Shown here: in pieces, positions 1-64,000 of the stretch
How positions within the stretch are numbered: position 1 is the first letter of the stretch
How the letters are laid out: the number at the start of each line of letters is the position of its first letter
Assembly (NCBI GenBank): GCA_017302715.1
Contig: JAFLCD010000007.1
Span: forward strand, 1-64,000
Reading direction: 5' to 3'
DNA: 64,000 nucleotides
From: Deltaproteobacteria bacterium
GTDB lineage: Bacteria > Bdellovibrionota > UBA2394
The notes under the pieces: model-generated
Told to the model about the DNA's origin: nothing
The model's database searches: none
What the model saw: the letters and a program-made list of their open reading frames with translations, nothing else
Made by a program: the position numbers and the translations under genes

Positions 1-321
1 TTTGTAAGACTCGGCAAAATAAGTAACCACGCGATCTTTAAAAGCTTTGCGAGAATCAAAAAGATAATGAGGAATTCCGAGTTTTGCGCAGACGTATTTG
101 GCGTCGTCGACATCTTCGACCGAACAACATCCGCCCTTACCTTCTTTGCGATTCTGACGAGAATAATCGTAGAGTTGAAAAGTCACGCCAACGACATCGT
201 AGCCTTGTTTTTGAAGCAAATAAGCGGCCACTGAGGAGTCTACTCCTCCGCTCATTGCGACGAGCACGCGAGTTTTGGCTTTCTTGTCGTCGGATTTAGA
301 ATTTGCGGCTTCTGTCGTCAT
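1..321 (-). CDS. mnmA: tRNA-uridine 2-sulfurtransferase MnmA (5' part, runs off the left edge)
   Basis: Reading the minus strand from the ATG at 321 gives 107 codons open to the window edge. The product starts with a short polar tail and then VLVAMSGGVDSSVAAYLL, the PP-loop (SGGVDSS, residues 24-30) of the MnmA family that activates U34 of Lys, Glu and Gln tRNAs for 2-thiolation. It continues with GGCCSVEDVDDAKYVCAKLGIP, matching the family's CCS/D-DA/LGIP region. The catalytic Cys and the TPNPC motif lie outside the window. The family is cytosolic and takes sulfur from a cysteine desulfurase relay. No strong Shine-Dalgarno sequence is visible before this ATG, but the start gives the expected N-terminus. 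Confidence 0.93.
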   Translation of the reverse strand, partial: MTTEAANSKSDDKKAKTRVLVAMSGGVDSSVAAYLLQKQGYDVVGVTFQLYDYSRQNRKEGKGGCCSVEDVDDAKYVCAKLGIPHYLFDSRKAFKDRVVTYFAESYK

Positions 322-341
322 TTCGAGAAACTATGCCAAAA

Positions 342-368
342 AAAAGGCCCCTTTAGAAGGGGCCTTTT
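342..368 (-). terminator. Rho-independent terminator
   Basis: A perfect 12-bp stem (AAAAGGCCCCTT / AAGGGGCCTTTT) with a 3-nt loop. On the minus strand it is followed by a run of eight T. It lies just after the stop codon of the outer-membrane-like gene and before mnmA, so it should end the former transcript and separate the two genes. Confidence 0.9.
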
Positions 369-434
369 CACGATCTCACCATCCACAAACTCGACGAAGA
401 GCTTTAGAAAGTGAAAGTCTTATAAATCAAGGTC

Positions 435-1478
435 TTAGAACGCGTATCCAAGTCCTACGTATTGTTCGTTTCCGAAAACTGCCTTCGAATTACGAGCTGG
501 GTTTGTAATAGCGTCGAAAGTATTGTTCAAACTGAGAGTCCAAGCGTTTGTAAGCGCGTACTCAGCAATGATTCGGCCTCGGTTAAGAACCGTTACAAAA
601 TTGGCCTTACGATCGTCGATATTTAAACGATATCGAAGAGCTAAGCTCAGCTTACTCGCAGGCTTCGAAGTAAAGTCTGTTTGAAATCTGTAAGAATTTG
701 CAGAAATAAGATCTTCGCCATTTTTGCGAGCATTCGTGGTTAATCGTCCAGCGCGAACATAAGTTTCTACTTTAGCTGTTTCACTCAATTTGACTCGAGC
801 TGTAACAACTCCAGCATTCAAAATATTCACAGGAGCATTGTTGTTAGGAAGGATAGCTGGCTTTGCAACACTACCTCCAACTTCACTGTTCAGTGAGGTA
901 GGAGAAACAGCGGCCGTATCATATTTAGAAACGCGGTGCTGAACGTAACCAACAGCGAAAGCTAACTGAGGATTAAGTCTGTGCTCAACTTCTGGATTGA
1001 AAAATAAATCCGAAAAATTGTTTGCGTTGGCTTTAGTGTCAACGTGCCAGAGCATATCAGCCAAGAAATTAAACTTGGTTGTTTTGCCAACCGAAAGAGT
1101 AACAACAGGATGGTGATCCATATAGGTATTGTCAGAAAAACTTCTGTTACCATTTTTTTCAGATCCGAAACCTCTGGATGTTCCCATCTCGAGTTCGAAA
1201 TTAATGCCCGCTTTTACTTGATCAATCGTATAAGCAAGATTGATCGCAGGAGACAGGTAAGGCCCTACGGTATTGCTATTACCCGATTTGTTAGATGAAA
1301 AGTTTCCTTCAATAACGGAGTGAACTCCGGAAGTGATGGAAGGTGATGCGACGAGTTCTGATTTAGGAGCGTTCTGTGGTGAAACGGTTCCTGAAACAGC
1401 TGCCGATTGGGCGAATGTGGAAGCTAAGCCGAAAGTGCTAAGCAAAACACAAAGAGTCCCAAAGAATTTGATATTCAT
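435..1478 (-). CDS. secreted, probably outer-membrane beta-barrel protein, unknown function
   Basis: 347 residues. The first 23 form a clear signal peptide (MNIKFFGTLCVLLSTFGLAS...FAQSA). The mature part is rich in alternating polar/hydrophobic stretches with many Asn, Ser, Thr and Tyr, includes paired strands such as KLSLALRYRLNIDDR and TLSLNNTF, and ends in GLGYAF. A terminal Phe after such a strand is the usual signal for assembly by the Bam complex, so a 10-14-strand barrel is likely. I recognise no specific porin family. It has its own promoter (1526-1553) and terminator (342-368), so it is monocistronic. A Shine-Dalgarno AGGAGA lies about 11 nt before the ATG. Confidence 0.75.
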   Translation of the reverse strand: MNIKFFGTLCVLLSTFGLASTFAQSAAVSGTVSPQNAPKSELVASPSITSGVHSVIEGNFSSNKSGNSNTVGPYLSPAINLAYTIDQVKAGINFELEMGTSRGFGSEKNGNRSFSDNTYMDHHPVVTLSVGKTTKFNFLADMLWHVDTKANANNFSDLFFNPEVEHRLNPQLAFAVGYVQHRVSKYDTAAVSPTSLNSEVGGSVAKPAILPNNNAPVNILNAGVVTARVKLSETAKVETYVRAGRLTTNARKNGEDLISANSYRFQTDFTSKPASKLSLALRYRLNIDDRKANFVTVLNRGRIIAEYALTNAWTLSLNNTFDAITNPARNSKAVFGNEQYVGLGYAF

Positions 1479-1525
1479 AATTTAAAATCTCCTGGTGATG
1501 GTTGTCGTTGTTAAAATACGAACGT

Positions 1526-1553
1526 CTTCTAGCATGACTGCGTGGGGAGTCAA
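1526..1553 (-). promoter_or_regulatory. sigma-70-like promoter of the outer-membrane-like gene
   Basis: On the minus strand TTGACT (1553-1548) is followed after 16 nt by TAGAAG (1531-1526), about 50 bp before the start codon at 1478. The -35 box is close to consensus, the -10 box moderate (4 of 6). It gives a leader of roughly 40 nt. Confidence 0.45.
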
Positions 1554-1560
1554 TAAGCTC

Positions 1561-1615
1561 GCTAAAGTCGTTAGTTTAGCCGTGTAAACGGGCTAAAGTC
1601 GGAGGGCTAAAACGT
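1561..1615. repeat. three short GGCTAAA-type repeats upstream of a promoter
   Basis: GCTAAAGTCG occurs at 1561-1570 and again at 1592-1601, and GGGCTAAAACG follows at about 1605-1615. TTTAGCC at about 1574-1580 is the inverse of GGCTAAA, so a small stem is also possible. The group lies just upstream of the promoter at 1526-1553, a common place for activator sites. No regulator is identified. Confidence 0.35.
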
Positions 1616-1680
1616 GCATCAGAAGCTGACCTGGCACCTCTCGTTGAAGGCGCGCTCCCCGCGCAACAACCCGGCCCCTT

Positions 1681-4032
1681 TTAATAAAAGGAGGTTTTAC
1701 CGGCCGGAGGTCGCTCTTTCCATAGAACCTGCCAAGCTCCCCAGGCGGATTGCCAATAGTTCGTATGTTTTTCCCAATCTTTGATGGGCATCTCGAGCAG
1801 ATCGCTTAAGCGCATTTCTTCTATTTTAAAAAGTCCGTCTGAATATTTATCGACGAGAAGCTTTTCTAAATGTTGAAGTCGGTCTTCATATTGTAAAATT
1901 TTCACATCGATTTCGCTGATTTCATGGCGAAGATTTTGTTCTTTCCACTCGATGCTACCTGCCGCTGGCTTTTCGCCTTTCGCGACAAGTGCTTCGCCGT
2001 ATCGATCAATGAATAGATGTCGCGCAGGCATTCCAAGGTTTCCCGCAATAAGTTCAGCCTGCAAGATTTGCTGCTGCTCTGCTTTCTTTTGCAAATAATT
2101 TTTTACAATGCCTTCATAGGTTGAAATCAGGGCACGCAGAGATGCCGGAGGAAGAAATGAGTTAGCATCTTCAGCCTGAGGATTTTCAAGTTTATTTAAA
2201 TAAAATTCATAGATCGCTTTTTCTATTTGAACATCGAGCTCCGTCATCTGTTTTAAAAGTGCAGCGACTTCGGCTTCTGCGGCTTGCATCTTTAAAGAAA
2301 ATACAGGGCTCATGGCTGCCTCAAGAGCGGCTTGATTTTCTCGTGATGATTTCAATAAATTTTCAAGCTCTTCACGTTTCGATTCACGAAGTTTTTTAAT
2401 AGCGAGCTCTTCTTTTTTTGCGAGGCCCATCTCTTCAGACCATTGTCTGCCTAAATCTCCTGCCGCTCCTTCTGGAATGAAAAACCCTTTTCGAAGCTGA
2501 AGGCGTCGTTGAAGTTGCAGTTCGGCTGATTTCGCTTTTGGATCTTCTTCCACTTTTTTTCCAGTCCCGCGAAACTCGTTGAGGTACTGAATGTAGCCCG
2601 CGATTTCTTTGTTGAGCTCTTCAATTCGGCTTGAATCTGGAATGCGTCTTCGCAAAGTATATTCTTTGGCAAATTCTCTGAACGCTAAATTATTGGCGTA
2701 AGTTTGAACGATTCTTTTAATAACGCTGTCTTTTTCGCTCTTTGGTTTTTCTTGAACGAGGGTGCTTCCAATTGTCTGCTCTATAAATTCCTGCATATCG
2801 GCGAAGACTTCTATTTTATTGGTTCCGGGTCGATGATGATCAAAAATCATATGCCCTACACGGATATCTTTTTTCTCCGTCACATCAAAGCGAGTGCCAT
2901 AAGTGACAATTTTAGTATGAGGCAAAACGGCGAGATGAGTTTGAATGATTTTTTCATTTCCAACATAGAGCCAATCTTTTTCGCCCCAAACATAGAGAGC
3001 AGGAATAAGGGATTTTCCGCCGTCGGCTGGAATGACCCATGAATTGGTCATTGAAAAAAGAGACTCGAAAACAAAAGCTGGAAAAGAAAGTTTATTTTGA
3101 GAAATTAAACTTTGAAGTAACACTTTGTCTTCGGGTGACTGTGAATTTTCGGATCGAGTTTCTTCATCTCTTGCTTGATGGAGTTTTGTTTTTTCTCGAA
3201 CACTTGCTCCTGGAAATGGATCGACGATAGTTGAAAGTGCAATCACACCTTTAACGAGATTGTCATTTGGATAAAGCCGTCGGTAAACATCGGCGAATTC
3301 GCCGCCCATCGAATGTCCTGCCAGAAAAACCGGAGTATCAGCGGGCACCGTTTTTTGAATGAGAGCGCGAATCCACTCCATATATTCTTGAGGCGTATTG
3401 TAATTTTTTCTTGGGCCCTCGCCATGCCAAGCATGATCAAACGAAATCACATCGACGCCGTAATGATGAAAATGATTCATCAAGTTGATAGCGACGTGAT
3501 GGCCTGTGGTTCTAGTTCCACCTCCGTGCATAAAAAGGATGACGGCTTTAGCTTGGTCGCGAACAAAACTTTTCTGTATGCGAGTCGCATTGTTTAAAAG
3601 TGCCGATCTTGAAACACCGATATTTGTGCCTTGGCCGTCGACGTCGATTCTTAAGCTTAAAAATTCTCCGCTGCCGGGATCTTTTACGACGCCGGGTTCG
3701 GCCGCTGCCAAGAGAGTGTGATCGATAAGAGTGACATCTTTGGGAAGTAATTCGGCAATAAACTTAGGTGGAAGAATGCCACTCCATGTCTGCGCAGCTT
3801 CCTGATCGGCGAGCATATCGAAGTGAGTCGCCTCTCGATACTGGCCAGTGGTGAGATTGGCTTTTCGAGTTTTTAAAGTGGTATCAATAAAACTTTGTAA
3901 GTTGCCCAACTTTCGAGCTGTTGGGGCGCAGTTATTATCAGCTGCAAAAGTTGATATCGAAAATAAATTCGTTAAAAAAAATAAAACGAGAATGCGGATC
4001 GAAGTCCGCTGGTTCATTAAAATTTTTTTCAT
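1681..4032 (-). CDS. secreted alpha/beta hydrolase (S33/lysophospholipase type) with long helical C-terminal region
   Basis: 783 residues with a signal peptide (ILVLFFLTNLFSISTFAADN). Residues about 160-430 form an alpha/beta hydrolase: the oxyanion segment AVILFMHGGGTRTTG, the nucleophile elbow GHSMGG (Ser near 241) and a late GHMIFDHHRPG that may supply the catalytic His. From about 430 to the end the sequence is highly charged, with long stretches rich in Glu, Lys, Leu and Gln that predict coiled coil. Ordinary family members are near 300 residues, so the tail is an unusual addition. The protein should act in the periplasm or outside the cell, probably on lipid or ester substrates. The gene stands alone; its stop is about 200 bp from the next minus-strand gene. 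Substrate unknown. Confidence 0.8.
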   Translation of the reverse strand: MKKILMNQRTSIRILVLFFLTNLFSISTFAADNNCAPTARKLGNLQSFIDTTLKTRKANLTTGQYREATHFDMLADQEAAQTWSGILPPKFIAELLPKDVTLIDHTLLAAAEPGVVKDPGSGEFLSLRIDVDGQGTNIGVSRSALLNNATRIQKSFVRDQAKAVILFMHGGGTRTTGHHVAINLMNHFHHYGVDVISFDHAWHGEGPRKNYNTPQEYMEWIRALIQKTVPADTPVFLAGHSMGGEFADVYRRLYPNDNLVKGVIALSTIVDPFPGASVREKTKLHQARDEETRSENSQSPEDKVLLQSLISQNKLSFPAFVFESLFSMTNSWVIPADGGKSLIPALYVWGEKDWLYVGNEKIIQTHLAVLPHTKIVTYGTRFDVTEKKDIRVGHMIFDHHRPGTNKIEVFADMQEFIEQTIGSTLVQEKPKSEKDSVIKRIVQTYANNLAFREFAKEYTLRRRIPDSSRIEELNKEIAGYIQYLNEFRGTGKKVEEDPKAKSAELQLQRRLQLRKGFFIPEGAAGDLGRQWSEEMGLAKKEELAIKKLRESKREELENLLKSSRENQAALEAAMSPVFSLKMQAAEAEVAALLKQMTELDVQIEKAIYEFYLNKLENPQAEDANSFLPPASLRALISTYEGIVKNYLQKKAEQQQILQAELIAGNLGMPARHLFIDRYGEALVAKGEKPAAGSIEWKEQNLRHEISEIDVKILQYEDRLQHLEKLLVDKYSDGLFKIEEMRLSDLLEMPIKDWEKHTNYWQSAWGAWQVLWKERPPAGKTSFY

Positions 4033-4124
4033 AAAAGCTCCCCTAAAAACACTTAACTGGAGTGGCTCCTAGCTAATCCAAAAAAAATATAGAAATCTAG
4101 AAAAAATAACGCATCGCGAAAGAT

Positions 4125-4748
4125 TTATTTTTCGATCAGGACGAAGGCGGATCCGGAGCTTAATTGGATAAAGCCTTGAGAGGCGATTTGGTTACTTTGG
4201 CTGCGAGTTTCGGGCCCAACTTTACTCCACTTCAGTTCCCAGCGAAGGCCCGAAGTTTTTAAGCTGACGGATTTGCTTAAAGGAAAAATCGAAAGCTTTT
4301 TGCCAGAGTTCTCGAATAAAAATTTCGGATGAGAATAATTGAGAATAGAGATCTGAGAGTTCGGGCTGAAAAAATCTACCTTAGCGCGAAGAGAAGCTGC
4401 AGCCAGAAGAGAATTTAGAGAATAATCTAGTCGTTCATCGGCCCATGAATAAATTTCTAAGCTTTTGGCCCCCCGCTTTTCGGCTTCAAACATCGCAAGT
4501 TCAAGATCTGTAAAATTTTTATCGCAAGGAAATTTATAAATTTCGGTTTGTTTTTGATAAGTCGCAAGTAAGTCGACGTCGATGCTATCGAGATCTCCGA
4601 TCACTAAATCAGGTAAAATTTGAAACTGATGAAAATGTTTGAGTCCGCCATCGGCCGCGATCAAAAAATCGCAAGCTAAAGTGGCAGAGCGAAAATCTTT
4701 TTCGTTGGGTGTAGGTCCGTTTGCAGCAATAAGTGCTTTTCGAATCAT
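4125..4748 (-). CDS. thiN: thiamine pyrophosphokinase
   Basis: 207 residues. It transfers pyrophosphate from ATP to thiamine to make thiamine diphosphate. Family landmarks are AANGPTP near the start, LIAADGGLKHF, LVIGDLDSID (metal-binding Asp residues) and FPCDKNFTDLELA (the D-K-TDLE segment). The usual GGR-DH stretch appears as ADERLDYSL, so the Arg and Asp are kept. The start lies 3 bp after the stop of the permease gene, so it is very likely transcribed with the sugar transporter operon. That link is unusual for a vitamin-salvage enzyme and could mean co-regulation or simple operon packing. Confidence 0.88.
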   Translation of the reverse strand: MIRKALIAANGPTPNEKDFRSATLACDFLIAADGGLKHFHQFQILPDLVIGDLDSIDVDLLATYQKQTEIYKFPCDKNFTDLELAMFEAEKRGAKSLEIYSWADERLDYSLNSLLAAASLRAKVDFFSPNSQISILNYSHPKFLFENSGKKLSIFPLSKSVSLKTSGLRWELKWSKVGPETRSQSNQIASQGFIQLSSGSAFVLIEK

Positions 4749-4751
4749 GAA

Positions 4752-5870
4752 TTACTTTCGGTTTTTAGAAAGCACATCCATCAAAACGGCGAGGATGATA
4801 ATCATTCCTTTAATGACCATTTGATAATTGGTCGGAATATTCATCAAGCTCATTCCGTTATTGAGAGTGCCCATTAAAAAAGCGCCAAGCAAAGTACCAG
4901 TCACGGTACCTACTCCACCTTGAAGAGAAGTTCCGCCAATAACAACGGCTGCGATCGCATCGAGTTCGTATAAATTGCCTCCCGTCGGATCGCCAGCGTC
5001 GATTCGTCCACCCTCGATGATCGCGGCAAAAGCAACAAGAGTTCCCATGAGCACAAAGGTTGCGAAAAAAATCAAAGGAACGCGAATGCCGCAGAGCCTT
5101 GCAGCTTCGGGGTTTCCGCCGATCGCGTAAATAGAACGACCGAAAGTTGTCTTGTTCAGTAAAAAATAAATTCCGGCAAATGTGGCTGACATAAATAAGA
5201 CAGGAACAGGAATTCCTTGATAGCCATAAAAAATCCACGAGAGCGCTGCTGCAGCGACGATTACTAAAATAATTTCAAGCCACTTTTTGGCTCCCGATTG
5301 AAAGGCAAAGAAAATACAAGCGAGAAGGCTCACGATTAAAATAAGAGCGAGTGAAGAATCCGGAGAGACGAAAGAAGTTCCGAGCCATCGGTAACTTTCG
5401 CTTAAGGGCGCGATTTTGCTTCCGCCGCTCAAAATCAAAGCCAACCCGCGAGCGATGACGAAAATTCCCAAAGTTACCACGAAGGACGGCATCTTAAATT
5501 TGGCGACCATCGAACCCGTGAAAGCTCCGGTTAAAGCGCAAACGCCAACCACTGCCGCGATGGTTAAAAGTGCACCTGAAATTCCGGCCTGATTCATGCC
5601 AAAATCGACTTGCATCAGGCCTGCAACGACAGAACCAAGTGCCAAAACGGATCCAATACTGAGATCGATTGCTCCTAACAAAATAATGGCTGTCATTCCA
5701 AAAGCGAGAATGCAATTCACCGAAACTTGTCTAAAAAGATTCGTAAGATTTCTTTGAGTTAAGAAAGCCTCGCTTTGATAGTGAAAAACGATGAGAAGAA
5801 CAATCAAAGTGAAGATTGGCACAAGCTCCATCAGTTGAGCTCTTGAAAAAGATTTCTTTAAAATTTTCAT
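4752..5870 (-). CDS. xylH: sugar ABC transporter permease, XylH/RbsC family
   Basis: 372 residues with about ten hydrophobic segments, typical of the BPD_transp_2 family that forms the inner-membrane channel for pentose and galactose importers. Diagnostic stretches are AFGMTAIILLGAIDLSIGSVLALG near residue 60, GNPEAARLCGI, and a C-terminal AAVVIGGTSLQGGVGTVTGTLLGA. The start overlaps the ATPase stop by 4 bp (ATGA), so translation is coupled. The assignment to xylose rests on the neighbouring binding protein. Confidence 0.9.
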   Translation of the reverse strand: MKILKKSFSRAQLMELVPIFTLIVLLIVFHYQSEAFLTQRNLTNLFRQVSVNCILAFGMTAIILLGAIDLSIGSVLALGSVVAGLMQVDFGMNQAGISGALLTIAAVVGVCALTGAFTGSMVAKFKMPSFVVTLGIFVIARGLALILSGGSKIAPLSESYRWLGTSFVSPDSSLALILIVSLLACIFFAFQSGAKKWLEIILVIVAAAALSWIFYGYQGIPVPVLFMSATFAGIYFLLNKTTFGRSIYAIGGNPEAARLCGIRVPLIFFATFVLMGTLVAFAAIIEGGRIDAGDPTGGNLYELDAIAAVVIGGTSLQGGVGTVTGTLLGAFLMGTLNNGMSLMNIPTNYQMVIKGMIIILAVLMDVLSKNRK

Positions 5871-7393
5871 GCGGCGGTGGCTCTCATCATAATATTTTCT
5901 TGAGAAATTTCGTTTCCTGAAAGAAGTCCCACTTTTTTACCTTCTTGTAAAACGAGAACGCGATCGGAGAGACTGACAATCTCAGGCAACTCTGAAGAAA
6001 CTAAAATGAGAGTGAGGCCTTGGTCTACTAAATCACGAATGAGATGATAAATTTCTGCTTTGGCAGAAACGTCGATGCCTCGAGTAGGCTCATCGAGTAG
6101 CAAAATTTTGGGAGCAGTTGAAAGCCAGCGACCTAAAATCACTTTTTGCTGATTACCGCCACTTAAGTGTCGAATTTTAAAATGTATGGATGGAGTTTTG
6201 ATTCTTAAAAGACGTTGGTAATAATCGACGACTTCTTTTTCTTTTTTAAATTGAATGGTTAAGGCTTGCGAAACTTTTTTAAGAATCGGCAGCGTCATAT
6301 TACTTTTCACATCCATCTCGAGAACGAGACCACTTCCCTTGCGATCCTCCGTTAAAAAAGCAAGCCCGCTTTGAATCGCAGCACGTGGAGATTTTAATGA
6401 AATAGGTTTGGATTCTAAGCTGACGTCTACTTGGGTCTTACAATGGGCGAGCCCACCAAAAAGAGAGTAAAGCAATTCGGATCTTCCGCTGCCCATAAGA
6501 CCTGAGATGCCGAGAATCTCCCCTTTTTTGAGATCAAAAGAAATATCATCTAAAATTTTATGATTTAAATTTTTATCGATGACATTCAGATTTCGAACTT
6601 CAAGCAGATTTTCGCGCGCCGAATTAAAAGGACGCTTCGGTGGAAAAACATTTTCTATTTTTCTTCCAACCATCGCTTCGATGATCTGTTCGTCTGTAAA
6701 AGTTTCAAAGTCCGCCACCCACTGCCCGTCTCGAATGACCGTGACGCAATCGCAGATCTCGCGGATTTCGGGAAGTTTGTGTGAAATATAAATGCAAGCT
6801 ACTCCCTTAGCTTTGAGATCTCGAATTAAACGAAAGAGATTTTCGATTTCTTTATCCGAAAGCGCAGAGGTCGGCTCATCAAAAATCAGAACTTTAACCT
6901 TAGAAACAAAAGCTCGCGCAATTTCGACAAGCTGCTGTTCGCCGATACTTAAGTCTTTTACTTTTTTTTCAGGCGATAATTTAAAACCAAGACGATTTAA
7001 GATCTCATTCGCCTTTTCATTTAATTTTTTACTTTGCAGAATTCCAAACCAAGAAGGAAATCTCTGCATAAAAATATTTTCGGCAACAGAGAGCTCTTTA
7101 AAGAGAGAAAGTTCCTGATGAATGATGGCGATTCCGGCCTTCGAAGCGTCAATGGGATTTTCGAATTCTAATTTCTGGCCTTCTACTAAAAGATCTCCTG
7201 TGTAGGTTCCCTTTACCCAAATTCCACTCAAGACTTTCATCAAGGTCGATTTGCCAGCGCCATTTTCGCCCATCAAGCCTAAGCAAGATCCAGCAAAGGC
7301 TTTGAGCTGCATATTCTCAAGAGCTTTGACTCCTGAAAAACTTTTCGAGATAGATTTTAATTCAACCGTTGGTGTTTCAGAAATCACAGGCAA
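5867..7393 (-). CDS. xylG: xylose/sugar ABC transporter ATP-binding protein XylG
   Basis: 508 residues with two ABC domains, as in XylG/RbsA/MglA. Domain 1 has Walker A GENGAGKST near 43, signature LSIGEQQLVEIARA and Walker B VLIFDEPTSAL. Domain 2 has the usual degenerate P-loop GLMGSGRSE, signature LSGGNQQKVILG and ILLLDEPTRGIDV. The reading frame opens with TTG at 7393, directly after the TAA of the binding-protein gene (TAATTG); a GTG two codons later is the alternative start. Non-ATG initiation may lower ATPase output relative to the binding protein. Confidence 0.92.
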   Translation of the reverse strand: MPVISETPTVELKSISKSFSGVKALENMQLKAFAGSCLGLMGENGAGKSTLMKVLSGIWVKGTYTGDLLVEGQKLEFENPIDASKAGIAIIHQELSLFKELSVAENIFMQRFPSWFGILQSKKLNEKANEILNRLGFKLSPEKKVKDLSIGEQQLVEIARAFVSKVKVLIFDEPTSALSDKEIENLFRLIRDLKAKGVACIYISHKLPEIREICDCVTVIRDGQWVADFETFTDEQIIEAMVGRKIENVFPPKRPFNSARENLLEVRNLNVIDKNLNHKILDDISFDLKKGEILGISGLMGSGRSELLYSLFGGLAHCKTQVDVSLESKPISLKSPRAAIQSGLAFLTEDRKGSGLVLEMDVKSNMTLPILKKVSQALTIQFKKEKEVVDYYQRLLRIKTPSIHFKIRHLSGGNQQKVILGRWLSTAPKILLLDEPTRGIDVSAKAEIYHLIRDLVDQGLTLILVSSELPEIVSLSDRVLVLQEGKKVGLLSGNEISQENIMMRATAA

Positions 7394-8407
7394 TTAAAGA
7401 GCTTTTTCACCATAAACGGAATTTTTATCGTGAAAACCTGAATCGATAATTTTTTCCTGAATATTATCGACCGTAATGGGATAAACAGGAGTATTGATCA
7501 CTTTAATTTGTTTACCGCTCTGATTGTCGAGCATAGCATCGCCGCCGACTTCCTCTTTTTTTGCAAGTTTCACTGCAGCAATGGCAGCAGCTTCTGCCAA
7601 CGGACGAATATCTTTAAGAACTTCAAATTGTTGTTTGCCTTTGACGATATCTTTCACCGAAGCCAAATCAGCATCAGCTCCTGCAACAAAAACTTTTCCA
7701 GTTAATTTTTGTTCGGCCACAGCTTGAACGGCGCCATGAGCCATTCCAGAATTATTGGCCAAGATCGCATCTACTTTATTATTTAAACGAGTCATCGCAT
7801 TCTCGGTTGTTCTTAAAGCAAGCTCAGTCGACCAGCCCGTGTGATACTGATGAGCGACGATTTTAATATTGGGATAATTTTTGAGAACCGATTTTACGCC
7901 GGCGGTGATAGCTTCGGCGACTGAATGTCCTTCGGCGCCACTGAGAATAATATAATTACCTTTTCCGCCCGTAGCTTTCACGGCGGCTTCGGCCTGAAGC
8001 ACTCCCACTTGAAAAGAATTTTGCGTAATATAGAGATCGACAGGCGCTTTAAAAATAATTCGGTCGTAAGCGATGACCGGAACCCCTTCTTTGTGAGCCG
8101 CTGCAACCATCACGGCTGCTGCATTTGAATCAACGGGCTGAATCACAATCGCTTTCACTCCGAGCGAAAGCATATTTTCAACCTTGTTCATCTGAGTCGC
8201 AATTTCAGAATTCGCTGAAGCAAAAATCACTGAGCCACCCAAACTCGCCACTTTCTCTTCAAAGAACTTTTTGTCCTTCGCGTATCGTTCTTCATTCATA
8301 TTATCGAGAATGAATCCGATCTTCATTTCGGATGAAGATTTTTTGCAGGCTGCAAAGTTAAGAGCGATAGCCACAACAGATGCGAGAGTGAGGAGAATTT
8401 TTTTCAT
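7394..8407 (-). CDS. xylF: D-xylose-binding lipoprotein XylF
   Basis: 337 residues, periplasmic binding protein type 1 fold. The signal peptide ends in a lipobox (NFAAC, Cys at about 21), so it is a lipoprotein, unlike soluble XylF of enterics. The mature part follows XylF closely: KIGFILDNMNEERYAKD, SLGVKAIVIQPVDS, GVPVIAYDRII, DAILANNSGMAHGAVQA, FVAGADADLASVKDI and VINTPVYPITVDNI. It should deliver xylose or a similar sugar to XylGH. It is the first gene of xylF-xylG-xylH-thiN. No xylA or xylB lies in this window. Confidence 0.9.
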   Translation of the reverse strand: MKKILLTLASVVAIALNFAACKKSSSEMKIGFILDNMNEERYAKDKKFFEEKVASLGGSVIFASANSEIATQMNKVENMLSLGVKAIVIQPVDSNAAAVMVAAAHKEGVPVIAYDRIIFKAPVDLYITQNSFQVGVLQAEAAVKATGGKGNYIILSGAEGHSVAEAITAGVKSVLKNYPNIKIVAHQYHTGWSTELALRTTENAMTRLNNKVDAILANNSGMAHGAVQAVAEQKLTGKVFVAGADADLASVKDIVKGKQQFEVLKDIRPLAEAAAIAAVKLAKKEEVGGDAMLDNQSGKQIKVINTPVYPITVDNIQEKIIDSGFHDKNSVYGEKAL

Positions 8408-8449
8408 AGCTTTTGTTATCTTTCTTCTGCGGTGTGTTCAAGCAAAAGA

Positions 8450-8463
8450 TTGCCGGTCGGCAA
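8450..8463. promoter_or_regulatory. palindromic operator-like site before xylF
   Basis: TTGCCG-GT-CGGCAA is a perfect 6+6 inverted repeat, 43 bp upstream of the xylF start and about 118 bp upstream of the divergent STAS gene. Its size and position suit a dimeric sugar-responsive regulator of the LacI or ROK type; no such gene is in the window. Confidence 0.4.
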
Positions 8464-8580
8464 AAACTTGACATCGATTTGCTGCGGAGCTGACCCTTTT
8501 AAATTCAAAAATCGCGGTCTCTGGCCACGCATCCACTTGGCACAAAAATTGAAATAAAGAATGCGTCAGGGAGGATCAAA

Positions 8581-9024
8581 ATGTTTGAAGGCGAAATGAA
8601 ATCTGAAGGTCGAATCACTGTTTTTCATCTCAAAGATGATTTGAGCACCGAGCGTGTAAAACATTTTCTTAAAAAAATGAACGATCTTCTTGAAGAAGGT
8701 CGCCACTATCTCGTTTTAGATCTCGCCGAAGTTTATGAAGTTTCTTTGATCGGAATGGTCGGCATTTCGTCGATTTTTAATCGTTGCCGCCAAGCGGGTG
8801 GATCTCTCAAAGTTTCTCATCTTACTCCTCGCGTTCGAAAAGCTTTTCGCAATACGAACTTGATCAATACGATCGAAGTTTATGATGACGTTTTAGAAGC
8901 GGTCAAAAGCTTCAGAAGTCAGAATCTTTTAAAAGCCAAACAGTATTCGGGCTCTTTCTTTTTGAAAGACCGAAATGCTTTCGTGGGCTGGGATCGCCTT
9001 CCTTTAAGTGGACACCTGAATTAG
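8581..9024 (+). CDS. STAS-domain protein (anti-sigma-factor antagonist type)
   Basis: 147 residues. Residues 8-110 fit the STAS fold of SpoIIAA/RsbV: RITVFHLKDDLST, YLVLDLAEVYEVSLIGMVGISSIFNRCRQ, GSLKVSHL and RKAFRNTNLI. In SpoIIAA the loop after the LDL strand is DSSG, carrying the phosphorylated Ser; here the aligned loop reads SLIG, so that Ser is missing. A charged C-terminal tail of about 35 residues is extra. A strong Shine-Dalgarno sequence (GGGAGG) precedes the ATG. The stop is 19 bp before the peptide-binding protein gene, so they may be co-transcribed. No anti-sigma kinase is nearby. Confidence 0.8.
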   Translation: MFEGEMKSEGRITVFHLKDDLSTERVKHFLKKMNDLLEEGRHYLVLDLAEVYEVSLIGMVGISSIFNRCRQAGGSLKVSHLTPRVRKAFRNTNLINTIEVYDDVLEAVKSFRSQNLLKAKQYSGSFFLKDRNAFVGWDRLPLSGHLN

Positions 9025-9043
9025 TAAACGCTAAAAACGGAGA

Positions 9044-10648
9044 ATGAAAAAATTCTCTGTTCTTGTCGCAAGTCTTGCCATCGTTTCTTTTTTGGCTTGT
9101 TCTAAAAAACCTTCCTCTTCTGATTCGAGTTCGTCCTCGGCAAAAGTTTCTGGAAAAACTTTAGTCTTCGCAAGACCTGGTGATTCGGTTGGCCTCGACG
9201 GAGCGCGACATGAAGATGGAGAGTCGCTCAATATTGCAACTAATATGGTGGAGACTCTTGTTCGTTTTAAAACCGGAACGGGTGAGATCGAACCTTGGCT
9301 CGCAAAATCCTGGGATATCAGTAAAGACGCGAAGACTTATACATTTCATTTACGCGAGAACGTTAAATTTTCGGACGGCACTCCTTTCAACGCAGACGCG
9401 GTCGTTTTTAGCATCGAAAGACAGTGGAAAAAAGATCATCCTGCTTATCCATTCAGCACTCCTTATAAGTACTGGGAAAATATGACGATGAGTCAGATCG
9501 TCAAAGAAATTAAAAAGGTCGATGATATGACCGTGCAATTTGTTTTGCACAAACCGAACGCTCCTTTTATGGCCAACTTAACGATGCCGTTTATGACGAT
9601 CGTTAGTCCTACGGCTGTGATGAAATACAAAGAAAATTATGATCAGAATCCAGTCGGCACTGGACCTTATGTTTTAGGCAATTGGAAAAAAGATGATTCG
9701 ATGGAGTTGCTCGCCAATGAAAATTATTGGGGCGAAAAGGCCTTTATCAAGCGTGTGATCGTTCGTGTGATCCCGGATAATCAAGTTCGATTACTCGAGT
9801 TGAAGAATGGTTCCGTGCATATTATGGAATTTCCAAATCCTTCGGATGTGGCAAGTTTAAAAAACGATCCCCATATCAAACTTCTTCAGGCCGAAGGTTT
9901 GAATGTTGGATATCTCGCTTACAACACAACCAAAAAACCTTTTGATAATGTAGATGTGCGTCGAGCCCTTTCGATCGCGATCGATCGTAAAAGATTATTG
10001 GATGAAATTTATATCGGCTTTGGAGCGCTTGCGAAAAATTTAATTCCTCCTCAAGTGCTTGGTTTTAATTCTGCAGTTGCGGACCTTGAATACAATCCTG
10101 AAAAAGCGAAAGAACTTTTGAAGAAAGCTGGAATTCAAAATTTGACCGTCGATTTGTGGGCGATGCCAGTGGCAAGACCGTACAATCCGAATGCTCGAAA
10201 AATGGCGGAGTTCATTCAGGCCGATTGGAAGCGCGTAGGCGTCGATGCAAAAATCATCAGCTATGACTGGGGAACTTACTTAGATAAAATCGGAAAAGGT
10301 GAACACGAAACAGTTCTCATTGGTTGGCAAGGCGACAACGGAGATCCTGATAATTTCTTTTTTCCGCTGCTGTCTAAAGAATCGGCCAAAATTCCAACGC
10401 AGAATTACTCTTTCTATCGAGACGAAGCTGCGAGTTTGTTGATGAGACAGGCTCAAGAAACTCCATCGCCTGCAAAACGAGCAGAACTTTACAAAAAATT
10501 GCAGGTTCAACTCGCCAAAGATTTGCCGGTGATGAATATCGCACACTCTTTGATGATTGTTCCCACTCGAGCAGATGTAGAGGGTTATAAGATTCATCCG
10601 ATCGGTGGCGACAGACGTTTTGCCGAAGCAAAATGGAAGAACAATTAA
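9044..10648 (+). CDS. dppA: peptide ABC transporter substrate-binding lipoprotein (SBP family 5, DppA-like)
   Basis: 534 residues. The signal peptide ends in a lipobox (SFLAC, Cys about 19) followed by a Ser/Lys linker. The body is SBP_bac_5: TLVFARPGDSVGLD, ETLVRFKTGTGEIEPWLAKSW, YTFHLRENVKFSDGTPFNADAVVFS, NPVGTGPYVLGNWKKDD, and VDVRRALSIAIDRKRLLDEIY. It captures di- or oligopeptides in the periplasm for the two permeases that follow. Start codon preceded by GGAG. No DppD/DppF ATPase genes follow the operon, so ATPases must be encoded elsewhere. Confidence 0.92.
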   Translation: MKKFSVLVASLAIVSFLACSKKPSSSDSSSSSAKVSGKTLVFARPGDSVGLDGARHEDGESLNIATNMVETLVRFKTGTGEIEPWLAKSWDISKDAKTYTFHLRENVKFSDGTPFNADAVVFSIERQWKKDHPAYPFSTPYKYWENMTMSQIVKEIKKVDDMTVQFVLHKPNAPFMANLTMPFMTIVSPTAVMKYKENYDQNPVGTGPYVLGNWKKDDSMELLANENYWGEKAFIKRVIVRVIPDNQVRLLELKNGSVHIMEFPNPSDVASLKNDPHIKLLQAEGLNVGYLAYNTTKKPFDNVDVRRALSIAIDRKRLLDEIYIGFGALAKNLIPPQVLGFNSAVADLEYNPEKAKELLKKAGIQNLTVDLWAMPVARPYNPNARKMAEFIQADWKRVGVDAKIISYDWGTYLDKIGKGEHETVLIGWQGDNGDPDNFFFPLLSKESAKIPTQNYSFYRDEAASLLMRQAQETPSPAKRAELYKKLQVQLAKDLPVMNIAHSLMIVPTRADVEGYKIHPIGGDRRFAEAKWKNN

Positions 10649-10691
10649 TAAAGCGCCTAGAAAATAAAATTGAAGGTTTGCCGGCTCGATT

Positions 10692-11687
10692 ATGCTTCAA
10701 AGACTTTTTGAATCTCTCTTAACTCTTTTTTTAGCGCTGATCGCTGTTTTTTTTCTTATTCATCTAGTGCCAGGCGATCCCGCGCAAGTGATGCTGGGAG
10801 AAAAAGCTTCACCAGAAGCTATCGCTGCGATTCGAACAGAGCTGGGATTGAACGATCCGTTGCCGAAACAACTTATTCATTTTGTCGGACGAGTATTTCA
10901 AGGAGATCTTGGAAAAAGTATTCGCTCGGGCCATCCCGTTTTAGAAGAAATTCGAGCAAGATTACCTGCAACGATTGAACTCGCCGTCGTCGCTCTGATT
11001 TTTTCAATTGTTTTTGGAGTTTTACTCGGAATGTTTGCCGCGCGAAAGCCCGGCGGAATTGTAGATCTTTGCTTAGGAATGGTTTCTGTTCTTGGTTTGT
11101 CGCTTCCGATTTTTTTCTTGGGTTTGCTGCTCATTTTAGTTTTTGGACTTCATTTGCAGTGGTTTCCGCTTTCTGGACGCGTGGATTATTCGGTCGATTA
11201 TGTTCCGACGACGGGATTTTTACTTTTTGATGCGATTATTGACGGCAATTGGGATTTATTTGTCTCCGGAATTCGTCATCTCATTTTACCGGCCATCACT
11301 TTAGCAACTATTCCGATGAGTTTGATCGCGCGACTTACTCGCGCCTCTCTTATGGAATGTCTAAAAGCAGATTATATTCGAACCGCTCGAGCAAAAGGTC
11401 AGAGCGAATGGATTTTGTTTTTTAAAGATGCTCTTCGAAATGCATTGTTGCCCGTCGTGACCATGGCTGGATTTCAATTCGGTTTGCTTTTAGGCGGCGC
11501 AATCCTCACCGAAAATGTTTATGCCTGGCCCGGTATGGGAAGATGGATTGTTTTTTCAGTGGAAGGCCGCGACTACCCAGCTGTTCAGGGTGCTGTTTTA
11601 GTTTTTGCAGCGGGAATTATTATCGTCATGACTCTCACTGATCTTCTCTACAGATGGATTGATCCAAGAATGAGAATCAAGACATGA
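10692..11687 (+). CDS. dppB: peptide ABC transporter permease (DppB-like)
   Basis: 331 residues with six membrane segments. The N-terminus LLTLFLALIAVFFLIHLVPGDPAQVMLGEKA, the ELGLNDPLPKQ stretch and the EAA loop TARAKGQSEWILFFKDALRNALLPVVTM are those of DppB/OppB. The C-terminus (ENVYAWPGMGRWIVFSVEGRDYPAVQGAVL) is also complete. It forms half of the peptide channel. The gap to dppA is 43 bp, and its stop overlaps the next gene by 4 bp. Confidence 0.93.
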   Translation: MLQRLFESLLTLFLALIAVFFLIHLVPGDPAQVMLGEKASPEAIAAIRTELGLNDPLPKQLIHFVGRVFQGDLGKSIRSGHPVLEEIRARLPATIELAVVALIFSIVFGVLLGMFAARKPGGIVDLCLGMVSVLGLSLPIFFLGLLLILVFGLHLQWFPLSGRVDYSVDYVPTTGFLLFDAIIDGNWDLFVSGIRHLILPAITLATIPMSLIARLTRASLMECLKADYIRTARAKGQSEWILFFKDALRNALLPVVTMAGFQFGLLLGGAILTENVYAWPGMGRWIVFSVEGRDYPAVQGAVLVFAAGIIIVMTLTDLLYRWIDPRMRIKT

Positions 11688-12523
11688 AATTACCCAAATT
11701 TCATCTCAGCTTTTATTTGGGCGGAGCGATAGTGTTATGTCTACTAGTTATCGCCATTTTTGCCCCAATCATTGCCCCTTACAACCCATTCGAAGACTTT
11801 CGTGGACTCGAAAACCTCTCCCCTAGTTTCGAAAATCACAATGGGCACGTTTTTTTACTAGGAACAGACCAACTTGGCAGAGATTTACTCTCTCGTTTGA
11901 TATTCGGAACTCGTTACTGCTTATTTATGGGATGTCTTTCGGTTTTATTTGCGGCCTGCATTGGAATTCCGCTTGGACTTTATGCGGGGTATATCAAATC
12001 AGCCGATAGAATTATTTCGAAAGCGACGGATATCTTGATGTCGTTTCCGGCGATCCTCATTGCGATCATCGTTGTTTCGATTTTAGGACCAGGACTTTAT
12101 AACGCGATCATCGCCGTAGGCCTCACTTCGATTCCCGCTTTTATTCGCCTCACTCGCGGGCAAGTTCTCGCAGAATCTCGAAAAGAATATGTGATGGCCG
12201 CGCAATCGATTGGGGTCAGAACCAATCGAATTTTATTCCAACATATTTTTAGAAATATTGTGTCGCCACTTTTGGTTTTAACATCGCTTAGTTTAGGTGC
12301 CGCAATTTTAGAATCGGCGAGCTTAAGCTTTTTAAATCTCGGTGTTTCTCCGCCCGCTCCTGAATGGGGATCGATGATTCGATCAGGAATGGAAACTTTT
12401 CTCTCGACTAATCCTTGGGTCTCTACTTTTTCTGGATTTTGTATTTTTTTAAACGTGCTTGGATTTAATTTGCTCGGCGATGCACTTCGCGACAAATGGG
12501 ATCCCATGCTTCGCGGAAAATAA
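11684..12523 (+). CDS. dppC: peptide ABC transporter permease (DppC-like)
   Basis: 279 residues with six membrane segments. Family features are LGTDQLGRDLLSRLIFGTRY after the first helix, the EAA loop EYVMAAQSIGVRTNRILFQHIFRN, and LESASLSFLNLGVSPPAPEWGSMI. It pairs with DppB. The start overlaps dppB by ATGA. It ends the operon; the next 150 bp hold the promoter of a separate gene. Confidence 0.93.
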   Translation: MKLPKFHLSFYLGGAIVLCLLVIAIFAPIIAPYNPFEDFRGLENLSPSFENHNGHVFLLGTDQLGRDLLSRLIFGTRYCLFMGCLSVLFAACIGIPLGLYAGYIKSADRIISKATDILMSFPAILIAIIVVSILGPGLYNAIIAVGLTSIPAFIRLTRGQVLAESRKEYVMAAQSIGVRTNRILFQHIFRNIVSPLLVLTSLSLGAAILESASLSFLNLGVSPPAPEWGSMIRSGMETFLSTNPWVSTFSGFCIFLNVLGFNLLGDALRDKWDPMLRGK

Positions 12524-12630
12524 GTCGCAGTTTACTGGAGTGCATTGTTAGATCCTCATCACAATTGAGTTAAGTTGCTGATCTTGCGGAGATTTTTGTA
12601 AGCATGCGATAAGAGCATTTCAAGATTTCC

Positions 12631-12646
12631 TGGCATAGCTTTTGCA
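12631..12646 (+). promoter_or_regulatory. sigma-54 (-24/-12) promoter
   Basis: CTGGCATAGCTTTTGCA keeps both invariant elements: GG at 12632-12633 and GC at 12644-12645, exactly 10 nt apart, inside good TGGCA and TTGCA boxes. The expected start of transcription is near 12657, about 20 bp before the ATG at 12678. A sigma-54 activator should therefore control the secreted protein downstream. Confidence 0.7.
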
Positions 12647-12677
12647 GAATTTATGTTAAGGCATAAGGCTTCGCGCA

Positions 12678-13748
12678 ATGAAAAAACTGATTTTATTTTT
12701 CATATTTATTTTTTCGCAGTCAGTCTCTGCAGAAATTTGTCCGGAGATATTGAGAGACCTTCCTAACCTTGCAAAGTATGTTCATCCTGCTGACGCATTT
12801 AGAGATGAAGGTGGACTTCACTTCGACCCACAAAATTTAAGAGGTAGTATTTCAAAAATTTTAAATCATCCGAATGGCAATAAATTTAGACTTTTTTTTG
12901 AAGAACAAATTCGAGGATATGACGGACTCGCTCATTTAGAGCAGCGGGCTTCTAAAACCCTTCGTCTTCTTTTAGCAACATACAGAGCTTATGCTTATAA
13001 CTCCGAAGAATTAGTCAGCCTTGAATATCAAAGCAGTAAAGGTTTTTTTGAACGAGTAGATGCGTACGAACCGTCTTGGAGTGAATTCTGGAGTTTATTT
13101 TGCATTTTAGATTTAAAAAATTATTTCGATAAAAAGAAACAAGCTTACGATCAAAATACGAGATTACCAAAAAATTATGGTGAGCAAAATCCGAGAGTAG
13201 TATTTGATCCCAGTGTTTTAGATTTACGAACTTCAAACTATCCTGGCGGTCCCGATGCACTAGAGCGAGATTTAAAAGAAAAATTTGGAAGCTTTACTTC
13301 TTTATGGCTCCCCATGAATACACTGCTCTTTGGAACTCAAATTGCTCGACGTATGCATGGCACATACCCTGCGGCTTTTGGTTTTAGGGAATCTTTTGGA
13401 AAAGAAGATCGAATGGAGTTTGAAAGAATAAGTGCATTTTTTTCAGATCTTTTAAAAGACACTCCTTCAGCTTATACGGGCAGACGAGCTAACGTGTTTT
13501 CCGCTAAAATAACTGAGGCCATGCAAGAAAAAGCAAATTATCTCTTCATCTCAAATGATACATTATTTAATGCGTTTTTAAATATTCCAAGAGCTGAACA
13601 GAGTGATTTCGAAATGAATTCAATTCTAAGCGAGCCTTTTATACTTCCAAATGGAAAAGCTCGCACGATCAGAATCTACCTCACCGATCATTTAACTCGA
13701 AAAAATTTTCAAATTGAAATCATAAGCGTTCAAAACCTCAATAACTGA
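12678..13748 (+). CDS. secreted protein of unknown function
   Basis: 356 residues with a clear signal peptide (LILFFIFIFSQSVSAEI). I recognise no domain in the mature part. It has two Cys near the start of the mature protein region and around residue 142, an N-terminal helical half (KILNHPNGNKFRLFFEEQIRGYDG, ASKTLRLLLATYRAYAY) and a C-terminal half that may carry beta strands (ARTIRIYLTDHLTRKNFQIEII). The sigma-54-like promoter just upstream suggests tightly switched expression. Its last 19 bp overlap the convergent flagellin gene. Confidence 0.6.
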   Translation: MKKLILFFIFIFSQSVSAEICPEILRDLPNLAKYVHPADAFRDEGGLHFDPQNLRGSISKILNHPNGNKFRLFFEEQIRGYDGLAHLEQRASKTLRLLLATYRAYAYNSEELVSLEYQSSKGFFERVDAYEPSWSEFWSLFCILDLKNYFDKKKQAYDQNTRLPKNYGEQNPRVVFDPSVLDLRTSNYPGGPDALERDLKEKFGSFTSLWLPMNTLLFGTQIARRMHGTYPAAFGFRESFGKEDRMEFERISAFFSDLLKDTPSAYTGRRANVFSAKITEAMQEKANYLFISNDTLFNAFLNIPRAEQSDFEMNSILSEPFILPNGKARTIRIYLTDHLTRKNFQIEIISVQNLNN

Positions 13749-15685
13749 AGCACAATTTGCAAATTCATATTCGCTTGAGTAAGCACACTTGCTTGAGCTT
13801 GTCGCAAGAACTGTTGCTTCATCAATTCAGCTGATTCATCAGCGTAATCCGTATCAATGATATTGGATCTGGCTTGAGAAATGTTTTCACGCATCACTTG
13901 ATCGTTAACCAATGCGTAGTCCAAGCGACTTTGTTGAGCTCCGATCGTCGCGCGTGCTGAACCTAAATTTGAAAGCGCAGTACTTAATGTGGCCAACATA
14001 TTTTGCGCGTAAGTTTGAGTCGCAATCGAAAGAGTTGGATAGGTGTATGAAATCGTATTGGTCGTGTTGGTTACATAAACGGAGTTGGCAGAGTTCGAGC
14101 TTGCCGTGACGATATCTGCCACTCCATCCCCATTGACGTCGCCTGTCGTAATAAAACTTCCATTGGTGACGGCATTCAAAACAACTTCAGTTCCAAATCC
14201 ACCGGAGCCATTTCCGCTGAAGCGTGAAATCGTTTGGTTCACTGGATCATCAATAATGATATCGACGTATCCATCGCCCGTAATATCGGTAACACCTAAG
14301 CCGCCCGTGCTATTGAATAAGGCCACTACTTTAGAAGCAGCCGCAATGGTTCCATCCCCATTTCCAAGAGATCTAAAAATTCCGGTGTGGTTAACGCCTT
14401 GGTCGAGATAACTTAAGATATCGACATTTCCATTATTGTTCACATCACTCAAAATAATACTGCTCACATTTGCTGAAGCCGTTGCAGAACCTGTTGAATC
14501 TAAAACTTGGGTTGCCTTAAGAGTAAAAGTTTTGTCACCGTTACTCGTATAAGTTTTGTAATTTCCTCTGTTAGCCGCTCGCCCACCGATGACGATATCA
14601 TCTCGTGAATCATTGTTGAGATTTCCTGCGGTAATCGATTGGCCCACAAATGCTGCGACTGAAAAAGTAGTGCGTGCACCAAAACTTCCGACTCCCGTAT
14701 TTTGAAAGCTCGAAACATAAGAGTTGGCACCTGTATCGATTGTGGCAATGTCCTTATATCCGTCGCCGTTAAAATCTCCCACCGCAACACCCACAGCATT
14801 TCCTTCGGTGGTGGAATTTGTAATCAGAAACGACGACGCGCTGACCGATGTAGTTGAACTTGTATTTTTATAAACGCTAATCGTGTTTGAACTTCCGTTC
14901 GCCGTAACGAAATCATATTTTCCATCGTTGTTAAAATCGGCCACGGCTAAATCTGTCGCGTTTTGATCGGCCGCCACGGTAAAGCGAGATTGAAAAGTTC
15001 CATCTCCCACTCCCAGCGCAATTGAAATCGTATCATCTACTACATCTAGCGTGACCATATCGGCGTATCCATCTCCATTGATGTCGCCAAGCTTCGTGAT
15101 CGCTGGGGCAGATCCCATGCTTACATCATTTTTAGCGGTGACGCTGCCAGTTCCATAATAGGTAGTTGAAGAAGTTGCGGAGAAAATCGAATTCGTCTGC
15201 GTGCTCGGCAAAGTGAGACCAATAGAATCGCCTTTTGTTGTTCCGACCTGAATATCTTTTGTTCCAAAACTTCCATCTAAAAGTTTTACGCCGTTGAAAT
15301 CAGTTTGCGCGGTGATTCGCTGAAATTCTGCGATCAATTGTTGAAACTCCGTATCTAAATAAGAGCGATCTGTTGATGAAAGACTTCCATTCGCCGACTG
15401 AATAGCAAGTTCTCGCATTCTCTGAACGATCGAGGTTTGTATATCAATGGCACTATCTGCCGTGGCAAGAGCACCGTACGACTCATTAATATTTTGTATC
15501 GCTCGACTTAAACCTCGAGCTTGAGCTTCAAGACCTGTTGAAATGGCGAGACCAGCAGGATCGTCCTGCGCCGAATTAATTCTCTTGCCTGAAGAAAGAC
15601 GAGCGAGCGCGCGCGAAATGGCATTCGACGAAATTTGCATTTGTCGCTGCGCTGTCATCGCTGGAATGTTTGTTCCGACTTTCAA
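13730..15685 (-). CDS. flagellin with a seven-repeat FG-GAP (beta-propeller) insert
   Basis: About 651 residues. Residues 1-155 are a normal flagellin D0/D1 half (VGTNIPAMTAQRQM, RLSSGKRINSAQDDPAGLAI, QRMRELAIQSANGSLSS, FNGVKLLDGSFG), and about 555-651 the C-terminal half (RATIGAQQSRLDYALVND, NIIDTDYADESAELMKQQ, ending LQLLRF). In between, instead of a usual D2/D3 region, lie seven FG-GAP/VCBS repeats with calcium-loop motifs (for example GDINGDGYAD, ADFNNDGKYD, GDFNGDGYKD, TDITGDGYVD) spaced 49-59 residues apart, starting near 201, 250, 304, 355, 414, 467 and 516. Seven such repeats build a closed seven-bladed propeller in integrin-like proteins. I chose TTG at 15685 because GGAGG lies 6 nt before it and it gives the usual flagellin N-terminus; a GTG at 15700 lies in the same frame. 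No other flagellar gene is nearby. Confidence 0.92.
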   Translation of the reverse strand: MKVGTNIPAMTAQRQMQISSNAISRALARLSSGKRINSAQDDPAGLAISTGLEAQARGLSRAIQNINESYGALATADSAIDIQTSIVQRMRELAIQSANGSLSSTDRSYLDTEFQQLIAEFQRITAQTDFNGVKLLDGSFGTKDIQVGTTKGDSIGLTLPSTQTNSIFSATSSTTYYGTGSVTAKNDVSMGSAPAITKLGDINGDGYADMVTLDVVDDTISIALGVGDGTFQSRFTVAADQNATDLAVADFNNDGKYDFVTANGSSNTISVYKNTSSTTSVSASSFLITNSTTEGNAVGVAVGDFNGDGYKDIATIDTGANSYVSSFQNTGVGSFGARTTFSVAAFVGQSITAGNLNNDSRDDIVIGGRAANRGNYKTYTSNGDKTFTLKATQVLDSTGSATASANVSSIILSDVNNNGNVDILSYLDQGVNHTGIFRSLGNGDGTIAAASKVVALFNSTGGLGVTDITGDGYVDIIIDDPVNQTISRFSGNGSGGFGTEVVLNAVTNGSFITTGDVNGDGVADIVTASSNSANSVYVTNTTNTISYTYPTLSIATQTYAQNMLATLSTALSNLGSARATIGAQQSRLDYALVNDQVMRENISQARSNIIDTDYADESAELMKQQFLRQAQASVLTQANMNLQIVLQLLRF

Positions 15686-15726
15686 ACGATTCCTCCGCAC
15701 TGCATTATGATTAGATCAATCAACAC

Positions 15727-15740
15727 GCTTTCCCTCTGCC
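15727..15740 (-). promoter_or_regulatory. possible sigma-54 promoter of the flagellin gene
   Basis: On the minus strand GAGTGGCAGAGGGAAAGCGT has GG (15740-15739) and GC (15728-15727) separated by 10 nt. The -24 box TGGCAG is good, but the -12 box is AAGC rather than TTGC. It would start a short leader ahead of the TTG at 15685. I saw no sigma-28 consensus in this region. Weak support. Confidence 0.3.
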
Positions 15741-15875
15741 ACTCTATCGCACCGAATCAGCTGCGATGCAGAGTGTATTGTGTGACGCAAAGACGTAAAC
15801 TATGAAATTTACTGAGAAAAAATAGGTTGAGAGCAATGGCGTTAAACGCGGAGCCGTAGAAGATTTTAATGAGCG

Positions 15876-16031
15876 TCAACGAGTGATGCCGGTACTCATC
15901 ACAATACCGAGAATAATGAGAATGAATCCGATAATTCCAATGTGAATGACCGCATAGAGAAACCAAGGATGCTTCAAAATTGGAATATCTTGAGACTTAT
16001 TTTCTGTTGTTTCGTCTTTCATCTCAGACAT
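15876..16031 (-). CDS. 51-residue single-pass membrane protein
   Basis: The minus strand encodes MSEMKDETTENKSQDIP, then LKHPWFLYAVIHIG and a strongly hydrophobic helix (GIIGFILIILGIVMS), ending GITR. The ATG at 16031 lies inside the end of the meaB gene and overlaps it by 8 bp, so it looks translationally coupled as the last gene of the operon. The charged N-terminus and single helix suggest a small inner-membrane protein. Function unknown; it does not resemble a family I can name. Confidence 0.6.
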   Translation of the reverse strand: MSEMKDETTENKSQDIPILKHPWFLYAVIHIGIIGFILIILGIVMSTGITR

Positions 16032-16845
16032 AAGGATTTTTTACCTTCTTCGCTTTTGATTTCTCAAATTCAGTTTCTAATTTTTTTTGAGCTTTTTCAA
16101 AAAACAAAGCTCTTGCGTGTTCTAAGTGTAAAATTTTCTGGCGCTCATTCCAATTCATTTTCTTTTGAAAATTTTGCAATGCCGAAAGCACATTCTCAAA
16201 CCCTTTATTATTCTTGGATGAGACCTGAATCACTTCAGAAGGTTTTGCCCCCTGCTCCACCAAAGTTTGAGCCATAAGATCTGCACCTTTAAGATCGGCT
16301 TTGTGCACGATAAATAGATCAGCCCATTCACGAACACCGCTTTTCATCCACTGAATTTCATCGCCCGTTTCGGGCTGCAAAATAAGAACGGTAATAGCTG
16401 AAAGGCGCGCCACTTCCGATTGAGTTTGACCACTCCCAGCGGTCTCAACCCAAATCTCATCAAATATACTTTCTAAATAGACTTCCATATCGCGAATAGA
16501 TTTGGAAAAAGCTTGAGCGCCTCGAGTTGACAGAGACCGAATAAAAATATTTTCAGAAATTTCCTGACCCGAAAGTCGAATGCGATCTCCGAGTAAACTT
16601 CCACCGGATTTAGGAGAAGATGGATCGCAAGCGAGCCAGGCCAAAGTTTTTTTTCGTGCGGCAAGTGGTGCCAGTTTTGAAATCAGTGTGGACTTTCCCA
16701 CTCCCGCTGGACCCGTAAAACAAATCGTTCGACGCAATGACTGAACTGAAAATATTTTTTTAAGATTTGCGAGAGCTTTTGGATCTCGATTCTCAATTCT
16801 GGTTAACTCGCTTGCAATCTCGTGAGTTGAAAATTTACTCATCAA
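16024..16845 (-). CDS. meaB: MeaB/ArgK-type G3E GTPase
   Basis: 273 residues. The P-loop CFTGPAGVGKSTLISKL lies near residue 40, followed by LACDPSSPKSGGSLLGDRIRL, RSLSTRGAQAFSKSI, IWVETAGSGQTQSEV (switch region) and LFIVHKADLKGAD (base-recognition segment, here HKAD rather than NKAD). Relatives load and protect adenosylcobalamin-dependent mutases such as methylmalonyl-CoA mutase; no mutase gene is in the window. It is shorter than the roughly 320-residue norm. Start overlaps the SRPBCC gene by 4 bp. The client could be encoded elsewhere. Confidence 0.82.
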   Translation of the reverse strand: MMSKFSTHEIASELTRIENRDPKALANLKKIFSVQSLRRTICFTGPAGVGKSTLISKLAPLAARKKTLAWLACDPSSPKSGGSLLGDRIRLSGQEISENIFIRSLSTRGAQAFSKSIRDMEVYLESIFDEIWVETAGSGQTQSEVARLSAITVLILQPETGDEIQWMKSGVREWADLFIVHKADLKGADLMAQTLVEQGAKPSEVIQVSSKNNKGFENVLSALQNFQKKMNWNERQKILHLEHARALFFEKAQKKLETEFEKSKAKKVKNPYV

Positions 16846-17261
16846 CTAAGATTCTCTGCTCTTTTTTTAAAGGCTTCAAGAGTTTGCGGCAGCTGAGTCT
16901 TTGTGACTTGATCAATAATCATTTTTGGAACCATCCAACCGAAATCGATATCAATTTTATAAAGAGCCTTCGTTTTTTTATCAGAAACAGCTTCGAGCTC
17001 CCAGCTTCCGGAGTTTTTTTTCATTAAATCGCCTTTAAGAAAAGTCCAACTCACCTCGGTAGGCTCAGTCACTTTGAATTCTAAACTGTAATGAATGGAT
17101 TTAATCACTTCGACAGAGAAATCCACGACGATTTTGTTCTTCAGTTTTTTTTCTTTAGCCGAATGAGTGGTCGATAGGAATTCTGGATAACTTTCAAAAT
17201 CACGAATCACTTTGAAAACTTTATCAATAGGCGCGTTAATTAAAATTTCTCTCTCGATCAC
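16842..17261 (-). CDS. SRPBCC (polyketide cyclase/dehydrase-like, COQ10-type) protein
   Basis: 139 residues, one START-like domain: MIEREILINAPIDKVFKVIRDFESYPEFL, then VVDFSVEVIKSIHYSLEFKVTEPTEVSWTFLKGDLMKKNSGSWELEAV and a C-terminal long helix MIIDQVTKTQLPQTLEAFKKRAE. These proteins bind hydrophobic ligands such as quinones or lipids. It overlaps glpX and meaB by 4 bp each, so all three are translated as a unit. Ligand unknown. Confidence 0.82.
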   Translation of the reverse strand: MIEREILINAPIDKVFKVIRDFESYPEFLSTTHSAKEKKLKNKIVVDFSVEVIKSIHYSLEFKVTEPTEVSWTFLKGDLMKKNSGSWELEAVSDKKTKALYKIDIDFGWMVPKMIIDQVTKTQLPQTLEAFKKRAENLS

Positions 17262-18253
17262 TTGGAAACTTTTCCCGTTTTAGGTCGATATTCAGAAATA
17301 GTAACGGCGGGCTTAATATCAAAGCGATGCTTTGCCGTTAATCTTCGAATGGTACCTGTCGCCGAACGCATTACTACTGAATGCGTGGTGCAACCATTCT
17401 TAAAGAAACTCACACCTTCTAAGAAAGTTCCCGTCGTCACACCAGTCGCAGCAAACATCACGTCACCTTTAGCGAGCTCTTCCATTTTGTAAATTTTTTC
17501 AAAATCCGTGATGCCCATTTTGCGCGCACGATCTTTTTCATCGTCTTTTCTAAAAATTAACTGTGCTTGAAAATCTCCATCAAGACATCTCAGTGCCGCC
17601 GCCGCAATCACTCCTTCGGGAGCGCCGCCAGTGCCCATCAAAACATCGATGCCGGTTTCGGGCTCGCAAGTGGCAATCGCCGCAGAAACATCTCCGTCTT
17701 GAATCAATCGAATGCGCGCTCCTAAATCTCGAATTTCTTTAATCATCTCTTCGTGACGTGGGCGATTAAGTGCAACCACTGTTAAATTAGAAACTGGAAC
17801 TCCTTTTGCTTTGGCAATTTTTTCTAAATTCCATGTCCACGTCTGTTTAAGATCAATGACCCCTCTCGCCTCCGGGCCTACAGCGATTTTTTTCATATAG
17901 ACATCCGGAGCGTGCAAAAATCCACCTCGTTCGGCGATTGCAGCTACCGAAATAGAGTTGGGCAATCCGTGAGCGCAGATGGTCGTTCCCTCAAGGGGAT
18001 CGAGAGCGAGTTCGATTTCAGGACCCGATCCCGTTCCAACGATCTCTCCTATATAGAGCATCGGAGCTTCGTCTCTCTCGCCTTCACCGATCACGACCTT
18101 GGCTCGCATTTCGATACGATTAAATGCGATCCGCATCGCCTCAACCGCTGCGTGATCGCTGAGTTTTTCGTCACCAAGTCCCACCGTTCGCGCCGACGCA
18201 ATCGCAGCAGCTTCGGTCACTCGAACTGTTTCAAGTGCTAGATTTCTATCCAT
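17258..18253 (-). CDS. glpX: fructose-1,6-bisphosphatase class II (GlpX)
   Basis: 332 residues from the ATG at 18253. It hydrolyses fructose 1,6-bisphosphate in gluconeogenesis (some members also act on sedoheptulose 1,7-bisphosphate). Family signatures: VRVTEAAAIASARTVGLGDE, VVIGEGERDEAPMLYIGE (metal ligands), IELALDPLEGTT, DVLMGTGGAPEGVIAAAAL and ATGVTTGTFLEGV. The frame stays open upstream to a TTG at 18307, which would add 18 residues; the ATG matches the usual GlpX start (MDRNLALE). First gene of glpX-SRPBCC-meaB-small protein, divergent from the protease gene. Confidence 0.93.
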   Translation of the reverse strand: MDRNLALETVRVTEAAAIASARTVGLGDEKLSDHAAVEAMRIAFNRIEMRAKVVIGEGERDEAPMLYIGEIVGTGSGPEIELALDPLEGTTICAHGLPNSISVAAIAERGGFLHAPDVYMKKIAVGPEARGVIDLKQTWTWNLEKIAKAKGVPVSNLTVVALNRPRHEEMIKEIRDLGARIRLIQDGDVSAAIATCEPETGIDVLMGTGGAPEGVIAAAALRCLDGDFQAQLIFRKDDEKDRARKMGITDFEKIYKMEELAKGDVMFAATGVTTGTFLEGVSFFKNGCTTHSVVMRSATGTIRRLTAKHRFDIKPAVTISEYRPKTGKVSK

Positions 18254-18346
18254 AAAATCTTTTAGCACGATGAGCCATTCGTTGACATTCGAAACCTGCG
18301 TATGCAATTTTTAATCAATCTCGGGGGAAGTCAGTGAGGGGGGAAA

Positions 18347-19993
18347 ATGAAAAAATTAAAATGGATCGTACTGGCTCTAATGATAACGCAATCTGTATTG
18401 CGAGCGGCCACTGCAACACCAACGCCTGAAGAGTATTGGGATCAGACCTCCTTTAAATTTGCAGATCTAAAGGCAAAAATTTCTAGCACGGCTTGCTACA
18501 AATCGCAGGCCACATTTATCGGATGTGTCGCCGCGATCGATACACTTTTTGCAATGGCCGGAATCTCCAATGTCTTAATTTCAGAAGATCGGATGAAAGA
18601 TTATGGAGAGCTTAAAAAAGATTTCGGAGATTTAAAATGGGTAACCCCTATTGAAAGAGAAGATTTGCCGCCGGTGGAACTTGTTCAAGCCTACCGAAAA
18701 ATGAAACGAGATGATTATCAGTCACTCAACTCTCTCTATAAAAATTCAAAAGTAAATTTTGATGAAATCATCAAGTTCGCTGAAGATGAAGTAAGCCCGA
18801 GAGTAAAAAGCATGGCGATGGCATCTGGATATGCGTTCAATGCCTATCTCAATGCCACTAAAGATCCTCACACCCGCATCATGCCTAGCCGACAATGGAA
18901 TGATTTATTTAATGAAAATTCTAACGGCGATCTTATCGGCGTGGGCGCCGTGATCAGAAAAATTAATAAGCAATTCATCATTTTTACAACGTTAGAAAAC
19001 GGACCAGCTTTTAGAGCCGGGCTTAAATCTGGCGATATCATTCTTCAAGTCGGCAATGAAGATGTGAATAAGCTTGAAATCAATGAGCTTATCAAAAAAC
19101 TAAGGGGTCCCGAGGGAAGCGAAGTTAAAATCCTCATTCTTCGTGGAAATTCTGTATTAGAAAGAACAATTCTTCGCGAGAAGATCGTTCAGCCAAATGT
19201 GGAATCAAAAATTATACAGAGAGCCATTGGTGAAAAGACGATCGGCTATATAAAAGTGCGAGATTTCATTCCTAAAGTTTGCGACAAAGTGAAAGAAAAA
19301 ATTGATCAGTTCATGGAAGCAAAGTCCGATCAAAAAATCCCCGAAGCTTTGATTTTAGATCTACGAGGCAATTTAGGTGGACTGTTAAATGAAGCGGTTT
19401 GCATGACTGGAATTTTTGTAGGCGAAGGTGTCATTGCTAAAACGCGATCCCTGCAGGCCGACATTCAAACGGCAAAAATATCGCAAGAAAAGCAAAAGAC
19501 ACTTTTACCCGTAGTCACGTTGATCAATGGCCGAAGTGCAAGCGCATCTGAAATTGTGGCGGGAGCTTTGCAGGATTGGCAGCGAAGTTATCTGGTAGGC
19601 GATCGCAGTTACGGAAAAGGAACTGGTCAGGGTATTTCTGGCGATCCAAATTTCTCGGGCATCTACAGATTTGAAACAATCCAGAGATTTTATTTACCGT
19701 CCGGACGTACAAATCAGATTGTTGGCATTTTGCCCGACTTTCAGGCTTATTCAGCCCCTCAAGCTACAGAAATGGATAAGCTTGCTTCGCGCGAAGAGGA
19801 TGAATATCTAAACCCTCTTCCATTCGAAGGAGCTCCCTATGTTTCTTTGCGACCCGAAGCTATTAGAAATATTAAAGATTGCGTGGATCAAACAGGCACC
19901 GCCGCTAAGACTTTCAATGAAAATCAAAATGCAAGTTTAGCGCCAGACTATCAGCTGCTATATGCAGAGGATGTCTTGGCCTGCATCCCGTAA
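18347..19993 (+). CDS. S41 family C-terminal processing peptidase
   Basis: 548 residues with a signal peptide (IVLALMITQSVLRAATA). A PDZ domain occupies about 190-275 (VGAVIRKINKQFIIFTTLENGPAFRAGLKSGDIILQV), followed by the S41 core: ALILDLRGNLGGLLNEAV, TLINGRSASASEIVAGAL (catalytic Ser near 399) and GDRSYGKGTGQ (Lys near 423). Such proteases work in the periplasm on the C-termini of envelope proteins. The N-terminal helical region is longer than in CtpA. A GAGGGGGG Shine-Dalgarno sequence precedes the ATG. The 3' end overlaps the next gene by about 30 bp. Confidence 0.9.
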   Translation: MKKLKWIVLALMITQSVLRAATATPTPEEYWDQTSFKFADLKAKISSTACYKSQATFIGCVAAIDTLFAMAGISNVLISEDRMKDYGELKKDFGDLKWVTPIEREDLPPVELVQAYRKMKRDDYQSLNSLYKNSKVNFDEIIKFAEDEVSPRVKSMAMASGYAFNAYLNATKDPHTRIMPSRQWNDLFNENSNGDLIGVGAVIRKINKQFIIFTTLENGPAFRAGLKSGDIILQVGNEDVNKLEINELIKKLRGPEGSEVKILILRGNSVLERTILREKIVQPNVESKIIQRAIGEKTIGYIKVRDFIPKVCDKVKEKIDQFMEAKSDQKIPEALILDLRGNLGGLLNEAVCMTGIFVGEGVIAKTRSLQADIQTAKISQEKQKTLLPVVTLINGRSASASEIVAGALQDWQRSYLVGDRSYGKGTGQGISGDPNFSGIYRFETIQRFYLPSGRTNQIVGILPDFQAYSAPQATEMDKLASREEDEYLNPLPFEGAPYVSLRPEAIRNIKDCVDQTGTAAKTFNENQNASLAPDYQLLYAEDVLACIP

Positions 19994-21164
19994 ATTTGAT
20001 GTTCTTATTTTAGGAGCCGGTGGTGCGGGCATGATGTGTGCCCTTACCGCTGGAGTTCGCGGCAAGAAAGTCGCCCTACTTGATCATTCGCCAAAACTTG
20101 GACAGAAGATTCTGATTTCGGGCGGTGGACGCTGCAATTTTACCAATATTCACGCCAAGCCTGAGAATTATTTATCAGAAAATCCGCACTTCGCAAAATC
20201 GGCGTTAAGTCGATTTCAGCCTGATGACTTTTTAAAACTTATTAAAAAACATCAAATTCAATTTCACGAAAAGAAGCTCGGTCAGCTTTTTTGCGACAAA
20301 CGGGCCGATCAAATTGTAGAGCTTTTAAAAACTGAAGTTAAAAATACAGGCGGAGAGATTTTTTTAAGCTGTAAAATTGAATCGGTTAAGAAAGAGAATG
20401 AATTTATCGTTCGAACGAATCTTGGAGAATTTACGGCGCCTTCTTTGGTGATCGCAACCGGTGGACTTTCGATTCCAAAAATTGGAGCTACAGGCATCGG
20501 CTATGAGATCGCCAAAAATTTTGGACATAAAATTATCGAAACCCACCCTGCTCTCGATGGATTCACTTTAAAGGCCGATGATTTACGTCATTTTAAAGAA
20601 CTCGCAGGGGTTTCACTAGATTGCGAAGTAAGCTCAGGTGGAAAAAAATTTAGAGAAAATCTCTTATTCACTCATCGAGGTCTTAGTGGCCCCGCCATGC
20701 TTCAAGCTTCTTTATATTGGAAGAAAAAGGCGGCAATCGAGATTAATTTGATACCGAGTTTTGACTTTTTAGACTGGGCTAAAACGAAGAAAAAAGAAGG
20801 CGCTAAAAGCCTTCTTAAGAATCTTTTGAAAGAAATTTTTTCGGAACGATTTTGCGAAGTATTTTGCGAACTTTATCTTAAAAATAATCAGCCTTTTGCA
20901 GAAATCTCCGATCAAAAGCTTTTGGAATTTTCGAATAAATTAAAAAAATGGGTTCTTTATCCAGAATCTACCGTTGGTTATGAAAAAGCCGAAGTGACTC
21001 GAGGCGGCGTAGATACTCACGAGCTTTCTTCTCAAACGATGGAATCCAATAAAGTTTCAGGACTCTTTTTCATCGGTGAAGTTGTGGATGTTACCGGCCA
21101 ATTAGGCGGCTTTAATTTTCAATGGGCCTGGGCCTCAGGTTCTGCCGCCGGCGAATTTGTTTAA
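19962..21164 (+). CDS. FAD-dependent oxidoreductase, BaiN/YhiN (HI0933) family
   Basis: 400 residues. Rossmann motif FDVLILGAGGAGMMCALTAG, then the family hallmark KILISGGGRCNFTN, LVIATGGLSIPKIGATGIGYEIA, LFTHRGLSGPAMLQAS, and the C-terminal ESTVGYEKAEVTRGGV and GLFFIGEVVDVTGQLGGFN. This cytosolic flavoprotein family is widespread, with few defined substrates. An in-frame ATG at 19971 is an alternative start that reduces the overlap with the protease gene. Either start means translation from within the previous gene's end. Confidence 0.87.
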   Translation: MQRMSWPASRKFDVLILGAGGAGMMCALTAGVRGKKVALLDHSPKLGQKILISGGGRCNFTNIHAKPENYLSENPHFAKSALSRFQPDDFLKLIKKHQIQFHEKKLGQLFCDKRADQIVELLKTEVKNTGGEIFLSCKIESVKKENEFIVRTNLGEFTAPSLVIATGGLSIPKIGATGIGYEIAKNFGHKIIETHPALDGFTLKADDLRHFKELAGVSLDCEVSSGGKKFRENLLFTHRGLSGPAMLQASLYWKKKAAIEINLIPSFDFLDWAKTKKKEGAKSLLKNLLKEIFSERFCEVFCELYLKNNQPFAEISDQKLLEFSNKLKKWVLYPESTVGYEKAEVTRGGVDTHELSSQTMESNKVSGLFFIGEVVDVTGQLGGFNFQWAWASGSAAGEFV

Positions 21165-21203
21165 AAATATGGCTTAAAACAGCATATTTAAACAAGTTTT
21201 AAG
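21158..21203 (+). repeat. AT-rich inverted repeats after the BaiN-like gene
   Basis: TGTTTAAAAATATG (21158-21171) and CATATTTAAACA (21183-21194) form an imperfect inverted repeat covering the stop codon. A second pair, CTTAAAAC (21173-21180) and GTTTTAAG (21196-21203), overlaps it, so only one hairpin can form at a time. This may be a weak terminator; the T-run expected of a good one is absent. Confidence 0.4.
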
Positions 21204-21324
21204 ACAAATTTAACGAATAAAACAAGGCAAAATGAATCCAACACATGCCATTCATTCAAAAGGATTATAAGCATTAGCCAAGAAATGTATATCTTAAATT
21301 ATAACATATTATAAAATGATATAA

Positions 21325-21957
21325 ATGAATGATAAATTATTTAAATTAACTCGGTATTTTTACAAAAAAATAGATTCTGATCGCTCTCATTTCTATAGAT
21401 TTCATCATTGGTTAGACCGAAAATGCTCTGAAATAACTTCACTTTCACACCTTCAAACGAAAGAAGAGATTGAACTTTGCAAAAGACTTTGTTTATTTGC
21501 ACCGATTGCAGAATCAGATTTAGAAAATAAAACTCATAAAAATATTTATCAAATTTGGAAAAGAAAGTTTCCTCAAGATAAAAAGTTTTTTCAGATGATG
21601 CTAGGTCAAAAAAATATTTGGAATAAATTTTCAAATCAAAGTCTGAAGACATTTTTGGAATCCGAAGAATGCAAAAAATGGTTTAAAAACAGATCTCAAT
21701 TAAAACGAAAATCTACTTTTGAATTGGATACCTGCTTTAAAAAATCTAAAGAAAAAGCTAAAAACTACGAGCAAAGCCTTCAAAAGATTATGCGAGATAA
21801 CCCGCTTCTTCGCTGGGAGGATCTGCGTTCCATGGGCGTTAAAAACGCGCAGTCTATCTATCAAAACTTTCATGCTAAAAAGCATTATCAGAACGTTTTT
21901 CTTTTGAAGTTGAAATCTCAAATTGCTGCCGAAGCAAATGGTCGTAAAAAGCGCTAG
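21325..21957 (+). CDS. basic protein of unknown function
   Basis: 210 residues, strongly basic (many Lys) with several Cys and His, no signal peptide and no membrane segment. I recognise no family. The segment NPLLRWEDLRSMGVKNAQSIYQNFH near residues 157-181 could be a helix-turn-helix; the last residues are GRKKR. Base composition is clearly more AT-rich than the neighbours, as in acquired DNA. Its last 83 bp overlap the convergent IS630-like gene, which is unusual and leaves some doubt about one of the two. Confidence 0.55.
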   Translation: MNDKLFKLTRYFYKKIDSDRSHFYRFHHWLDRKCSEITSLSHLQTKEEIELCKRLCLFAPIAESDLENKTHKNIYQIWKRKFPQDKKFFQMMLGQKNIWNKFSNQSLKTFLESEECKKWFKNRSQLKRKSTFELDTCFKKSKEKAKNYEQSLQKIMRDNPLLRWEDLRSMGVKNAQSIYQNFHAKKHYQNVFLLKLKSQIAAEANGRKKR

Positions 21958-22312
21958 GCCTATAAAAAGATAGTCCAAATTTTTTAAGAAATCTTCTAAG
22001 CTGTGGCTGGCTAAGTTCAATATGATAGAGAGATTTCAAAACCTTTTGAAGCTTAGGCATCTTCGGTCGCTTCAATAAAATAAAAACTTCAATCAATCTA
22101 AATCTCGCCTGTTCGTCTAAACTTTTTCTTTTTCTCGAAGAATGCTTGGCAAGTTTATGATCTATCTGCTTTAACCACCGATAAATGGTTTCGCGAGATT
22201 TCTGAGTGTCTTTTGCAATTTGCGAGATAGGCACTCCCTCTTTCCAAAGTCTCGTCGCTTGAATTTTAGCCTCTGTTTTTGAATACTCAAATTCTCTTAA
22301 TTTTGTTTTCAT
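21875..22312 (-). CDS. orphan DNA-binding half of an IS630-type transposase
   Basis: 145 residues. It has a helix-turn-helix (ATRLWKEGVPISQIAKDTQKSRETIYRWLKQID) and then the winged-helix segment found before the DDE domain of IS630-family transposases (LRRFLKKFGLSFYRPSAF). The DDE catalytic domain is missing: the frame stops at 21875, and the other strand there encodes the basic protein. It may be a remnant or a domesticated regulator. It is divergent from the tyrosine recombinase gene and shares its AT-rich intergenic region. Confidence 0.65.
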   Translation of the reverse strand: MKTKLREFEYSKTEAKIQATRLWKEGVPISQIAKDTQKSRETIYRWLKQIDHKLAKHSSRKRKSLDEQARFRLIEVFILLKRPKMPKLQKVLKSLYHIELSQPQLRRFLKKFGLSFYRPSAFYDHLLRQQFEISTSKEKRSDNAF

Positions 22313-22428
22313 AATATTTAATTTTGATACAATCTCTGCATCTGGTTATTCACATTAATCTAAAGCAGTTGCTCGCCCTTTCTTCCTTATTTTTGTCATA
22401 TTTTAAAAGTTAAATATATATCAAAATA

Positions 22429-22455
22429 CTTCGCAAAATAGTTTATTTTGCGAAG
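22429..22455. repeat. perfect 12-bp inverted repeat in front of the tyrosine recombinase gene
   Basis: CTTCGCAAAATA (22429-22440), spacer GTT, TATTTTGCGAAG (22444-22455). It ends 21 bp before the recombinase ATG. The left arm (ACTTCGCAAAA) resembles the XerC-side arm of dif (GGTGCGCATAA), and the layout of two arms around a short centre fits a Xer-type core site. An autoregulatory operator is equally possible. It is too early in the gene region to be a terminator. Confidence 0.55.
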
Positions 22456-22476
22456 ATTGTAATTTAGACTAAAAGC

Positions 22477-23358
22477 ATGGCAAAAGGAGCGGGTTTAAAA
22501 CCCCAAAAAGCACCTCATCATCCGCTCTTAAAAGCTCTAAATGCCTATTTAGAAGAACTTCAGAGTGAAAGCAGGCTTGCGGCCTCTACTCTTCAACTTT
22601 ATTCCTTAGAACTGAATCAGCTTCTTTTACTACTTTCAGACACCAAAGATTTATCGGCGCTGCGTAAATATTTAGCGACTAAATCTGCTGCCACTCATCT
22701 TCGAAAGCTCGTGATTTGGAAAAGTTTTTTAAAAACCTGCGATGAACCTTGGAGTTCTCTGCTCGATAATCTTCGCCAACCTAAAGTTCGACAAAAACAG
22801 CCGCTCTTTTTAACCGAAGAAGAACAATTTCGATTAGAGACGGTTTGCTATAAATCAAATCAACAGATTCGCGATCGATTATTTATTGCTCTCGCTCTGC
22901 AGCTTGGACTTCGCCTTCGAGAAATTCTCAATCTTAAATTTAAAGACGTCGAAGCCGAGTGGATTAAACTTTCTCGAAAAGGCGGCAAAGAGCAGAGGCT
23001 TCCTCTTTCGCCGGCACTCAGAATTTTAGTTCAATCGCTAAAGAAAGAACGGCATGGAGATTCGGAGGATTATCTTTTTGTAGGAAAGAGCGATCAGGCT
23101 TTAACCTCTCGCGCGGCACAATTGATCTTAGAAAAGCTTCGAAAAATGGCAGGCATTCAAAAGAAAATTACTCCGCACTCTTTACGTCACACATTCGCAA
23201 CAACATTAGCCGCTCGAGGCGCAAGCTTAGTCGCGCTTAAAGAATTGCTTGGACATCAAAAACTCTCCACAACAGAGCGCTATTTGCATGTCACTCCGGC
23301 ACATTTACAAGAAACTTTATCTCTACTTAACGTGCGGGCCACTGAACCTCAGCTTTGA
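22477..23358 (+). CDS. tyrosine recombinase, XerC/XerD type
   Basis: 293 residues: an N-terminal SAM-like core-binding domain (LNAYLEELQSESRLAASTLQLYSLEL) and the catalytic domain. The active-site set is complete: Arg in LGLRLREILNL, Lys in SRKGGKEQRLPL, HSLRHTFAT (His-x-x-Arg), LGHQKLSTTERYLHV (His and nucleophile Tyr near 274). Length and layout match XerC/D, which resolve chromosome dimers, but the AT-rich surroundings and the neighbouring IS630 fragment also allow an element-borne integrase. Its last 32 bp overlap the convergent gene. Confidence 0.88.
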   Translation: MAKGAGLKPQKAPHHPLLKALNAYLEELQSESRLAASTLQLYSLELNQLLLLLSDTKDLSALRKYLATKSAATHLRKLVIWKSFLKTCDEPWSSLLDNLRQPKVRQKQPLFLTEEEQFRLETVCYKSNQQIRDRLFIALALQLGLRLREILNLKFKDVEAEWIKLSRKGGKEQRLPLSPALRILVQSLKKERHGDSEDYLFVGKSDQALTSRAAQLILEKLRKMAGIQKKITPHSLRHTFATTLAARGASLVALKELLGHQKLSTTERYLHVTPAHLQETLSLLNVRATEPQL

Positions 23359-23719
23359 AATTTTTCACATCGGATTGAAGCTGTTTTAAAATCACATTTA
23401 AACTCTGATTATCTTTTACCTCATAAATCGTATAACGCCTGTGCTGGATTTTATCCCACTTAGATAAAGCTCGATTACTGATCTGTGCTTTTGAGGCGTT
23501 AATAAATTGCTGAATATTTTTCATCTCTTCATCGATAGATGCCAAAATTTTTGAATCTTCTGCGGTGGTGATACGATCAGTTGTTTTTACATTCGTATCG
23601 TTTGCAACCCAGGGAGATGCGGCTTGAACGACTTTAATAGGACTTATTTTAAATGCGAACATGGCCACAACCATCGCGCTCAGTAACAACGTTTTTATAA
23701 ACGAATAATGAGATTTCAT
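23327..23719 (-). CDS. small exported or membrane-anchored protein, unknown function
   Basis: 130 residues. A hydrophobic N-terminus (TLLLSAMVVAMFAFKISPIKVVQAASP) may be a signal peptide cleaved after VQAA. The rest is helical, with residues 53-80 (EDSKILASIDEEMKNIQQF) predicted coiled-coil-like, and a C-terminal DVKNFKAEVQWPAR. No family recognised. A perfect copy of the shared palindrome (23783-23796) lies 64 bp upstream. Convergent overlap with the recombinase gene. Confidence 0.6.
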   Translation of the reverse strand: MKSHYSFIKTLLLSAMVVAMFAFKISPIKVVQAASPWVANDTNVKTTDRITTAEDSKILASIDEEMKNIQQFINASKAQISNRALSKWDKIQHRRYTIYEVKDNQSLNVILKQLQSDVKNFKAEVQWPAR

Positions 23720-23782
23720 AGATCACCCTTTCCTTATTTTTTGACGCGATTTCACTATGGCCTAGATAGGTGAAAGTTTTTA

Positions 23783-23796
23783 CTTACTTAAGTTAG
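23783..23796. promoter_or_regulatory. shared palindrome CTnACTnnAGTnAG, copy 1 (perfect)
   Basis: CTTACTTAAGTTAG lies between two divergent genes, 64 bp from the minus start (23719) and 62 bp from the plus start (23858). It matches the palindrome seen at 53970, 58400 and 61769. A second small inverted repeat (GGAGC-GCT-GCTCC) follows at 23799-23811. Likely a regulator binding site. Confidence 0.5.
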
Positions 23797-23857
23797 TTGG
23801 AGCGCTGCTCCATGAAATTAGAGCGCAAAGTGTTAAAATAAGAAGAGCTTTTTAAGG

Positions 23858-24241
23858 ATGAAATTCAATATCAATATAAGCTTGCCGTATCCGTTCGGGC
23901 CCGAGAAAAACTCGGAGGCTAAGGGATCAGCGTCGAAGGTCGCGCAACGATATCCTGAATATGTAGACGATTCAGTCGCAGAAGAGCCGCTCGAAAACGA
24001 AACAGCAGCTATTAAAATCAAACCTCGATCTGAGTTTGAGTCACTTTCGTACGAAGTACGGCAACAGAATGAAAGGCCAGGCGTTGAAGCTCCTATCTCT
24101 TTGAGCGCTCAAGTTCAAAGTTCTAAGCAAAATTTAGAAAAGTTTTTAAACGATTTAAAGAAAACTCCAGAGCTCTTCAAAGCCGCGCATTCATCTGTGC
24201 GAAGATCCTATGCGACTCAACTTTTAATGTCAGAGGGTTAA
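23858..24241 (+). CDS. hypothetical cytoplasmic protein
   Basis: 127 residues, no signal peptide or membrane helix. The N-terminal two thirds are polar and probably disordered (acidic, Pro- and Glu-rich). The last 45 residues (QVQSSKQNLEKFLNDLKKTPELFKAAHSS) look helical. No family recognised. It lies 42 bp before the small CCNGG peptide gene on the same strand and could head a short operon. The ribosome binding site is poor: AAGG sits directly next to the ATG. Confidence 0.5.
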   Translation: MKFNINISLPYPFGPEKNSEAKGSASKVAQRYPEYVDDSVAEEPLENETAAIKIKPRSEFESLSYEVRQQNERPGVEAPISLSAQVQSSKQNLEKFLNDLKKTPELFKAAHSSVRRSYATQLLMSEG

Positions 24242-24283
24242 GCCACCGTAGACATTTTAATCTAATTTAGAGACACTTCTCTT

Positions 24284-24373
24284 ATGCAAAATACAGAAGC
24301 TTCTAAGCAAATCGTGATCGACGAAATTCTTTCGACTTTAAGTACAGACGATAACTGCTGTAATGGAGGATAA
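24284..24373 (+). CDS. 29-residue peptide with a DDNCCNGG C-terminus
   Basis: An ATG at 24284 opens 29 codons ending in TAA at 24371-24373. The first 21 residues are acidic and helical (EASKQIVIDEILSTL), and the last eight are DDNCCNGG. A leader-like front and a short Cys/Gly tail are the pattern of ribosomally made, modified peptides, but also of small metal-binding proteins. The stop overlaps the start region of the next gene (ATG at 24363) by 11 bp, so the two are probably coupled in translation. The upstream ribosome binding site is weak (GAGA). No known precursor family recognised. Confidence 0.5.
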   Translation: MQNTEASKQIVIDEILSTLSTDDNCCNGG

Positions 24374-24851
24374 GGCCTCTGCTTTTTCTAAAGAAAAAGC
24401 TCTGAGTTTTTCTGCTCCAGATCTCGTCCAAAGTTTCTCTCAAAAAAATCCTCGATATTCTTTAAAAGAATCAGAAAAATTATTTGAAGATCTTAAACTA
24501 TGGCTTTGGGCTTGCGCTCAACGAACGCGAGATCAAGAGAGCGAAAAAGACGTTCCACCTACTTTGACCATTTCACCTGAGCTCAAAAATATAGATGAGC
24601 TTTGGCATCATTTTTTAGAATCACCTAAAGAATATAAATTTTTCTGTGAAAAATATTTAGGTCACACTGTTGAGCACATCACTCTGACAGAAGAAGAATT
24701 AAAAAGCTTTCGTCATCTCTGCGAAACCAATCCCGAAGCTGCGCGCAGAGCTCGGCAAGATGAGCTACGCCCACAACTTGAATATCTTTATGATCTTTTG
24801 GGGCCGGATGTTCTGAGAAGATGGTATGGAAGTGGAAATTTTAAAAGCTAG
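24363..24851 (+). CDS. GRDP-like (glycine-rich-domain-protein-like) small protein
   Basis: 162 residues. Residues 77-105 read NIDELWHHFLESPKEYKFFCEKYLG, the conserved D-E-x-W-H ... Y-x-x-F-C-x-x-x-x-G signature of PF07173-type proteins; the usual HH after it appears as VEH. The C-terminus (YDLLGPDVLRRWYGSGNF) is the other conserved part. Biochemical role is unknown. No good Shine-Dalgarno sequence precedes its ATG, consistent with coupling to the peptide gene it overlaps. It overlaps the following acetyltransferase remnant by 26 bp. Confidence 0.6.
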   Translation: MEDKASAFSKEKALSFSAPDLVQSFSQKNPRYSLKESEKLFEDLKLWLWACAQRTRDQESEKDVPPTLTISPELKNIDELWHHFLESPKEYKFFCEKYLGHTVEHITLTEEELKSFRHLCETNPEAARRARQDELRPQLEYLYDLLGPDVLRRWYGSGNFKS

Positions 24852-25191
24852 TCATTTTATTTTACGTCCCTGGAAAATAGGCGACGAAGAATCGCTTGTC
24901 AGATATGGGCACAATCGAAATGTTTCTATAAATCTGCGAGATAGTTTTCCTCATCCCTATACTTTAAAAGATGCTCAAAAGTGGATTGAGTTTGCGGGAA
25001 GACTTTCACCCACGACTAAATTTGCAATAGAATTAAATTGTTCTGCTATTGGAGGACTTGGTCTTATCTTAGGCAACGATATCTATCGACGAAGTGCAGA
25101 AATTAAATTTGATTCGAATCTATGCAGGAGTATTTGAATCAATATAGATAAACCCGCAAGTCCGCAAAGACTGCGGCCCGCAGCCTCATGA
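24826..25191 (+). pseudogene. GNAT (RimJ-type) N-acetyltransferase, broken
   Basis: The frame opens as a normal GNAT: LKASHFILRPWKIGDEESLVRYG, YTLKDAQKWIEFAGR, FAIELNCSAIGGLGLILGNDIYRRSAEIKF, then stops after SNLCRSI at 25137 (103 residues, versus about 170). The next conserved piece, LIRIYAGVFES, is present but in the +1 frame (25109-25143), and NIDKPAS follows back in the original frame. The usual YW-GKG-A segment that binds acetyl-CoA is missing between them. So an internal deletion of roughly 40 codons plus frameshifts have destroyed the gene. Confidence 0.75.
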
Positions 25192-25293
25192 CTTCGATTA
25201 AGGCCTCCTGAGACTGGCATAAAGATTGCTTTCAAAGATTTGTCGTTGGTGTGTGGCGCTTCAAAATCTTAAATTTCTGAAAGGATAACTCCT

Positions 25294-25662
25294 ATGAGCA
25301 ACAAATCTAAAATTGCTTTCGTGCTGATTGGGCTTTGTGTTCTATTTTTCTCTAATCGCTCGGCAAATGCTGAAACCGATTGGACTAACAATCCTATGAC
25401 CATCACTCAACTCGGTGCATGGGGCCCTTGGTTTGGAGTCACTGTAAACGATCCAAATTCTACAGCGGCACCTGGTTGCGCCGGAAATTCTCCAAAAGCT
25501 ATCGATATTTCAAATCCAACTGCAACCACTCAGGCTCAACAAGCTCTCTTGATGATTGCATTTGCTAAACAGCAAAAAGTTTTGATCCACTACGGAAGCT
25601 GTGTTGGGTCCGGAGGCAACTTAGTAAACGTCATCGATAACGTTCAACTCCTTCCAAAATAA
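25294..25662 (+). CDS. small secreted protein, unknown function
   Basis: 122 residues with a signal peptide ending near SANAE. The mature part of about 95 residues has two Cys (CAGNSPKAIDI and GSCVGSGG) that could form a disulfide, a helix (TTQAQQALLMIAFAKQQ) and short strands (VLIHYGS, NVIDNVQLLP). The layout of strand, Cys, helix, strand, Cys resembles small OB-fold secreted proteins such as AB5-toxin B-type subunits, but I cannot name a family. Strong ribosome binding site (AAAGGA). The next gene encodes a small lipoprotein 28 bp later, possibly the same operon. Confidence 0.6.
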   Translation: MSNKSKIAFVLIGLCVLFFSNRSANAETDWTNNPMTITQLGAWGPWFGVTVNDPNSTAAPGCAGNSPKAIDISNPTATTQAQQALLMIAFAKQQKVLIHYGSCVGSGGNLVNVIDNVQLLPK

Positions 25663-25690
25663 ATCGAAGCGAATTTTAGAAAAGGTATCT

Positions 25691-25951
25691 ATGAAAAATA
25701 TTTTTTCAAAAAAATCTAAAGTACTTTTGGCTATGGCGACTTGCGGTGCGCTTGGAATCTTAAGCGGATGCTCGAACGAAAAAATTGCCAAGCGATCGGT
25801 GATGTGGGGAGCGATGGAGATAGGCTCAGAAGAAGGAGCAAATACAGGTGGCTCATTTACGATCGACAACGATTCTACCGAATCAAAAAATGATATCGAT
25901 GCGATTGTGCCTGCGATTATGATGACTTTGGTATTTCCGATATCGAAGTAA
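25691..25951 (+). CDS. small lipoprotein
   Basis: 86 residues with a lipoprotein signal peptide and lipobox (LSGC, Cys near 27). The mature part is about 59 residues with a Gly/Asn/Asp-rich middle and a hydrophobic end (IVPAIMMTLVFPISK). No family recognised. It follows the small secreted protein by 28 bp. Confidence 0.6.
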   Translation: MKNIFSKKSKVLLAMATCGALGILSGCSNEKIAKRSVMWGAMEIGSEEGANTGGSFTIDNDSTESKNDIDAIVPAIMMTLVFPISK

Positions 25952-25973
25952 AGCCTGGCCTGAGAGCAATTAT

Positions 25974-26753
25974 TTAAAGCGACTTATCGTTACCCTTTAA
26001 AACCATCCCTGCGACTCGAACGACCCAAGTTCTCGGGAAAAATCGATAACCAGTTGCGCGAACTTTATTGAACCAACCTGAAACCACGATCATCTTTCGC
26101 TTATCCAGCGCTTTCAATGCATTCCCCACTACAGACTCGACAGACTCATAATGATCTCTATTCTTTTTTCTCATTTTGGCGGCATCAAAAAAATGGGTTT
26201 TCGTTGGACCGGGACACAAAGTAAGAACGTGAACATTTTTCTTTTTCCATTCCTCATTCAAGGCTTCTGACAAATGAAGTACGAAAGATTTTGTCGCAGC
26301 ATACAAACCAAAATAAGGAATAGGCTGAAAGCCAGCGACAGAAGCCACTTGGATAATTTTACCTCCACCGTTTTTAATCATTTCGATTCCAAATAAATAA
26401 GTCATCTCGCTCAGACTCATCATATTGATCTGCATCAAATTTTGAAGATCAGAAAAACTTTGCTTCTCAAAATCTCCCGCATAACCGACTCCAGCATTAT
26501 TGATCAGCAGATCGACTTTTAAATTTTTTGAGATGCAAGCTTCGTAAAGTTTTTTAGCAGCACCAGTTTGTGAAAGATCGGCGGGTACAATTTCAATAGG
26601 AATTTGAAATTTACTTTTTATTTCGCTCGCTAAAAGATTTAGATCGGCTTCTGATCTCGCTACTAAAATAAGCGGCTTTTTTTCTCGTGCAAGTTGCAAT
26701 GCAAATTCTTTTCCAATTCCTCGACTGGCTCCTGTAATAAGCGCGTATGACAT
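25974..26753 (-). CDS. short-chain dehydrogenase/reductase (classical SDR)
   Basis: 259 residues. NAD(P)-binding TGASRGIGKEFA (12-23), NNAGVGYAG, and the active-site set Ser in VASVAGF, YAATKS (Tyr/Lys). The basic Arg in the glycine-rich motif and ARS at the end of strand 2 favour NADPH. The C-terminus (FFPRTWVVRVAGMVL) is like the DltE/YqjQ subgroup, often acting on lipids or fatty acids. Substrate unknown. It converges on the lipoprotein gene and stands alone. Confidence 0.85.
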   Translation of the reverse strand: MSYALITGASRGIGKEFALQLAREKKPLILVARSEADLNLLASEIKSKFQIPIEIVPADLSQTGAAKKLYEACISKNLKVDLLINNAGVGYAGDFEKQSFSDLQNLMQINMMSLSEMTYLFGIEMIKNGGGKIIQVASVAGFQPIPYFGLYAATKSFVLHLSEALNEEWKKKNVHVLTLCPGPTKTHFFDAAKMRKKNRDHYESVESVVGNALKALDKRKMIVVSGWFNKVRATGYRFFPRTWVVRVAGMVLKGNDKSL

Positions 26754-26865
26754 GAAAGGATCTTAAGCAATTTAATTGGCGAAGCCCAGTCAGCAAAAAA
26801 TTAATGAAGTGGAGAGCTCGTTCGATCGATTTATTATTTCTATTGAGATTTTACGAGGCCGACCA

Positions 26866-27729
26866 CTAATGTCCAGCAGCCCCAGAATTTTTAATCTCAT
26901 TGAGCAGATTGACCACGTCGAAATTTTTTTCGTCGCTCAATGATAAAAGAATCTTTCCAGCTAACGGCGAAACAAGAGCCGAAAAATCGTTAACCAGGGT
27001 CGTCGCTGTTAAAACCCCGACTATCTTAAATTCATGAGTTTGCCTGTCTTCCAACAATACCGGAGATCCGGAATCGCCCGACAAGACACTGGAGCGATCC
27101 ACTGACCCAATGATGAGAATATTTTCTTTCACCGCCTGTGCGTAATTCACTGACTCTGCATCTGTATCGAAGAGCATCCTTCGATAAAACATTTCCGAAT
27201 CCCTAACTTCATATTTATGTGACATAAATATTCCCAACCTTGGAGGACCTGCACTAATCACCGTGAGTTCTGTTCCTATATTGGGAAGCGCATCGCCAGC
27301 CAATGAGAGCGGGCCCACATGCTCGGGCAGACCTCCTGAGAACTCCAATAACCCGATATCCATTGCTCTTCTCTCCAAAAATACTTTATCTGAGTAATTT
27401 TTACGGTAGTCAGTCTTGATTCTATCTTTTTCTTGATCCGTAAAAAAATGCTTACCGACGACTTCGCGGGCGGCATCTTTATTCGCTTCAAAACTGATTT
27501 TGATCGAAGTCGATTTTTCCAAACAATGCCCCGCCGTTAAAATAAATTTCGAGGAGACGACTGTGCCAGAGCAATGCAAATCTTTTCCATCTATGACAAG
27601 TTGCAAATTAACTGCGGAGGACCTCAGTGGATGATCATCCCCAAGCGGCACCCCTTTCGTTCCCGCGAGCACCTGGGGGACAGTAAAGTTACTGGCTAAG
27701 AACAATAAAATCAGTGGTAGTGAACGCAT
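26866..27729 (-). CDS. trypsin-like serine protease (S1), secreted
   Basis: 287 residues with a signal peptide (LPLILLFLASNFTVPQVLAG). Catalytic triad visible: His in FILTAGHCLEK, Asp in AMDIGLLEF, Ser in LSGDSGSPVLLE. The conserved GTVVSSKF and CSGT around the first Cys are present (HCSGTVVS). The mature N-terminus is not a classic IVGG, so activation may differ from trypsin. Secreted proteases of this type are common in predatory bacteria. Divergent/lone gene upstream of tRNA-Val. Confidence 0.85.
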   Translation of the reverse strand: MRSLPLILLFLASNFTVPQVLAGTKGVPLGDDHPLRSSAVNLQLVIDGKDLHCSGTVVSSKFILTAGHCLEKSTSIKISFEANKDAAREVVGKHFFTDQEKDRIKTDYRKNYSDKVFLERRAMDIGLLEFSGGLPEHVGPLSLAGDALPNIGTELTVISAGPPRLGIFMSHKYEVRDSEMFYRRMLFDTDAESVNYAQAVKENILIIGSVDRSSVLSGDSGSPVLLEDRQTHEFKIVGVLTATTLVNDFSALVSPLAGKILLSLSDEKNFDVVNLLNEIKNSGAAGH

Positions 27730-27785
27730 AAATGTTCGCTTCTCTTATAGCGAATTTCAGAATTTAGCAAATCAGCCTAAAAAAC

Positions 27786-27862
27786 TGGTGGGCGATAGTA
27801 GACTCGAACTACTGACCCCCACGATGTCAACGTGGTGCTCTAACCAACTGAGCTAATCGCCC
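27786..27862 (-). tRNA. tRNA-Val (anticodon GAC)
   Basis: The minus strand folds as a full cloverleaf: acceptor GGGCGAT/ATCGCCC, D-arm with GCTC/GAGC, anticodon stem CCACG/CGTGG around TTGACAT (anticodon GAC), T-arm AGTAG/CTACT with TTCGAGT. The 3' CCA is encoded (complement of 27786-27788). GAC reads the valine codons GUC and GUU. The surrounding 27730-28086 holds no protein gene. Confidence 0.97.
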
Positions 27863-28086
27863 CCCTCATGCCTAAGAAATCGATGTAATACTAAATAGAG
27901 AGCTCGATCAACTTTCAATCCAAGTTTTTAGAATTTAGTCCTTAAGAAGGCGATTAAATTCGATTTCTTTAGACTTAAGTCCATTTTCGGAAGTTCTTAA
28001 AGACGACATTTTATTTTTACTGCTTACGCCCGTTATTTTAACAACTTTTAAAATTTGATTAATTTGATTATTGAAAGGATCCACTT

Positions 28087-28602
28087 ATGAAAACTTTAAA
28101 ATTTCTTCCCCTACTCGCCGGCTTACTTTTTAACGCTTCCCTTTTTGCTGCTCAAGATCATTTAACTGACTCTCAAATACTTCAGACGGTCAAAACAGTG
28201 AACAATGGTGAAATCTCTTTAGCTCAATTAGCCCAAAGATCTGAAAATGCCGATGTCAGAAACTTTGCCAAGATGATGATCGACCACCACAAAAAATCGA
28301 ACAACGAAATGCTGGATCTCGAAAAAAAATTACATCTCAAACCAAATACTTCGAAGACTAGTAAAAATCTTCAGGAAGAAGCAAACGATACAAAAAAAGA
28401 TTTACAGAGAGCATCTGGAACTGAATTCAATTCAAAGTACATCGCTAGCCAAGTTGATATGCATGGAAAAGTTCTCGACCTTCTTGATAGCAAATTAATT
28501 CCTGCGGCCTCTGATTCTGAACTCAAAACGGCTCTGAACAAAGTGCGCTCAACGGTGTCTGAGCATTTGTCAGAAGCTAAGAAAATTCAATCGCAGCTTT
28601 AA
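28087..28602 (+). CDS. DUF4142 family exported protein
   Basis: 171 residues with a signal peptide (FLPLLAGLLFNASLFAAQ). DUF4142 core: NGEISLAQLAQRSENADVRNFAKMMIDHHKKSNNEM, then DVDMHGKVLDLLD-like HG segment (SQVDMHGKVLDLLDSKLIP) and a C-terminal VSEHLSEAKKI. The His residues resemble ferritin-like helical bundles. Such proteins are periplasmic and are often induced by envelope or general stress. A weaker relative of the shared palindrome (core ACTTAAGT) lies about 105 bp upstream. Confidence 0.82.
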   Translation: MKTLKFLPLLAGLLFNASLFAAQDHLTDSQILQTVKTVNNGEISLAQLAQRSENADVRNFAKMMIDHHKKSNNEMLDLEKKLHLKPNTSKTSKNLQEEANDTKKDLQRASGTEFNSKYIASQVDMHGKVLDLLDSKLIPAASDSELKTALNKVRSTVSEHLSEAKKIQSQL

Positions 28603-28628
28603 AAACCAGAAATAACTTTGCACAAGCC

Positions 28629-29474
28629 TTACTGCGCGCCGACGACTCGCAGAGCCTCGTTCATATCGGTGTATTCCACCGTACTCGAGGTCACTGTACC
28701 CATCATCTGAGATTGCGGCAGAATCACACGCAAACTCTGAGGAGGATTAGTTTGAAGAGCTGAGCCTGTATAGTTGAACTTCGGTTGAAACCCTGCGAGC
28801 TGATTAGAACTATTCGTTGTTTTAAAATATTTCACCGCACCCGTCGCAAGCATTCCATTCACTAAGAAAGTTCCCAAATTATTGTACTGATTGCTCACAG
28901 GCATAATCAGATTTTGCGTAGGTCCAAACGTTGAGGTGTCGGATGTTCCAATGAACGATGCATCCATTCGAAATCCATTCGAATCTAAGCCCGAAGAAAA
29001 TCCACCCGAATTTTGCAGATTTCCAAACGTCTGAGGAGTTCCTGAATTTGGATTATCAAAATCTAAAGCATAAGAATTGTTATCAATATATCCATTACCT
29101 GATGCCCAAATGACGAAATTACTTTGTGGGCTAGCAGAATCTTGGAGAATCGGAGTTTTTAAATACGCATCACCGTTGACGATGAGATTAATATTTCCGC
29201 AACCAAAAGTGGCAGGTCGTCCGGTTGTGCCTGTGGGGTTACCGCTAATAATAGGGCTGCCTTGAAGATACAAAGTCACTTCTTCTCCATTGCCCACTAC
29301 TCCGGCCCTTTTCCAGATGACGTTTCCACCGAGATTGTTTGAATCTGAAGGTGAACCGCTTCCGCCAACGCCGGCGCCGACAGATATGCCCGCCCCTGCT
29401 GCGTGAGTTGAATTAAAACCAAAGTGAAAAATTAAAATACTAAAGAGAGTTGTTATAAATATATTTTGTTTCAT
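28629..29474 (-). CDS. secreted protein of the pilin-like cluster, unknown function
   Basis: 281 residues from the ATG at 29474, chosen because GGAG lies 9 nt before it; the frame is open to 29492. Signal peptide NIFITTLFSILIFHFGFNSTHAA. The mature part is rich in Gly, Ser, Asn and Thr and predicted all-beta (NLIVNGDAYLKTPI, NFVIWASGNGYI, MRVILPQSQMM-like strands). It starts just after the PilX-like gene and is in the same operon. It may be a pilus-associated or surface component; no family recognised. Confidence 0.6.
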   Translation of the reverse strand: MKQNIFITTLFSILIFHFGFNSTHAAGAGISVGAGVGGSGSPSDSNNLGGNVIWKRAGVVGNGEEVTLYLQGSPIISGNPTGTTGRPATFGCGNINLIVNGDAYLKTPILQDSASPQSNFVIWASGNGYIDNNSYALDFDNPNSGTPQTFGNLQNSGGFSSGLDSNGFRMDASFIGTSDTSTFGPTQNLIMPVSNQYNNLGTFLVNGMLATGAVKYFKTTNSSNQLAGFQPKFNYTGSALQTNPPQSLRVILPQSQMMGTVTSSTVEYTDMNEALRVVGAQ

Positions 29475-29498
29475 TTTCATGATCTCCATCATCTCTCG

Positions 29499-30425
29499 TT
29501 AATAAGAAACATTCGTGTAATAAATTTCAGAAACTGAATAATTACATTTGTTATCACTATCGACCCAAAACTGAGCCGTTGTTGCCGAAGGAACAGTAGT
29601 CACAGGATTTTTAATCGTTCCGTCACTCGCGATCAGACTACTTCTCTGCGATGCAAGTGAACCTGCGACTCCCGCCGAAGTATTAAATGCTGCGCCCGCT
29701 GAAAAATGAACAGAAGAACTTGAACCGCTTGCAAAATTTAATTGATTCTCAGATCCAAGATTGGTTTGAAAGACTCCATCGAAATTAATATTTCCGGTCG
29801 ACGTATCAAATCCTAAAGTTCTTTGACTTGGATTTTGAAAAAGTAAAATCGCTTGGCCACCAAAAGTAGTCGGACCACCGATGGTGATATCGTTAGGCTG
29901 ATTCGAAAGAATATATGCGTAATCGTAGAGTGAAGATTTATTGAAGCTCAAACTTTGAATCACCGAGCTTCTGACATCTCCATCGGGACTCACTCCCGTC
30001 ACGCGAATTTGAACGAGCTTTGGAAGTTTAGTTGAATTCGTCAGAGTGCTTTGAAATGCAAGTGCACCCGTTGTTCCCACTCCCTCGCCAATCGGTGTAA
30101 TTTCAAAATATTTGCTATCCATTAAACCAACAGATGAATCGATAAGCGCGTTTAAAGAAGCTGGTGTATCAAACGTGATATGAGTGTTCGGATCACCGGC
30201 CTTATAATTTGCAACAAGTGTGTCAAACTTAGCCGCTAGAATATTTCTAATTTTATCTGCACCTTGAAGAGCTACTAAAGTAGCTTGGCGTTTCTTTGCT
30301 TCTTCTTTGCTAAGTGAGCCGGAGTTCTGACTATGCTTTAAAATTCCAGCTACGATCACGGTCATCACAAGTAGTGCGATAAGCACTAACCCTAAAGCAA
30401 TCCCTGAGTTTTTATTTTTTTTCAT
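29499..30425 (-). CDS. PilX-like minor pilin or assembly protein
   Basis: About 308 residues from the ATG at 30425 (SD AAGGA 8 nt before). The N-terminus NSGIALGLVLIALLVMTVIVAGILKHSQ is the short positively charged leader plus hydrophobic stalk of PilX/pseudopilin-type proteins, although the Gly-Phe cleavage site of true prepilins is replaced by G-I-A. Then a helical segment (KEEAKKRQATLVALQGADKIR) and a beta-rich Ser/Thr domain. It follows the large PilW-like gene by 11 bp. Confidence 0.65.
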   Translation of the reverse strand: MKKNKNSGIALGLVLIALLVMTVIVAGILKHSQNSGSLSKEEAKKRQATLVALQGADKIRNILAAKFDTLVANYKAGDPNTHITFDTPASLNALIDSSVGLMDSKYFEITPIGEGVGTTGALAFQSTLTNSTKLPKLVQIRVTGVSPDGDVRSSVIQSLSFNKSSLYDYAYILSNQPNDITIGGPTTFGGQAILLFQNPSQRTLGFDTSTGNINFDGVFQTNLGSENQLNFASGSSSSVHFSAGAAFNTSAGVAGSLASQRSSLIASDGTIKNPVTTVPSATTAQFWVDSDNKCNYSVSEIYYTNVSY

Positions 30426-30436
30426 ATTCATTTCCT

Positions 30437-32995
30437 TTAGAGCTTCGACTGATTTGCTCCCCCACAATCAGGAGGCAAATTTCCATTTACTAATGTCGAA
30501 ATCGCATTGCGCACGGAACTTAAATTGGATGAATTTTCACTACACGTAGACCAACAATATCCAGAGTGAGTGGCACGATAGGCGCTTTGCACTCCCGCTA
30601 CCGGCGTAAATTTTCCGTCTCCTAATTTGGAAGCTCTTGAATAATTGGGAAGACGAGTATAATCGGCATTATTCGGATCAAAATAAGGAGCCGTACAAGC
30701 CGCGATACTTGGAGCGCCATGATCGTCATTAAACATCTGGGCGACGTCACAAGAATAATAACGTAATCCTGGGGACTGATTCGAAGAAGTGACCACTCCA
30801 TAATTTACAAGAAACGCGAGATGAGAACCCGAAGACGGTAAAGCCGTCGAAGGATTTCCTGCCACGGCTGTTGAAGTTCTAAAATCCCATCGTCGACTAA
30901 ATGCAGAATTTTTATCACTTGGGTCACTCGACCAATCAGAAGTTGGTGGATGATCAAATAGACACTGACAAAGTGCTGCGCGATCTGGAGTTAATCCATC
31001 CGTAAAATCTGCACCTGTAATTTTGTAAGCAGTCGCTGAAGAATCCCAAGTGTTGGGACAATAGAGTGACGAGGTTTGTCTCGCCTTTGTATTGATGTCG
31101 ACATTACAAAGCATTCGAAAATCAGCGTAGGCGTTCATGATGAGCCCAGACAATTTTCCGTTCTCATCCATATTATAACTGAGGCATCCGCACTTTGCTT
31201 TCCATGGATCCGTTAAATTGCTGAGATTCGAACTTACGCCTACTCCATTCATCCTTTGCAAATGAGCAGGTCCGTACAATTGCCCAGCAGCGCAATTAAG
31301 ATAGCGAGCTTTGTTGGTGCCGTCGGCGGTACCTGCTGCTGGAGTCGAGGAGGTATCAAATTTATACCAAGCTGCCGTACGCCCGGTGGATGGAGAAAAA
31401 TCTCCCCAAGCTTCAAGCATCGCTGCCGAACCCGAAACACCTGGAGTCGCTCCAGGAAATGGATTTTTTAAAATATACGCGTTGGGAGACTGAGTGACGG
31501 CATCAAATTGTTGAGAGATAAAAAGTGGATTGGTTACAGGAGAATTAGGCTGCATGGCATCGCATGCAAGTCCGTAGGCTGCATGTTTTTGTTTGAATTC
31601 GAAACTATTACAGCCATAAAATTTTCCGCAAGCATCGAGCTGCGCCACATCTCTTGAACTCATCGAAGAAAGTGGAGATCCCACGGTTGCTGCTACTGTG
31701 ATTTTGCTCCAGTCGATCTCAGGTTGAAAAAAGTCTCCATTTGAGTTTGTTCCGCACTGACAATAATCGGATGTAACTTTAGTAGGATCTTTCGCATTGA
31801 TTCCTGAATAACGTCCGTAGCCTTCCCAATCATCTGGAGGCGGCCAGGTATTAGCAGCCCAAGTGGTATTGTTAAAATATCCGCTGCAAGATTCTTTACA
31901 TCTATTTTTTGAAAGTGGAACGCAGCTTAAATCCGTAAGCTGAGAAGCCGAAGAACTCTTGGCGTAAGTGGCCACATTGATAGATTCATTTTTCTTAAGA
32001 TTTAAAAATCCAGAACTGTCCTGAGAAAATCCGCCGCTATTATTGGCGGCACCAATATCTACTTTACCCAAAGATTTTTCACCGCGAGTCGAAATATCCA
32101 TACTCACCGCTGCGAGGTCAGACCATTTTGGAACTCTGAGCGTTGTGTCTGTGGGAGTACAAGGACTCATCGAATTTAAATCCGCAGTTGAAAACTCTCG
32201 CACCGATTTACAAACGCTTCCCAAACGAACGTAAAGATTTTGTTGGGGAGTCATTCCATTTGTATAAGTGAAACTCAATTGAAAAGGATTTGAAACAGAA
32301 GCTAGCCGACTGACCGCCACTGTTTTTGCTCCAGGATTTTCGGTACGAATAAGTTGGCCACTGGAATTTGGAGCATAGGTAACAACATTCAAAGCTCTTA
32401 CCCAAGTCGTTGCAGATGTAATCTCACGACTCAAAGCTGTTGTATCAATACTCGCTTTGCTAATCGTCAAAGTATTTAATTTAAAAACACCACCACTTGC
32501 CGATGAACTACCTTTTTCATTTTTGACGATATAAGAATTCGTAGAGTTTGAGACGAAGAAATAATCGTAAGTATCGAGAGCTCCCTGAAAAAATTTGCCA
32601 TTATTTTCGGCCGTATTAATGGTGCCCTGAAAATTTGCATTTCCGGCGAGGCTATCAATTCTCTGTGCAATATCTGAAAACGCTTCTTGGTAAATGGTGA
32701 GCATCGGACCATTGGCTGTAGAACTTACCGAAACTCCAGAAGGTAAATCCGCAGTGCCAGCGCCCGTTGCTGATGTGACTCGAACAGCTTTCGCTAAATC
32801 GTTTCTCATCATTTCGACCAAAGTTGCTGAACTTTGCTGAAGACTCATTTGCTCGCTCACTAAAGATCTTTGAGTCGAGCCCATAAAAATGGAATAAATC
32901 GTCACAGCAGCAATTAAAGCTGTGATCAAAATCGCCACAGTTAATTCAATGAGACTAAAGCCAGAACTTGGCCTTTTAGAGATTCCTAATGCCAA
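30437..32995 (-). CDS. large PilW-like prepilin with Cys-rich domain
   Basis: About 852 residues. SGFSLIELTVAILITALIAAVTIYSIFMG is a perfect type III (prepilin) signal: cleavage after G by the PilD peptidase and E at +5. Normal PilW is about 350 residues; here the C-terminal 600 residues hold many Cys in clusters (KNRCKESCSGYF, YCQCGTNS, DACGKFYGCNSF, AKCGCLSYN, LCQCLFDHP). I chose TTG at 32995: AGGAGG lies 9 nt before, and the longer frame to 33043 lacks a site. The Cys pairs point to a disulfide-stabilised extracellular domain, perhaps a tip adhesin. Confidence 0.7.
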   Translation of the reverse strand: MALGISKRPSSGFSLIELTVAILITALIAAVTIYSIFMGSTQRSLVSEQMSLQQSSATLVEMMRNDLAKAVRVTSATGAGTADLPSGVSVSSTANGPMLTIYQEAFSDIAQRIDSLAGNANFQGTINTAENNGKFFQGALDTYDYFFVSNSTNSYIVKNEKGSSSASGGVFKLNTLTISKASIDTTALSREITSATTWVRALNVVTYAPNSSGQLIRTENPGAKTVAVSRLASVSNPFQLSFTYTNGMTPQQNLYVRLGSVCKSVREFSTADLNSMSPCTPTDTTLRVPKWSDLAAVSMDISTRGEKSLGKVDIGAANNSGGFSQDSSGFLNLKKNESINVATYAKSSSASQLTDLSCVPLSKNRCKESCSGYFNNTTWAANTWPPPDDWEGYGRYSGINAKDPTKVTSDYCQCGTNSNGDFFQPEIDWSKITVAATVGSPLSSMSSRDVAQLDACGKFYGCNSFEFKQKHAAYGLACDAMQPNSPVTNPLFISQQFDAVTQSPNAYILKNPFPGATPGVSGSAAMLEAWGDFSPSTGRTAAWYKFDTSSTPAAGTADGTNKARYLNCAAGQLYGPAHLQRMNGVGVSSNLSNLTDPWKAKCGCLSYNMDENGKLSGLIMNAYADFRMLCNVDINTKARQTSSLYCPNTWDSSATAYKITGADFTDGLTPDRAALCQCLFDHPPTSDWSSDPSDKNSAFSRRWDFRTSTAVAGNPSTALPSSGSHLAFLVNYGVVTSSNQSPGLRYYSCDVAQMFNDDHGAPSIAACTAPYFDPNNADYTRLPNYSRASKLGDGKFTPVAGVQSAYRATHSGYCWSTCSENSSNLSSVRNAISTLVNGNLPPDCGGANQSKL

Positions 32996-33031
32996 AACGT
33001 ATACCCTCCTACCACACGTAAATACCTCTAA

Positions 33032-33037
33032 ATTATA
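33032..33037 (-). promoter_or_regulatory. -10 box of the pilin-like operon
   Basis: On the minus strand CCCTATAATTTAG contains a perfect TATAAT about 37 bp before the TTG start of the PilW-like gene. I could not find a clear -35 box at 17 nt, so an activator or an extended -10 element may be needed. Confidence 0.4.
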
Positions 33038-33112
33038 GGGCAAAGTGGCAAAGGCGTCGAATGAGAATCAGAAAAAGCTACGCAATCATTTCAACTAGAA
33101 ACTTTTTTCATA

Positions 33113-33877
33113 TCACCAACCCTCTAGCTTCCAATTAGCCAGCTTTGAGAGGAAATTATAGTTGGTCATATCGAGCTGAATCGGTGTGACTGAGATCTTA
33201 TTTTGATCCGCGGCCTCACAATCTGTACCCGGTTCAACTCGACTTAAAACTTTAGAACCACCAATCCAGTAGTAGGGTTTTCCGCGTGGATCGATTTTTT
33301 CTTCGACGATATCGCTATAAAGGCGCTTACCCATTCGCGCGACGACACATCGATGATCGCCAAGAGCCGTTTCACTTGGCACATTCACATTCAAAACAGT
33401 GCCAGGACTTAAACCATTCTCTTTCACTTTGAGTGCTAAGTGCGCTGCAAAATCTGCAGCTGCTTCGTAAGCGTAATCATCATTTGCTGTAGGAATTGCC
33501 GACATCGCAATCGCAGGAATTCCAAGAAGTGCTGCTTCAAGGGCAGCCGCCACCGTTCCTGAGTAAGTAACGTCATCTCCTAAGTTCGCGCCGCGATTAA
33601 TTCCCGAGACAACAATATCAGGTCTTCGCGGCATAAGTTTGTTCACCGCTAAATTCACGCAATCGGTCGGCGTTCCATCGACCATATATTCTTGCTCTCT
33701 TTTTTTGCTCGCCGATTTGACGCGCAAGGGTCGATGCAATGTCAGCGAATGCCCACTTGCTGACTGCTCGCGATCCGGAGCGACTAACCAAACGTCGCCA
33801 ATTTCGCGAAGTCTTTTCGCCAAAGCTTTGATTCCATCACTAAAAAATCCATCATCATTGGAAACGAGTATCAGCAA
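33113..33877 (-). CDS. surE: 5'/3'-nucleotidase SurE
   Basis: 254 residues. MLILVSNDDGFFSDGI (metal-binding Asp residues and Asn), APDREQSASGHSLTLHRPL, YMVDGTPTDCVNLAVNKL and VVSGINRGANLGDDVTYSGTVAAALEA define SurE, which dephosphorylates nucleoside monophosphates and polyphosphates in stationary phase. The start overlaps the acyl-CoA synthetase stop by 23 bp, so it lies in the GT9-acyl-CoA-synthetase-surE operon. Confidence 0.94.
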   Translation of the reverse strand: MLILVSNDDGFFSDGIKALAKRLREIGDVWLVAPDREQSASGHSLTLHRPLRVKSASKKREQEYMVDGTPTDCVNLAVNKLMPRRPDIVVSGINRGANLGDDVTYSGTVAAALEAALLGIPAIAMSAIPTANDDYAYEAAADFAAHLALKVKENGLSPGTVLNVNVPSETALGDHRCVVARMGKRLYSDIVEEKIDPRGKPYYWIGGSKVLSRVEPGTDCEAADQNKISVTPIQLDMTNYNFLSKLANWKLEGW

Positions 33878-35519
33878 TTTTTTCTTTCTCCATTTTTTTT
33901 ACCTCGTTTGCATTCGGTGTAAAAAATTTTACACGAGAACGAGACGAATACAGATCTTCGATCTGCTGTTGATATTTTTCTAAAACAACTCTTCGCTTTA
34001 ATTTCATTGAAGCTGTCATTTCGCCAGAAGAAGTTTCCCAACTGGAAGAAATACAACCTAAAGATTTAATTTGTTCATGAGGTGCCAAGCGAGAATTAAT
34101 TCTCTCGAGAAGCGTCGACAGCATTTTTTCATCGAGATTTTTTTCATCCACGGATGCAAGTGCAACGCAGTGTGGTCGGCTTTCGCCAATGACTAAAATT
34201 TCGCGAATCGCCGGATGATTTTTAAAAGATATTTCAATCGGAAGTGGCGCCACGTATTTTCCGTGAAGTGTTTTGAAAATATTTTTCTTTCGATCCGTGA
34301 TGATGAGATAACCACCGGCATCAATCTTTCCAATATCTCCGGAGTGAAACCATCCATTTTGCAAAGCTTCAGCCGTTTCTTGCGGACGCTTGTAATAGCC
34401 TAAAAATAAAAACGAAGATTTAATGCAGATCTCTCCATCGGGCATCAATCTTAAAAAAACTCCGGGACAAGCTTTTCCTACACTACCCCGATGAAGCTGC
34501 TTAGGAATATTCATCGAAGTGACGCCTAAAGTTTCGGTAAGGCCGTAAGCTTCACAAATTTGAATTCCAAATCTTGAAAAAGTTTCTATTGTTTCAAGAC
34601 TAAGTTTGGCAGCACCCGAAACCAAAATTCTCGCTCGATCAAATCCAAGTTTCTTCTTTAAAAATTTTGACAAAATAAATCGTCTTAAAAATCCTGGAAC
34701 ATGACTCAGTCTTTTTTCTAAAATAGGATTTTGAGCAAACTCTCTTTCGATTCGAAATCGCATCGTATCCCAGACTCGAGGCACAGCTAAAAAGATAGTG
34801 GGCCGAACTTTAGGAAGTTGATGAACCACTTTTTCGATTTGATCGACAAAATAAATCGTGGCACCGGAGTAAATACCAGTGAATTCAATCAAAATTCTTT
34901 CTGCGACATGCGAGAGTGGCAAATAAGAAAGAAAAACATCCGAAAATTTGATTTGAAAAGTTCTATAGATCGCTTGATAAGCGTTTGAAAACGCAAGCAT
35001 CGAATGCATGACACCTTTAGGCTGACCGTTCGTGCCAGATGTATAAATGAGTGTATTCATTTCATCGATAGCCAAAGGCGAAGGCGCAAAATTTCCATCT
35101 AAACCTAAAATCCCCGTCTCAAGCTCTGCAAAAGTAATCTGCAAAATTCCAGAATCCAACTCAGTATTCTTTTGATCGCAAAATACAACTTTGACGCCAG
35201 CTTCACTTAAACAAAATTGCAGCTCAGTCAGTGTGGCTTGGGTCGAAAGAGGCACTGTGACAAATCCACTGGCCATCGCAGCGATATCGGCGAGTACCCA
35301 TTCGGGCCCATTTTTTGCAATAATGGCGATTCGATCGCCACGTCGAAGTTGCGAAAGACCGCGAAGAAATTCGCCGTACTGGAGAGTTTTTTTGTAAACC
35401 TCCATCCAGGTCAGCGTTTGAAAATCCGAAAATTCTTTTCCGCCTAATTTTAAAAAAGCGAAAGCCTTTTTATTACCATCAGAAACTGCACGAGCTGAAA
35501 TAACCTCAAGCGGTTGCAT
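33855..35519 (-). CDS. long-chain acyl-CoA synthetase (AMP-binding family)
   Basis: 554 residues. The AMP-binding loop MNTLIYTSGTNGQPKGVMHS (near 155), the GYYKRPQETAEALQNGWFHSGDIGKID segment, and DRKKNIFKTLHGKYVAP are those of FadD/ACSL-type ligases that make acyl-CoA from fatty acid, ATP and CoA. The chain is somewhat short of the 600-residue eukaryotic ACSL-type. It overlaps the upstream GT9 gene by 14 bp and surE by 23 bp, both unusual in size but in an operon. Confidence 0.86.
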   Translation of the reverse strand: MQPLEVISARAVSDGNKKAFAFLKLGGKEFSDFQTLTWMEVYKKTLQYGEFLRGLSQLRRGDRIAIIAKNGPEWVLADIAAMASGFVTVPLSTQATLTELQFCLSEAGVKVVFCDQKNTELDSGILQITFAELETGILGLDGNFAPSPLAIDEMNTLIYTSGTNGQPKGVMHSMLAFSNAYQAIYRTFQIKFSDVFLSYLPLSHVAERILIEFTGIYSGATIYFVDQIEKVVHQLPKVRPTIFLAVPRVWDTMRFRIEREFAQNPILEKRLSHVPGFLRRFILSKFLKKKLGFDRARILVSGAAKLSLETIETFSRFGIQICEAYGLTETLGVTSMNIPKQLHRGSVGKACPGVFLRLMPDGEICIKSSFLFLGYYKRPQETAEALQNGWFHSGDIGKIDAGGYLIITDRKKNIFKTLHGKYVAPLPIEISFKNHPAIREILVIGESRPHCVALASVDEKNLDEKMLSTLLERINSRLAPHEQIKSLGCISSSWETSSGEMTASMKLKRRVVLEKYQQQIEDLYSSRSRVKFFTPNANEVKKMEKEKIADTRFQ

Positions 35520-36756
35520 GTAATTTTCTTTCCCTCTCCCTCAAAGCGCGTTCAACCTCTACATAAACTTTATCGACTGAGATTTCCTGCATACAACGAT
35601 TATTCGTACACGGCGAAAATCGATGATTAAGTACATTTACGCAGGGCTGACATTGTAGTTGCGCGGTGATCGAGACTTTATTTTCGCCAAGCGCGCTGTA
35701 AAGAAGCGGAGTCTCGGGGCCAAATAAAGTGATCGCATAAATATCCGTCATCGAAGAAAAATGTCCAGGGCCCGAGTCATTCGTCACCAAGACATCGGAA
35801 ACTGAATAGAGCACCAATAATTCTCGAAAAGTCGTTTTCCCTGCCATCGAAATCGCACGAGGCGAATTAAATTTTTTAACGATCTCATCGATAGGCCCGC
35901 GCTCCGATGGCGCACCTGTAAAAACAACGCTCGCCTTCGGCCAAGTGCGAAGCACTCGCTTACCCACTTCGATATAACGATCAGCCTCCCACTTTCGAAG
36001 CGGAATCATATCGCTCGCATTCGCATTCAATAAAACAATCGGACCTTCCATGATCGAGGCATGTTCTGCTTTTAATTTTTTAATCAAAACAGATAGCTCA
36101 GACTCGCTTGGCTTGAAACGAGCAAGAGTCATAGGCGCTGTTGAAAAAGGAATCTTAGAAAGTGGGGTGTCGTTTGGATTTTGATAAGCCGCATCGAGCA
36201 GCATTCCAAAAAAACGAGAGGTATGAATATAGGCGTTGTACTGCACTCGATGAGTCATCAAATCGCCGCGGTAAGGAGCTTCAGAAGTAAAACGATGACA
36301 ACCTACTCGAATACGAGCGCCTGTGAAATAAGACAAAATCGCCGGAGCTCGCGCATAAAATTCTAAGTCGATAACGGTATCGATATGCGCACGATAAATT
36401 TGGATGAGCGACGAAAAAATATCTAAAAAGAAAAAGGGCAATGGTTTTACGCGAACCGAAAAAACATTTTCGGGAGGAATGATTTCAAGCAAATCCAAAA
36501 CTGGTTTATTCTCTTCAAAGATCCAAAAGTAAACGTTCTTGGCTCCGACTTTTTGAATCGCTCGATGAAGAGTATCGTAAGTAAGAACTGTGCTCCCCTG
36601 TTCGATAAGTTTAATAAAAAGAATTTTTTGTGGAGCTCGTGAAGAAACCGGCCGCGAGATAGCCAAACGCCCAAAAGTCATTCGCCATAAACTAAGAAAA
36701 AAACAAAGCGGAACTCCGACCACCTGGTCGATTTTCCTCATCACTGCAAAATTCAT
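35506..36756 (-). CDS. family 9 glycosyltransferase (heptosyltransferase-like)
   Basis: 416 residues. KILFIKLIEQGSTVLTYDTLHRAIQKVG at the start and DVLVTNDSGPGHFSSMTD near 330 are the two landmarks of GT9, the heptosyltransferases that add L,D-heptose to the LPS inner core using ADP-heptose. Shortly after, Cys residues (CQPCVNVLN, CTNNRCMQ) may bind a metal, an unusual feature of this subgroup. It is divergent from gmhA and the other ADP-heptose genes, so its donor is likely made next door. Confidence 0.82.
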   Translation of the reverse strand: MNFAVMRKIDQVVGVPLCFFLSLWRMTFGRLAISRPVSSRAPQKILFIKLIEQGSTVLTYDTLHRAIQKVGAKNVYFWIFEENKPVLDLLEIIPPENVFSVRVKPLPFFFLDIFSSLIQIYRAHIDTVIDLEFYARAPAILSYFTGARIRVGCHRFTSEAPYRGDLMTHRVQYNAYIHTSRFFGMLLDAAYQNPNDTPLSKIPFSTAPMTLARFKPSESELSVLIKKLKAEHASIMEGPIVLLNANASDMIPLRKWEADRYIEVGKRVLRTWPKASVVFTGAPSERGPIDEIVKKFNSPRAISMAGKTTFRELLVLYSVSDVLVTNDSGPGHFSSMTDIYAITLFGPETPLLYSALGENKVSITAQLQCQPCVNVLNHRFSPCTNNRCMQEISVDKVYVEVERALRERERKLHATA

Positions 36757-36873
36757 TTCCCATCAGTTTTACCATTAAAAGTGGGTTCTGCCAGCGATTT
36801 TAGCCATCAAGACAAGTGAGTTTAAGGATAAGAAAATCTTTAAAGTTTTGGAGGGGCCCGCTATGAATAAGAG

Positions 36874-37461
36874 GTGACTTCAACAAACTCTTCCTCTAAA
36901 GCCAGCGTCCGAGAAATCATGGAAGAAAGCATTCGCGTAAAGCAGGAATTTCTTGCCAATGCTCCTCTGATCGAAAGCGCGGCCAAGACGGTTGCCGAAT
37001 GTTTTAAACGTGGAGGAAAACTTTTAATTTGTGGCAACGGCGGATCGGCCGCTGATTCCCAACATTTGGCTGCCGAATTTATGGGCCGATACAAAAACGA
37101 AAGGCGCGCGCTTCCGGCTATTGCGCTCTCGACCGATAGTTCTTTCGTCACTGCATGGGCCAACGATTACAGCTACGAAACTATTTTTGCGCGGCAGGTG
37201 GAGGGCTTAGGAAAAGAAGACGATGTGTTTATCGGTCTCTCCACTTCTGGAAATTCAAAAAATGTGGCTCTTGCAGCTCAGAAAGCACGCCAGTTAAAAA
37301 TGAAAGTGATCACTTTGACAGGAAATAAGGGCGGAGCTCTAAAAGAGCTAAGCGATATTCAAATCAATGTCTCTTCTTCTGTTACGGCGCGAATCCAAGA
37401 AAGTCATCTTCTCGCTTATCATATTATTTGCGAGCTTATCGATCGGGAATTTTCAGAATGA
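36874..37461 (+). CDS. gmhA: phosphoheptose isomerase GmhA
   Basis: 195 residues. It converts sedoheptulose 7-phosphate to D-glycero-D-manno-heptose 7-phosphate. SIS-domain motifs: LICGNGGSAADSQHLAAEFMGRY, ALPAIALSTDSSFVTAWAND, GLSTSGNSKNV and TARIQESHLLAYHIICE. The frame opens with GTG at 36874, close after GAGG; an ATG at 36919 is an alternative. Its stop overlaps the rfaE1 start (ATGA). First gene of the heptose operon. Confidence 0.94.
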   Translation: MTSTNSSSKASVREIMEESIRVKQEFLANAPLIESAAKTVAECFKRGGKLLICGNGGSAADSQHLAAEFMGRYKNERRALPAIALSTDSSFVTAWANDYSYETIFARQVEGLGKEDDVFIGLSTSGNSKNVALAAQKARQLKMKVITLTGNKGGALKELSDIQINVSSSVTARIQESHLLAYHIICELIDREFSE

Positions 37462-38402
37462 TTCAAAATTTTTCTTCTAAAAAAATCGTCGTCTTAGGCG
37501 ATGTCATGCTTGATAAATATATTTTTGGATCTGTCGATCGTATTTCTCCTGAAGCCCCCATTCCCATCGTCTCAGTTAATCGCGAAACTTTTGTTCCCGG
37601 TGGAGCAGCGAATACCGCGAGCAATATTACCGCCCTTTCTGGAAAAGCTTTTTTAATTGGAGTGGTCGGCAACGATCCAGCTCACGATCTTTTAGTTCGA
37701 GAAACAAATAAAAATAAAATTAATACAGATGACATCGTTGTCGATTCTCGAAAACGAACCGTACAAAAAATTAGAGTTTTAGGTCAAAGTCAGCAACTTT
37801 TACGCATCGACTATGATGACGAAGAATATATTGAGTCTTCTACTGAGAAAAAAATTATCTCGGCCATGAAAAACCACAGCGAAATTCATGCTTTTGTAAT
37901 TTCGGATTATGCTAAGGGAGTCATCACCGAAGAAGTGATGAAAGAAGTTCATTCTTTCGTAGAGTCAAAAAAAATTCCGCTCATTGTGGATCCAAAACCT
38001 CAGAATAGAAATTGGTATCAAAATGCAACACTGATTACCCCCAATAAAAAAGAGGCAGAGGGAATGCTTGGGCGAAAAATATCGAATGCTCAAGATGTCG
38101 AGCGAGCTGGACTAGAATTATCTGAAGTTTTAAATGCTCATATTTTGATTACGATGGGCGAAAAAGGAATGAGCCTTTTTGAAAAAGGACAAAAACCTTT
38201 TCATATCCCCACAGAAGCTCGAGAAGTTTATGACGTCTCCGGTGCTGGTGACACAGTCGTCGCCACTGTTTCGCTAGCGATTTCATGCGGAGCATCTTTA
38301 AAGGAAGCGTCAATTTTAGCTAATCGCGCGGCGGGTATTAAAGTTAAAAAATTAGGAACAGCTCCTGTCACAGCTCCCGAATTATTAGCGAGTTGCTCTT
38401 GA
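37458..38402 (+). CDS. rfaE1: D-beta-D-heptose 7-phosphate kinase (RfaE domain I)
   Basis: 314 residues, PfkB/ribokinase fold: KKIVVLGDVMLDKYIFGSVDRISPEAPIPIVSV, FVPGGAANTASNI and the C-terminal DVSGAGDTVVATVSLA (anion hole and catalytic Asp). It phosphorylates heptose 7-phosphate at C1. Unlike HldE of enterics, it lacks the fused nucleotidyltransferase domain, which instead sits in the next gene. I chose ATG at 37458 (ATGA overlap with gmhA); the frame extends 10 codons upstream to a GTG. Confidence 0.93.
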   Translation: MIQNFSSKKIVVLGDVMLDKYIFGSVDRISPEAPIPIVSVNRETFVPGGAANTASNITALSGKAFLIGVVGNDPAHDLLVRETNKNKINTDDIVVDSRKRTVQKIRVLGQSQQLLRIDYDDEEYIESSTEKKIISAMKNHSEIHAFVISDYAKGVITEEVMKEVHSFVESKKIPLIVDPKPQNRNWYQNATLITPNKKEAEGMLGRKISNAQDVERAGLELSEVLNAHILITMGEKGMSLFEKGQKPFHIPTEAREVYDVSGAGDTVVATVSLAISCGASLKEASILANRAAGIKVKKLGTAPVTAPELLASCS

Positions 38403-39409
38403 GTGCGAGGGCCATTTTTTTCGATCGCGATGGAACTTTGAATCGCGATCACGCGTTTACCTATCAAATAAAAGACTTAGAAATTATTGAAAATGTCGTC
38501 CCCGCGCTTCAAAAATTGAAGTCAGATTATGATTTTTTTATCGTCACGAATCAGTCGGGAGTTAAAAGAGGACTTTTTAGTCTAGAAGAGGCCGAAAAAT
38601 TTACCTCTGCTCTTTTAGAAGAGTTAAAAAAAAGTAAAATTGATTTTAAAAAGTTTTACATTTGCCCGCATCACCCCAATGAAAACTGTGAGTGTCGAAA
38701 ACCTAAAGCTAAATTTTTATTAGAAGCCTCAAAAGAATTTCAAATCGATTTAAAATCCTCCTGGGTGATTGGAGATCGAGGTTCCGATATTGAATTAGCT
38801 AAGCGAGCGGGTACCTCTTCGATTTTAGTTTTAACCGGTGTCAATTTTTCAAGCCTCCAAGAGATTAAAAGTTTGGGATCAGATTATATTGCGGCAGATC
38901 TTTTAGAGGCTGCGAATTTTATCGAAGCTGAAAAAACTATTTCAAAAATTATTTCGCGGGATCAAATTTCTAAAGTGATTCAACAAGAGCGAAGCAAAGG
39001 TCGAAAGATTGTCACTCTCAATGGAAGCTTTGACCTGCTTCATGAAGGTCATCAAAAAATTCTCGCAGAAGCTAAAGCTCAAGGAGACATTTTATTAGTC
39101 GCTCTTAATTCAGATGCTTCGATTCAAACTTATAAAAGCCCTGATCGCCCGCTTAATTCTGAAAATTCTCGCTTAAGACGAATGTCCGCTTTTTCTGAAG
39201 TCGATTATGTCACACTTTTTTCAGAAACAACTCCACTCGATCTTCTGGAAGATATTCGCCCCGACGTACATGTGAACGGTTCAGAATATGGAGAAAACTG
39301 CATCGAAGCCCCTCTTGTAAAAAAATATGGGGGCCGAATTCATATCGTTAAACTTGTCGAAGGACGCTCGACATCGGCCTTACTTCAAAGCAAAATACAC
39401 AAGAAATGA
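38399..39409 (+). CDS. gmhB-rfaE2: fused GmhB phosphatase - RfaE2/HldC nucleotidyltransferase
   Basis: 336 residues. Residues 1-175 are HAD-type GmhB: AIFFDRDGTLNRD (DxD nucleophile), VTNQSG, and the zinc-binding CPHHPNENCECRKPK. Residues 200-336 are a cytidylyltransferase-like domain: VTLNGSFDLLHEGHQKI (HxGH), VALNSDASI and EGRSTSALL. So one protein removes the 7-phosphate of heptose bisphosphate and then attaches AMP to give ADP-D,D-heptose. No ATG is available; TTG at 38399 forms a TTGA overlap with the rfaE1 stop, and TTG at 38393 is an alternative. The hldD epimerase is not in the window. Confidence 0.92.
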   Translation: MSARAIFFDRDGTLNRDHAFTYQIKDLEIIENVVPALQKLKSDYDFFIVTNQSGVKRGLFSLEEAEKFTSALLEELKKSKIDFKKFYICPHHPNENCECRKPKAKFLLEASKEFQIDLKSSWVIGDRGSDIELAKRAGTSSILVLTGVNFSSLQEIKSLGSDYIAADLLEAANFIEAEKTISKIISRDQISKVIQQERSKGRKIVTLNGSFDLLHEGHQKILAEAKAQGDILLVALNSDASIQTYKSPDRPLNSENSRLRRMSAFSEVDYVTLFSETTPLDLLEDIRPDVHVNGSEYGENCIEAPLVKKYGGRIHIVKLVEGRSTSALLQSKIHKK

Positions 39410-40917
39410 GCGCTCGAGCCTTCTTGAAAAATGAGTTTCGATTCTTCTTAGCAGCCGCCTTTTTAGGTTTTTTACCGACCTTCTTTATTCCTTTTTTACA
39501 TATCGACGAAGGCAATTGGGCAGCGATGAGCCAGTATATATTTTCTGGAGATTTCTATCGCGGCTTAAGCGACAACAAGCCGCCCTTTTTAATGGAGCTA
39601 TTCTGGCTTTTTTCCATGGGCGGAAATTCCATGATTGCTCTGCATATTTGCACGGCACTTTGGACCATGGTGGGTGGAATTTTCTTCTATCGCATTCTTA
39701 CAGAACATTTTCCTAAGTTTTGCAGCCGACAAGAAGCACTTTGGGGAAGTTTACTGCTCATCACCTTAAGTGGACTTATCAATTACGGAGCTTTTTCTGC
39801 AGAACTTGCGATCAGCCCTTTTTTAATTATCGCCACAGAACTTGCGCTTCGACTCAAGAAAGAAAAAACAAGCTTAGCTTACGGGCTTTTGATCGGCCTT
39901 TGCATTTCTGCAGCGGTAAATATTAAACCAACAGCTGTTTTTTTAAGTTTGATTCCCATTGTTCTTTGTTTTCGATCGAAGCACGGCTTTCAAGCCATTG
40001 TGTTTGGATTTTTGGCGGGAGTCGGAATGACGGCGCTGAGTTGGCTCAGTGTGCAGGCTCCATTGCGCACCATTTGGCATGAAGCCTTTGAACTTAATTT
40101 TCAATATGTAAAATTTAATAATTTTAAAAATGCTGAAGCGAGCTGGGATGTTTTTAAAAATATTTTAGTCGCGTTATTTTTAGCTTATGCTTCAGCCACT
40201 CTTGGAAGTATCGGCGCTGGATTTGCGCTCATTCGGTCCACTCTTAAAGATAAAAAATATACGACTCACCATTTCACTGCTATCGTTCTCAGTCTTTTTC
40301 TTTTGGCGATGACGATCGTTACCGTTTCTTACGGTCGAAGATTTTTTCAACAGTACTTTGTGGCTGCACTTCCATGTTTAGCTTTTTTTTCGGTATATTC
40401 GGTCGGAAAATTTGGAAAGCGTTGGCAATATTTCTTAAGCTCTCTAGCGTTAATCAGTTTAATCGGCTTTCATTCAAAGATTTTTTACTTACAAGCTCAG
40501 GATAAAAATAAAAATTGGGATTCTAAAATCGAGAAGCTTATCACCGAAATCAAAAAAGACACGTTGCCGACGGATACCATTTGGATTTCAAACACTCCTG
40601 GATCCGCATATTTTGAATCAGATCGAAAACCTGCCGTTAAATATTATCTCTTTTTGCATATCAATCATTTTGTGGTCATTTGCCGTTCAGAGGATGCAGA
40701 GCTTAAAGAAGATTTAAACTTTCCTCTCTACCAGGAGGCCCTTCAATCTTTAGAAACAAATAAACCTAAAGTTATTTTTTGGACTCAACGCGCTTCAAAT
40801 TCATGCTCTGATCGATTAAAAATCTCTCAGTATCCGAGCATCGAAAAATTATTAGCTTCTCATTATGAAAAAATTTGGGAAAATGACTTAGGAATTTATT
40901 TTCGAAGAAAATCATGA
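39406..40917 (+). CDS. ArnT/GT39-type membrane glycosyltransferase
   Basis: 503 residues with about ten membrane segments. The periplasmic loop after the first helix has FLHIDEGNWAAMSQYIFSGDFYRGLSDNKPPFLMELFW, the DE-x-x-W ... NKPP pattern of PMT-type transferases that use polyprenyl-phosphate sugars. The C-terminal 100 residues are a soluble periplasmic domain. The start overlaps the gmhB-rfaE2 stop by ATGA. It is likely to modify LPS, another surface glycan or a protein. Confidence 0.78.
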   Translation: MSARAFLKNEFRFFLAAAFLGFLPTFFIPFLHIDEGNWAAMSQYIFSGDFYRGLSDNKPPFLMELFWLFSMGGNSMIALHICTALWTMVGGIFFYRILTEHFPKFCSRQEALWGSLLLITLSGLINYGAFSAELAISPFLIIATELALRLKKEKTSLAYGLLIGLCISAAVNIKPTAVFLSLIPIVLCFRSKHGFQAIVFGFLAGVGMTALSWLSVQAPLRTIWHEAFELNFQYVKFNNFKNAEASWDVFKNILVALFLAYASATLGSIGAGFALIRSTLKDKKYTTHHFTAIVLSLFLLAMTIVTVSYGRRFFQQYFVAALPCLAFFSVYSVGKFGKRWQYFLSSLALISLIGFHSKIFYLQAQDKNKNWDSKIEKLITEIKKDTLPTDTIWISNTPGSAYFESDRKPAVKYYLFLHINHFVVICRSEDAELKEDLNFPLYQEALQSLETNKPKVIFWTQRASNSCSDRLKISQYPSIEKLLASHYEKIWENDLGIYFRRKS

Positions 40918-42467
40918 AAAATATGAAATCCATATTCTTTATTCTTTTTATCTTAGTCGTCGGAAGACTTGTCTATTTTTTAGAACCCCTTGGAATCTCG
41001 GTGGATGAATCGACATATTTAGCTGTCGCGGAAGCTTGGAATCACTATGGAAAACTTTACGTCGATGCCATCGATCGAAAGCCGCCTCTCGTTTATGGAC
41101 TCTACTATCAAATGGGCAGCATGAATGGTTTTTGGAATATTAACGCCGTTCACTTTTGGTATTTCTGCATTACTTTTATTCTCTGTCTTTTAGCAGAGGC
41201 CATCGCTCGAAAAATTGCAAAGGATCAGCGATTTCAAATTCAACCATGGTTCACCGCTATTTTATTTGCAATTATTAGCTCTTGTTTTAGTAGAGAATTT
41301 ATCAGTGCTAATTCAGAAATCGCCTTACTGCTTCCTCTTGGTTTTAGCTTTTGGATTTTGATTGCGCAGATTCAAAAATACAAATCTAAGTTTAAATTTT
41401 TTGCTTGGATGACATTAGCTTCTACTTTGGCTGCTCTTGCCACTCTTCTTAAACAAATCGCCTGCCTTCCTTTCGCGTTCGCCATTATTTTTTGGGCTAT
41501 TGTTATTTTATATAAAAAGGATTTTAGAAAAGTGGCGATCCTTAGCCTTTCGGTAGCTTTGGGAGTAGCGATTGTTTACGGAGCTACTGCTTATTTATTT
41601 TTACAGGCTGGAACTTTTGAGGATTTTGTTTACTGGAATTTATCTGACAACTTTGCGTATTTAAAAGACTCGAAGCTTCTTCTTGAAAGTTCTCGTCCTC
41701 TTTTCTCACCCATTTTTGCAGTGATTTTTTGCTGGCCGACCTTGGTAGCAGGACTCATTTATCTTTTAAGAAATTCTCAAAGAAAATTTACTCCTCAACT
41801 TTCTTGGCTGTGTATGGCGGCAGCAACCTTAGGCGCTTTCGCTATCGTCTATGTAGCAGGCCGACTCTATTCTCATTATTTTGTCCCCGTAGCTTGGTTT
41901 TTAACAATTCTTGCTGCTCCGGGAGTTTATTTTTTAATTCAAAATCCGCGATTTAAAAAATTAACCATTGCGGGACTCGCCATACCTTTTACTGTTTTCT
42001 TTTTAATCACCACTTTTCGAGATGAAATTTTTCAAATCATTTATCCCAACCGAAAAGTAGCAAGCTTTGACAAGAACACTCAAAAGCAAATTTCAAATAT
42101 TTCTCAAGAAATCAAACAACTCTCTCAGCCTGAAGATCGAATTGTCGTTTGGGGAATGGCTTCTCAAATTTATGTGGCAAGCGAACGAGGTTCAGGAACA
42201 AGATTTATTCCGGCTGATTATGTCTCGGGGCGACTTGCAGGATTTGCAAGTTCAGTAAAAAATCCCTCTGCTAAAGCGATGGCTCTTTATCTTCAAGACT
42301 TCGCCAATAAAAAGCCAAAACTTTTTATCGATACGTCTTCTGCATCACTTAACGACTATCAATATTTTCCTGTAAAAGATTATCCCGAACTTTATTCGTA
42401 TCTAAAAGAGCATTACGACTATCTGGGCATTCGAGAAGGCTTTGGAGTTTGGAAACTTAAAGGTTGA
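40914..42467 (+). CDS. second ArnT/GT39-type membrane glycosyltransferase
   Basis: 517 residues with about ten membrane segments and the same plan as the preceding gene: LGISVDESTYLAVAEAWNHYGKLYVDAIDRKPPLVYGLYY (DES ... DRKPP), then membrane helices and a C-terminal soluble part with RIVVWGMASQIYVAS. The pair looks like a duplication that has diverged. ATGA overlap with the preceding gene. The last 49 bp overlap the convergent GT2 gene. Confidence 0.78.
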   Translation: MKNMKSIFFILFILVVGRLVYFLEPLGISVDESTYLAVAEAWNHYGKLYVDAIDRKPPLVYGLYYQMGSMNGFWNINAVHFWYFCITFILCLLAEAIARKIAKDQRFQIQPWFTAILFAIISSCFSREFISANSEIALLLPLGFSFWILIAQIQKYKSKFKFFAWMTLASTLAALATLLKQIACLPFAFAIIFWAIVILYKKDFRKVAILSLSVALGVAIVYGATAYLFLQAGTFEDFVYWNLSDNFAYLKDSKLLLESSRPLFSPIFAVIFCWPTLVAGLIYLLRNSQRKFTPQLSWLCMAAATLGAFAIVYVAGRLYSHYFVPVAWFLTILAAPGVYFLIQNPRFKKLTIAGLAIPFTVFFLITTFRDEIFQIIYPNRKVASFDKNTQKQISNISQEIKQLSQPEDRIVVWGMASQIYVASERGSGTRFIPADYVSGRLAGFASSVKNPSAKAMALYLQDFANKKPKLFIDTSSASLNDYQYFPVKDYPELYSYLKEHYDYLGIREGFGVWKLKG

Positions 42468-43207
42468 ACAGAATCCCAGTGCGGAAATCTTTTTGAAAAT
42501 TCAATCACTTTAAAAGCCATTCGAATTCCATCTTTAATTGGAGAAACTCGCGAAGGTTCCTGATGTTGCCATTCTACGGCGATCTCTTTCATGCTCGCAC
42601 CTCGACCATGCGCAAGTAAAATCATCTCGACATCAAAAGCAAAACGATTTTCTTGCATCTCCGTAGCGATCTCGCGAGCAAGATCTCCGCGAATCAATTT
42701 AAATCCGCATTGAGTATCTAAAAACGGAATTCCCGTCATGAATCGCATGAACTTATTAAACACACGACCAAGCTGAGGTCGTAGTCCATTTTGCGATCGA
42801 GTAATCTGAGAATCACTGAGTGCGCGGCTTCCAAATGCAAAATCCACTTGAGAATTTTGCAGTTTAAAAAGTTCTTTCAAGGGAGAACTAAGATCTACAT
42901 CCGTAATGAGAACCCAATCGCCCTGACTTCTCAATAAACCAGATCTCACCACAGAGCCCTTACCCCGATTGACTTCAAAGGATTCAATTTTCACTGAAAC
43001 TTTATCGGAAGCTAAATCTTTAGAGAGAGACTGCAAGATCGAAAGCGTTTGATCTTTAGATCCATCGTTGACGAAAATAAGTTCAATCGACGGGAAAAGA
43101 GAAAATATTTTTTCATGGAATTTAAAAACGAATTTTAACCATTCGTCTTTAAATGTAAGTAAACGAATTTCTTCGTTATAACAGGGAATAACAACGCTCA
43201 GTTTCAC
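42419..43207 (-). CDS. family 2 glycosyltransferase (dolichol/polyprenyl-phosphate type)
   Basis: 262 residues. KLSVVIPCYNEEIRLLTF, FVNDGSKDQTLSIL, VNRGKGSVVRSGLL, LITDVDLSSPL, and LDTQCGFKLIRGDLA are the motifs of DPM1/Alg5-like enzymes that attach sugar to a polyprenyl phosphate. That product is the donor for ArnT/GT39-type transferases, so it may supply the two convergent genes next to it. No C-terminal membrane anchor. Confidence 0.88.
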   Translation of the reverse strand: MKLSVVIPCYNEEIRLLTFKDEWLKFVFKFHEKIFSLFPSIELIFVNDGSKDQTLSILQSLSKDLASDKVSVKIESFEVNRGKGSVVRSGLLRSQGDWVLITDVDLSSPLKELFKLQNSQVDFAFGSRALSDSQITRSQNGLRPQLGRVFNKFMRFMTGIPFLDTQCGFKLIRGDLAREIATEMQENRFAFDVEMILLAHGRGASMKEIAVEWQHQEPSRVSPIKDGIRMAFKVIEFSKRFPHWDSVQPLSFQTPKPSRMPR

Positions 43208-43242
43208 AACATTCGTACCCTATATTTAGCCTTTTCAATGGG

Positions 43243-44202
43243 TCAATGACTTTGGGCCTCTTCCACCTGGCGCCATTTCTGCTTTGAAATGGGGAAGAAA
43301 AACGAGAGTATGCCTCCTACAATCAAAACAGGGATGACTTGCACCGCATGAAAGACGATGGCAAAGGCAAGAGCATGGTCTTTTTCGATCGCAAATTTGG
43401 CCAAAACAGCCACAATCACGATCTGAATCGTTCCAATATTACCGGGAACCACCGGAACTAAAATGGCTAAATTCACTGAAAAAATCAAAAACACCATCTG
43501 AAAAACACTCAAATGAAATCCAAAAGCTTTTGCTAAACAATAGAGAATAAAAATTTGAGCTCCCCACGCTATCGAAGGCAAGCCCAACCCTATGAAGAAA
43601 GCCTTTGGTTCTTTAAGACGTCGAGTAATTTCAAAAAGAGCTTCGACGGCCGAAAACTTCTTAAGCGGAGTCGAAAGTAAAAAATTTTCGAGTGAATCTG
43701 AAAATAAAAAACAGAAAAATAAAAAGACTACAAATAAAGAAAAGAAAAAAGTAATCAACGGGGACGCCATTTCTCCGAGCTCTGGAGAAAAAATAAAGGC
43801 TCCTAAAAATAAAAGAAGCAAAACAATCCCCTCAAGTAAAACAGCTGATGCCACAGCTGAAAGAACAAAGCCTTTTGAAGCCTTAGACTTCAAACTTAAA
43901 ACAGCCCATCTTACAAAATAGCCTGAGCGGCCAGGGATAATCAGATCCATCATACCGCCAAGCATGGTGGCGAGTGCCGCAAGAGACCATTTAATTTGAT
44001 TTCGACCTTGAAAAACAAACCAAAGAATACTGGAGCGACAAAGCCAAACGACGGCAAGCCCCACTAAACTTAAAATAATCCAAAGTGGATTCGCAGCTAA
44101 GATAGCCGACTTAACCTCTGTAAAATCAATTTTCTTTGCCTGCCAAATAACAAGCGCCAAAACAAGAACAGCAAGAAGTCTTTTAATCCATATTTTCATC
44201 AA
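43243..44202 (-). CDS. lysylphosphatidylglycerol synthase TM-region (UPF0104/AglD-like) membrane protein
   Basis: 319 residues with about eight membrane segments. The family motifs are LVGLAVVWLCRSSILWFVFQGR, LGGMMDLIIPGRSGYFVRWAVL (the conserved PGRxGE-like loop, here PGRSGY), and VPVVPGNIGTIQIVIVAV. Members act as glycolipid flippases or helpers in polyprenyl-linked sugar pathways, matching the adjacent GT2 gene. Gap to prmA upstream is 9 bp. Confidence 0.78.
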   Translation of the reverse strand: MMKIWIKRLLAVLVLALVIWQAKKIDFTEVKSAILAANPLWIILSLVGLAVVWLCRSSILWFVFQGRNQIKWSLAALATMLGGMMDLIIPGRSGYFVRWAVLSLKSKASKGFVLSAVASAVLLEGIVLLLLFLGAFIFSPELGEMASPLITFFFSLFVVFLFFCFLFSDSLENFLLSTPLKKFSAVEALFEITRRLKEPKAFFIGLGLPSIAWGAQIFILYCLAKAFGFHLSVFQMVFLIFSVNLAILVPVVPGNIGTIQIVIVAVLAKFAIEKDHALAFAIVFHAVQVIPVLIVGGILSFFFPISKQKWRQVEEAQSH

Positions 44203-44211
44203 ACAAAATTA

Positions 44212-45162
44212 TCACTGCTCAAGACGTAGCCGCCACCATTCTTTTAGATTCGTAGCTGAAAACTTTCGACGAGGATCAAAATAGGATTGATAGACATCTT
44301 GAACTTCTTTCAAATCATTTTCTAAAAGACCCGAAAGAATCAGATCACCATGAGGAGCTAAAGATTTAGAAAGAGTACTCGAAAATTCGATCAAAACATT
44401 TTTTAAAATATTAGCGACGACTAAATCAAAGGGTGCAAGAGATGAAAAATTTTCAGGCAAAAACTGAAAAAATTTTATTTTATCCGAAACTCCATTCATC
44501 TCAGCGCAATCTTGAGCACTCTGAAGAGCCATCTCATCGATTTCGATGCTTATCACATCCGCACCTTTTAAAGCTGCCGCTACAGATAAAATTCCAGACC
44601 CAGCTCCAAAATCGAGAACCTTTTTTCCTTCTAATGAAAGTTCACCGAGAGCGGCTAAACAAAGTTGAGTTGTAGAATGCTCTCCAGTCCCAAAACCAAG
44701 GCTGGGATTCATGACAATTTTTTGATGACCAGAAGGTACAGATCTCTCGGCATTCCAAAGAGGCACGATAGACCAATAAGGGGAAACATCGACTCCGGTA
44801 AACGCTTCACGCCACTTTTTATTCCAATCTTCAAATGGAATTTCTTCTAGCTGAATTTCAATTTGATCACCCAATTGATTTAAAATTTCTTTTCGAGCTG
44901 CCTCGGCACCATTTTTTTCTGAAAAATAAAATTTAGATAAAATAAAATCCTGATCTCGAATCAAATCGCGTCTCGACGGCGGCAAATCTGAATCCAAAAT
45001 TCTCTCTTGGCTAAAAGCCTCGCCTTCAAAGGCGCCTTGAAATCCATATAATGAATGAGCCAAGAAATTCTCGCTCATTTCACTCAACCATTCAGAGCGG
45101 CTGATGCGCTTAGGCCCCAAAAATTTTGATAATTTTAAAGAAAGTGAGAAGTTGGAACCCAT
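44212..45162 (-). CDS. prmA: ribosomal protein L11 methyltransferase PrmA
   Basis: 316 residues. Class I methyltransferase with PrmA-specific NPSLGFGTGEHSTTQLCL, KVLDFGAGSGILSVAAALKGAD, DLVVANILKNVLIEFSSTLS and LILSGLLENDL. It trimethylates lysines and the N-terminus of ribosomal protein L11. Its N-terminal domain is more divergent than in enterics. Start 14 bp after the histidine kinase stop, so it may be co-transcribed. Confidence 0.92.
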   Translation of the reverse strand: MGSNFSLSLKLSKFLGPKRISRSEWLSEMSENFLAHSLYGFQGAFEGEAFSQERILDSDLPPSRRDLIRDQDFILSKFYFSEKNGAEAARKEILNQLGDQIEIQLEEIPFEDWNKKWREAFTGVDVSPYWSIVPLWNAERSVPSGHQKIVMNPSLGFGTGEHSTTQLCLAALGELSLEGKKVLDFGAGSGILSVAAALKGADVISIEIDEMALQSAQDCAEMNGVSDKIKFFQFLPENFSSLAPFDLVVANILKNVLIEFSSTLSKSLAPHGDLILSGLLENDLKEVQDVYQSYFDPRRKFSATNLKEWWRLRLEQ

Positions 45163-45176
45163 GATTGGGAGGTAGC

Positions 45177-47834
45177 TTAAGCTCTTTTTTCTCCAGACGA
45201 AAATCTTTTTGATACTTTATATCTTGGAATTTCTACAATAAAGCGAGCACCTTTGCCGAGTTCACTCTCTACCCAAATTTCGCCTTGATGCGAAAGAACG
45301 ATTTGCTTGCAGATATAGAGGCCTAAACCCACGCCTGCACTTTTTTGAGTAGAAGCTCCCTGCTCAAATCTGCCAAAAATTCTTTTAAGGTCATCTTTCT
45401 CAATGCCACAGCCTTGGTCGGCAACCTCAAGACGAATTTTTTCAGCTATTTTCGCAAGTGAGAGAGTGATTGGCTTTTTTTCTCCAAATTTTATGGCATT
45501 TGAAATCAGATTAACAATGACTTGCTCTAATCGCATTTTGTCCCACTCACCCACGACATCTTCTTCTTTGACTAAGATAAGTTCTGATCCAGCGACTCGA
45601 GCATCTTCTTTCATTCGTTCAAAAATATCTTGAACCATGGCCGCAAGATCTGTTTTTTCGTAACGATACTCTAAACCTTTCGAACGCATTCGAACGACAT
45701 CTAGAAAATTTTCAAGCAATCCAGAAAGTTGCTTCATCTGTCGTTTGGCGACATCGAGACCTTCTGTAAAATCAGGAGACGATGCAATTAAGTCGGGCAT
45801 CGTCTCCTTGGCATTTCGCTCTAAAAGTTGAAGTTGTAAACTCGCTGTTCGCACCGGACTTTTTAAATCATGAGAGGCAATCGCAAAAAAATCATCGCGG
45901 GCTTGAATCGCCTGCTGAGCTTCTTCATAAAGGCGAGCGTTATCCACAGCCAGAGCGGCTCGATGAGCTAGCTCCTCAGCAAGTGTAAGATCCTCTTCTC
46001 CATAATTTCGATGAGATTCGGCAGAGATGAGAGAAATGGATCCCAATGTTCTATTTCGAACAACCAGTGGAACCGTAATGGCTGATCGAAGTCCGGCGTC
46101 ACGCAAAAGTTCTAAGTGTTCTTCGTTGTGAGAAATCGCCATTAATAATGAATCCGAAATAAGCGGCAAAAGTTCCGATTTTCTCGAGCGAATCACGGCT
46201 GCAGGTCCATAAGGAGCATCTGTTTTAGGGGCGTATCTAGTTTTAATACGTTCGGCTAATTTTTGCTTTCCCGGATCACGATGATAAACGACGGCTCGAT
46301 TAATACGTCCATCGCTCTCTACTAAATCGATAATGCACCAATCCGCTAATACCGGAACAATCAAATCTGCCAATCGGTTGAGAACATTTTTTTGATCCAA
46401 GGATGAAACTAAAATTTTATTGGCTTCGGATAAAAAGGCAAAACGATTGGCCGCGGTCTCGGCCATTTTTCTTGCAGCATTTCCTTGAAGAAATTTAAGT
46501 CGCTGCTCTTCAGCACGACGTCGCTCAGTCAAATCAATTACTGTTGAGCGACTCATTACAAATTTTCCAGAACTATCGTAGATAGCGGTCGCACTTAAGA
46601 GCACAGGCATCCATGAACCATCTTTACGTTTCAACTCAAATTCAATATCTCTTGCGAAGCCATTTTTAATAAATGCCGGGAAAATCTCATTGAACTTATG
46701 AAGATGCTTTTCATTTAATAAATCTATTATTTTCATTTTGAGAATAACTTCGTCGCGTTGATATCCAAGCCAATTTAAAAGCGTATTATTGACCTGAACA
46801 AATTTTCCGTTGGCATCAATAGAGTGATATCCGCAAGGTGCATTATTATAAAGATCATGAACTCGCTGAGTGGCCGACTCTAAAGCTGCCGTTCTTTTCT
46901 GAACTCGAGCTTCTAACTCTGATTTTGCTTTCTCTAAATCTAACTGCGCTAACTTTCGCTCCGTAATTGCAGCCGCAAAAATCATTCCTGTGAGAGCAAA
47001 AATTCCTAAAAATGTTTGCAGATGAAACAATAGAGCGCTGAGTTCTCCACCCGAAGTGGCTCCATATCCTATAACTAAACTACTAATCGAAACCACACTT
47101 GTTAAAAAGATGATAGCGACCGTTCCTCGCTGACCAAATCTCATCGCAGTCCATAACAAAAATGGAAAAACAAAATAACTTCTTGGAATATTCAACCATC
47201 CGCTAAAAATTCCAATGTTGAGAACAACGACAGAAAAAATAATGGCGAGAGACTCTATATAAAATAAAATTTTTCTTTGAGAAATAAGAAGTGGAGCAAA
47301 AGATTTTCTAAACCATATAAAAAGAAATGGAGCAACAACGATGTCCCCCACGACATCTCCAAGCCACCAGGTAAGCCACGTATTCTTTAATTCCTCGTAG
47401 TTAATGGAAGATGTGATCCAAAGGCTGCCCACCCCAATAGTCGCACTGAATAAAGTACTGATGAGAGCTCCCAAAACCGCAAAACGTATGACGTCACGAA
47501 GTTTCTCAAGAGATTCATCAAATTGAAATTTTCGTAAAAGATAAACACCGATGACGGCTTCTAAAGTATTACCAATTGAAATTCCAAACGAAGTCAGCCA
47601 CGAAGCTCCTATAAATATATTTAAGCAAAACGCTCCTAACGCAATGGCCGGCCAATATCGATAACCCAAACGATATAAAGAAAATAAAGCGATTCCAGAC
47701 GGAGCCCAGATCAAAGTGGCAAAGACGCTCACAGCGCCAACTTTTAATCCATAATATCCAGTAAAAAAATAGAAGATAAAAATGAACGCAAATTGAAGCG
47801 CATACTGATTTTTACGTTCATCCATTCGCATCAT
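45177..47834 (-). CDS. MASE1-PAS-GAF sensor histidine kinase
   Basis: 885 residues. Residues 10-300 are MASE1 (eight membrane helices; WAPSGIALFSLYRLGYRYWPAIALGAF and WWLGDVVGDIVVAPF). A short coiled coil leads to PAS (about 330-445), GAF (about 475-630), HisKA (IASHDLKSPVRTA, phosphoacceptor His near 652) and HATPase (N-box VNLISNAIKFGE, ADQGCGIEKDD, FGRFEQG, GVGLGLYICKQI). All catalytic boxes are intact. It overlaps the peptide-binding protein gene by 4 bp; no response regulator is adjacent. The signal may relate to the coupled binding protein. Confidence 0.9.
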   Translation of the reverse strand: MMRMDERKNQYALQFAFIFIFYFFTGYYGLKVGAVSVFATLIWAPSGIALFSLYRLGYRYWPAIALGAFCLNIFIGASWLTSFGISIGNTLEAVIGVYLLRKFQFDESLEKLRDVIRFAVLGALISTLFSATIGVGSLWITSSINYEELKNTWLTWWLGDVVGDIVVAPFLFIWFRKSFAPLLISQRKILFYIESLAIIFSVVVLNIGIFSGWLNIPRSYFVFPFLLWTAMRFGQRGTVAIIFLTSVVSISSLVIGYGATSGGELSALLFHLQTFLGIFALTGMIFAAAITERKLAQLDLEKAKSELEARVQKRTAALESATQRVHDLYNNAPCGYHSIDANGKFVQVNNTLLNWLGYQRDEVILKMKIIDLLNEKHLHKFNEIFPAFIKNGFARDIEFELKRKDGSWMPVLLSATAIYDSSGKFVMSRSTVIDLTERRRAEEQRLKFLQGNAARKMAETAANRFAFLSEANKILVSSLDQKNVLNRLADLIVPVLADWCIIDLVESDGRINRAVVYHRDPGKQKLAERIKTRYAPKTDAPYGPAAVIRSRKSELLPLISDSLLMAISHNEEHLELLRDAGLRSAITVPLVVRNRTLGSISLISAESHRNYGEEDLTLAEELAHRAALAVDNARLYEEAQQAIQARDDFFAIASHDLKSPVRTASLQLQLLERNAKETMPDLIASSPDFTEGLDVAKRQMKQLSGLLENFLDVVRMRSKGLEYRYEKTDLAAMVQDIFERMKEDARVAGSELILVKEEDVVGEWDKMRLEQVIVNLISNAIKFGEKKPITLSLAKIAEKIRLEVADQGCGIEKDDLKRIFGRFEQGASTQKSAGVGLGLYICKQIVLSHQGEIWVESELGKGARFIVEIPRYKVSKRFSSGEKRA

Positions 47835-49405
47835 TTCGCCTTAGACCAAGCCGCTTCAAAAGGTCCTAGTTTTCCGATAGGAAGCACACCTTGAATTTTT
47901 TTCGATACAAGTAGAAGTGAAGGTTTTTCAAATAAAAACAGATACGGAGCTTCATCCGCTAAAATTCGACTGATTTCTCTATAATAAGACATTCTTTTTT
48001 TTGCATCTAAGGTCTGTCGAGCTTCTAAAAGTAAAAAATCCACTCGCGCATTTTTATATCCAATAAAATTATTTCCATCTTCAGTCTGGCTTGAATGCCA
48101 ATAGCGATAAGGATCAAGATCTTGCAACGCGCCCCAACTCATCATAAAGGCATCGAATTTTTTCAATCGAACCTGCGTCATAAAAGCGGTCCACTCTAAA
48201 GATCGTACCGACATATCTATATTTAATTTTTTTAAAATAGATTGATAAATAAGGGCCATTCTCTCGGCTTCTGAGCTTCCAGAAGGAATCAGTAATTCAA
48301 ATGAAATAGTTTTATCTGACACATTTGCCTTAGATAAAAGTTGTTTCGCTTTTTCTAAGTCAAACAAAATGGGCTCTACCTTTAGATCTGTTTTTGGATT
48401 CGCTCGTGGAAAAGGTCCGACGGCCAATTCTCTTAAACCTAAATAAATTTTCTCTTTTATTTCTTCTCGAGGCATTGCATAGGCCAAAGCTTGTCGAAAA
48501 TCTTTGGATTGAAAAAGTGGCCTACGAAGATTCCAACCAATATAATTGTATCCATTTCCGTCTTCGGTTTCGTATTTCAATTTAAAAAATTCTTTGTCTG
48601 ATTTCTCATCCGAAAAATCTTGAACAAAACGCAATGGGCTTGGATCTAAAAAATCAATATCTCCTTTTTTAAGTGCGATGGCGGCCACTGCATCGTCCGT
48701 AATGATGCGATAAAGAATTTGATCAAATTGGTAACGCCCTTTCCATGGCGCGATTTTGTTTCCCCAAAAATCTTTAAACTTACTTACAAGAATTTTTTGG
48801 CCCGCATCCCAAGTTTTAAAAACGTAGGGTCCTGATCCCACTGGCTGTCGATTGGCGGACTGAGAATTAAAATTTGCCTGATTATAAATATGCTTGGGCA
48901 CAATGCATTGCCTGCCAATTAAAATGAGACTTCGAAAATAAGGCGTCTTCATTTTGAAACGAATTTGATTGGGGCTTATGACTTCTATTGATTTTAATTC
49001 TTCGTAATTACTTCGAAGGTGCCCCGAATCTATTTTTGGATTCAATAAACTATCAAAAGTAAATTTTACATCTATCGCAGTAAGCTTAACGCCATCGTGA
49101 AAGATGGCGGGCCTTAGAAAAAAATCGTATTGCAAGCCATCCTTAGAAATTTTCCAGGATTCAGCGAGCCTACCCTCAGGCTTACCCGTCAGGGGATTGA
49201 AAAAAAGTAAGGTATCAAAAACTTTATCAAAAAGTGGGTCAGCATAATCATCGACATTCAAGAGCGGATTTAAATTTTGAGGATCCGATTTCAATCTGAC
49301 GGTTAAAGTAGAAGGCTTTAAAGAATCAACAGCCTCCACCTCGCTTCCAAACGAAATGAAATGCCAAAGAATAAATAAAGACAGAGAAAATAGTCTAAAA
49401 ATCAT
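47831..49405 (-). CDS. peptide/nickel-type substrate-binding protein (SBP family 5)
   Basis: 524 residues with a signal peptide (LFSLSLFILWHFISFGSEVEA). SBP_bac_5 features: TLTVRLKSDPQNLNPLLNVDDYADPLFDKVFDTL, GRLAESWKISKDGLQYDFFLRPAIFHDG, PVGSGPYVFKTWD and DFRQALAYAMPREEIKEKIYLG. No lipobox, so it is probably soluble in the periplasm. It lies between a FeeM-like gene and a histidine kinase, each with 4-bp overlaps and no permease genes, so it may sense rather than transport. Confidence 0.88.
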   Translation of the reverse strand: MIFRLFSLSLFILWHFISFGSEVEAVDSLKPSTLTVRLKSDPQNLNPLLNVDDYADPLFDKVFDTLLFFNPLTGKPEGRLAESWKISKDGLQYDFFLRPAIFHDGVKLTAIDVKFTFDSLLNPKIDSGHLRSNYEELKSIEVISPNQIRFKMKTPYFRSLILIGRQCIVPKHIYNQANFNSQSANRQPVGSGPYVFKTWDAGQKILVSKFKDFWGNKIAPWKGRYQFDQILYRIITDDAVAAIALKKGDIDFLDPSPLRFVQDFSDEKSDKEFFKLKYETEDGNGYNYIGWNLRRPLFQSKDFRQALAYAMPREEIKEKIYLGLRELAVGPFPRANPKTDLKVEPILFDLEKAKQLLSKANVSDKTISFELLIPSGSSEAERMALIYQSILKKLNIDMSVRSLEWTAFMTQVRLKKFDAFMMSWGALQDLDPYRYWHSSQTEDGNNFIGYKNARVDFLLLEARQTLDAKKRMSYYREISRILADEAPYLFLFEKPSLLLVSKKIQGVLPIGKLGPFEAAWSKAK

Positions 49406-49998
49406 CCGATCGAAGCACTCATTAAAGATAGATTCGTTCCAGACAAATCGTCGGGTGAAGGCCGGCTTTCGATTTTTGAAAGTTCGAGCCTGCTCTCCAT
49501 CAGAATATCTAAAAGTGGAGAGTCATAGAGTCTTAAGTGAGCTTCATCTTGAATAAATAATACTAAAGGAGTTCGAAAGCCTTGTTCTGACTCATAAGAA
49601 TTTCGAATATACAAACGAAAACCTAATTGAAGCAGAATCTGCAAATGAACTTCAGAACGACAACCGATAATCATGACGCTTGAATTTCTTTTCAAAGCCA
49701 ATTTAAAAGCTGTCTTTACCAAATCTTCTAAAATTTGCTTTTCGTCAGGATGTGATTCAGAAAAAAAATGTTCTAAGAGGACAACGCCTCGTGGGTACAT
49801 TGTTTCAAAGCGATTTATATCATAGAGATGCTCGTCGTCTTCGAGCGGTTGACTGGAAGAAAAAGATAATCGACACAAACCTAAAAGATCTTTTCCATCA
49901 GAAACCCTTAAAAGAACTCGATCGTGCTGATGAGAAACTCGAGGTTTAGAAACAATTCTTAATTTTAAATCTGATTCTCTACCAATTAAACCCAACAT
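49402..49998 (-). CDS. N-acyl amino acid synthase FeeM-like / GNAT-fold protein
   Basis: 198 residues. The plan fits FeeM/autoinducer-synthase-like GNAT enzymes: DRVLLRVSDGKDLLGLCRLSFS near the start, GVVLLEHFFSESHPDEKQILEDLVKTAFKLALKRNSSVMIIG, LLQLGFRLYIRNSYESEQGFRTPLVLFI. These enzymes join fatty acyl chains to amino acids, sometimes as signals. The match is partial, and activity is not assured. First gene of a coupled operon with the binding protein and histidine kinase, divergent from the large regulator. Confidence 0.55.
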   Translation of the reverse strand: MLGLIGRESDLKLRIVSKPRVSHQHDRVLLRVSDGKDLLGLCRLSFSSSQPLEDDEHLYDINRFETMYPRGVVLLEHFFSESHPDEKQILEDLVKTAFKLALKRNSSVMIIGCRSEVHLQILLQLGFRLYIRNSYESEQGFRTPLVLFIQDEAHLRLYDSPLLDILMESRLELSKIESRPSPDDLSGTNLSLMSASIG

Positions 49999-50113
49999 GA
50001 AGAGACCATAGTCCTAGCTCCCTATCTCTAGAACTGATTTGGGCTGACATTCACTTGCATGTTAAATAATTGAATTTACTCACATTTTTTAAGTAGCTCC
50101 AAGGAGAGGCAAA

Positions 50114-50161
50114 ATGAGCTGTAAAAACCTTAGTCATTTCAGGGGGCTAGTAGAAAACTAA
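50114..50161 (+). CDS. possible 15-codon leader peptide
   Basis: A strong Shine-Dalgarno (AAGGAGAGG) precedes an ATG that opens 15 codons (MSCKNLSHFRGLVEN) ending in TAA, 43 bp before the regulator's start. The translation signal is better than that of the large gene. Too short for composition-based support; it could be an attenuation leader or a coincidence. Confidence 0.3.
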   Translation: MSCKNLSHFRGLVEN

Positions 50162-50204
50162 CCTTGTTTAGTAGCTGAATAAATCAGCATGAAGTAGAGA
50201 ATTC

Positions 50205-53200
50205 GTGGGTATGAACCTGAGGCTTTCTCCTTCGATCGTCTGGTTCGATAAGGCGCTTTCAAGAATTGAAAGCGAAAGGGCACGCTTTCGCACCATTTTT
50301 GTACGCGGCAAGCCACTCTCAGGAAAAAGTACTCTCCTCCAACAAATTGCCATAAAACTTAGAGCGTCTGCACAACCCGTTACCACTATTTCTTTTTCTG
50401 ACTCCTTGGATTTGTCTTCGGCATTAGAGCAAATTCTTTTAACCTTAGATACCAAACCCACTAGTCGCTCTCTTCCAGAACTTTTCGAACAACTGGTACA
50501 ACTTTGCGATCGCGAACATCGAATTTTAATTATCGATAATTTGCACAAAGTGCGAAACGCAAAACAGTTCATCGAATTCGTCATTAGAAATATGACCGAC
50601 GGAACTTTGATTGCTTCGGGGGATACCTTACCTGATTTGGATCCTTCGCTCGCTCTTGATTTATTTGTATTTCACAATGTGGGCTTAAGTTTTGAAGAAA
50701 CGGTTGAAATGATTTCTAAGTCTCACGTCAAGCTTCCTTCGTCCGCAGACAAAATGATTGAAAATATTTTCAAGATGACTGCAGGAAATCCATTTTTAAT
50801 CAAACTATTGCTCTCTCCTGCCATTCTTGAGGGCAGAGCTTTAAGTGAAGAAGATTTTCAAGCCAATATTTTAAACGCACGTGATTCATACTTTTACAAA
50901 ATATTTCAATCACTGAGCGTAGAAGTTTCAGATTTATTGAAAACGGCTTCATTAGTGCAATACGACTCTGCTCTTGAGTCAAAAGTCTTAAGCAGAGTGT
51001 CTAAAGAAGATCTTCAACAGCTTCTTGAAGTTGGCTTTTTAACGATGTCGTTTGATAGATACGCTCTCATCGCCGATACTAAAAGGTTTATTAGAAAAAC
51101 TTTAGGAGATCTCGAGAAGGAGCAGATTCATATACTTCTGAAAGAGTTTTCTGAAAATGAAGCTCATCTATCTGAGAAAGAAAAATTATTTCAATTCATA
51201 AAACTTGAGCAAGAAAAAGAAGCAATTCAAATCTTTGAAAAAATTGCGCCCGAGATGGATCGAACGGGAGATACGATTGACTTACTTTATTTAAGCGAAA
51301 CTTTTTCCTCTCAGCTTTCGTGCGCTTCTATTTTGCTGAGAAGAAAATCGCTCGTTTATCTCAAACGACCGCATGAAGCGTTGGAAGAATTAAAAAAAGC
51401 ATTGAAGAGGGATTTCTCAGAAGAAGAAAAATTTCAGCTTTATTTTATGATTGCAAAGACGCTTTATCTACTCTCTGAGTTTGAAGAAGCTCTTCGTTAT
51501 ATACATCTTATTTTAGAAAAAACTCATGAGCATGATTTAAATCACATCCACGCACAGATTGAAAAAGCTTATATGCTTCTTCAGCGAGATCTAAAATCTT
51601 GCATTGAAAATCTAGAAACAGCTAGACGATCCATAAATTTAAAACACCTCGACCAATCAACGCTTAGAGGAGATCTAGAATTTGTTTATGGACTTTATTA
51701 TGAAGCACGAAGTGAATTAGCAGAAGCGGCTTATCACTACTCAAGCGCCACCAACTTTTACAAATCTTCTGGACTAAAATCAAAAGAGCTTATGTCTGCC
51801 TACAATACATTTTGCATGAATTATAATTTAGGGAGAGAAACTTCTTTAGAGGCCCTTGATTCTATCGAAGCAGAATGCAGACGTTACTCGTTCGAATATA
51901 TTATTGAATTTTGCAAACATTTTAGAGCCATGACGCTGATTAGCGCAGGAAGATTTCGAGAGGGAATAAAGATTCTTATTGCAATGACGCCTCCACTGAC
52001 AGAAAAAATCTTTCACTCCAATGAGATAAGTATTTTAAAAAGAATAGCTCAAGCTTATTGCGGCTCCTCTCACTTTTTAGCTGCTATGGCAGTTTTAGAA
52101 CCACTTACGATCAATCCAGGATCTTACGGGCAATTTTTTGAACATATGAAATCGCAAGTAAGCGCTTATCTCAACCCCGCGCTGGCACAGCCCAAGAAAA
52201 GTATTCTTAAAAAAAATTACGAGTCATTGGATAAAAAATTAGTGGTGGAATTACTGACCACACATTTAGAGCTTAATTTTAATTCGTATTTTCTTCACGA
52301 CGTCTCCGATGTTCTTTTAGCTTCTGAATTTAACGAAAGCGATACGGATTCGATTTTACATCTTCAGTTAAAATTTTTACGAGGCATTCATTTTTTTTTA
52401 ATGGGTCAAATTAAACGAGCGGAACAAGAATTCTATATTTCTTTGCCATTGGCCGAAAAATATTCTTTTCACTATTGGGAGTTTTTAAATCTTTTAGGGC
52501 TTTCTATGGCAGATCTACATTTTGAACGTTTCGATGCAGCTCTTTCAAAATCCACTAAGGCGGTAGATCTCATTTCACTCTTTGATCCGCTTCCTATTAC
52601 TGATCTTGCAAAAGCTATTTTAGGAATCGCTCATCTTAAATTGGGAGCTCAAAGTAATTTTGAAAAGCAGATGACCAGCATCCCATCGACAAGTCCTTAT
52701 GCCTATCTCGGTCTTATTTTGAGTCCATTTTTATTGGAATCTAAGCCTCCAGCGACTCCTTCCATTGATTCGGCACAGAAAAGCTTCTTTGATCTTTTAT
52801 TGACGAGACTAGGGCTCAATATTTTTAGAACATTTCGAGTTAAAACCATGAATAGTGAAAATATTTATTACGACTATCAACTCAATGAGTTTTCGATGAA
52901 TAATTACGATATCGTTATTGATGAAACAAAAGCCAAATGTCGAATTGGCAAAAAAAGTTTTGATCTAAATTCTCAGCCACTTTTAGAGAATATTCTAAGA
53001 TTTTTTATTTTGAGAGCAGGTAAAGAAACATCCAAAGAACTTTTGACTTCACATATCTGGCAAGAAAAATATAACCCTCTTGTTCACGATACTCGCATTT
53101 ACACGGCCATCAAAAGGCTGCGGGAACTTTTAAAACAAGGATCAAAAGAAAGCTTACTTCAAACTCAGGGCTCGCAGTACTTAATGGATTCAAAGATTCG

Positions 53201-53432
53201 ATATGCAATCATAAGTATGAGCACTCCTCTTGATAATTTATCGGAACGCCAAGACTGGATTTTTAAATTTATAGAAAGTCATCAATCGATCGATAGGTTA
53301 ACCGTTGAAAAAATGTTAAAAATTAGTCCTGCTTATGCGAAGCGTGAATTAAAAACGCTATCGGACAGAGGCCTTATCGAGAAAGTTGGCAAAGGTAAAA
53401 ATTCTCGATATCAAAAGGCCTCTCGATTTTAG
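50205..53432 (+). CDS. large ATPase-TPR transcriptional regulator with two winged helices
   Basis: 1075 residues. A STAND-like P-loop ATPase comes first: FVRGKPLSGKSTLLQQ (Walker A 35-43) and HRILIIDNLH (Walker B Asp near 111), with TAGNPFLIKLLL as the sensor segment. Residues about 330-860 are TPR-like helical repeats. Near 905-1000 is an OmpR-type winged helix (RIGKKSFDLNSQPLLENILRFFIL ... DTRIYTAIKRLRELL), and 1010-1072 a second MarR/ArsR-like winged helix (LTVEKMLKISPAYAKRELKTLSDRGLIEKVGKG). MalT-type regulators have one LuxR helix instead. It starts with GTG (alternatively ATG two codons later), divergent from the FeeM-binding protein-kinase operon, which it may control. Confidence 0.82.
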   Translation: MGMNLRLSPSIVWFDKALSRIESERARFRTIFVRGKPLSGKSTLLQQIAIKLRASAQPVTTISFSDSLDLSSALEQILLTLDTKPTSRSLPELFEQLVQLCDREHRILIIDNLHKVRNAKQFIEFVIRNMTDGTLIASGDTLPDLDPSLALDLFVFHNVGLSFEETVEMISKSHVKLPSSADKMIENIFKMTAGNPFLIKLLLSPAILEGRALSEEDFQANILNARDSYFYKIFQSLSVEVSDLLKTASLVQYDSALESKVLSRVSKEDLQQLLEVGFLTMSFDRYALIADTKRFIRKTLGDLEKEQIHILLKEFSENEAHLSEKEKLFQFIKLEQEKEAIQIFEKIAPEMDRTGDTIDLLYLSETFSSQLSCASILLRRKSLVYLKRPHEALEELKKALKRDFSEEEKFQLYFMIAKTLYLLSEFEEALRYIHLILEKTHEHDLNHIHAQIEKAYMLLQRDLKSCIENLETARRSINLKHLDQSTLRGDLEFVYGLYYEARSELAEAAYHYSSATNFYKSSGLKSKELMSAYNTFCMNYNLGRETSLEALDSIEAECRRYSFEYIIEFCKHFRAMTLISAGRFREGIKILIAMTPPLTEKIFHSNEISILKRIAQAYCGSSHFLAAMAVLEPLTINPGSYGQFFEHMKSQVSAYLNPALAQPKKSILKKNYESLDKKLVVELLTTHLELNFNSYFLHDVSDVLLASEFNESDTDSILHLQLKFLRGIHFFLMGQIKRAEQEFYISLPLAEKYSFHYWEFLNLLGLSMADLHFERFDAALSKSTKAVDLISLFDPLPITDLAKAILGIAHLKLGAQSNFEKQMTSIPSTSPYAYLGLILSPFLLESKPPATPSIDSAQKSFFDLLLTRLGLNIFRTFRVKTMNSENIYYDYQLNEFSMNNYDIVIDETKAKCRIGKKSFDLNSQPLLENILRFFILRAGKETSKELLTSHIWQEKYNPLVHDTRIYTAIKRLRELLKQGSKESLLQTQGSQYLMDSKIRYAIISMSTPLDNLSERQDWIFKFIESHQSIDRLTVEKMLKISPAYAKRELKTLSDRGLIEKVGKGKNSRYQKASRF

Positions 53433-53433
53433 A

Positions 53434-53910
53434 TTAAAGAAATTCTGAACAAACAATCCCTGTCGTGTTCTCAAGAGAGTCCAAGCAAAAGGTCGAACCT
53501 AAAACTGTATTACAATAGAGTTCAGGATATTCAACCGTCATCAAGTTGCCGTTGTAATTTGGTGGCAATAAAAGTGGCTCTCCAACACAAAGTAAATCAA
53601 TGGGAGGATTCATATAAACTGACCCTTCATCGCTCTGCCGATCCGATTCTATAACACCTTGATTAGATGAATTCGTCTGACCCATCGTCAGACGACTAGA
53701 GTCGCTAGATCTATAGCACGCAGCTGTATCTTCACCGGTGTTCTCATCCATATAGAAGTCGCAATAATAACGAGGATGACCGCCGCCGCCGCCACCGCCG
53801 CCGTCTCCAATTGCGAGATGTGTCTTACCTAATAGGAGACCTGCTCCAAGAAGGAAAACAAAACCTATTTTTTTTGACACTGGTGATAGAAAAGAAAAAG
53901 AGGATTTCAT
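53434..53910 (-). CDS. small secreted protein with a polyglycine stretch
   Basis: 158 residues with a signal peptide (KIGFVLLGAGLLLGKTHLAIG). A run of seven Gly follows DGG, then HPRYYCDFYMDENTGEDTAACYRSS. Six Cys in the mature part (CDF, ACY, LLCVG, YCNTV, FCLD, VCSEF) suggest three disulfides. No family recognised. A perfect copy of the shared palindrome lies 60 bp upstream (53970-53983). Convergent with the large regulator: only 1 bp between their stops. Confidence 0.6.
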   Translation of the reverse strand: MKSSFSFLSPVSKKIGFVFLLGAGLLLGKTHLAIGDGGGGGGGGHPRYYCDFYMDENTGEDTAACYRSSDSSRLTMGQTNSSNQGVIESDRQSDEGSVYMNPPIDLLCVGEPLLLPPNYNGNLMTVEYPELYCNTVLGSTFCLDSLENTTGIVCSEFL

Positions 53911-53969
53911 TTGATCGATCTAAAACATATTTAATTTTAAAAAGCAAAATGAAACACTTTGCCCGGCAT

Positions 53970-53983
53970 CTAACTTTAGTTAG
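53970..53983. promoter_or_regulatory. shared palindrome CTnACTnnAGTnAG, copy 2 (perfect)
   Basis: CTAACTTTAGTTAG, embedded in a 9-bp perfect inverted repeat (CATCTAACT-TT-AGTTAGATG, 53967-53986). It lies 60 bp before the secreted-protein start and overlaps the last codons of the REC-GGDEF-EAL gene. The TT loop could also form an RNA hairpin, but a T-run on the minus strand is absent. Confidence 0.5.
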
Positions 53984-55737
53984 ATGTGAATTTTTGAACT
54001 CAAAATGATCATCATCTGTTCGGCAGGTAACGGCTTATTAAGAAAGAATCCCTGAACTCTATCACAATTCAGAGTTTTCAAAATTTCTAACTGAGACTCA
54101 GTCTCTACCCCTTCACCAATCGCCACTAAACGAAAGCCATGAGCAATATCCACAATGGCTTTAATCATGCTCTTTGTTTGAGGATCCTCGCATTTATGAA
54201 TGAGAGATCTATCAATTTTCACAGCATTTAAAGGAAGTTTTTCAAGTTGAGTAATAGACGAAATTCCCACACCAAATCCATCCAGAACCAATTGAATTCC
54301 TAAGGCAGATAAAGAGTTTAAAAAAGTAAGAGCCTTTTCACGATAATTTAAAATATCAGCTTCTCTCATTTCTAATCTAAATTCTGAACCATCTATTTTA
54401 TATTTCTTAAGAGTCGCTTCAAAATTTTTTATAAAATCTTCATTTCTAAAAGCGGCGGGAGCTAAATTCAATGAAACGGGAATGGAAATTCCTTTTAATT
54501 TTTTCCAATTTTTAATTTGCTCTGCTGTTTTTTCTAAAATCCAAGAATTTAAAGTTAAGAGAAATTCATTCTGCTCGATAAATGGAATAAAATGTTTTGC
54601 TGGCACGAGCCCGAGCTCTGGGTGCTTCCATCGAATAAGTGCTTGAACACTCGTGACACTTTTATCAGAAAGTTGATATTCGGGTTGATAGTGAATATCG
54701 AACTCTCCATTTTTGAAGGCCGTCATGAGTTGAGATTCCAACTCTTTAATTTCTTGAGCCTTTACATTGATCTGTGGTGAGAAAAATCCGTATTGATTTT
54801 TTCCAAGTTGCTTAGCCTGAAGCATAGCAACGTCGGCCGCTGAGACTAATCCATCCGCACTTCCATCATCTTGCGGAAATAAACTGATCCCGATACTAAA
54901 CGTCGGATTAATTTTAAATTTGTCTATTTCATACATTTGCGAAATCGAATCTAAAATTCTTTCGGCCGCGATACCCGCCGCTCGAGGACTTTCAACATTC
55001 GATAAGACCACCATAAATTCATCCCCGCCAAGTCGCGCCGCCATATCGCCTGCACGAAGGCAGCCTGTCAGTCGACTCGCTAAACTTTTAAGCAATTGAT
55101 CGCCAACGACATGGCCATACGTATCATTCGTAAGCTTAAAATCATCTATATCTAAAAATAAAACGGCTAAAGATTTGGATGTGCGTTGGGCCTGAGCGAT
55201 GGCCAGCTCAAAATGAGCGTACAATAATTTACGATTAGGCAAATTGGTTAAATGATCATGATCTGCAAAATATTGATGCTGATCTTTTTCTTTTTCTAAC
55301 CCATAAACAATTTTATGCCTTTCGATCGCATGCTTAATAGAATCAGATAAAAGGTTTCCATTAATAGATCCTTTCACAATGTATTCTTGAGCTCCTTGTC
55401 GAACGGCTTCTATACCAATTTTTCCATCATCCATTCCCGTCATGACGATAATGGGAATTTCAATGCCCAAACTTTTAAGAAATTCTATAGTTTCTAGGCC
55501 CTTACCATCAGGAAGATGAAGATCTAAAATGATGACTGTGAATTTCTCTTTTTCGATTAGCTTTTGAGCCTTCGCTAAAGTTTTTGCAGATTCAATGCGA
55601 TAGAGATTTGCATCAGCAGCTCGCTCGATAACTTTTTTAAAAATTTCTACGTCGGCAGCGTTATCTTCGATAAGTAAAATGCTAATTTTACTCGCAGCCA
55701 CTTCGAGAGCGGCATCTTCTTTAGCAAAAAATTTCAT
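53980..55737 (-). CDS. response regulator with GGDEF and degenerate EAL domains
   Basis: 585 residues. Receiver (17-130) with EDN acidic pair and phosphoacceptor D72 (IILDLHLPDG). GGDEF domain intact: GGDEF at 237-241, with the inhibitory I-site RAGD five residues before, so it should make c-di-GMP. The EAL domain has lost key residues: the EAL Glu is Q365 (QALIRW) and DDFG is DGFG (486-489), while N424, E456, K507 and E542 remain. It is therefore likely a poor phosphodiesterase and perhaps a c-di-GMP sensor. Partner kinase not adjacent. Confidence 0.9.
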   Translation of the reverse strand: MKFFAKEDAALEVAASKISILLIEDNAADVEIFKKVIERAADANLYRIESAKTLAKAQKLIEKEKFTVIILDLHLPDGKGLETIEFLKSLGIEIPIIVMTGMDDGKIGIEAVRQGAQEYIVKGSINGNLLSDSIKHAIERHKIVYGLEKEKDQHQYFADHDHLTNLPNRKLLYAHFELAIAQAQRTSKSLAVLFLDIDDFKLTNDTYGHVVGDQLLKSLASRLTGCLRAGDMAARLGGDEFMVVLSNVESPRAAGIAAERILDSISQMYEIDKFKINPTFSIGISLFPQDDGSADGLVSAADVAMLQAKQLGKNQYGFFSPQINVKAQEIKELESQLMTAFKNGEFDIHYQPEYQLSDKSVTSVQALIRWKHPELGLVPAKHFIPFIEQNEFLLTLNSWILEKTAEQIKNWKKLKGISIPVSLNLAPAAFRNEDFIKNFEATLKKYKIDGSEFRLEMREADILNYREKALTFLNSLSALGIQLVLDGFGVGISSITQLEKLPLNAVKIDRSLIHKCEDPQTKSMIKAIVDIAHGFRLVAIGEGVETESQLEILKTLNCDRVQGFFLNKPLPAEQMMIILSSKIHI

Positions 55738-55885
55738 GCATTCTCCCTTAACCCCCAGAACTTATACTACCTCCATATTCTAATGTTTTCTGCCCATGAA
55801 AACACCCCTCTCAAAAATAAAATAAATGTGAAGAATTCGATGCATAGAAATACATAGATCGGCGACAGAAATTGTCACTTATCCA

Positions 55886-57343
55886 TTAATTATCTTTTTT
55901 TGTGGGGACGGGTTGATCCTTTTTTACAGGAGCTACGTCTTCAATTTTTTTTCGACGATCTTTCATCTGCTCATCAATTAAAAATTTTCGAATAGCCTGG
56001 CCCTGCTGATCATTGATCCCTAAAAAATGGCAGTCTACAGAAAAAGCATATTTTCCTTTCTCTGAGTCTGAAGAAGAAACTCGAGAAGTCGGCGGCCAAG
56101 CTCGCACATAGGGATTGCGCAATTCTTGCTCAGAAAAAACTTTTAAACTGAGTTGTAAATTACACGGAGGCAAAACCTCTCTCGTAAGCGCAAGCTTTGC
56201 ACCTAGTTCCCCTAAAATCAGAGTCTTCGCGTCAAAATAAATTTTTAAACGCGAGTCCTCTAAATTTTTTGAAAAATACAGCCGGCCTTCTTCAGGCAAA
56301 ATAGGTTTCACTACAGCCTCAATACCTTGGGCGATAGAAGCCGGATCCGTCGGAGTTTGAAATGGTGGAAGAGGCCAAGCGGGCTGCTCTCCCACTAAAT
56401 CTCCCGAAAGAATCCAAGCAGACTTTGATTTATCGAGAGCCTGAAAAAATTTTGTTTTATCGCCGGCACTTAATTTAATCCAATCGGCGCTCGAAACTAC
56501 GACACATGCTGGCTTCATAAAGGGAATGTCTTCATTCGCTTTAGCAACATTCGGAACAAATCGAATGCTGTAAAAAGATAAATTAATTACTTTTGAAATG
56601 CCTTCTTCAAATGAAATATCAGATGCAACGATAAGAATTTTTGCTTTTTTTGGAGAATTTAAATGTTTATTGGCTTGAATCCATTGTTTTACTTTTTGCT
56701 TTGTATCTTCTTCAACCCAGTCTGCATCAACAGCAAAAGGATAATTATAAAATGTATCCGAGCTTGTCCCCGTCACTTGAATTTCTAAAGTTGGTTTTTG
56801 AAGAGCAGCGCTTAGAGCACTGCCCATATGAATTTTCTCCCCATCTTTAAGTTTAAGATGAGTCTCAATGTGAATTCCTTTTTCTGAAATGAAAGAAATT
56901 CTTCCAAACGCAGTTACGTGCGTTTCATGCTCTGCTTTTAAACTAAAATATTTTTCTTGGCTTGAGGTCTGTCCTTGCTTTAGAGCAAATTTAATTTTTT
57001 CGACCAACATCTTTGGCTCAAAAGGAATTCCTATATAATGACTGACTCCAGATCGAACTCCTTTCTCGACAAATTCATTGCTGGATTCGCGAGAAATAAT
57101 GACAAAAGAAAGCCTTCGGGTAATGGGATTATTTCTTACCTTATCGATAAAGGAAAAAGTCTTTAAGCCATCCACCATCTGACCAATAATAATAAGATCA
57201 GGAATGCGTTTACGAAGTTCGGCAAGAACCTGATCCGTCGCCGTAAAAAAGCTTAACTCAAAATGAGGAAGAAGCGCCGATTCGATTTTTCCTCGATTTA
57301 AATCGCTATCTGTTAGAATAAAGATATTTGGTTTAGCTCCCAT
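55886..57343 (-). CDS. degenerate receiver / PilZ-like regulatory protein
   Basis: 485 residues. The first 125 residues have a receiver fold (NIFILTDSDLNRGKIESAL, LSFVIISRESSNEF, GVSHYIGIPFEPKMLVEKIKFAL), but the phosphoacceptor Asp is missing: the strand that should end in D reads DLIIIGQM. Residues 140-230 are PilZ-like beta sheet (RISFISEKGIHIETHLKLKDGEKIHMGS). A second receiver-like segment follows (AKILIVASDISFEEGISKVI), then a beta-rich C-terminal domain with Lys-rich end. Probably a non-phosphorylated adaptor. 149 bp upstream of the REC-GGDEF-EAL gene on the same strand. Confidence 0.65.
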   Translation of the reverse strand: MGAKPNIFILTDSDLNRGKIESALLPHFELSFFTATDQVLAELRKRIPDLIIIGQMVDGLKTFSFIDKVRNNPITRRLSFVIISRESSNEFVEKGVRSGVSHYIGIPFEPKMLVEKIKFALKQGQTSSQEKYFSLKAEHETHVTAFGRISFISEKGIHIETHLKLKDGEKIHMGSALSAALQKPTLEIQVTGTSSDTFYNYPFAVDADWVEEDTKQKVKQWIQANKHLNSPKKAKILIVASDISFEEGISKVINLSFYSIRFVPNVAKANEDIPFMKPACVVVSSADWIKLSAGDKTKFFQALDKSKSAWILSGDLVGEQPAWPLPPFQTPTDPASIAQGIEAVVKPILPEEGRLYFSKNLEDSRLKIYFDAKTLILGELGAKLALTREVLPPCNLQLSLKVFSEQELRNPYVRAWPPTSRVSSSDSEKGKYAFSVDCHFLGINDQQGQAIRKFLIDEQMKDRRKKIEDVAPVKKDQPVPTKKDN

Positions 57344-57377
57344 CTCAAAATCCAGTATAACAAATAGATCTTTAAAT

Positions 57378-58076
57378 ATGAAAACTTCATTTAGATCCCA
57401 GTTTTTAATTGCAAACCCTGATCCACAAATCTTAGACCTGAGCCAAAAGTCTCCCTTTGAGGATTGCGCTAAAACCCATACATTTTCAGACTGGTTGCTG
57501 GCTTTCAGTTTTAACTGCGGATATGATCCGGACTCTAGTTACTCCTTGGGAGCTCTGCCCGATTTAAAAAAAGATATAAATTATTTTCAAAAAAAAGATC
57601 TCCTACCTTTAGGACAATTGTTTGAAGAAAAGCTTTCTGGAAAATATTTTATCGATTTGGGATCCGGCGATCCTACAATCTCTTTGGCGCCTCAGATCAT
57701 TGCCGAATTTTTTAAAGCTAAATCTTATATTGGAGTCGATTTAAATCATATTCGAGAAGACTTCGAAGGTTTTAAAAAATCTGTAGCTCAATCTTTTTTT
57801 AAAATGGATCTATTAGAATTTGTTAGCCGCCTGGAGCTGCCTGTACCTAAAACATTTTTCTTAGGTGGAATTGATCCTCAAGCCGATCTAGCAGAAGCAG
57901 AGAGACTTACTAAGTATTTAATACAACTAAGAGAGCAACTTTCACGAGTTTGCATTCCAGGAGATTTAGTTATTTTAGGTGCGGGCTCCACGGGGCTAGA
58001 GCTTGAGCAAGCCCCGCGAAAGTTCGAATGCATTTATCGCGATTTCTTTCACGAAATCAGCGAATGCGTAAATTAA
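57378..58076 (+). CDS. SAM-dependent methyltransferase-like protein
   Basis: 232 residues. The Rossmann-type motif KYFIDLGSGDPTISLAPQIIAEFFKAKSYIGVDLNHI lies near 88-123 and matches class I methyltransferase motif I and the acidic end of strand 2. The rest (FKMDLLEFV, FLGGIDPQADLAEAERLTKYL, PGDLVILGAGSTG) supports the fold, but the substrate is unknown. Convergent with the YeaQ-type gene (8 bp). Confidence 0.65.
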   Translation: MKTSFRSQFLIANPDPQILDLSQKSPFEDCAKTHTFSDWLLAFSFNCGYDPDSSYSLGALPDLKKDINYFQKKDLLPLGQLFEEKLSGKYFIDLGSGDPTISLAPQIIAEFFKAKSYIGVDLNHIREDFEGFKKSVAQSFFKMDLLEFVSRLELPVPKTFFLGGIDPQADLAEAERLTKYLIQLREQLSRVCIPGDLVILGAGSTGLELEQAPRKFECIYRDFFHEISECVN

Positions 58077-58084
58077 CCTCGCGC

Positions 58085-58336
58085 CTAAACTTTTTTGCCC
58101 TGAACCAAACGCAAAACGCCTAGCAAAACAATTGCACCAAGAACTGAGGCAAAAAATCCTGCCGGTTCACCATATTGATACCATCCGATAGCTTGTCCTA
58201 TATATGTTGCAAAAACAGCGCCAACGATACCTACAACGGTAGTTAAAATAAAACCTTTGGCGTCATTTCCAGGCATAATAAATCTCGCCACCAAACCAAT
58301 GATAAATCCGATAATGATCGTTACTAAAATAGCCAT
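58085..58336 (-). CDS. GlsB/YeaQ/YmgE family stress membrane protein
   Basis: 83 residues with three membrane segments: MAILVTIIIGFIIGLVARFIMPGNDAKGF, TTVVGIVGAVFATYIGQAIGWY, and FFASVLGAIVLLGVLRLV. The VARFIMPG and GIVGA motifs are typical of the family, which is usually induced by general stress. A copy of the shared palindrome (58400-58413) lies 64 bp upstream, in the region shared with the divergent gene. Confidence 0.9.
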   Translation of the reverse strand: MAILVTIIIGFIIGLVARFIMPGNDAKGFILTTVVGIVGAVFATYIGQAIGWYQYGEPAGFFASVLGAIVLLGVLRLVQGKKV

Positions 58337-58399
58337 ATAGAAATCCTTTCAGCTTTTAATTTAAGCAAAAACCCTATTCGATCTGTAATTCAAATCAAA

Positions 58400-58413
58400 C
58401 TAACTTTGGTCAG
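58400..58413. promoter_or_regulatory. shared palindrome, copy 3 (one mismatch)
   Basis: CTAACTTTGGTCAG differs from CTnACTnnAGTnAG at one position. It lies in the 112-bp region between the divergent YeaQ-type gene (64 bp away) and the small exported protein (36 bp away). Confidence 0.45.
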
Positions 58414-58448
58414 CTGAGATTGAGCTGTAAACACTTTAAAATTTAAAA

Positions 58449-58838
58449 ATGAAAAATTTTTTAAAAATTATTCCATTGAGTATTCTTGCTTTCAACTTTA
58501 TGCCACCCGTCCTCTCAGCCCAAAGCTGGCATATATTAGGTGTTTCTGAATTTAATCGAATCCAGGTTGAATCTGCGGTTCATCAAATAGAGGGCGTCTC
58601 GATGGCCAAAATAGATTTAGGTAAAAATATCCTTATGGTCATTTCGGATCAAAAAGGCAAAACGATCGATACGAAAATGGTTAAGGCCGCTGTCGAAGGC
58701 ATTAAAGGAGTTGAAGTTGGAAGCATGTTAAGCGCTTTGCCAGATAAAAGCATTCCTCCTAAAAACTTGAATCCAAAACCTGAATTTCCTCCAGACAAAA
58801 TTCCTCTTCCATCTGTGCCAAAGACGATAGAAAAATAA
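58449..58838 (+). CDS. small exported protein with a ferredoxin-like/HMA-type fold, unknown function
   Basis: 129 residues with a signal peptide (IIPLSILAFNFMPPVLSAQS). The mature part has two alpha/beta halves: NRIQVESAVHQIEGVSMAKIDLGKNILMVISD and KTIDTKMVKAAVEGIKGVEVGSM, the pattern of heavy-metal-associated domains, but without their CxxC metal site. A Pro-rich tail follows. Upstream carries the shared palindrome. Convergent with the YihY-DUF748 gene (3 bp). Confidence 0.55.
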   Translation: MKNFLKIIPLSILAFNFMPPVLSAQSWHILGVSEFNRIQVESAVHQIEGVSMAKIDLGKNILMVISDQKGKTIDTKMVKAAVEGIKGVEVGSMLSALPDKSIPPKNLNPKPEFPPDKIPLPSVPKTIEK

Positions 58839-58841
58839 ATT

Positions 58842-60743
58842 TTATTTTTTAGGCGCTGGAAATTTTGGAGCTACTTTTAAGTCTCTATCAAAACCGGCGC
58901 CTAAAGATTCTACGAATGCATTTCTTAAAATACTTGTCACAGCAGACCAAGGTCGCGTTGAAGGATTATCTAGCCGACCTGAGAATCGAATCTTACTCGC
59001 AACTTCTTCTGTGTTTTTATTTTTTAGAATCGCAGCAAACATTTGAAGCATGCCTTCCCAAACCATTCGCCAAAAACTTTTCTTCTCGGATTTTTTACTG
59101 AGATCCAAAAACTTAAGATCAGAAATCATAGGTTTAAAATATCCGTCGAGCACCCAGTCCCGGCTTGCAAACTCAGAAACAATATCTAGCTTTCCACTTT
59201 GAAGATCAAAATTTGCTTTTTCTCTAAAAAAAGAATTAAATGCCCTAAGATCTAGAGATTTTATTTTCAATTGGCCTTTAAAATTGGGACTGGGTGAAAA
59301 GGCAGACATTCTCATCTGCCCTTCAAGTTTGCCATCTCCGCTCGTCACACCTTCAAAATGAATATTGCTCGCTCCCTCCTGCTTCTCAAGATCATTCCAA
59401 ATATTCTCAGCAATGAGACGAACCCCCTCTAGGCGAAAGGGCGGAAATGCATTTTCTTCTTGATCCTTTAATTCTAAATTAAAATTTTTTACTTCTAATC
59501 TATCTATATAGACAGGCCATGCAGTTTTAATTTCTTCTTTTATTTCTCTCCAGGTGGGTTTCTCGGAAGGTGTCTTTGTCGAAGGAGCCTGCCTTTCTGT
59601 GCGAACCAAAACCGAAATATCTGCCAATAAAATATCAAATCTTAATTCTCGCTTTAAAAGACTCCACCAACTTAAATCGACTTGAGAGCGTTTTACATAA
59701 ACATTGATTTCTTTCTCTGTAAATTCGGCCTCGCGAATCTCAACAACTCCTGCAAATACTCCTAAGCGAAGATCGTTGATATAACCTTTCCACGATTTAG
59801 ATTTTTGGAGATCTTTATTTATTTCGTAGCGAATAATCTCGGGAGCTAAAAATCGAAGACATAAAATTCCTAAAATGACAAAAAAGATCACACGCCTTTT
59901 TGTGCTTCGAAGACTCGTATTCCAAATAGGAAGTCGGTCTCTTACAAGATAAGCAATTTCGGCACCTGTTAAAAAAATGAAGGAAGAGTAAAAAATCCAA
60001 AGCGGAAAAATGACTAAGAAGCTTGCGGCGCCATAGGCGTTCGCAACAACCGTTTGTCTTAAATAGATTTGAAAAAGAGATTTGCCGACTTCAAATAAAA
60101 GAACAGTAAATGCGGCTCCTTGAAATGCAGCAACCCACGTGATCTGTTTTTTAGATAACCATCGATAGAGACCTGAAATTCCAAAAAAAAGAAAAACTCC
60201 AAGCGTTAAAGGAATAAAAGGCATGACCATCAGTTGAGTTTCGGATTCAAATGCTCGGGCAATAAAAACGACAATGCTCGAAAGAAAAAGAAATGAAATA
60301 ATTCCAAAGAAAATAAAAACGGAGAAGATATGTTGCGTTAGCCAAGACTTTGTAAACGAAAAATTGATATTCCAAATTCGATGAAGAGAAGATTGCAGTT
60401 GATTAAAAGCACCGGTTCCAAAAATAAAAATTCCAAGCAGCGTTAGAATTCCGGCCCAGGCTCTTAAATTGGGTTGGCGATTATTTTCGAAGACCGTTTT
60501 AACGGCTTCTACACCTTGAGGTCCGATCCATTCTTGAAGATGTAAAAGTAAGTTTTCAGAACTAGAAAGGGGTAAAAAACTCCAAAAAAATAAGAGCGCA
60601 ACCGAAAGTGGTGCCAGCGACAACAATGAATAATAAGCGAGTGCCGCCGACAGCGTTGGAAGATCATCTTTAGATATTTTGTTAATAAGCAAAACAAAAA
60701 AAGACTGTGTTGTATTAGTAGTATTGAAAAAAGAGGACTTCAT
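58842..60743 (-). CDS. YihY/BrkB membrane protein fused to a DUF748 (AsmA-like) domain
   Basis: About 633 residues from the ATG at 60743. Residues 1-280 are YihY/BrkB (six membrane helices; LSAALAYYSLLSLAPLSVALLFFW, FGTGAFNQLQSSLHRIWNI, ANAYGAASFLVIFPLWIFYSSFIFLTGAEIAYL). The remaining 350 are DUF748 (VDLSWWSLLKRELRFDILLADISVLV, YIDRLEVKNFNLELKD, FKGQLKIKSLDLRAFNSFF), a bridge-like periplasmic domain thought to help lipid transport. This fusion is unusual. The frame is open to 60776, but only the 60743 start has a Shine-Dalgarno site (AGAGGG, 8 nt before). Confidence 0.82.
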   Translation of the reverse strand: MKSSFFNTTNTTQSFFVLLINKISKDDLPTLSAALAYYSLLSLAPLSVALLFFWSFLPLSSSENLLLHLQEWIGPQGVEAVKTVFENNRQPNLRAWAGILTLLGIFIFGTGAFNQLQSSLHRIWNINFSFTKSWLTQHIFSVFIFFGIISFLFLSSIVVFIARAFESETQLMVMPFIPLTLGVFLFFGISGLYRWLSKKQITWVAAFQGAAFTVLLFEVGKSLFQIYLRQTVVANAYGAASFLVIFPLWIFYSSFIFLTGAEIAYLVRDRLPIWNTSLRSTKRRVIFFVILGILCLRFLAPEIIRYEINKDLQKSKSWKGYINDLRLGVFAGVVEIREAEFTEKEINVYVKRSQVDLSWWSLLKRELRFDILLADISVLVRTERQAPSTKTPSEKPTWREIKEEIKTAWPVYIDRLEVKNFNLELKDQEENAFPPFRLEGVRLIAENIWNDLEKQEGASNIHFEGVTSGDGKLEGQMRMSAFSPSPNFKGQLKIKSLDLRAFNSFFREKANFDLQSGKLDIVSEFASRDWVLDGYFKPMISDLKFLDLSKKSEKKSFWRMVWEGMLQMFAAILKNKNTEEVASKIRFSGRLDNPSTRPWSAVTSILRNAFVESLGAGFDRDLKVAPKFPAPKK

Positions 60744-60761
60744 CAATGAAGCCCTCTTTTT
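60728..60761 (-). terminator. hairpin combining a terminator and a buried ribosome binding site
   Basis: AAAAAGAGG-CTTCAT / ATGAAG-CCTCTTTTT forms a 15-bp stem with one mismatch and a tight 2-4-nt loop, and on the minus strand ends in a T-run. It stands at the 3' side of the BON-GSP17M-like genes and contains both the AGAGGG site and the ATG (60743) of the YihY-DUF748 gene. It can act as a terminator for the upstream operon and as a block to initiation of the next gene. Confidence 0.6.
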
Positions 60762-60807
60762 CAGGTGTCTCAACATTTGATTAATAAAATAACAAATATT
60801 AAACCAC

Positions 60808-61359
60808 TTAACTCACTTTTTTCTTGAGAACATCGACGCGCTCTTCGCCTGCACTCGATACATCTTTTGCGCCAACTTCTTTAAGAAGTTTTTCGGCCTT
60901 ATCTGCCCATTCACGATTATCGGCATGAACAGATAAAAGAATTCCACCTTCTTTGACGAATCCTTCGTATCGTTTGGCTTCGTACTCCGGAATTCCCATT
61001 CCGATAAGGGCTCCGGCTATCCCGCCTAAGGCTCCGCCGGCACTGGCCCCTGCAAGAAGACCGAGCAATGGACCAGCCGCAACAAGCGGACCGATCACCG
61101 GAATAGCTAAGGCACCAGCTCCTACGAGCCATCCTAAAGTTCCACCTAAAATAGCCCCGGTGCTGACACCGGCGACCGTTCCCTCGGGAGCTTTTGTTCC
61201 TTTTTCATGAGCAAATTCTCGAGTAGAAATGGACTCAGGCATTAATACAGAGACGTCTGTATTTCTGAAACCCTGAGCTTTGAGTTGAGAAACCGCGCTC
61301 TCGACTCCGACTCGGTCTTTAAAAATTCCAAATACTGCAATGTTTTTCATATTCAACAT
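60808..61359 (-). CDS. general-stress-protein 17M-like membrane-associated protein
   Basis: 183 residues. The start FGIFKDRVGVESAVSQLKAQGFRNTDVSVLMPE is the alpha/beta part shared with GSP17M/YflT-type proteins; a Gly/Ala-rich middle (AGVSTGAILGGTLGWLVGAGALAIPVIGPLVAAGPLLGLLAGASAGGALGGIAGALIGMGIP) gives one or two hydrophobic hairpins; the end (EGGILLSVHADNREWADKAEKLLKEVGAKDVSS) is a second alpha/beta part. An AAAGGA site precedes the ATG. 12 bp after the BON gene; likely one operon. Confidence 0.78.
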   Translation of the reverse strand: MLNMKNIAVFGIFKDRVGVESAVSQLKAQGFRNTDVSVLMPESISTREFAHEKGTKAPEGTVAGVSTGAILGGTLGWLVGAGALAIPVIGPLVAAGPLLGLLAGASAGGALGGIAGALIGMGIPEYEAKRYEGFVKEGGILLSVHADNREWADKAEKLLKEVGAKDVSSAGEERVDVLKKKVS

Positions 61360-61371
61360 AAAAATATCCTT

Positions 61372-61716
61372 TCATTTTAGAGGTGTAGCGATTGCTAGTT
61401 CATTTTTTACATTTTCTTCACCAGCGATAGCTTGCGCTCGCTGTTCAATCCAAGATCTCTCGCTGACGTTGTTCACGTCACCTTTGAGAGTGACATTTCC
61501 ATCTCGAGTAATAATTTTGATATTTTTTGCATTAAAAGAGAGATCATCATTATTCATAATATCTCTTCTAATCTTTGCACTGAGATCTATATCTGCCTTG
61601 TTGTTTTTTTGATCACTGGCATTTATATTTGCAAAAATAGATGCTCCACTCATGGGCAGAACAATTGTAATCAGAAAAAATATCAAAACTTTAGCATTCA
61701 AAAACATAGTCTTCAT
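61372..61716 (-). CDS. BON-domain periplasmic protein
   Basis: 114 residues with a signal peptide (LIFFLITIVLPMSGASIFA). One BON domain fills the rest: LSAKIRRDIMNNDDLSFNAKNIKIITRDGNVTLKGDVNNVSERSWIEQRAQAIAGEENVKNELAI. BON proteins bind lipids of the envelope and are typically osmotic-stress induced. The shared palindrome (61769-61782) lies 53 bp upstream. Confidence 0.9.
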   Translation of the reverse strand: MKTMFLNAKVLIFFLITIVLPMSGASIFANINASDQKNNKADIDLSAKIRRDIMNNDDLSFNAKNIKIITRDGNVTLKGDVNNVSERSWIEQRAQAIAGEENVKNELAIATPLK

Positions 61717-61768
61717 AGAGAAGGTTCCTTTCGTGGAATAGAATGCTTTAAGTAGAAACAGAAAGAAT

Positions 61769-61782
61769 CGTACGAAAGTCAG
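61769..61782. promoter_or_regulatory. shared palindrome, copy 4 (two mismatches)
   Basis: Read on the minus strand the site is CTGACTTTCGTACG, two mismatches from CTnACTnnAGTnAG. It is placed 53 bp from the BON start and 51 bp from the divergent DUF1328 start, similar to the other copies. Weaker than copies 1-3. Confidence 0.35.
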
Positions 61783-61832
61783 ATTTTAAAAAAAATAAGA
61801 TAGAGCAGATTGCAGTGAGATTGGAGAACATT

Positions 61833-62009
61833 ATGCTCAGTTGGTCATTAACGTTTTTTATATTCGCGTTGATAGCTGCTCTGTTTGGATTCTCTGGAAT
61901 TGCAGCAGGTGCTACTGAAATTGCTAAAATTTTATTTTTAGTATTTTTAATCGCCTTTGTAATTTCTCTTATTAGTGGTGCTATTCGCGGAAGACGTCCT
62001 CAGGCTTGA
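61833..62009 (+). CDS. DUF1328 (YtjA-type) small membrane protein
   Basis: 58 residues, two membrane helices: [49 protein letters not shown] and a basic tail GRRPQA. The GFSGIAAGA segment is the family signature. ATG at 61833 has GGAGA 5 nt before; a GTG at 61815 would add six residues and lacks a site. Stress-associated in many bacteria. Confidence 0.88.
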
Positions 62010-62022
62010 CGTCTTTGAAAAA

Positions 62023-62769
62023 TTAAAGCAAATGAGAGCCAAGAAGATCTTCAATCGAATATTTTTTTGGCTCTAATTTGCTTTTTATACTTAAAATTTC
62101 TAAAACTCCAAAAAGATAGGTTTCTCTTCCAAAAATTTTTGTCTCTAAGAAAATTTCGGCGCCTTGACCTTGAATTGAAATCCTATGCATGGCGTGACCA
62201 TCCAGAAATTTCTCCGGAATCTTCCAATCTTGCGACTGAATTTTAGGATCGCGAATGCTTTTGATGTTTTCTTTAGAACTCTTCAGTAAATCTGCAAATT
62301 TTTGAGCCGTAGCCGGCACTGTCGTCTTTGAACTCTGATGACTCTCTTCAATTGAAATAGTCGAATTTTTAAAAAGCCCAGGCTTTTTGTTAAGCAGCCA
62401 AAGTAATTTAATAATGGGCAAAGAAAGATTGGGAGCTTCAATATAAGGAAAATAAATGGGAGAAGATAAATTTACGGTCTGCCCACTTGAAGCCTGAATA
62501 AAAGGTATTTTATTTACATCGCAAAATTTTAAAGCTTCGTCGAGTTGACGGCCTGATCCCAGATGCAAAAAAAGTGAATGTTTTAATGGAAGGTCTTTTA
62601 ACGTTTTAATAGATGAAGAGTTTTTAACCGGCAAAGATCCGTCAAATGAAATGGGATGAAGTTTTAATTGATATTCTTTTTGAGCAAAATCTTCGACTTT
62701 TTCTGCAAAAACTTTTGCTAAGTTTCCGCTTCCTACGATGACGAGATAATTTGCTTCGGCCATCTTCAT
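62023..62769 (-). CDS. DapB-like (dihydrodipicolinate reductase-like) protein, divergent
   Basis: 248 residues. A Rossmann start (YLVIVGSGNLAKVFAEKV) and the segment EESHQSSKTTVPATAQ mirror the DapB active-site motif E-x-HH-x-x-K-x-D-x-P-S-G-T-A: the Glu, first His and Lys are kept, but the second His is Gln and SGT is lost. HMHRISIQGQGAEIFLETKIFGRETYLFGVLEIL resembles the DapB C-terminus. It may have become a reductase with other specificity or a non-catalytic paralogue. Divergent from PAP2. Confidence 0.6.
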   Translation of the reverse strand: MKMAEANYLVIVGSGNLAKVFAEKVEDFAQKEYQLKLHPISFDGSLPVKNSSSIKTLKDLPLKHSLFLHLGSGRQLDEALKFCDVNKIPFIQASSGQTVNLSSPIYFPYIEAPNLSLPIIKLLWLLNKKPGLFKNSTISIEESHQSSKTTVPATAQKFADLLKSSKENIKSIRDPKIQSQDWKIPEKFLDGHAMHRISIQGQGAEIFLETKIFGRETYLFGVLEILSIKSKLEPKKYSIEDLLGSHLL

Positions 62770-62789
62770 TTTGTAGCATAAAGCCTCTT

Positions 62790-63626
62790 ATGCGAGCACT
62801 TATTATCCGAGTATTTATTCTCTCTATTTTTTGTTTCACCACACAACCCTCTCTTTACGCAGAAGTGAAAGAGCTCAGATACGACCCTTGGATAAGCGGT
62901 CCCATCACGATTGGCTCTGCATTGACCTTTGGAACTTTTGTATTTTTTGAAGATGATATCGCCTCAAAAAAGTGTCGATGGTGCGATCGAAGAGCTGATG
63001 GCTCAAGTACACTCAATGGATTCGATTCTTCCATTCAAAAGAAACTTGTTTGGACGAACAAAAAATCTGCCGGACATCTCAGTCATCTCTCAGGCTTTGT
63101 CATTCTTCCTCTTTTTTCGGCAGGAAGTTTTTGGCTTATCTCAGGCCACGAAAGTCGCTGGAAAAACTTTTGGATAGATCTAGGAATTGTGGCCGAAGCC
63201 GCAGTCACCGCAAGTTTAGTCGGACAAATAGTTCAGTTTGCAGTCGCTCGAGAAAGGCCTGACTCACACGACTTAAGCAAAGCTCAAAGTGCTGCACTTC
63301 CCGCTTCAAAAAATACTTCTTTTTATTCGGGGCACACGACCTTTGCATTTGCCGTCGCAACCTCCACAGCAACGGTGGCAACTTTAAGAAATTATCCTGT
63401 TGCGCCGTATCTTTGGGCTGGTGGAATGGCGCTCGCAGGTACAACGGCTTATTTTCGAATCGCAGCAAATCGTCATTATATGACAGATGTTTTAGCTGGA
63501 GCTGTGATGGGATCGGCCATCGGATTTAGCATGCCTTATTTTTTACATCGAAAAGACAAACCTTTTTCCTGGACGTTTGCACCTACGAGCGATGGATGGA
63601 TGACCATGGCCCAATGGAAATGGTGA
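62790..63626 (+). CDS. PAP2-type phosphatase, exported
   Basis: 278 residues from the ATG at 62790 (the frame is open to 62751). Signal peptide MRALIIRVFILSIFCFTTQPSLYAE. PAP2 motifs: QFAVARERPDSHD (Arg-Pro kept; the usual first Lys is Gln), SFYSGHTTFAFA (SGH) and FRIAANRHYMTDVLAG (R and H). The family removes phosphate from lipid phosphates such as undecaprenyl diphosphate or PAP. Divergent from the DapB-like gene. Confidence 0.8.
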   Translation: MRALIIRVFILSIFCFTTQPSLYAEVKELRYDPWISGPITIGSALTFGTFVFFEDDIASKKCRWCDRRADGSSTLNGFDSSIQKKLVWTNKKSAGHLSHLSGFVILPLFSAGSFWLISGHESRWKNFWIDLGIVAEAAVTASLVGQIVQFAVARERPDSHDLSKAQSAALPASKNTSFYSGHTTFAFAVATSTATVATLRNYPVAPYLWAGGMALAGTTAYFRIAANRHYMTDVLAGAVMGSAIGFSMPYFLHRKDKPFSWTFAPTSDGWMTMAQWKW

Positions 63627-63782
63627 GTAGGCATCTGCTCGTTTTTTCTTAAATTGAAGAAATTTTTACTGGGAAGTCTTAATTATCGCACAGCATAAAG
63701 ATTTATCAAAAGTAATTCGTGAATTCGCTTTTTTTGTGCCTACAGAAAATTATTCTTGAGTCTTTTGAGCGCTGCTCGGCGG

Positions 63783-63788
63783 TATAAT
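63783..63788 (+). promoter_or_regulatory. -10 box upstream of the DUF2779 gene
   Basis: TATAAT (63783-63788) in GGCGGTATAATGA, about 105 bp before the ATG at 63893. No convincing -35 box at 17 nt. It implies a leader near 100 nt. GAGCGCTGCTC (63767-63777) just upstream is also found at 23800-23810. Confidence 0.35.
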
Positions 63789-63892
63789 GAAGTTAAGAGG
63801 GAGGTGTACCGACAAACAAATTTAAATCGACAATTGTACGCGATGAAACTTCGAAGATTTTTCAACGGGTTACAGACAAGAGGGGGTCTAAG

Positions 63893-64000
63893 ATGTCGAG
63901 TAAACAGATAACAAAATCCGATTATGCAGCGGGGGTTCAATGCGAGAAGCGCTTGTATCTTCTTCATTCCGAACCCGATCTAGCTGCCGCACCAAGCGAT
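63893..64000 (+). CDS. DUF2779 domain protein (5' part, runs off the right edge)
   Basis: An ATG at 63893, with AGGGGG about 7 nt before, opens 36 codons to the edge. The start (KQITKSDYAAGVQCEKRLYLLHSEPDLA) is the typical beginning of DUF2779 proteins, whose N-terminal region reads L-x-KSD-x-x-x-G-x-QCPKRLWL and is tied to PD-(D/E)XK-type nuclease domains (Cys for an iron-sulfur cluster). The rest lies outside the window. Confidence 0.75.
   Translation, partial: MSSKQITKSDYAAGVQCEKRLYLLHSEPDLAAAPSD

Follow-up and report, generated by a model that had tools for sequence, protein, structure and literature searches.

On the minus strand of the window, meaning the whole 64,000-nucleotide stretch of DNA analyzed here, positions 13730..15685 hold a gene for a propeller flagellin of 651 amino acids, delimited by its open reading frame and Pfam matches and by alignment with 19 relatives, and running from a TTG start to a TGA stop at 13730-13732. 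A ribosome-binding site read from the sequence, GGAGG (15692..15696, minus strand, as for all parts of the gene described below), lies 6 nucleotides 5' of the TTG. A GTG at 15700 is a second in-frame start candidate, and a less likely one because M-[RK]-[IVL] mostly opens the relatives at the position of the TTG. A sequence-only reading of this locus had taken the conserved ends of flagellin to be intact, and both ends are recovered above their Pfam cut-offs: Flagellin_N at residues 4-139 (E 1.1e-37; 129.6 bits against a cut-off of 26.6) and Flagellin_C at residues 566-649 (E 2.4e-14; 53.9 bits against 23). Drawn from Pfam together with an AlphaFold2 model, the N-terminal D0/D1 core spans residues 1-169 (15179..15685) and includes the two strands of the D1 hairpin (142-146 and 154-158), while the C-terminal core (13733..14017) comprises two helices, 557-610 and 614-650. 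The protein is closer to flagellin than to FlgL/HAP3, with flagellin models reaching up to 221.8 bits and the FlgL model TIGR02550 giving 83.5 bits against a cut-off of 127.2. A distinct FlgL-like gene is present after FlgK (L028:3590-4537).

The gene stands alone. Its neighbors are a MeaB-like gene and a convergent gene without a Pfam match (12678-13748), the latter sitting behind a peptide-transport cluster (SBP_bac_5 at 9044). Elsewhere in the window, two large open reading frames of 868 amino acids (30440-33043, minus strand) and 1075 amino acids (50205-53429, plus strand) are without an NCBIfam match at 1e-5. The flagellar operon of the source genome, on C14, contains genes for FlgI, a FlgJ-like rod-binding protein, FlgM, FlgN, FlgK, the FlgL-like protein, an unmatched 113-amino-acid protein, FliW, and the plain flagellin L028, and its presence indicates that the machinery for flagellin export and assembly is available. 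Genes for propeller flagellins are accessory and lie dispersed in the genome, outside this operon and its plain flagellin. A search for sigma-28-like promoters upstream of the flagellin genes found nothing consistent, the single full-pattern match lying about 300 bp upstream of one gene. A PseD/Maf-like flagellin-modification gene (L025:1406-3238, on C12) directly precedes another plain flagellin, L025, which suggests that the filament is glycosylated.

The insert and its predicted fold

Between the flagellin ends, Pfam finds FG-GAP_3 (1.4e-34, six stretches) and FG-GAP (3.3e-24, six stretches). The earlier claim that seven FG-GAP/VCBS repeats replace the variable region is borne out, with seven loops whose starts lie 49-59 residues apart. 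By inspection and pattern search the calcium-loop motif is canonical in blade 1 (DINGDGYAD, residues 201-209; 15059..15085), blade 2 (DFNNDGKYD, 250-258; 14912..14938), blade 3 (DFNGDGYKD, 304-312; 14750..14776), and blade 7 (DVNGDGVAD, 516-524; 14114..14140). Blade 5 has a relaxed form with N for D at position 5 (DVNNNGNVD, 414-422; 14420..14446), blade 6 a near-canonical loop with T for N/D at position 3 (DITGDGYVD, 467-475; 14261..14287), and blade 4 a degenerate loop with N for the first D and S for G (NLNNDSRDD, 355-363; 14597..14623). The suggestion that every repeat carries D-x-N-x-D-G was therefore too generous: five of the seven loops (the four canonical ones and that at 414) fit the search pattern D.[ND].[DN][GS]..D, and those at 467 and 355 do not. 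Five matches in the insert nonetheless compare with a mean of 0.02 and a maximum of 2 in 20,000 shuffles. Judging from the motif alone, the predicted AB loops would bind calcium.

Taken together, Pfam, AlphaFold2, and Foldseek predict a seven-bladed beta-propeller at residues 182-541 (14063..15142). The AlphaFold2 model, built on a shallow alignment of 19 sequences, has a mean pLDDT of 78.9 and a pTM of 0.57, with most propeller blocks at 72-93 pLDDT and the orientation of the domains unsure. It places helices at both ends of the protein and 28 strands over residues 182-541, as expected of seven blades of four strands each. Foldseek against the PDB ranks flagellins first, followed by the propellers of UmbA4 (9oee), ITFG2/KICSTOR, CRTAC1, integrin alpha-V, and LGI1 (TMt 0.74 for LGI1 and 0.59 for integrin alpha-V). 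The strand count and these matches support, as a prediction, the proposal of a complete seven-bladed propeller between the flagellin halves; closure of the ring is strongly suggested by strand order, in which strand 182-189 probably completes the last blade (7) in the usual manner of ring closure. A separate AlphaFold2 run on the propeller alone, from a single sequence without homologues, gave a pLDDT of 34 and was set aside. Given that the D1 hairpin is retained in the model, the propeller occupies the place of D2/D3.

The window protein resembles FliC (PF00669 and PF00700, with outer D2/D3) in both conserved ends, in the point of insertion after the D1 hairpin, and in having a variable outer region, but this region is a predicted seven-bladed FG-GAP propeller rather than one of the usual outer-domain folds, and the gene lies outside the flagellar operon. 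With other FG-GAP/VCBS propellers, such as the integrin alpha head, ITFG2, CRTAC1, and bacterial VCBS lipoproteins, it shares the repeat profile, the A-B calcium loop, and, by prediction, the seven blades, although those proteins are secreted or membrane-anchored and here the propeller is set between flagellin halves. Likewise, flagellinolysins (PMC5595980) carry a whole functional domain of another family within the flagellin hypervariable region; that domain is a metallopeptidase with HExxH, whereas the insert here is a propeller, the 651-residue sequence contains no HExxH, and Pfam gives no peptidase match. Domain inserts in flagellins are therefore already known, and in that survey (Eckhard 2017, PMC5595980) 61 insert domains are counted in 26,587 flagellins, with FG-GAP not among the ten commonest, the tenth of which has 10 cases. 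In agreement with the sequence-only reading, which knew of no described FG-GAP flagellin, the open-access literature, with its key surveys covered in part, yielded no description of a flagellin with FG-GAP or VCBS. The propeller insert thus appears new, though the architecture may already be present in a database listing.

Distribution and history of the propeller flagellins

The proposed search for FG-GAP flagellins in relatives was rewarding. The source genome (2.39 Mb, 96% complete) carries seven, namely the window gene and others on C1, C12 (two), C9, C14, and C6, the last incomplete as it runs off the contig end. Its flagellins without FG-GAP repeats are L025 (511 amino acids), L028 (509), L029 (495, with a Flagellin_IN motif), and the short L030 (246). 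Propeller flagellins occur in all five genomes of the family that the analysis covered, each of its own genus, and one genome has about 12 complete or partial copies. The flagellins seen in other families of the phylum are plain and about 280-340 amino acids long. When 369 genomes of the phylum, from 182 genera, were searched with a profile, full-length propeller flagellins turned up in this family and in none of the other 364 genomes. At the thresholds used, and with three or four candidates scored per genome in the large scans, so that absences are strong but not complete, other phyla likewise gave no full-length match in 398 genomes (the Limnohabitans phylum), 294 (the phylum of a Planctomycetota genome), 379 (counting a near-identical repeat sample once), and 7. 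Matches in these samples were confined to the propeller part. Flagellin ends were found in none of 1932 open reading frames from 37 VCBS-type loci (contig scan) and the checked propeller matches outside the family. Plasmid tblastn returned ordinary flagellins and FG-GAP proteins, with no match reaching 80% query coverage at one place.

Several members and matches depart from the common layout. One giant propeller flagellin of 1581 amino acids (L118:2853-7595, G001) has about 950 extra residues, among them seven repeats of about 107 amino acids with a YYVW motif, apparently inserted between blades 3 and 4. Another, of 861 amino acids (L126:2011-4593, G002), has well over 200 extra residues between the N-terminal core and the seven motif sites. 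A 520-amino-acid lipoprotein-like VCBS protein of the same phylum (L137:1501-3060, G342) carries seven motifs and matches the propeller part of the profile over a long stretch (8e-90); a protein of this kind is a possible donor of the insert. In a fourth case (L129:2426-4360, G004) one in-frame stop splits the frame of a propeller flagellin, indicating either a decayed copy or an assembly error.

This split paralogue in another genome speaks for the notion that the window product is not a filament subunit at all, being instead a secreted monomer or the product of a decaying gene, or that the open reading frame is an assembly artefact. Such an outcome is scarcely credible. The 19 relatives have intact frames with conserved D0/D1 regions, the ribosome-binding sites are strong, the motif columns are invariant, and recurrence in five genera is impossible for an artefact. 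Misassembly or fusion of two genes, named at the outset as what could undo the finding, is excluded in practice because one architecture is common to 20 genes that were aligned across several genera of the family.

In a tree of the D0/D1 cores the flagellins of the family form one clade (100/100), in which the plain pairs L028/L100 and L025/L123 branch first, followed by the propeller flagellins (98/94), among which the long branches of L029 and L030 fall. When L029, L030, and a third long-branch row, L127, are removed, 20 propeller flagellins form one clade at 99/95; with L029 and L030 kept, monophyly of all 21 propeller flagellins is rejected (p 0.009). L029 and L030, which lack the insert, may have lost it secondarily, or their position may be a long-branch artefact. 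A single insertion of the propeller followed by lineage-specific expansion is the simplest reading of the cores, and these two results together make a single origin likely, short of proof. Resolution is poor in the tree of propeller domains, where 5 of 44 inner branches are starred, and that tree serves only as a pointer to a pilin-like relative.

The propeller as a putative binding head

That relative is a 1070-amino-acid protein of the source genome (L031:4548-7757, on C12) with a hydrophobic pilin-like segment at its start. The gene about 20 bases upstream has the prepilin signature GFSIIELM (TIGR02532) and a weak PilW match, and by these sequence features the 1070-residue product would be part of a type IV pilus. 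Over 347 amino acids, the propeller of this product shares 52% identity with that of the C9 flagellin (L023); for the other flagellins, identity along long stretches is about 38-39% at most. A binding module would be expected to occur in this way, as the same head on two kinds of surface appendage protein, and swimming mechanics alone hardly account for it, which suggests an exchangeable binding head in preference to a purely structural spacer. In the latter capacity the propeller would be a structural or hydrodynamic outer domain, propellers lying side by side giving the filament a thickened or screw-shaped surface and so adjusting its waveform or its swimming in viscous media, without any specific ligand. 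Outer domains do act in this way in P. aeruginosa, E. coli O157:H7 and O127:H6, and Achromobacter (PMC12445082), and variation of the outer face could mean a mere lack of constraint. Even so, the pilin-like protein that bears the 52%-identical cassette has no part in swimming, and a screw surface needs fewer than seven divergent copies, leaving a purely mechanical role rather unlikely.

FG-GAP-type propeller domains elsewhere grip sugars or proteins, although non-adhesive roles also exist among them and count against an adhesive head. The best non-flagellin structural match is UmbA4 (PDB 9oee) of the Streptomyces umbrella particles, a propeller lectin that chooses its target species by surface glycopolymer and combines conserved calcium-type loops with divergent sugar-binding positions (PMC13274773). 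Conserved loops of the calcium type and divergent putative binding positions recur in the propeller flagellins, as does the presence of several diversified copies per genome; UmbA4, however, is a six-bladed component of a toxin particle from Actinomycetota, and glycan binding is demonstrated for it (PMC13274773) and a guess for the flagellins. The lectin match and the cassette shared with the pilin-like protein both lend support to ligand binding, and by analogy the window protein may bind ligands, glycans, or prey surfaces.

The heads are also the fastest-diverging part of these proteins, identity between the window protein and its relatives being 38-60% in the N-terminal core and 24-33% in the propeller. 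Among the propeller flagellins the AB and CD loops are conserved and the BC and DA loops variable. This one-sided variability was considered as proof of selection by ligands and dropped, since unrelated VCBS propellers used as a control vary alike and the asymmetry of a conserved calcium face and a variable face is thus generic. Both immunity and phages are known to target the outer domains of flagellins, and propellers far more divergent than their cores would suit decoys, that is, antigenic or phage-receptor variation in place of ligand binding. This is a very improbable account, given that the calcium loops and the seven-repeat layout are conserved across genera, as if one fold were retained, and that an unsystematic look revealed no switching mechanism.

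The best explanation, held with modest confidence, is that the usual outer domains were replaced by a propeller in the family ancestor and that the resulting gene multiplied to give filament-borne heads of an adhesive or lectin-like kind. A seven-bladed FG-GAP/VCBS propeller would have taken the place of D2/D3, probably in a single event, in the common ancestor of one family of Bdellovibrionota, after which the propeller flagellins would have multiplied into a diversifying multigene family, now with seven copies in the source genome. The conserved ends would direct flagellar export and D0/D1 polymerization along with plain flagellin, so that the propeller would project outward from D1. Calcium in the conserved AB loops would stiffen one face of the propeller, and the opposite face (BC and DA loops), variable among paralogues, would bind surface glycans or proteins of prey, particle, or biofilm.

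Exposure is the main doubt. In B. bacteriovorus, of the same phylum, the flagellum is sheathed and consists of segments formed by six flagellins (PMC2791853), and the flagella of Bacteriovorax are sheathed as well (PMC7175336). Should this family have such a sheath, it would hide the propeller, which might then lie beneath the sheath and keep it apart from the core as a spacer or bearing, with the multiple flagellins giving segments of different waveform. The parallel is real in that both groups have several scattered flagellin genes per genome, but the Bdellovibrio flagellins are of about 30 kDa and are without such inserts in their sheathed filament (PMC2791853). Further, in other families of the phylum the plain flagellins (about 280-340 amino acids) manage without any such domain, and a role in an exposed position is suggested by the link to a pilin-like protein; a spacer beneath a sheath is accordingly improbable.

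The outer domains of flagellins are usually regarded as variable decoration. The enzymatic flagellinolysins showed that these domains can carry function. It is possible, and is put forward tentatively, that the propellers are interchangeable polymorphic heads, displayed in high copy on filaments and on at least one type IV pilus-type protein, with different paralogues recognizing different surfaces such as prey or glycans. If this is true, the expanded, family-wide set of calcium-loop propellers on flagellins, one of which recurs as a cassette on a pilin-like protein, would mean that bacteria related to known predators use the filament as a multivalent recognition surface bearing very many copies of a head. 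More broadly, the propeller flagellins offer a concrete way to test the part of flagella in the recognition of surfaces and prey, and a natural scaffold for the display of large domains in studies of the filament.
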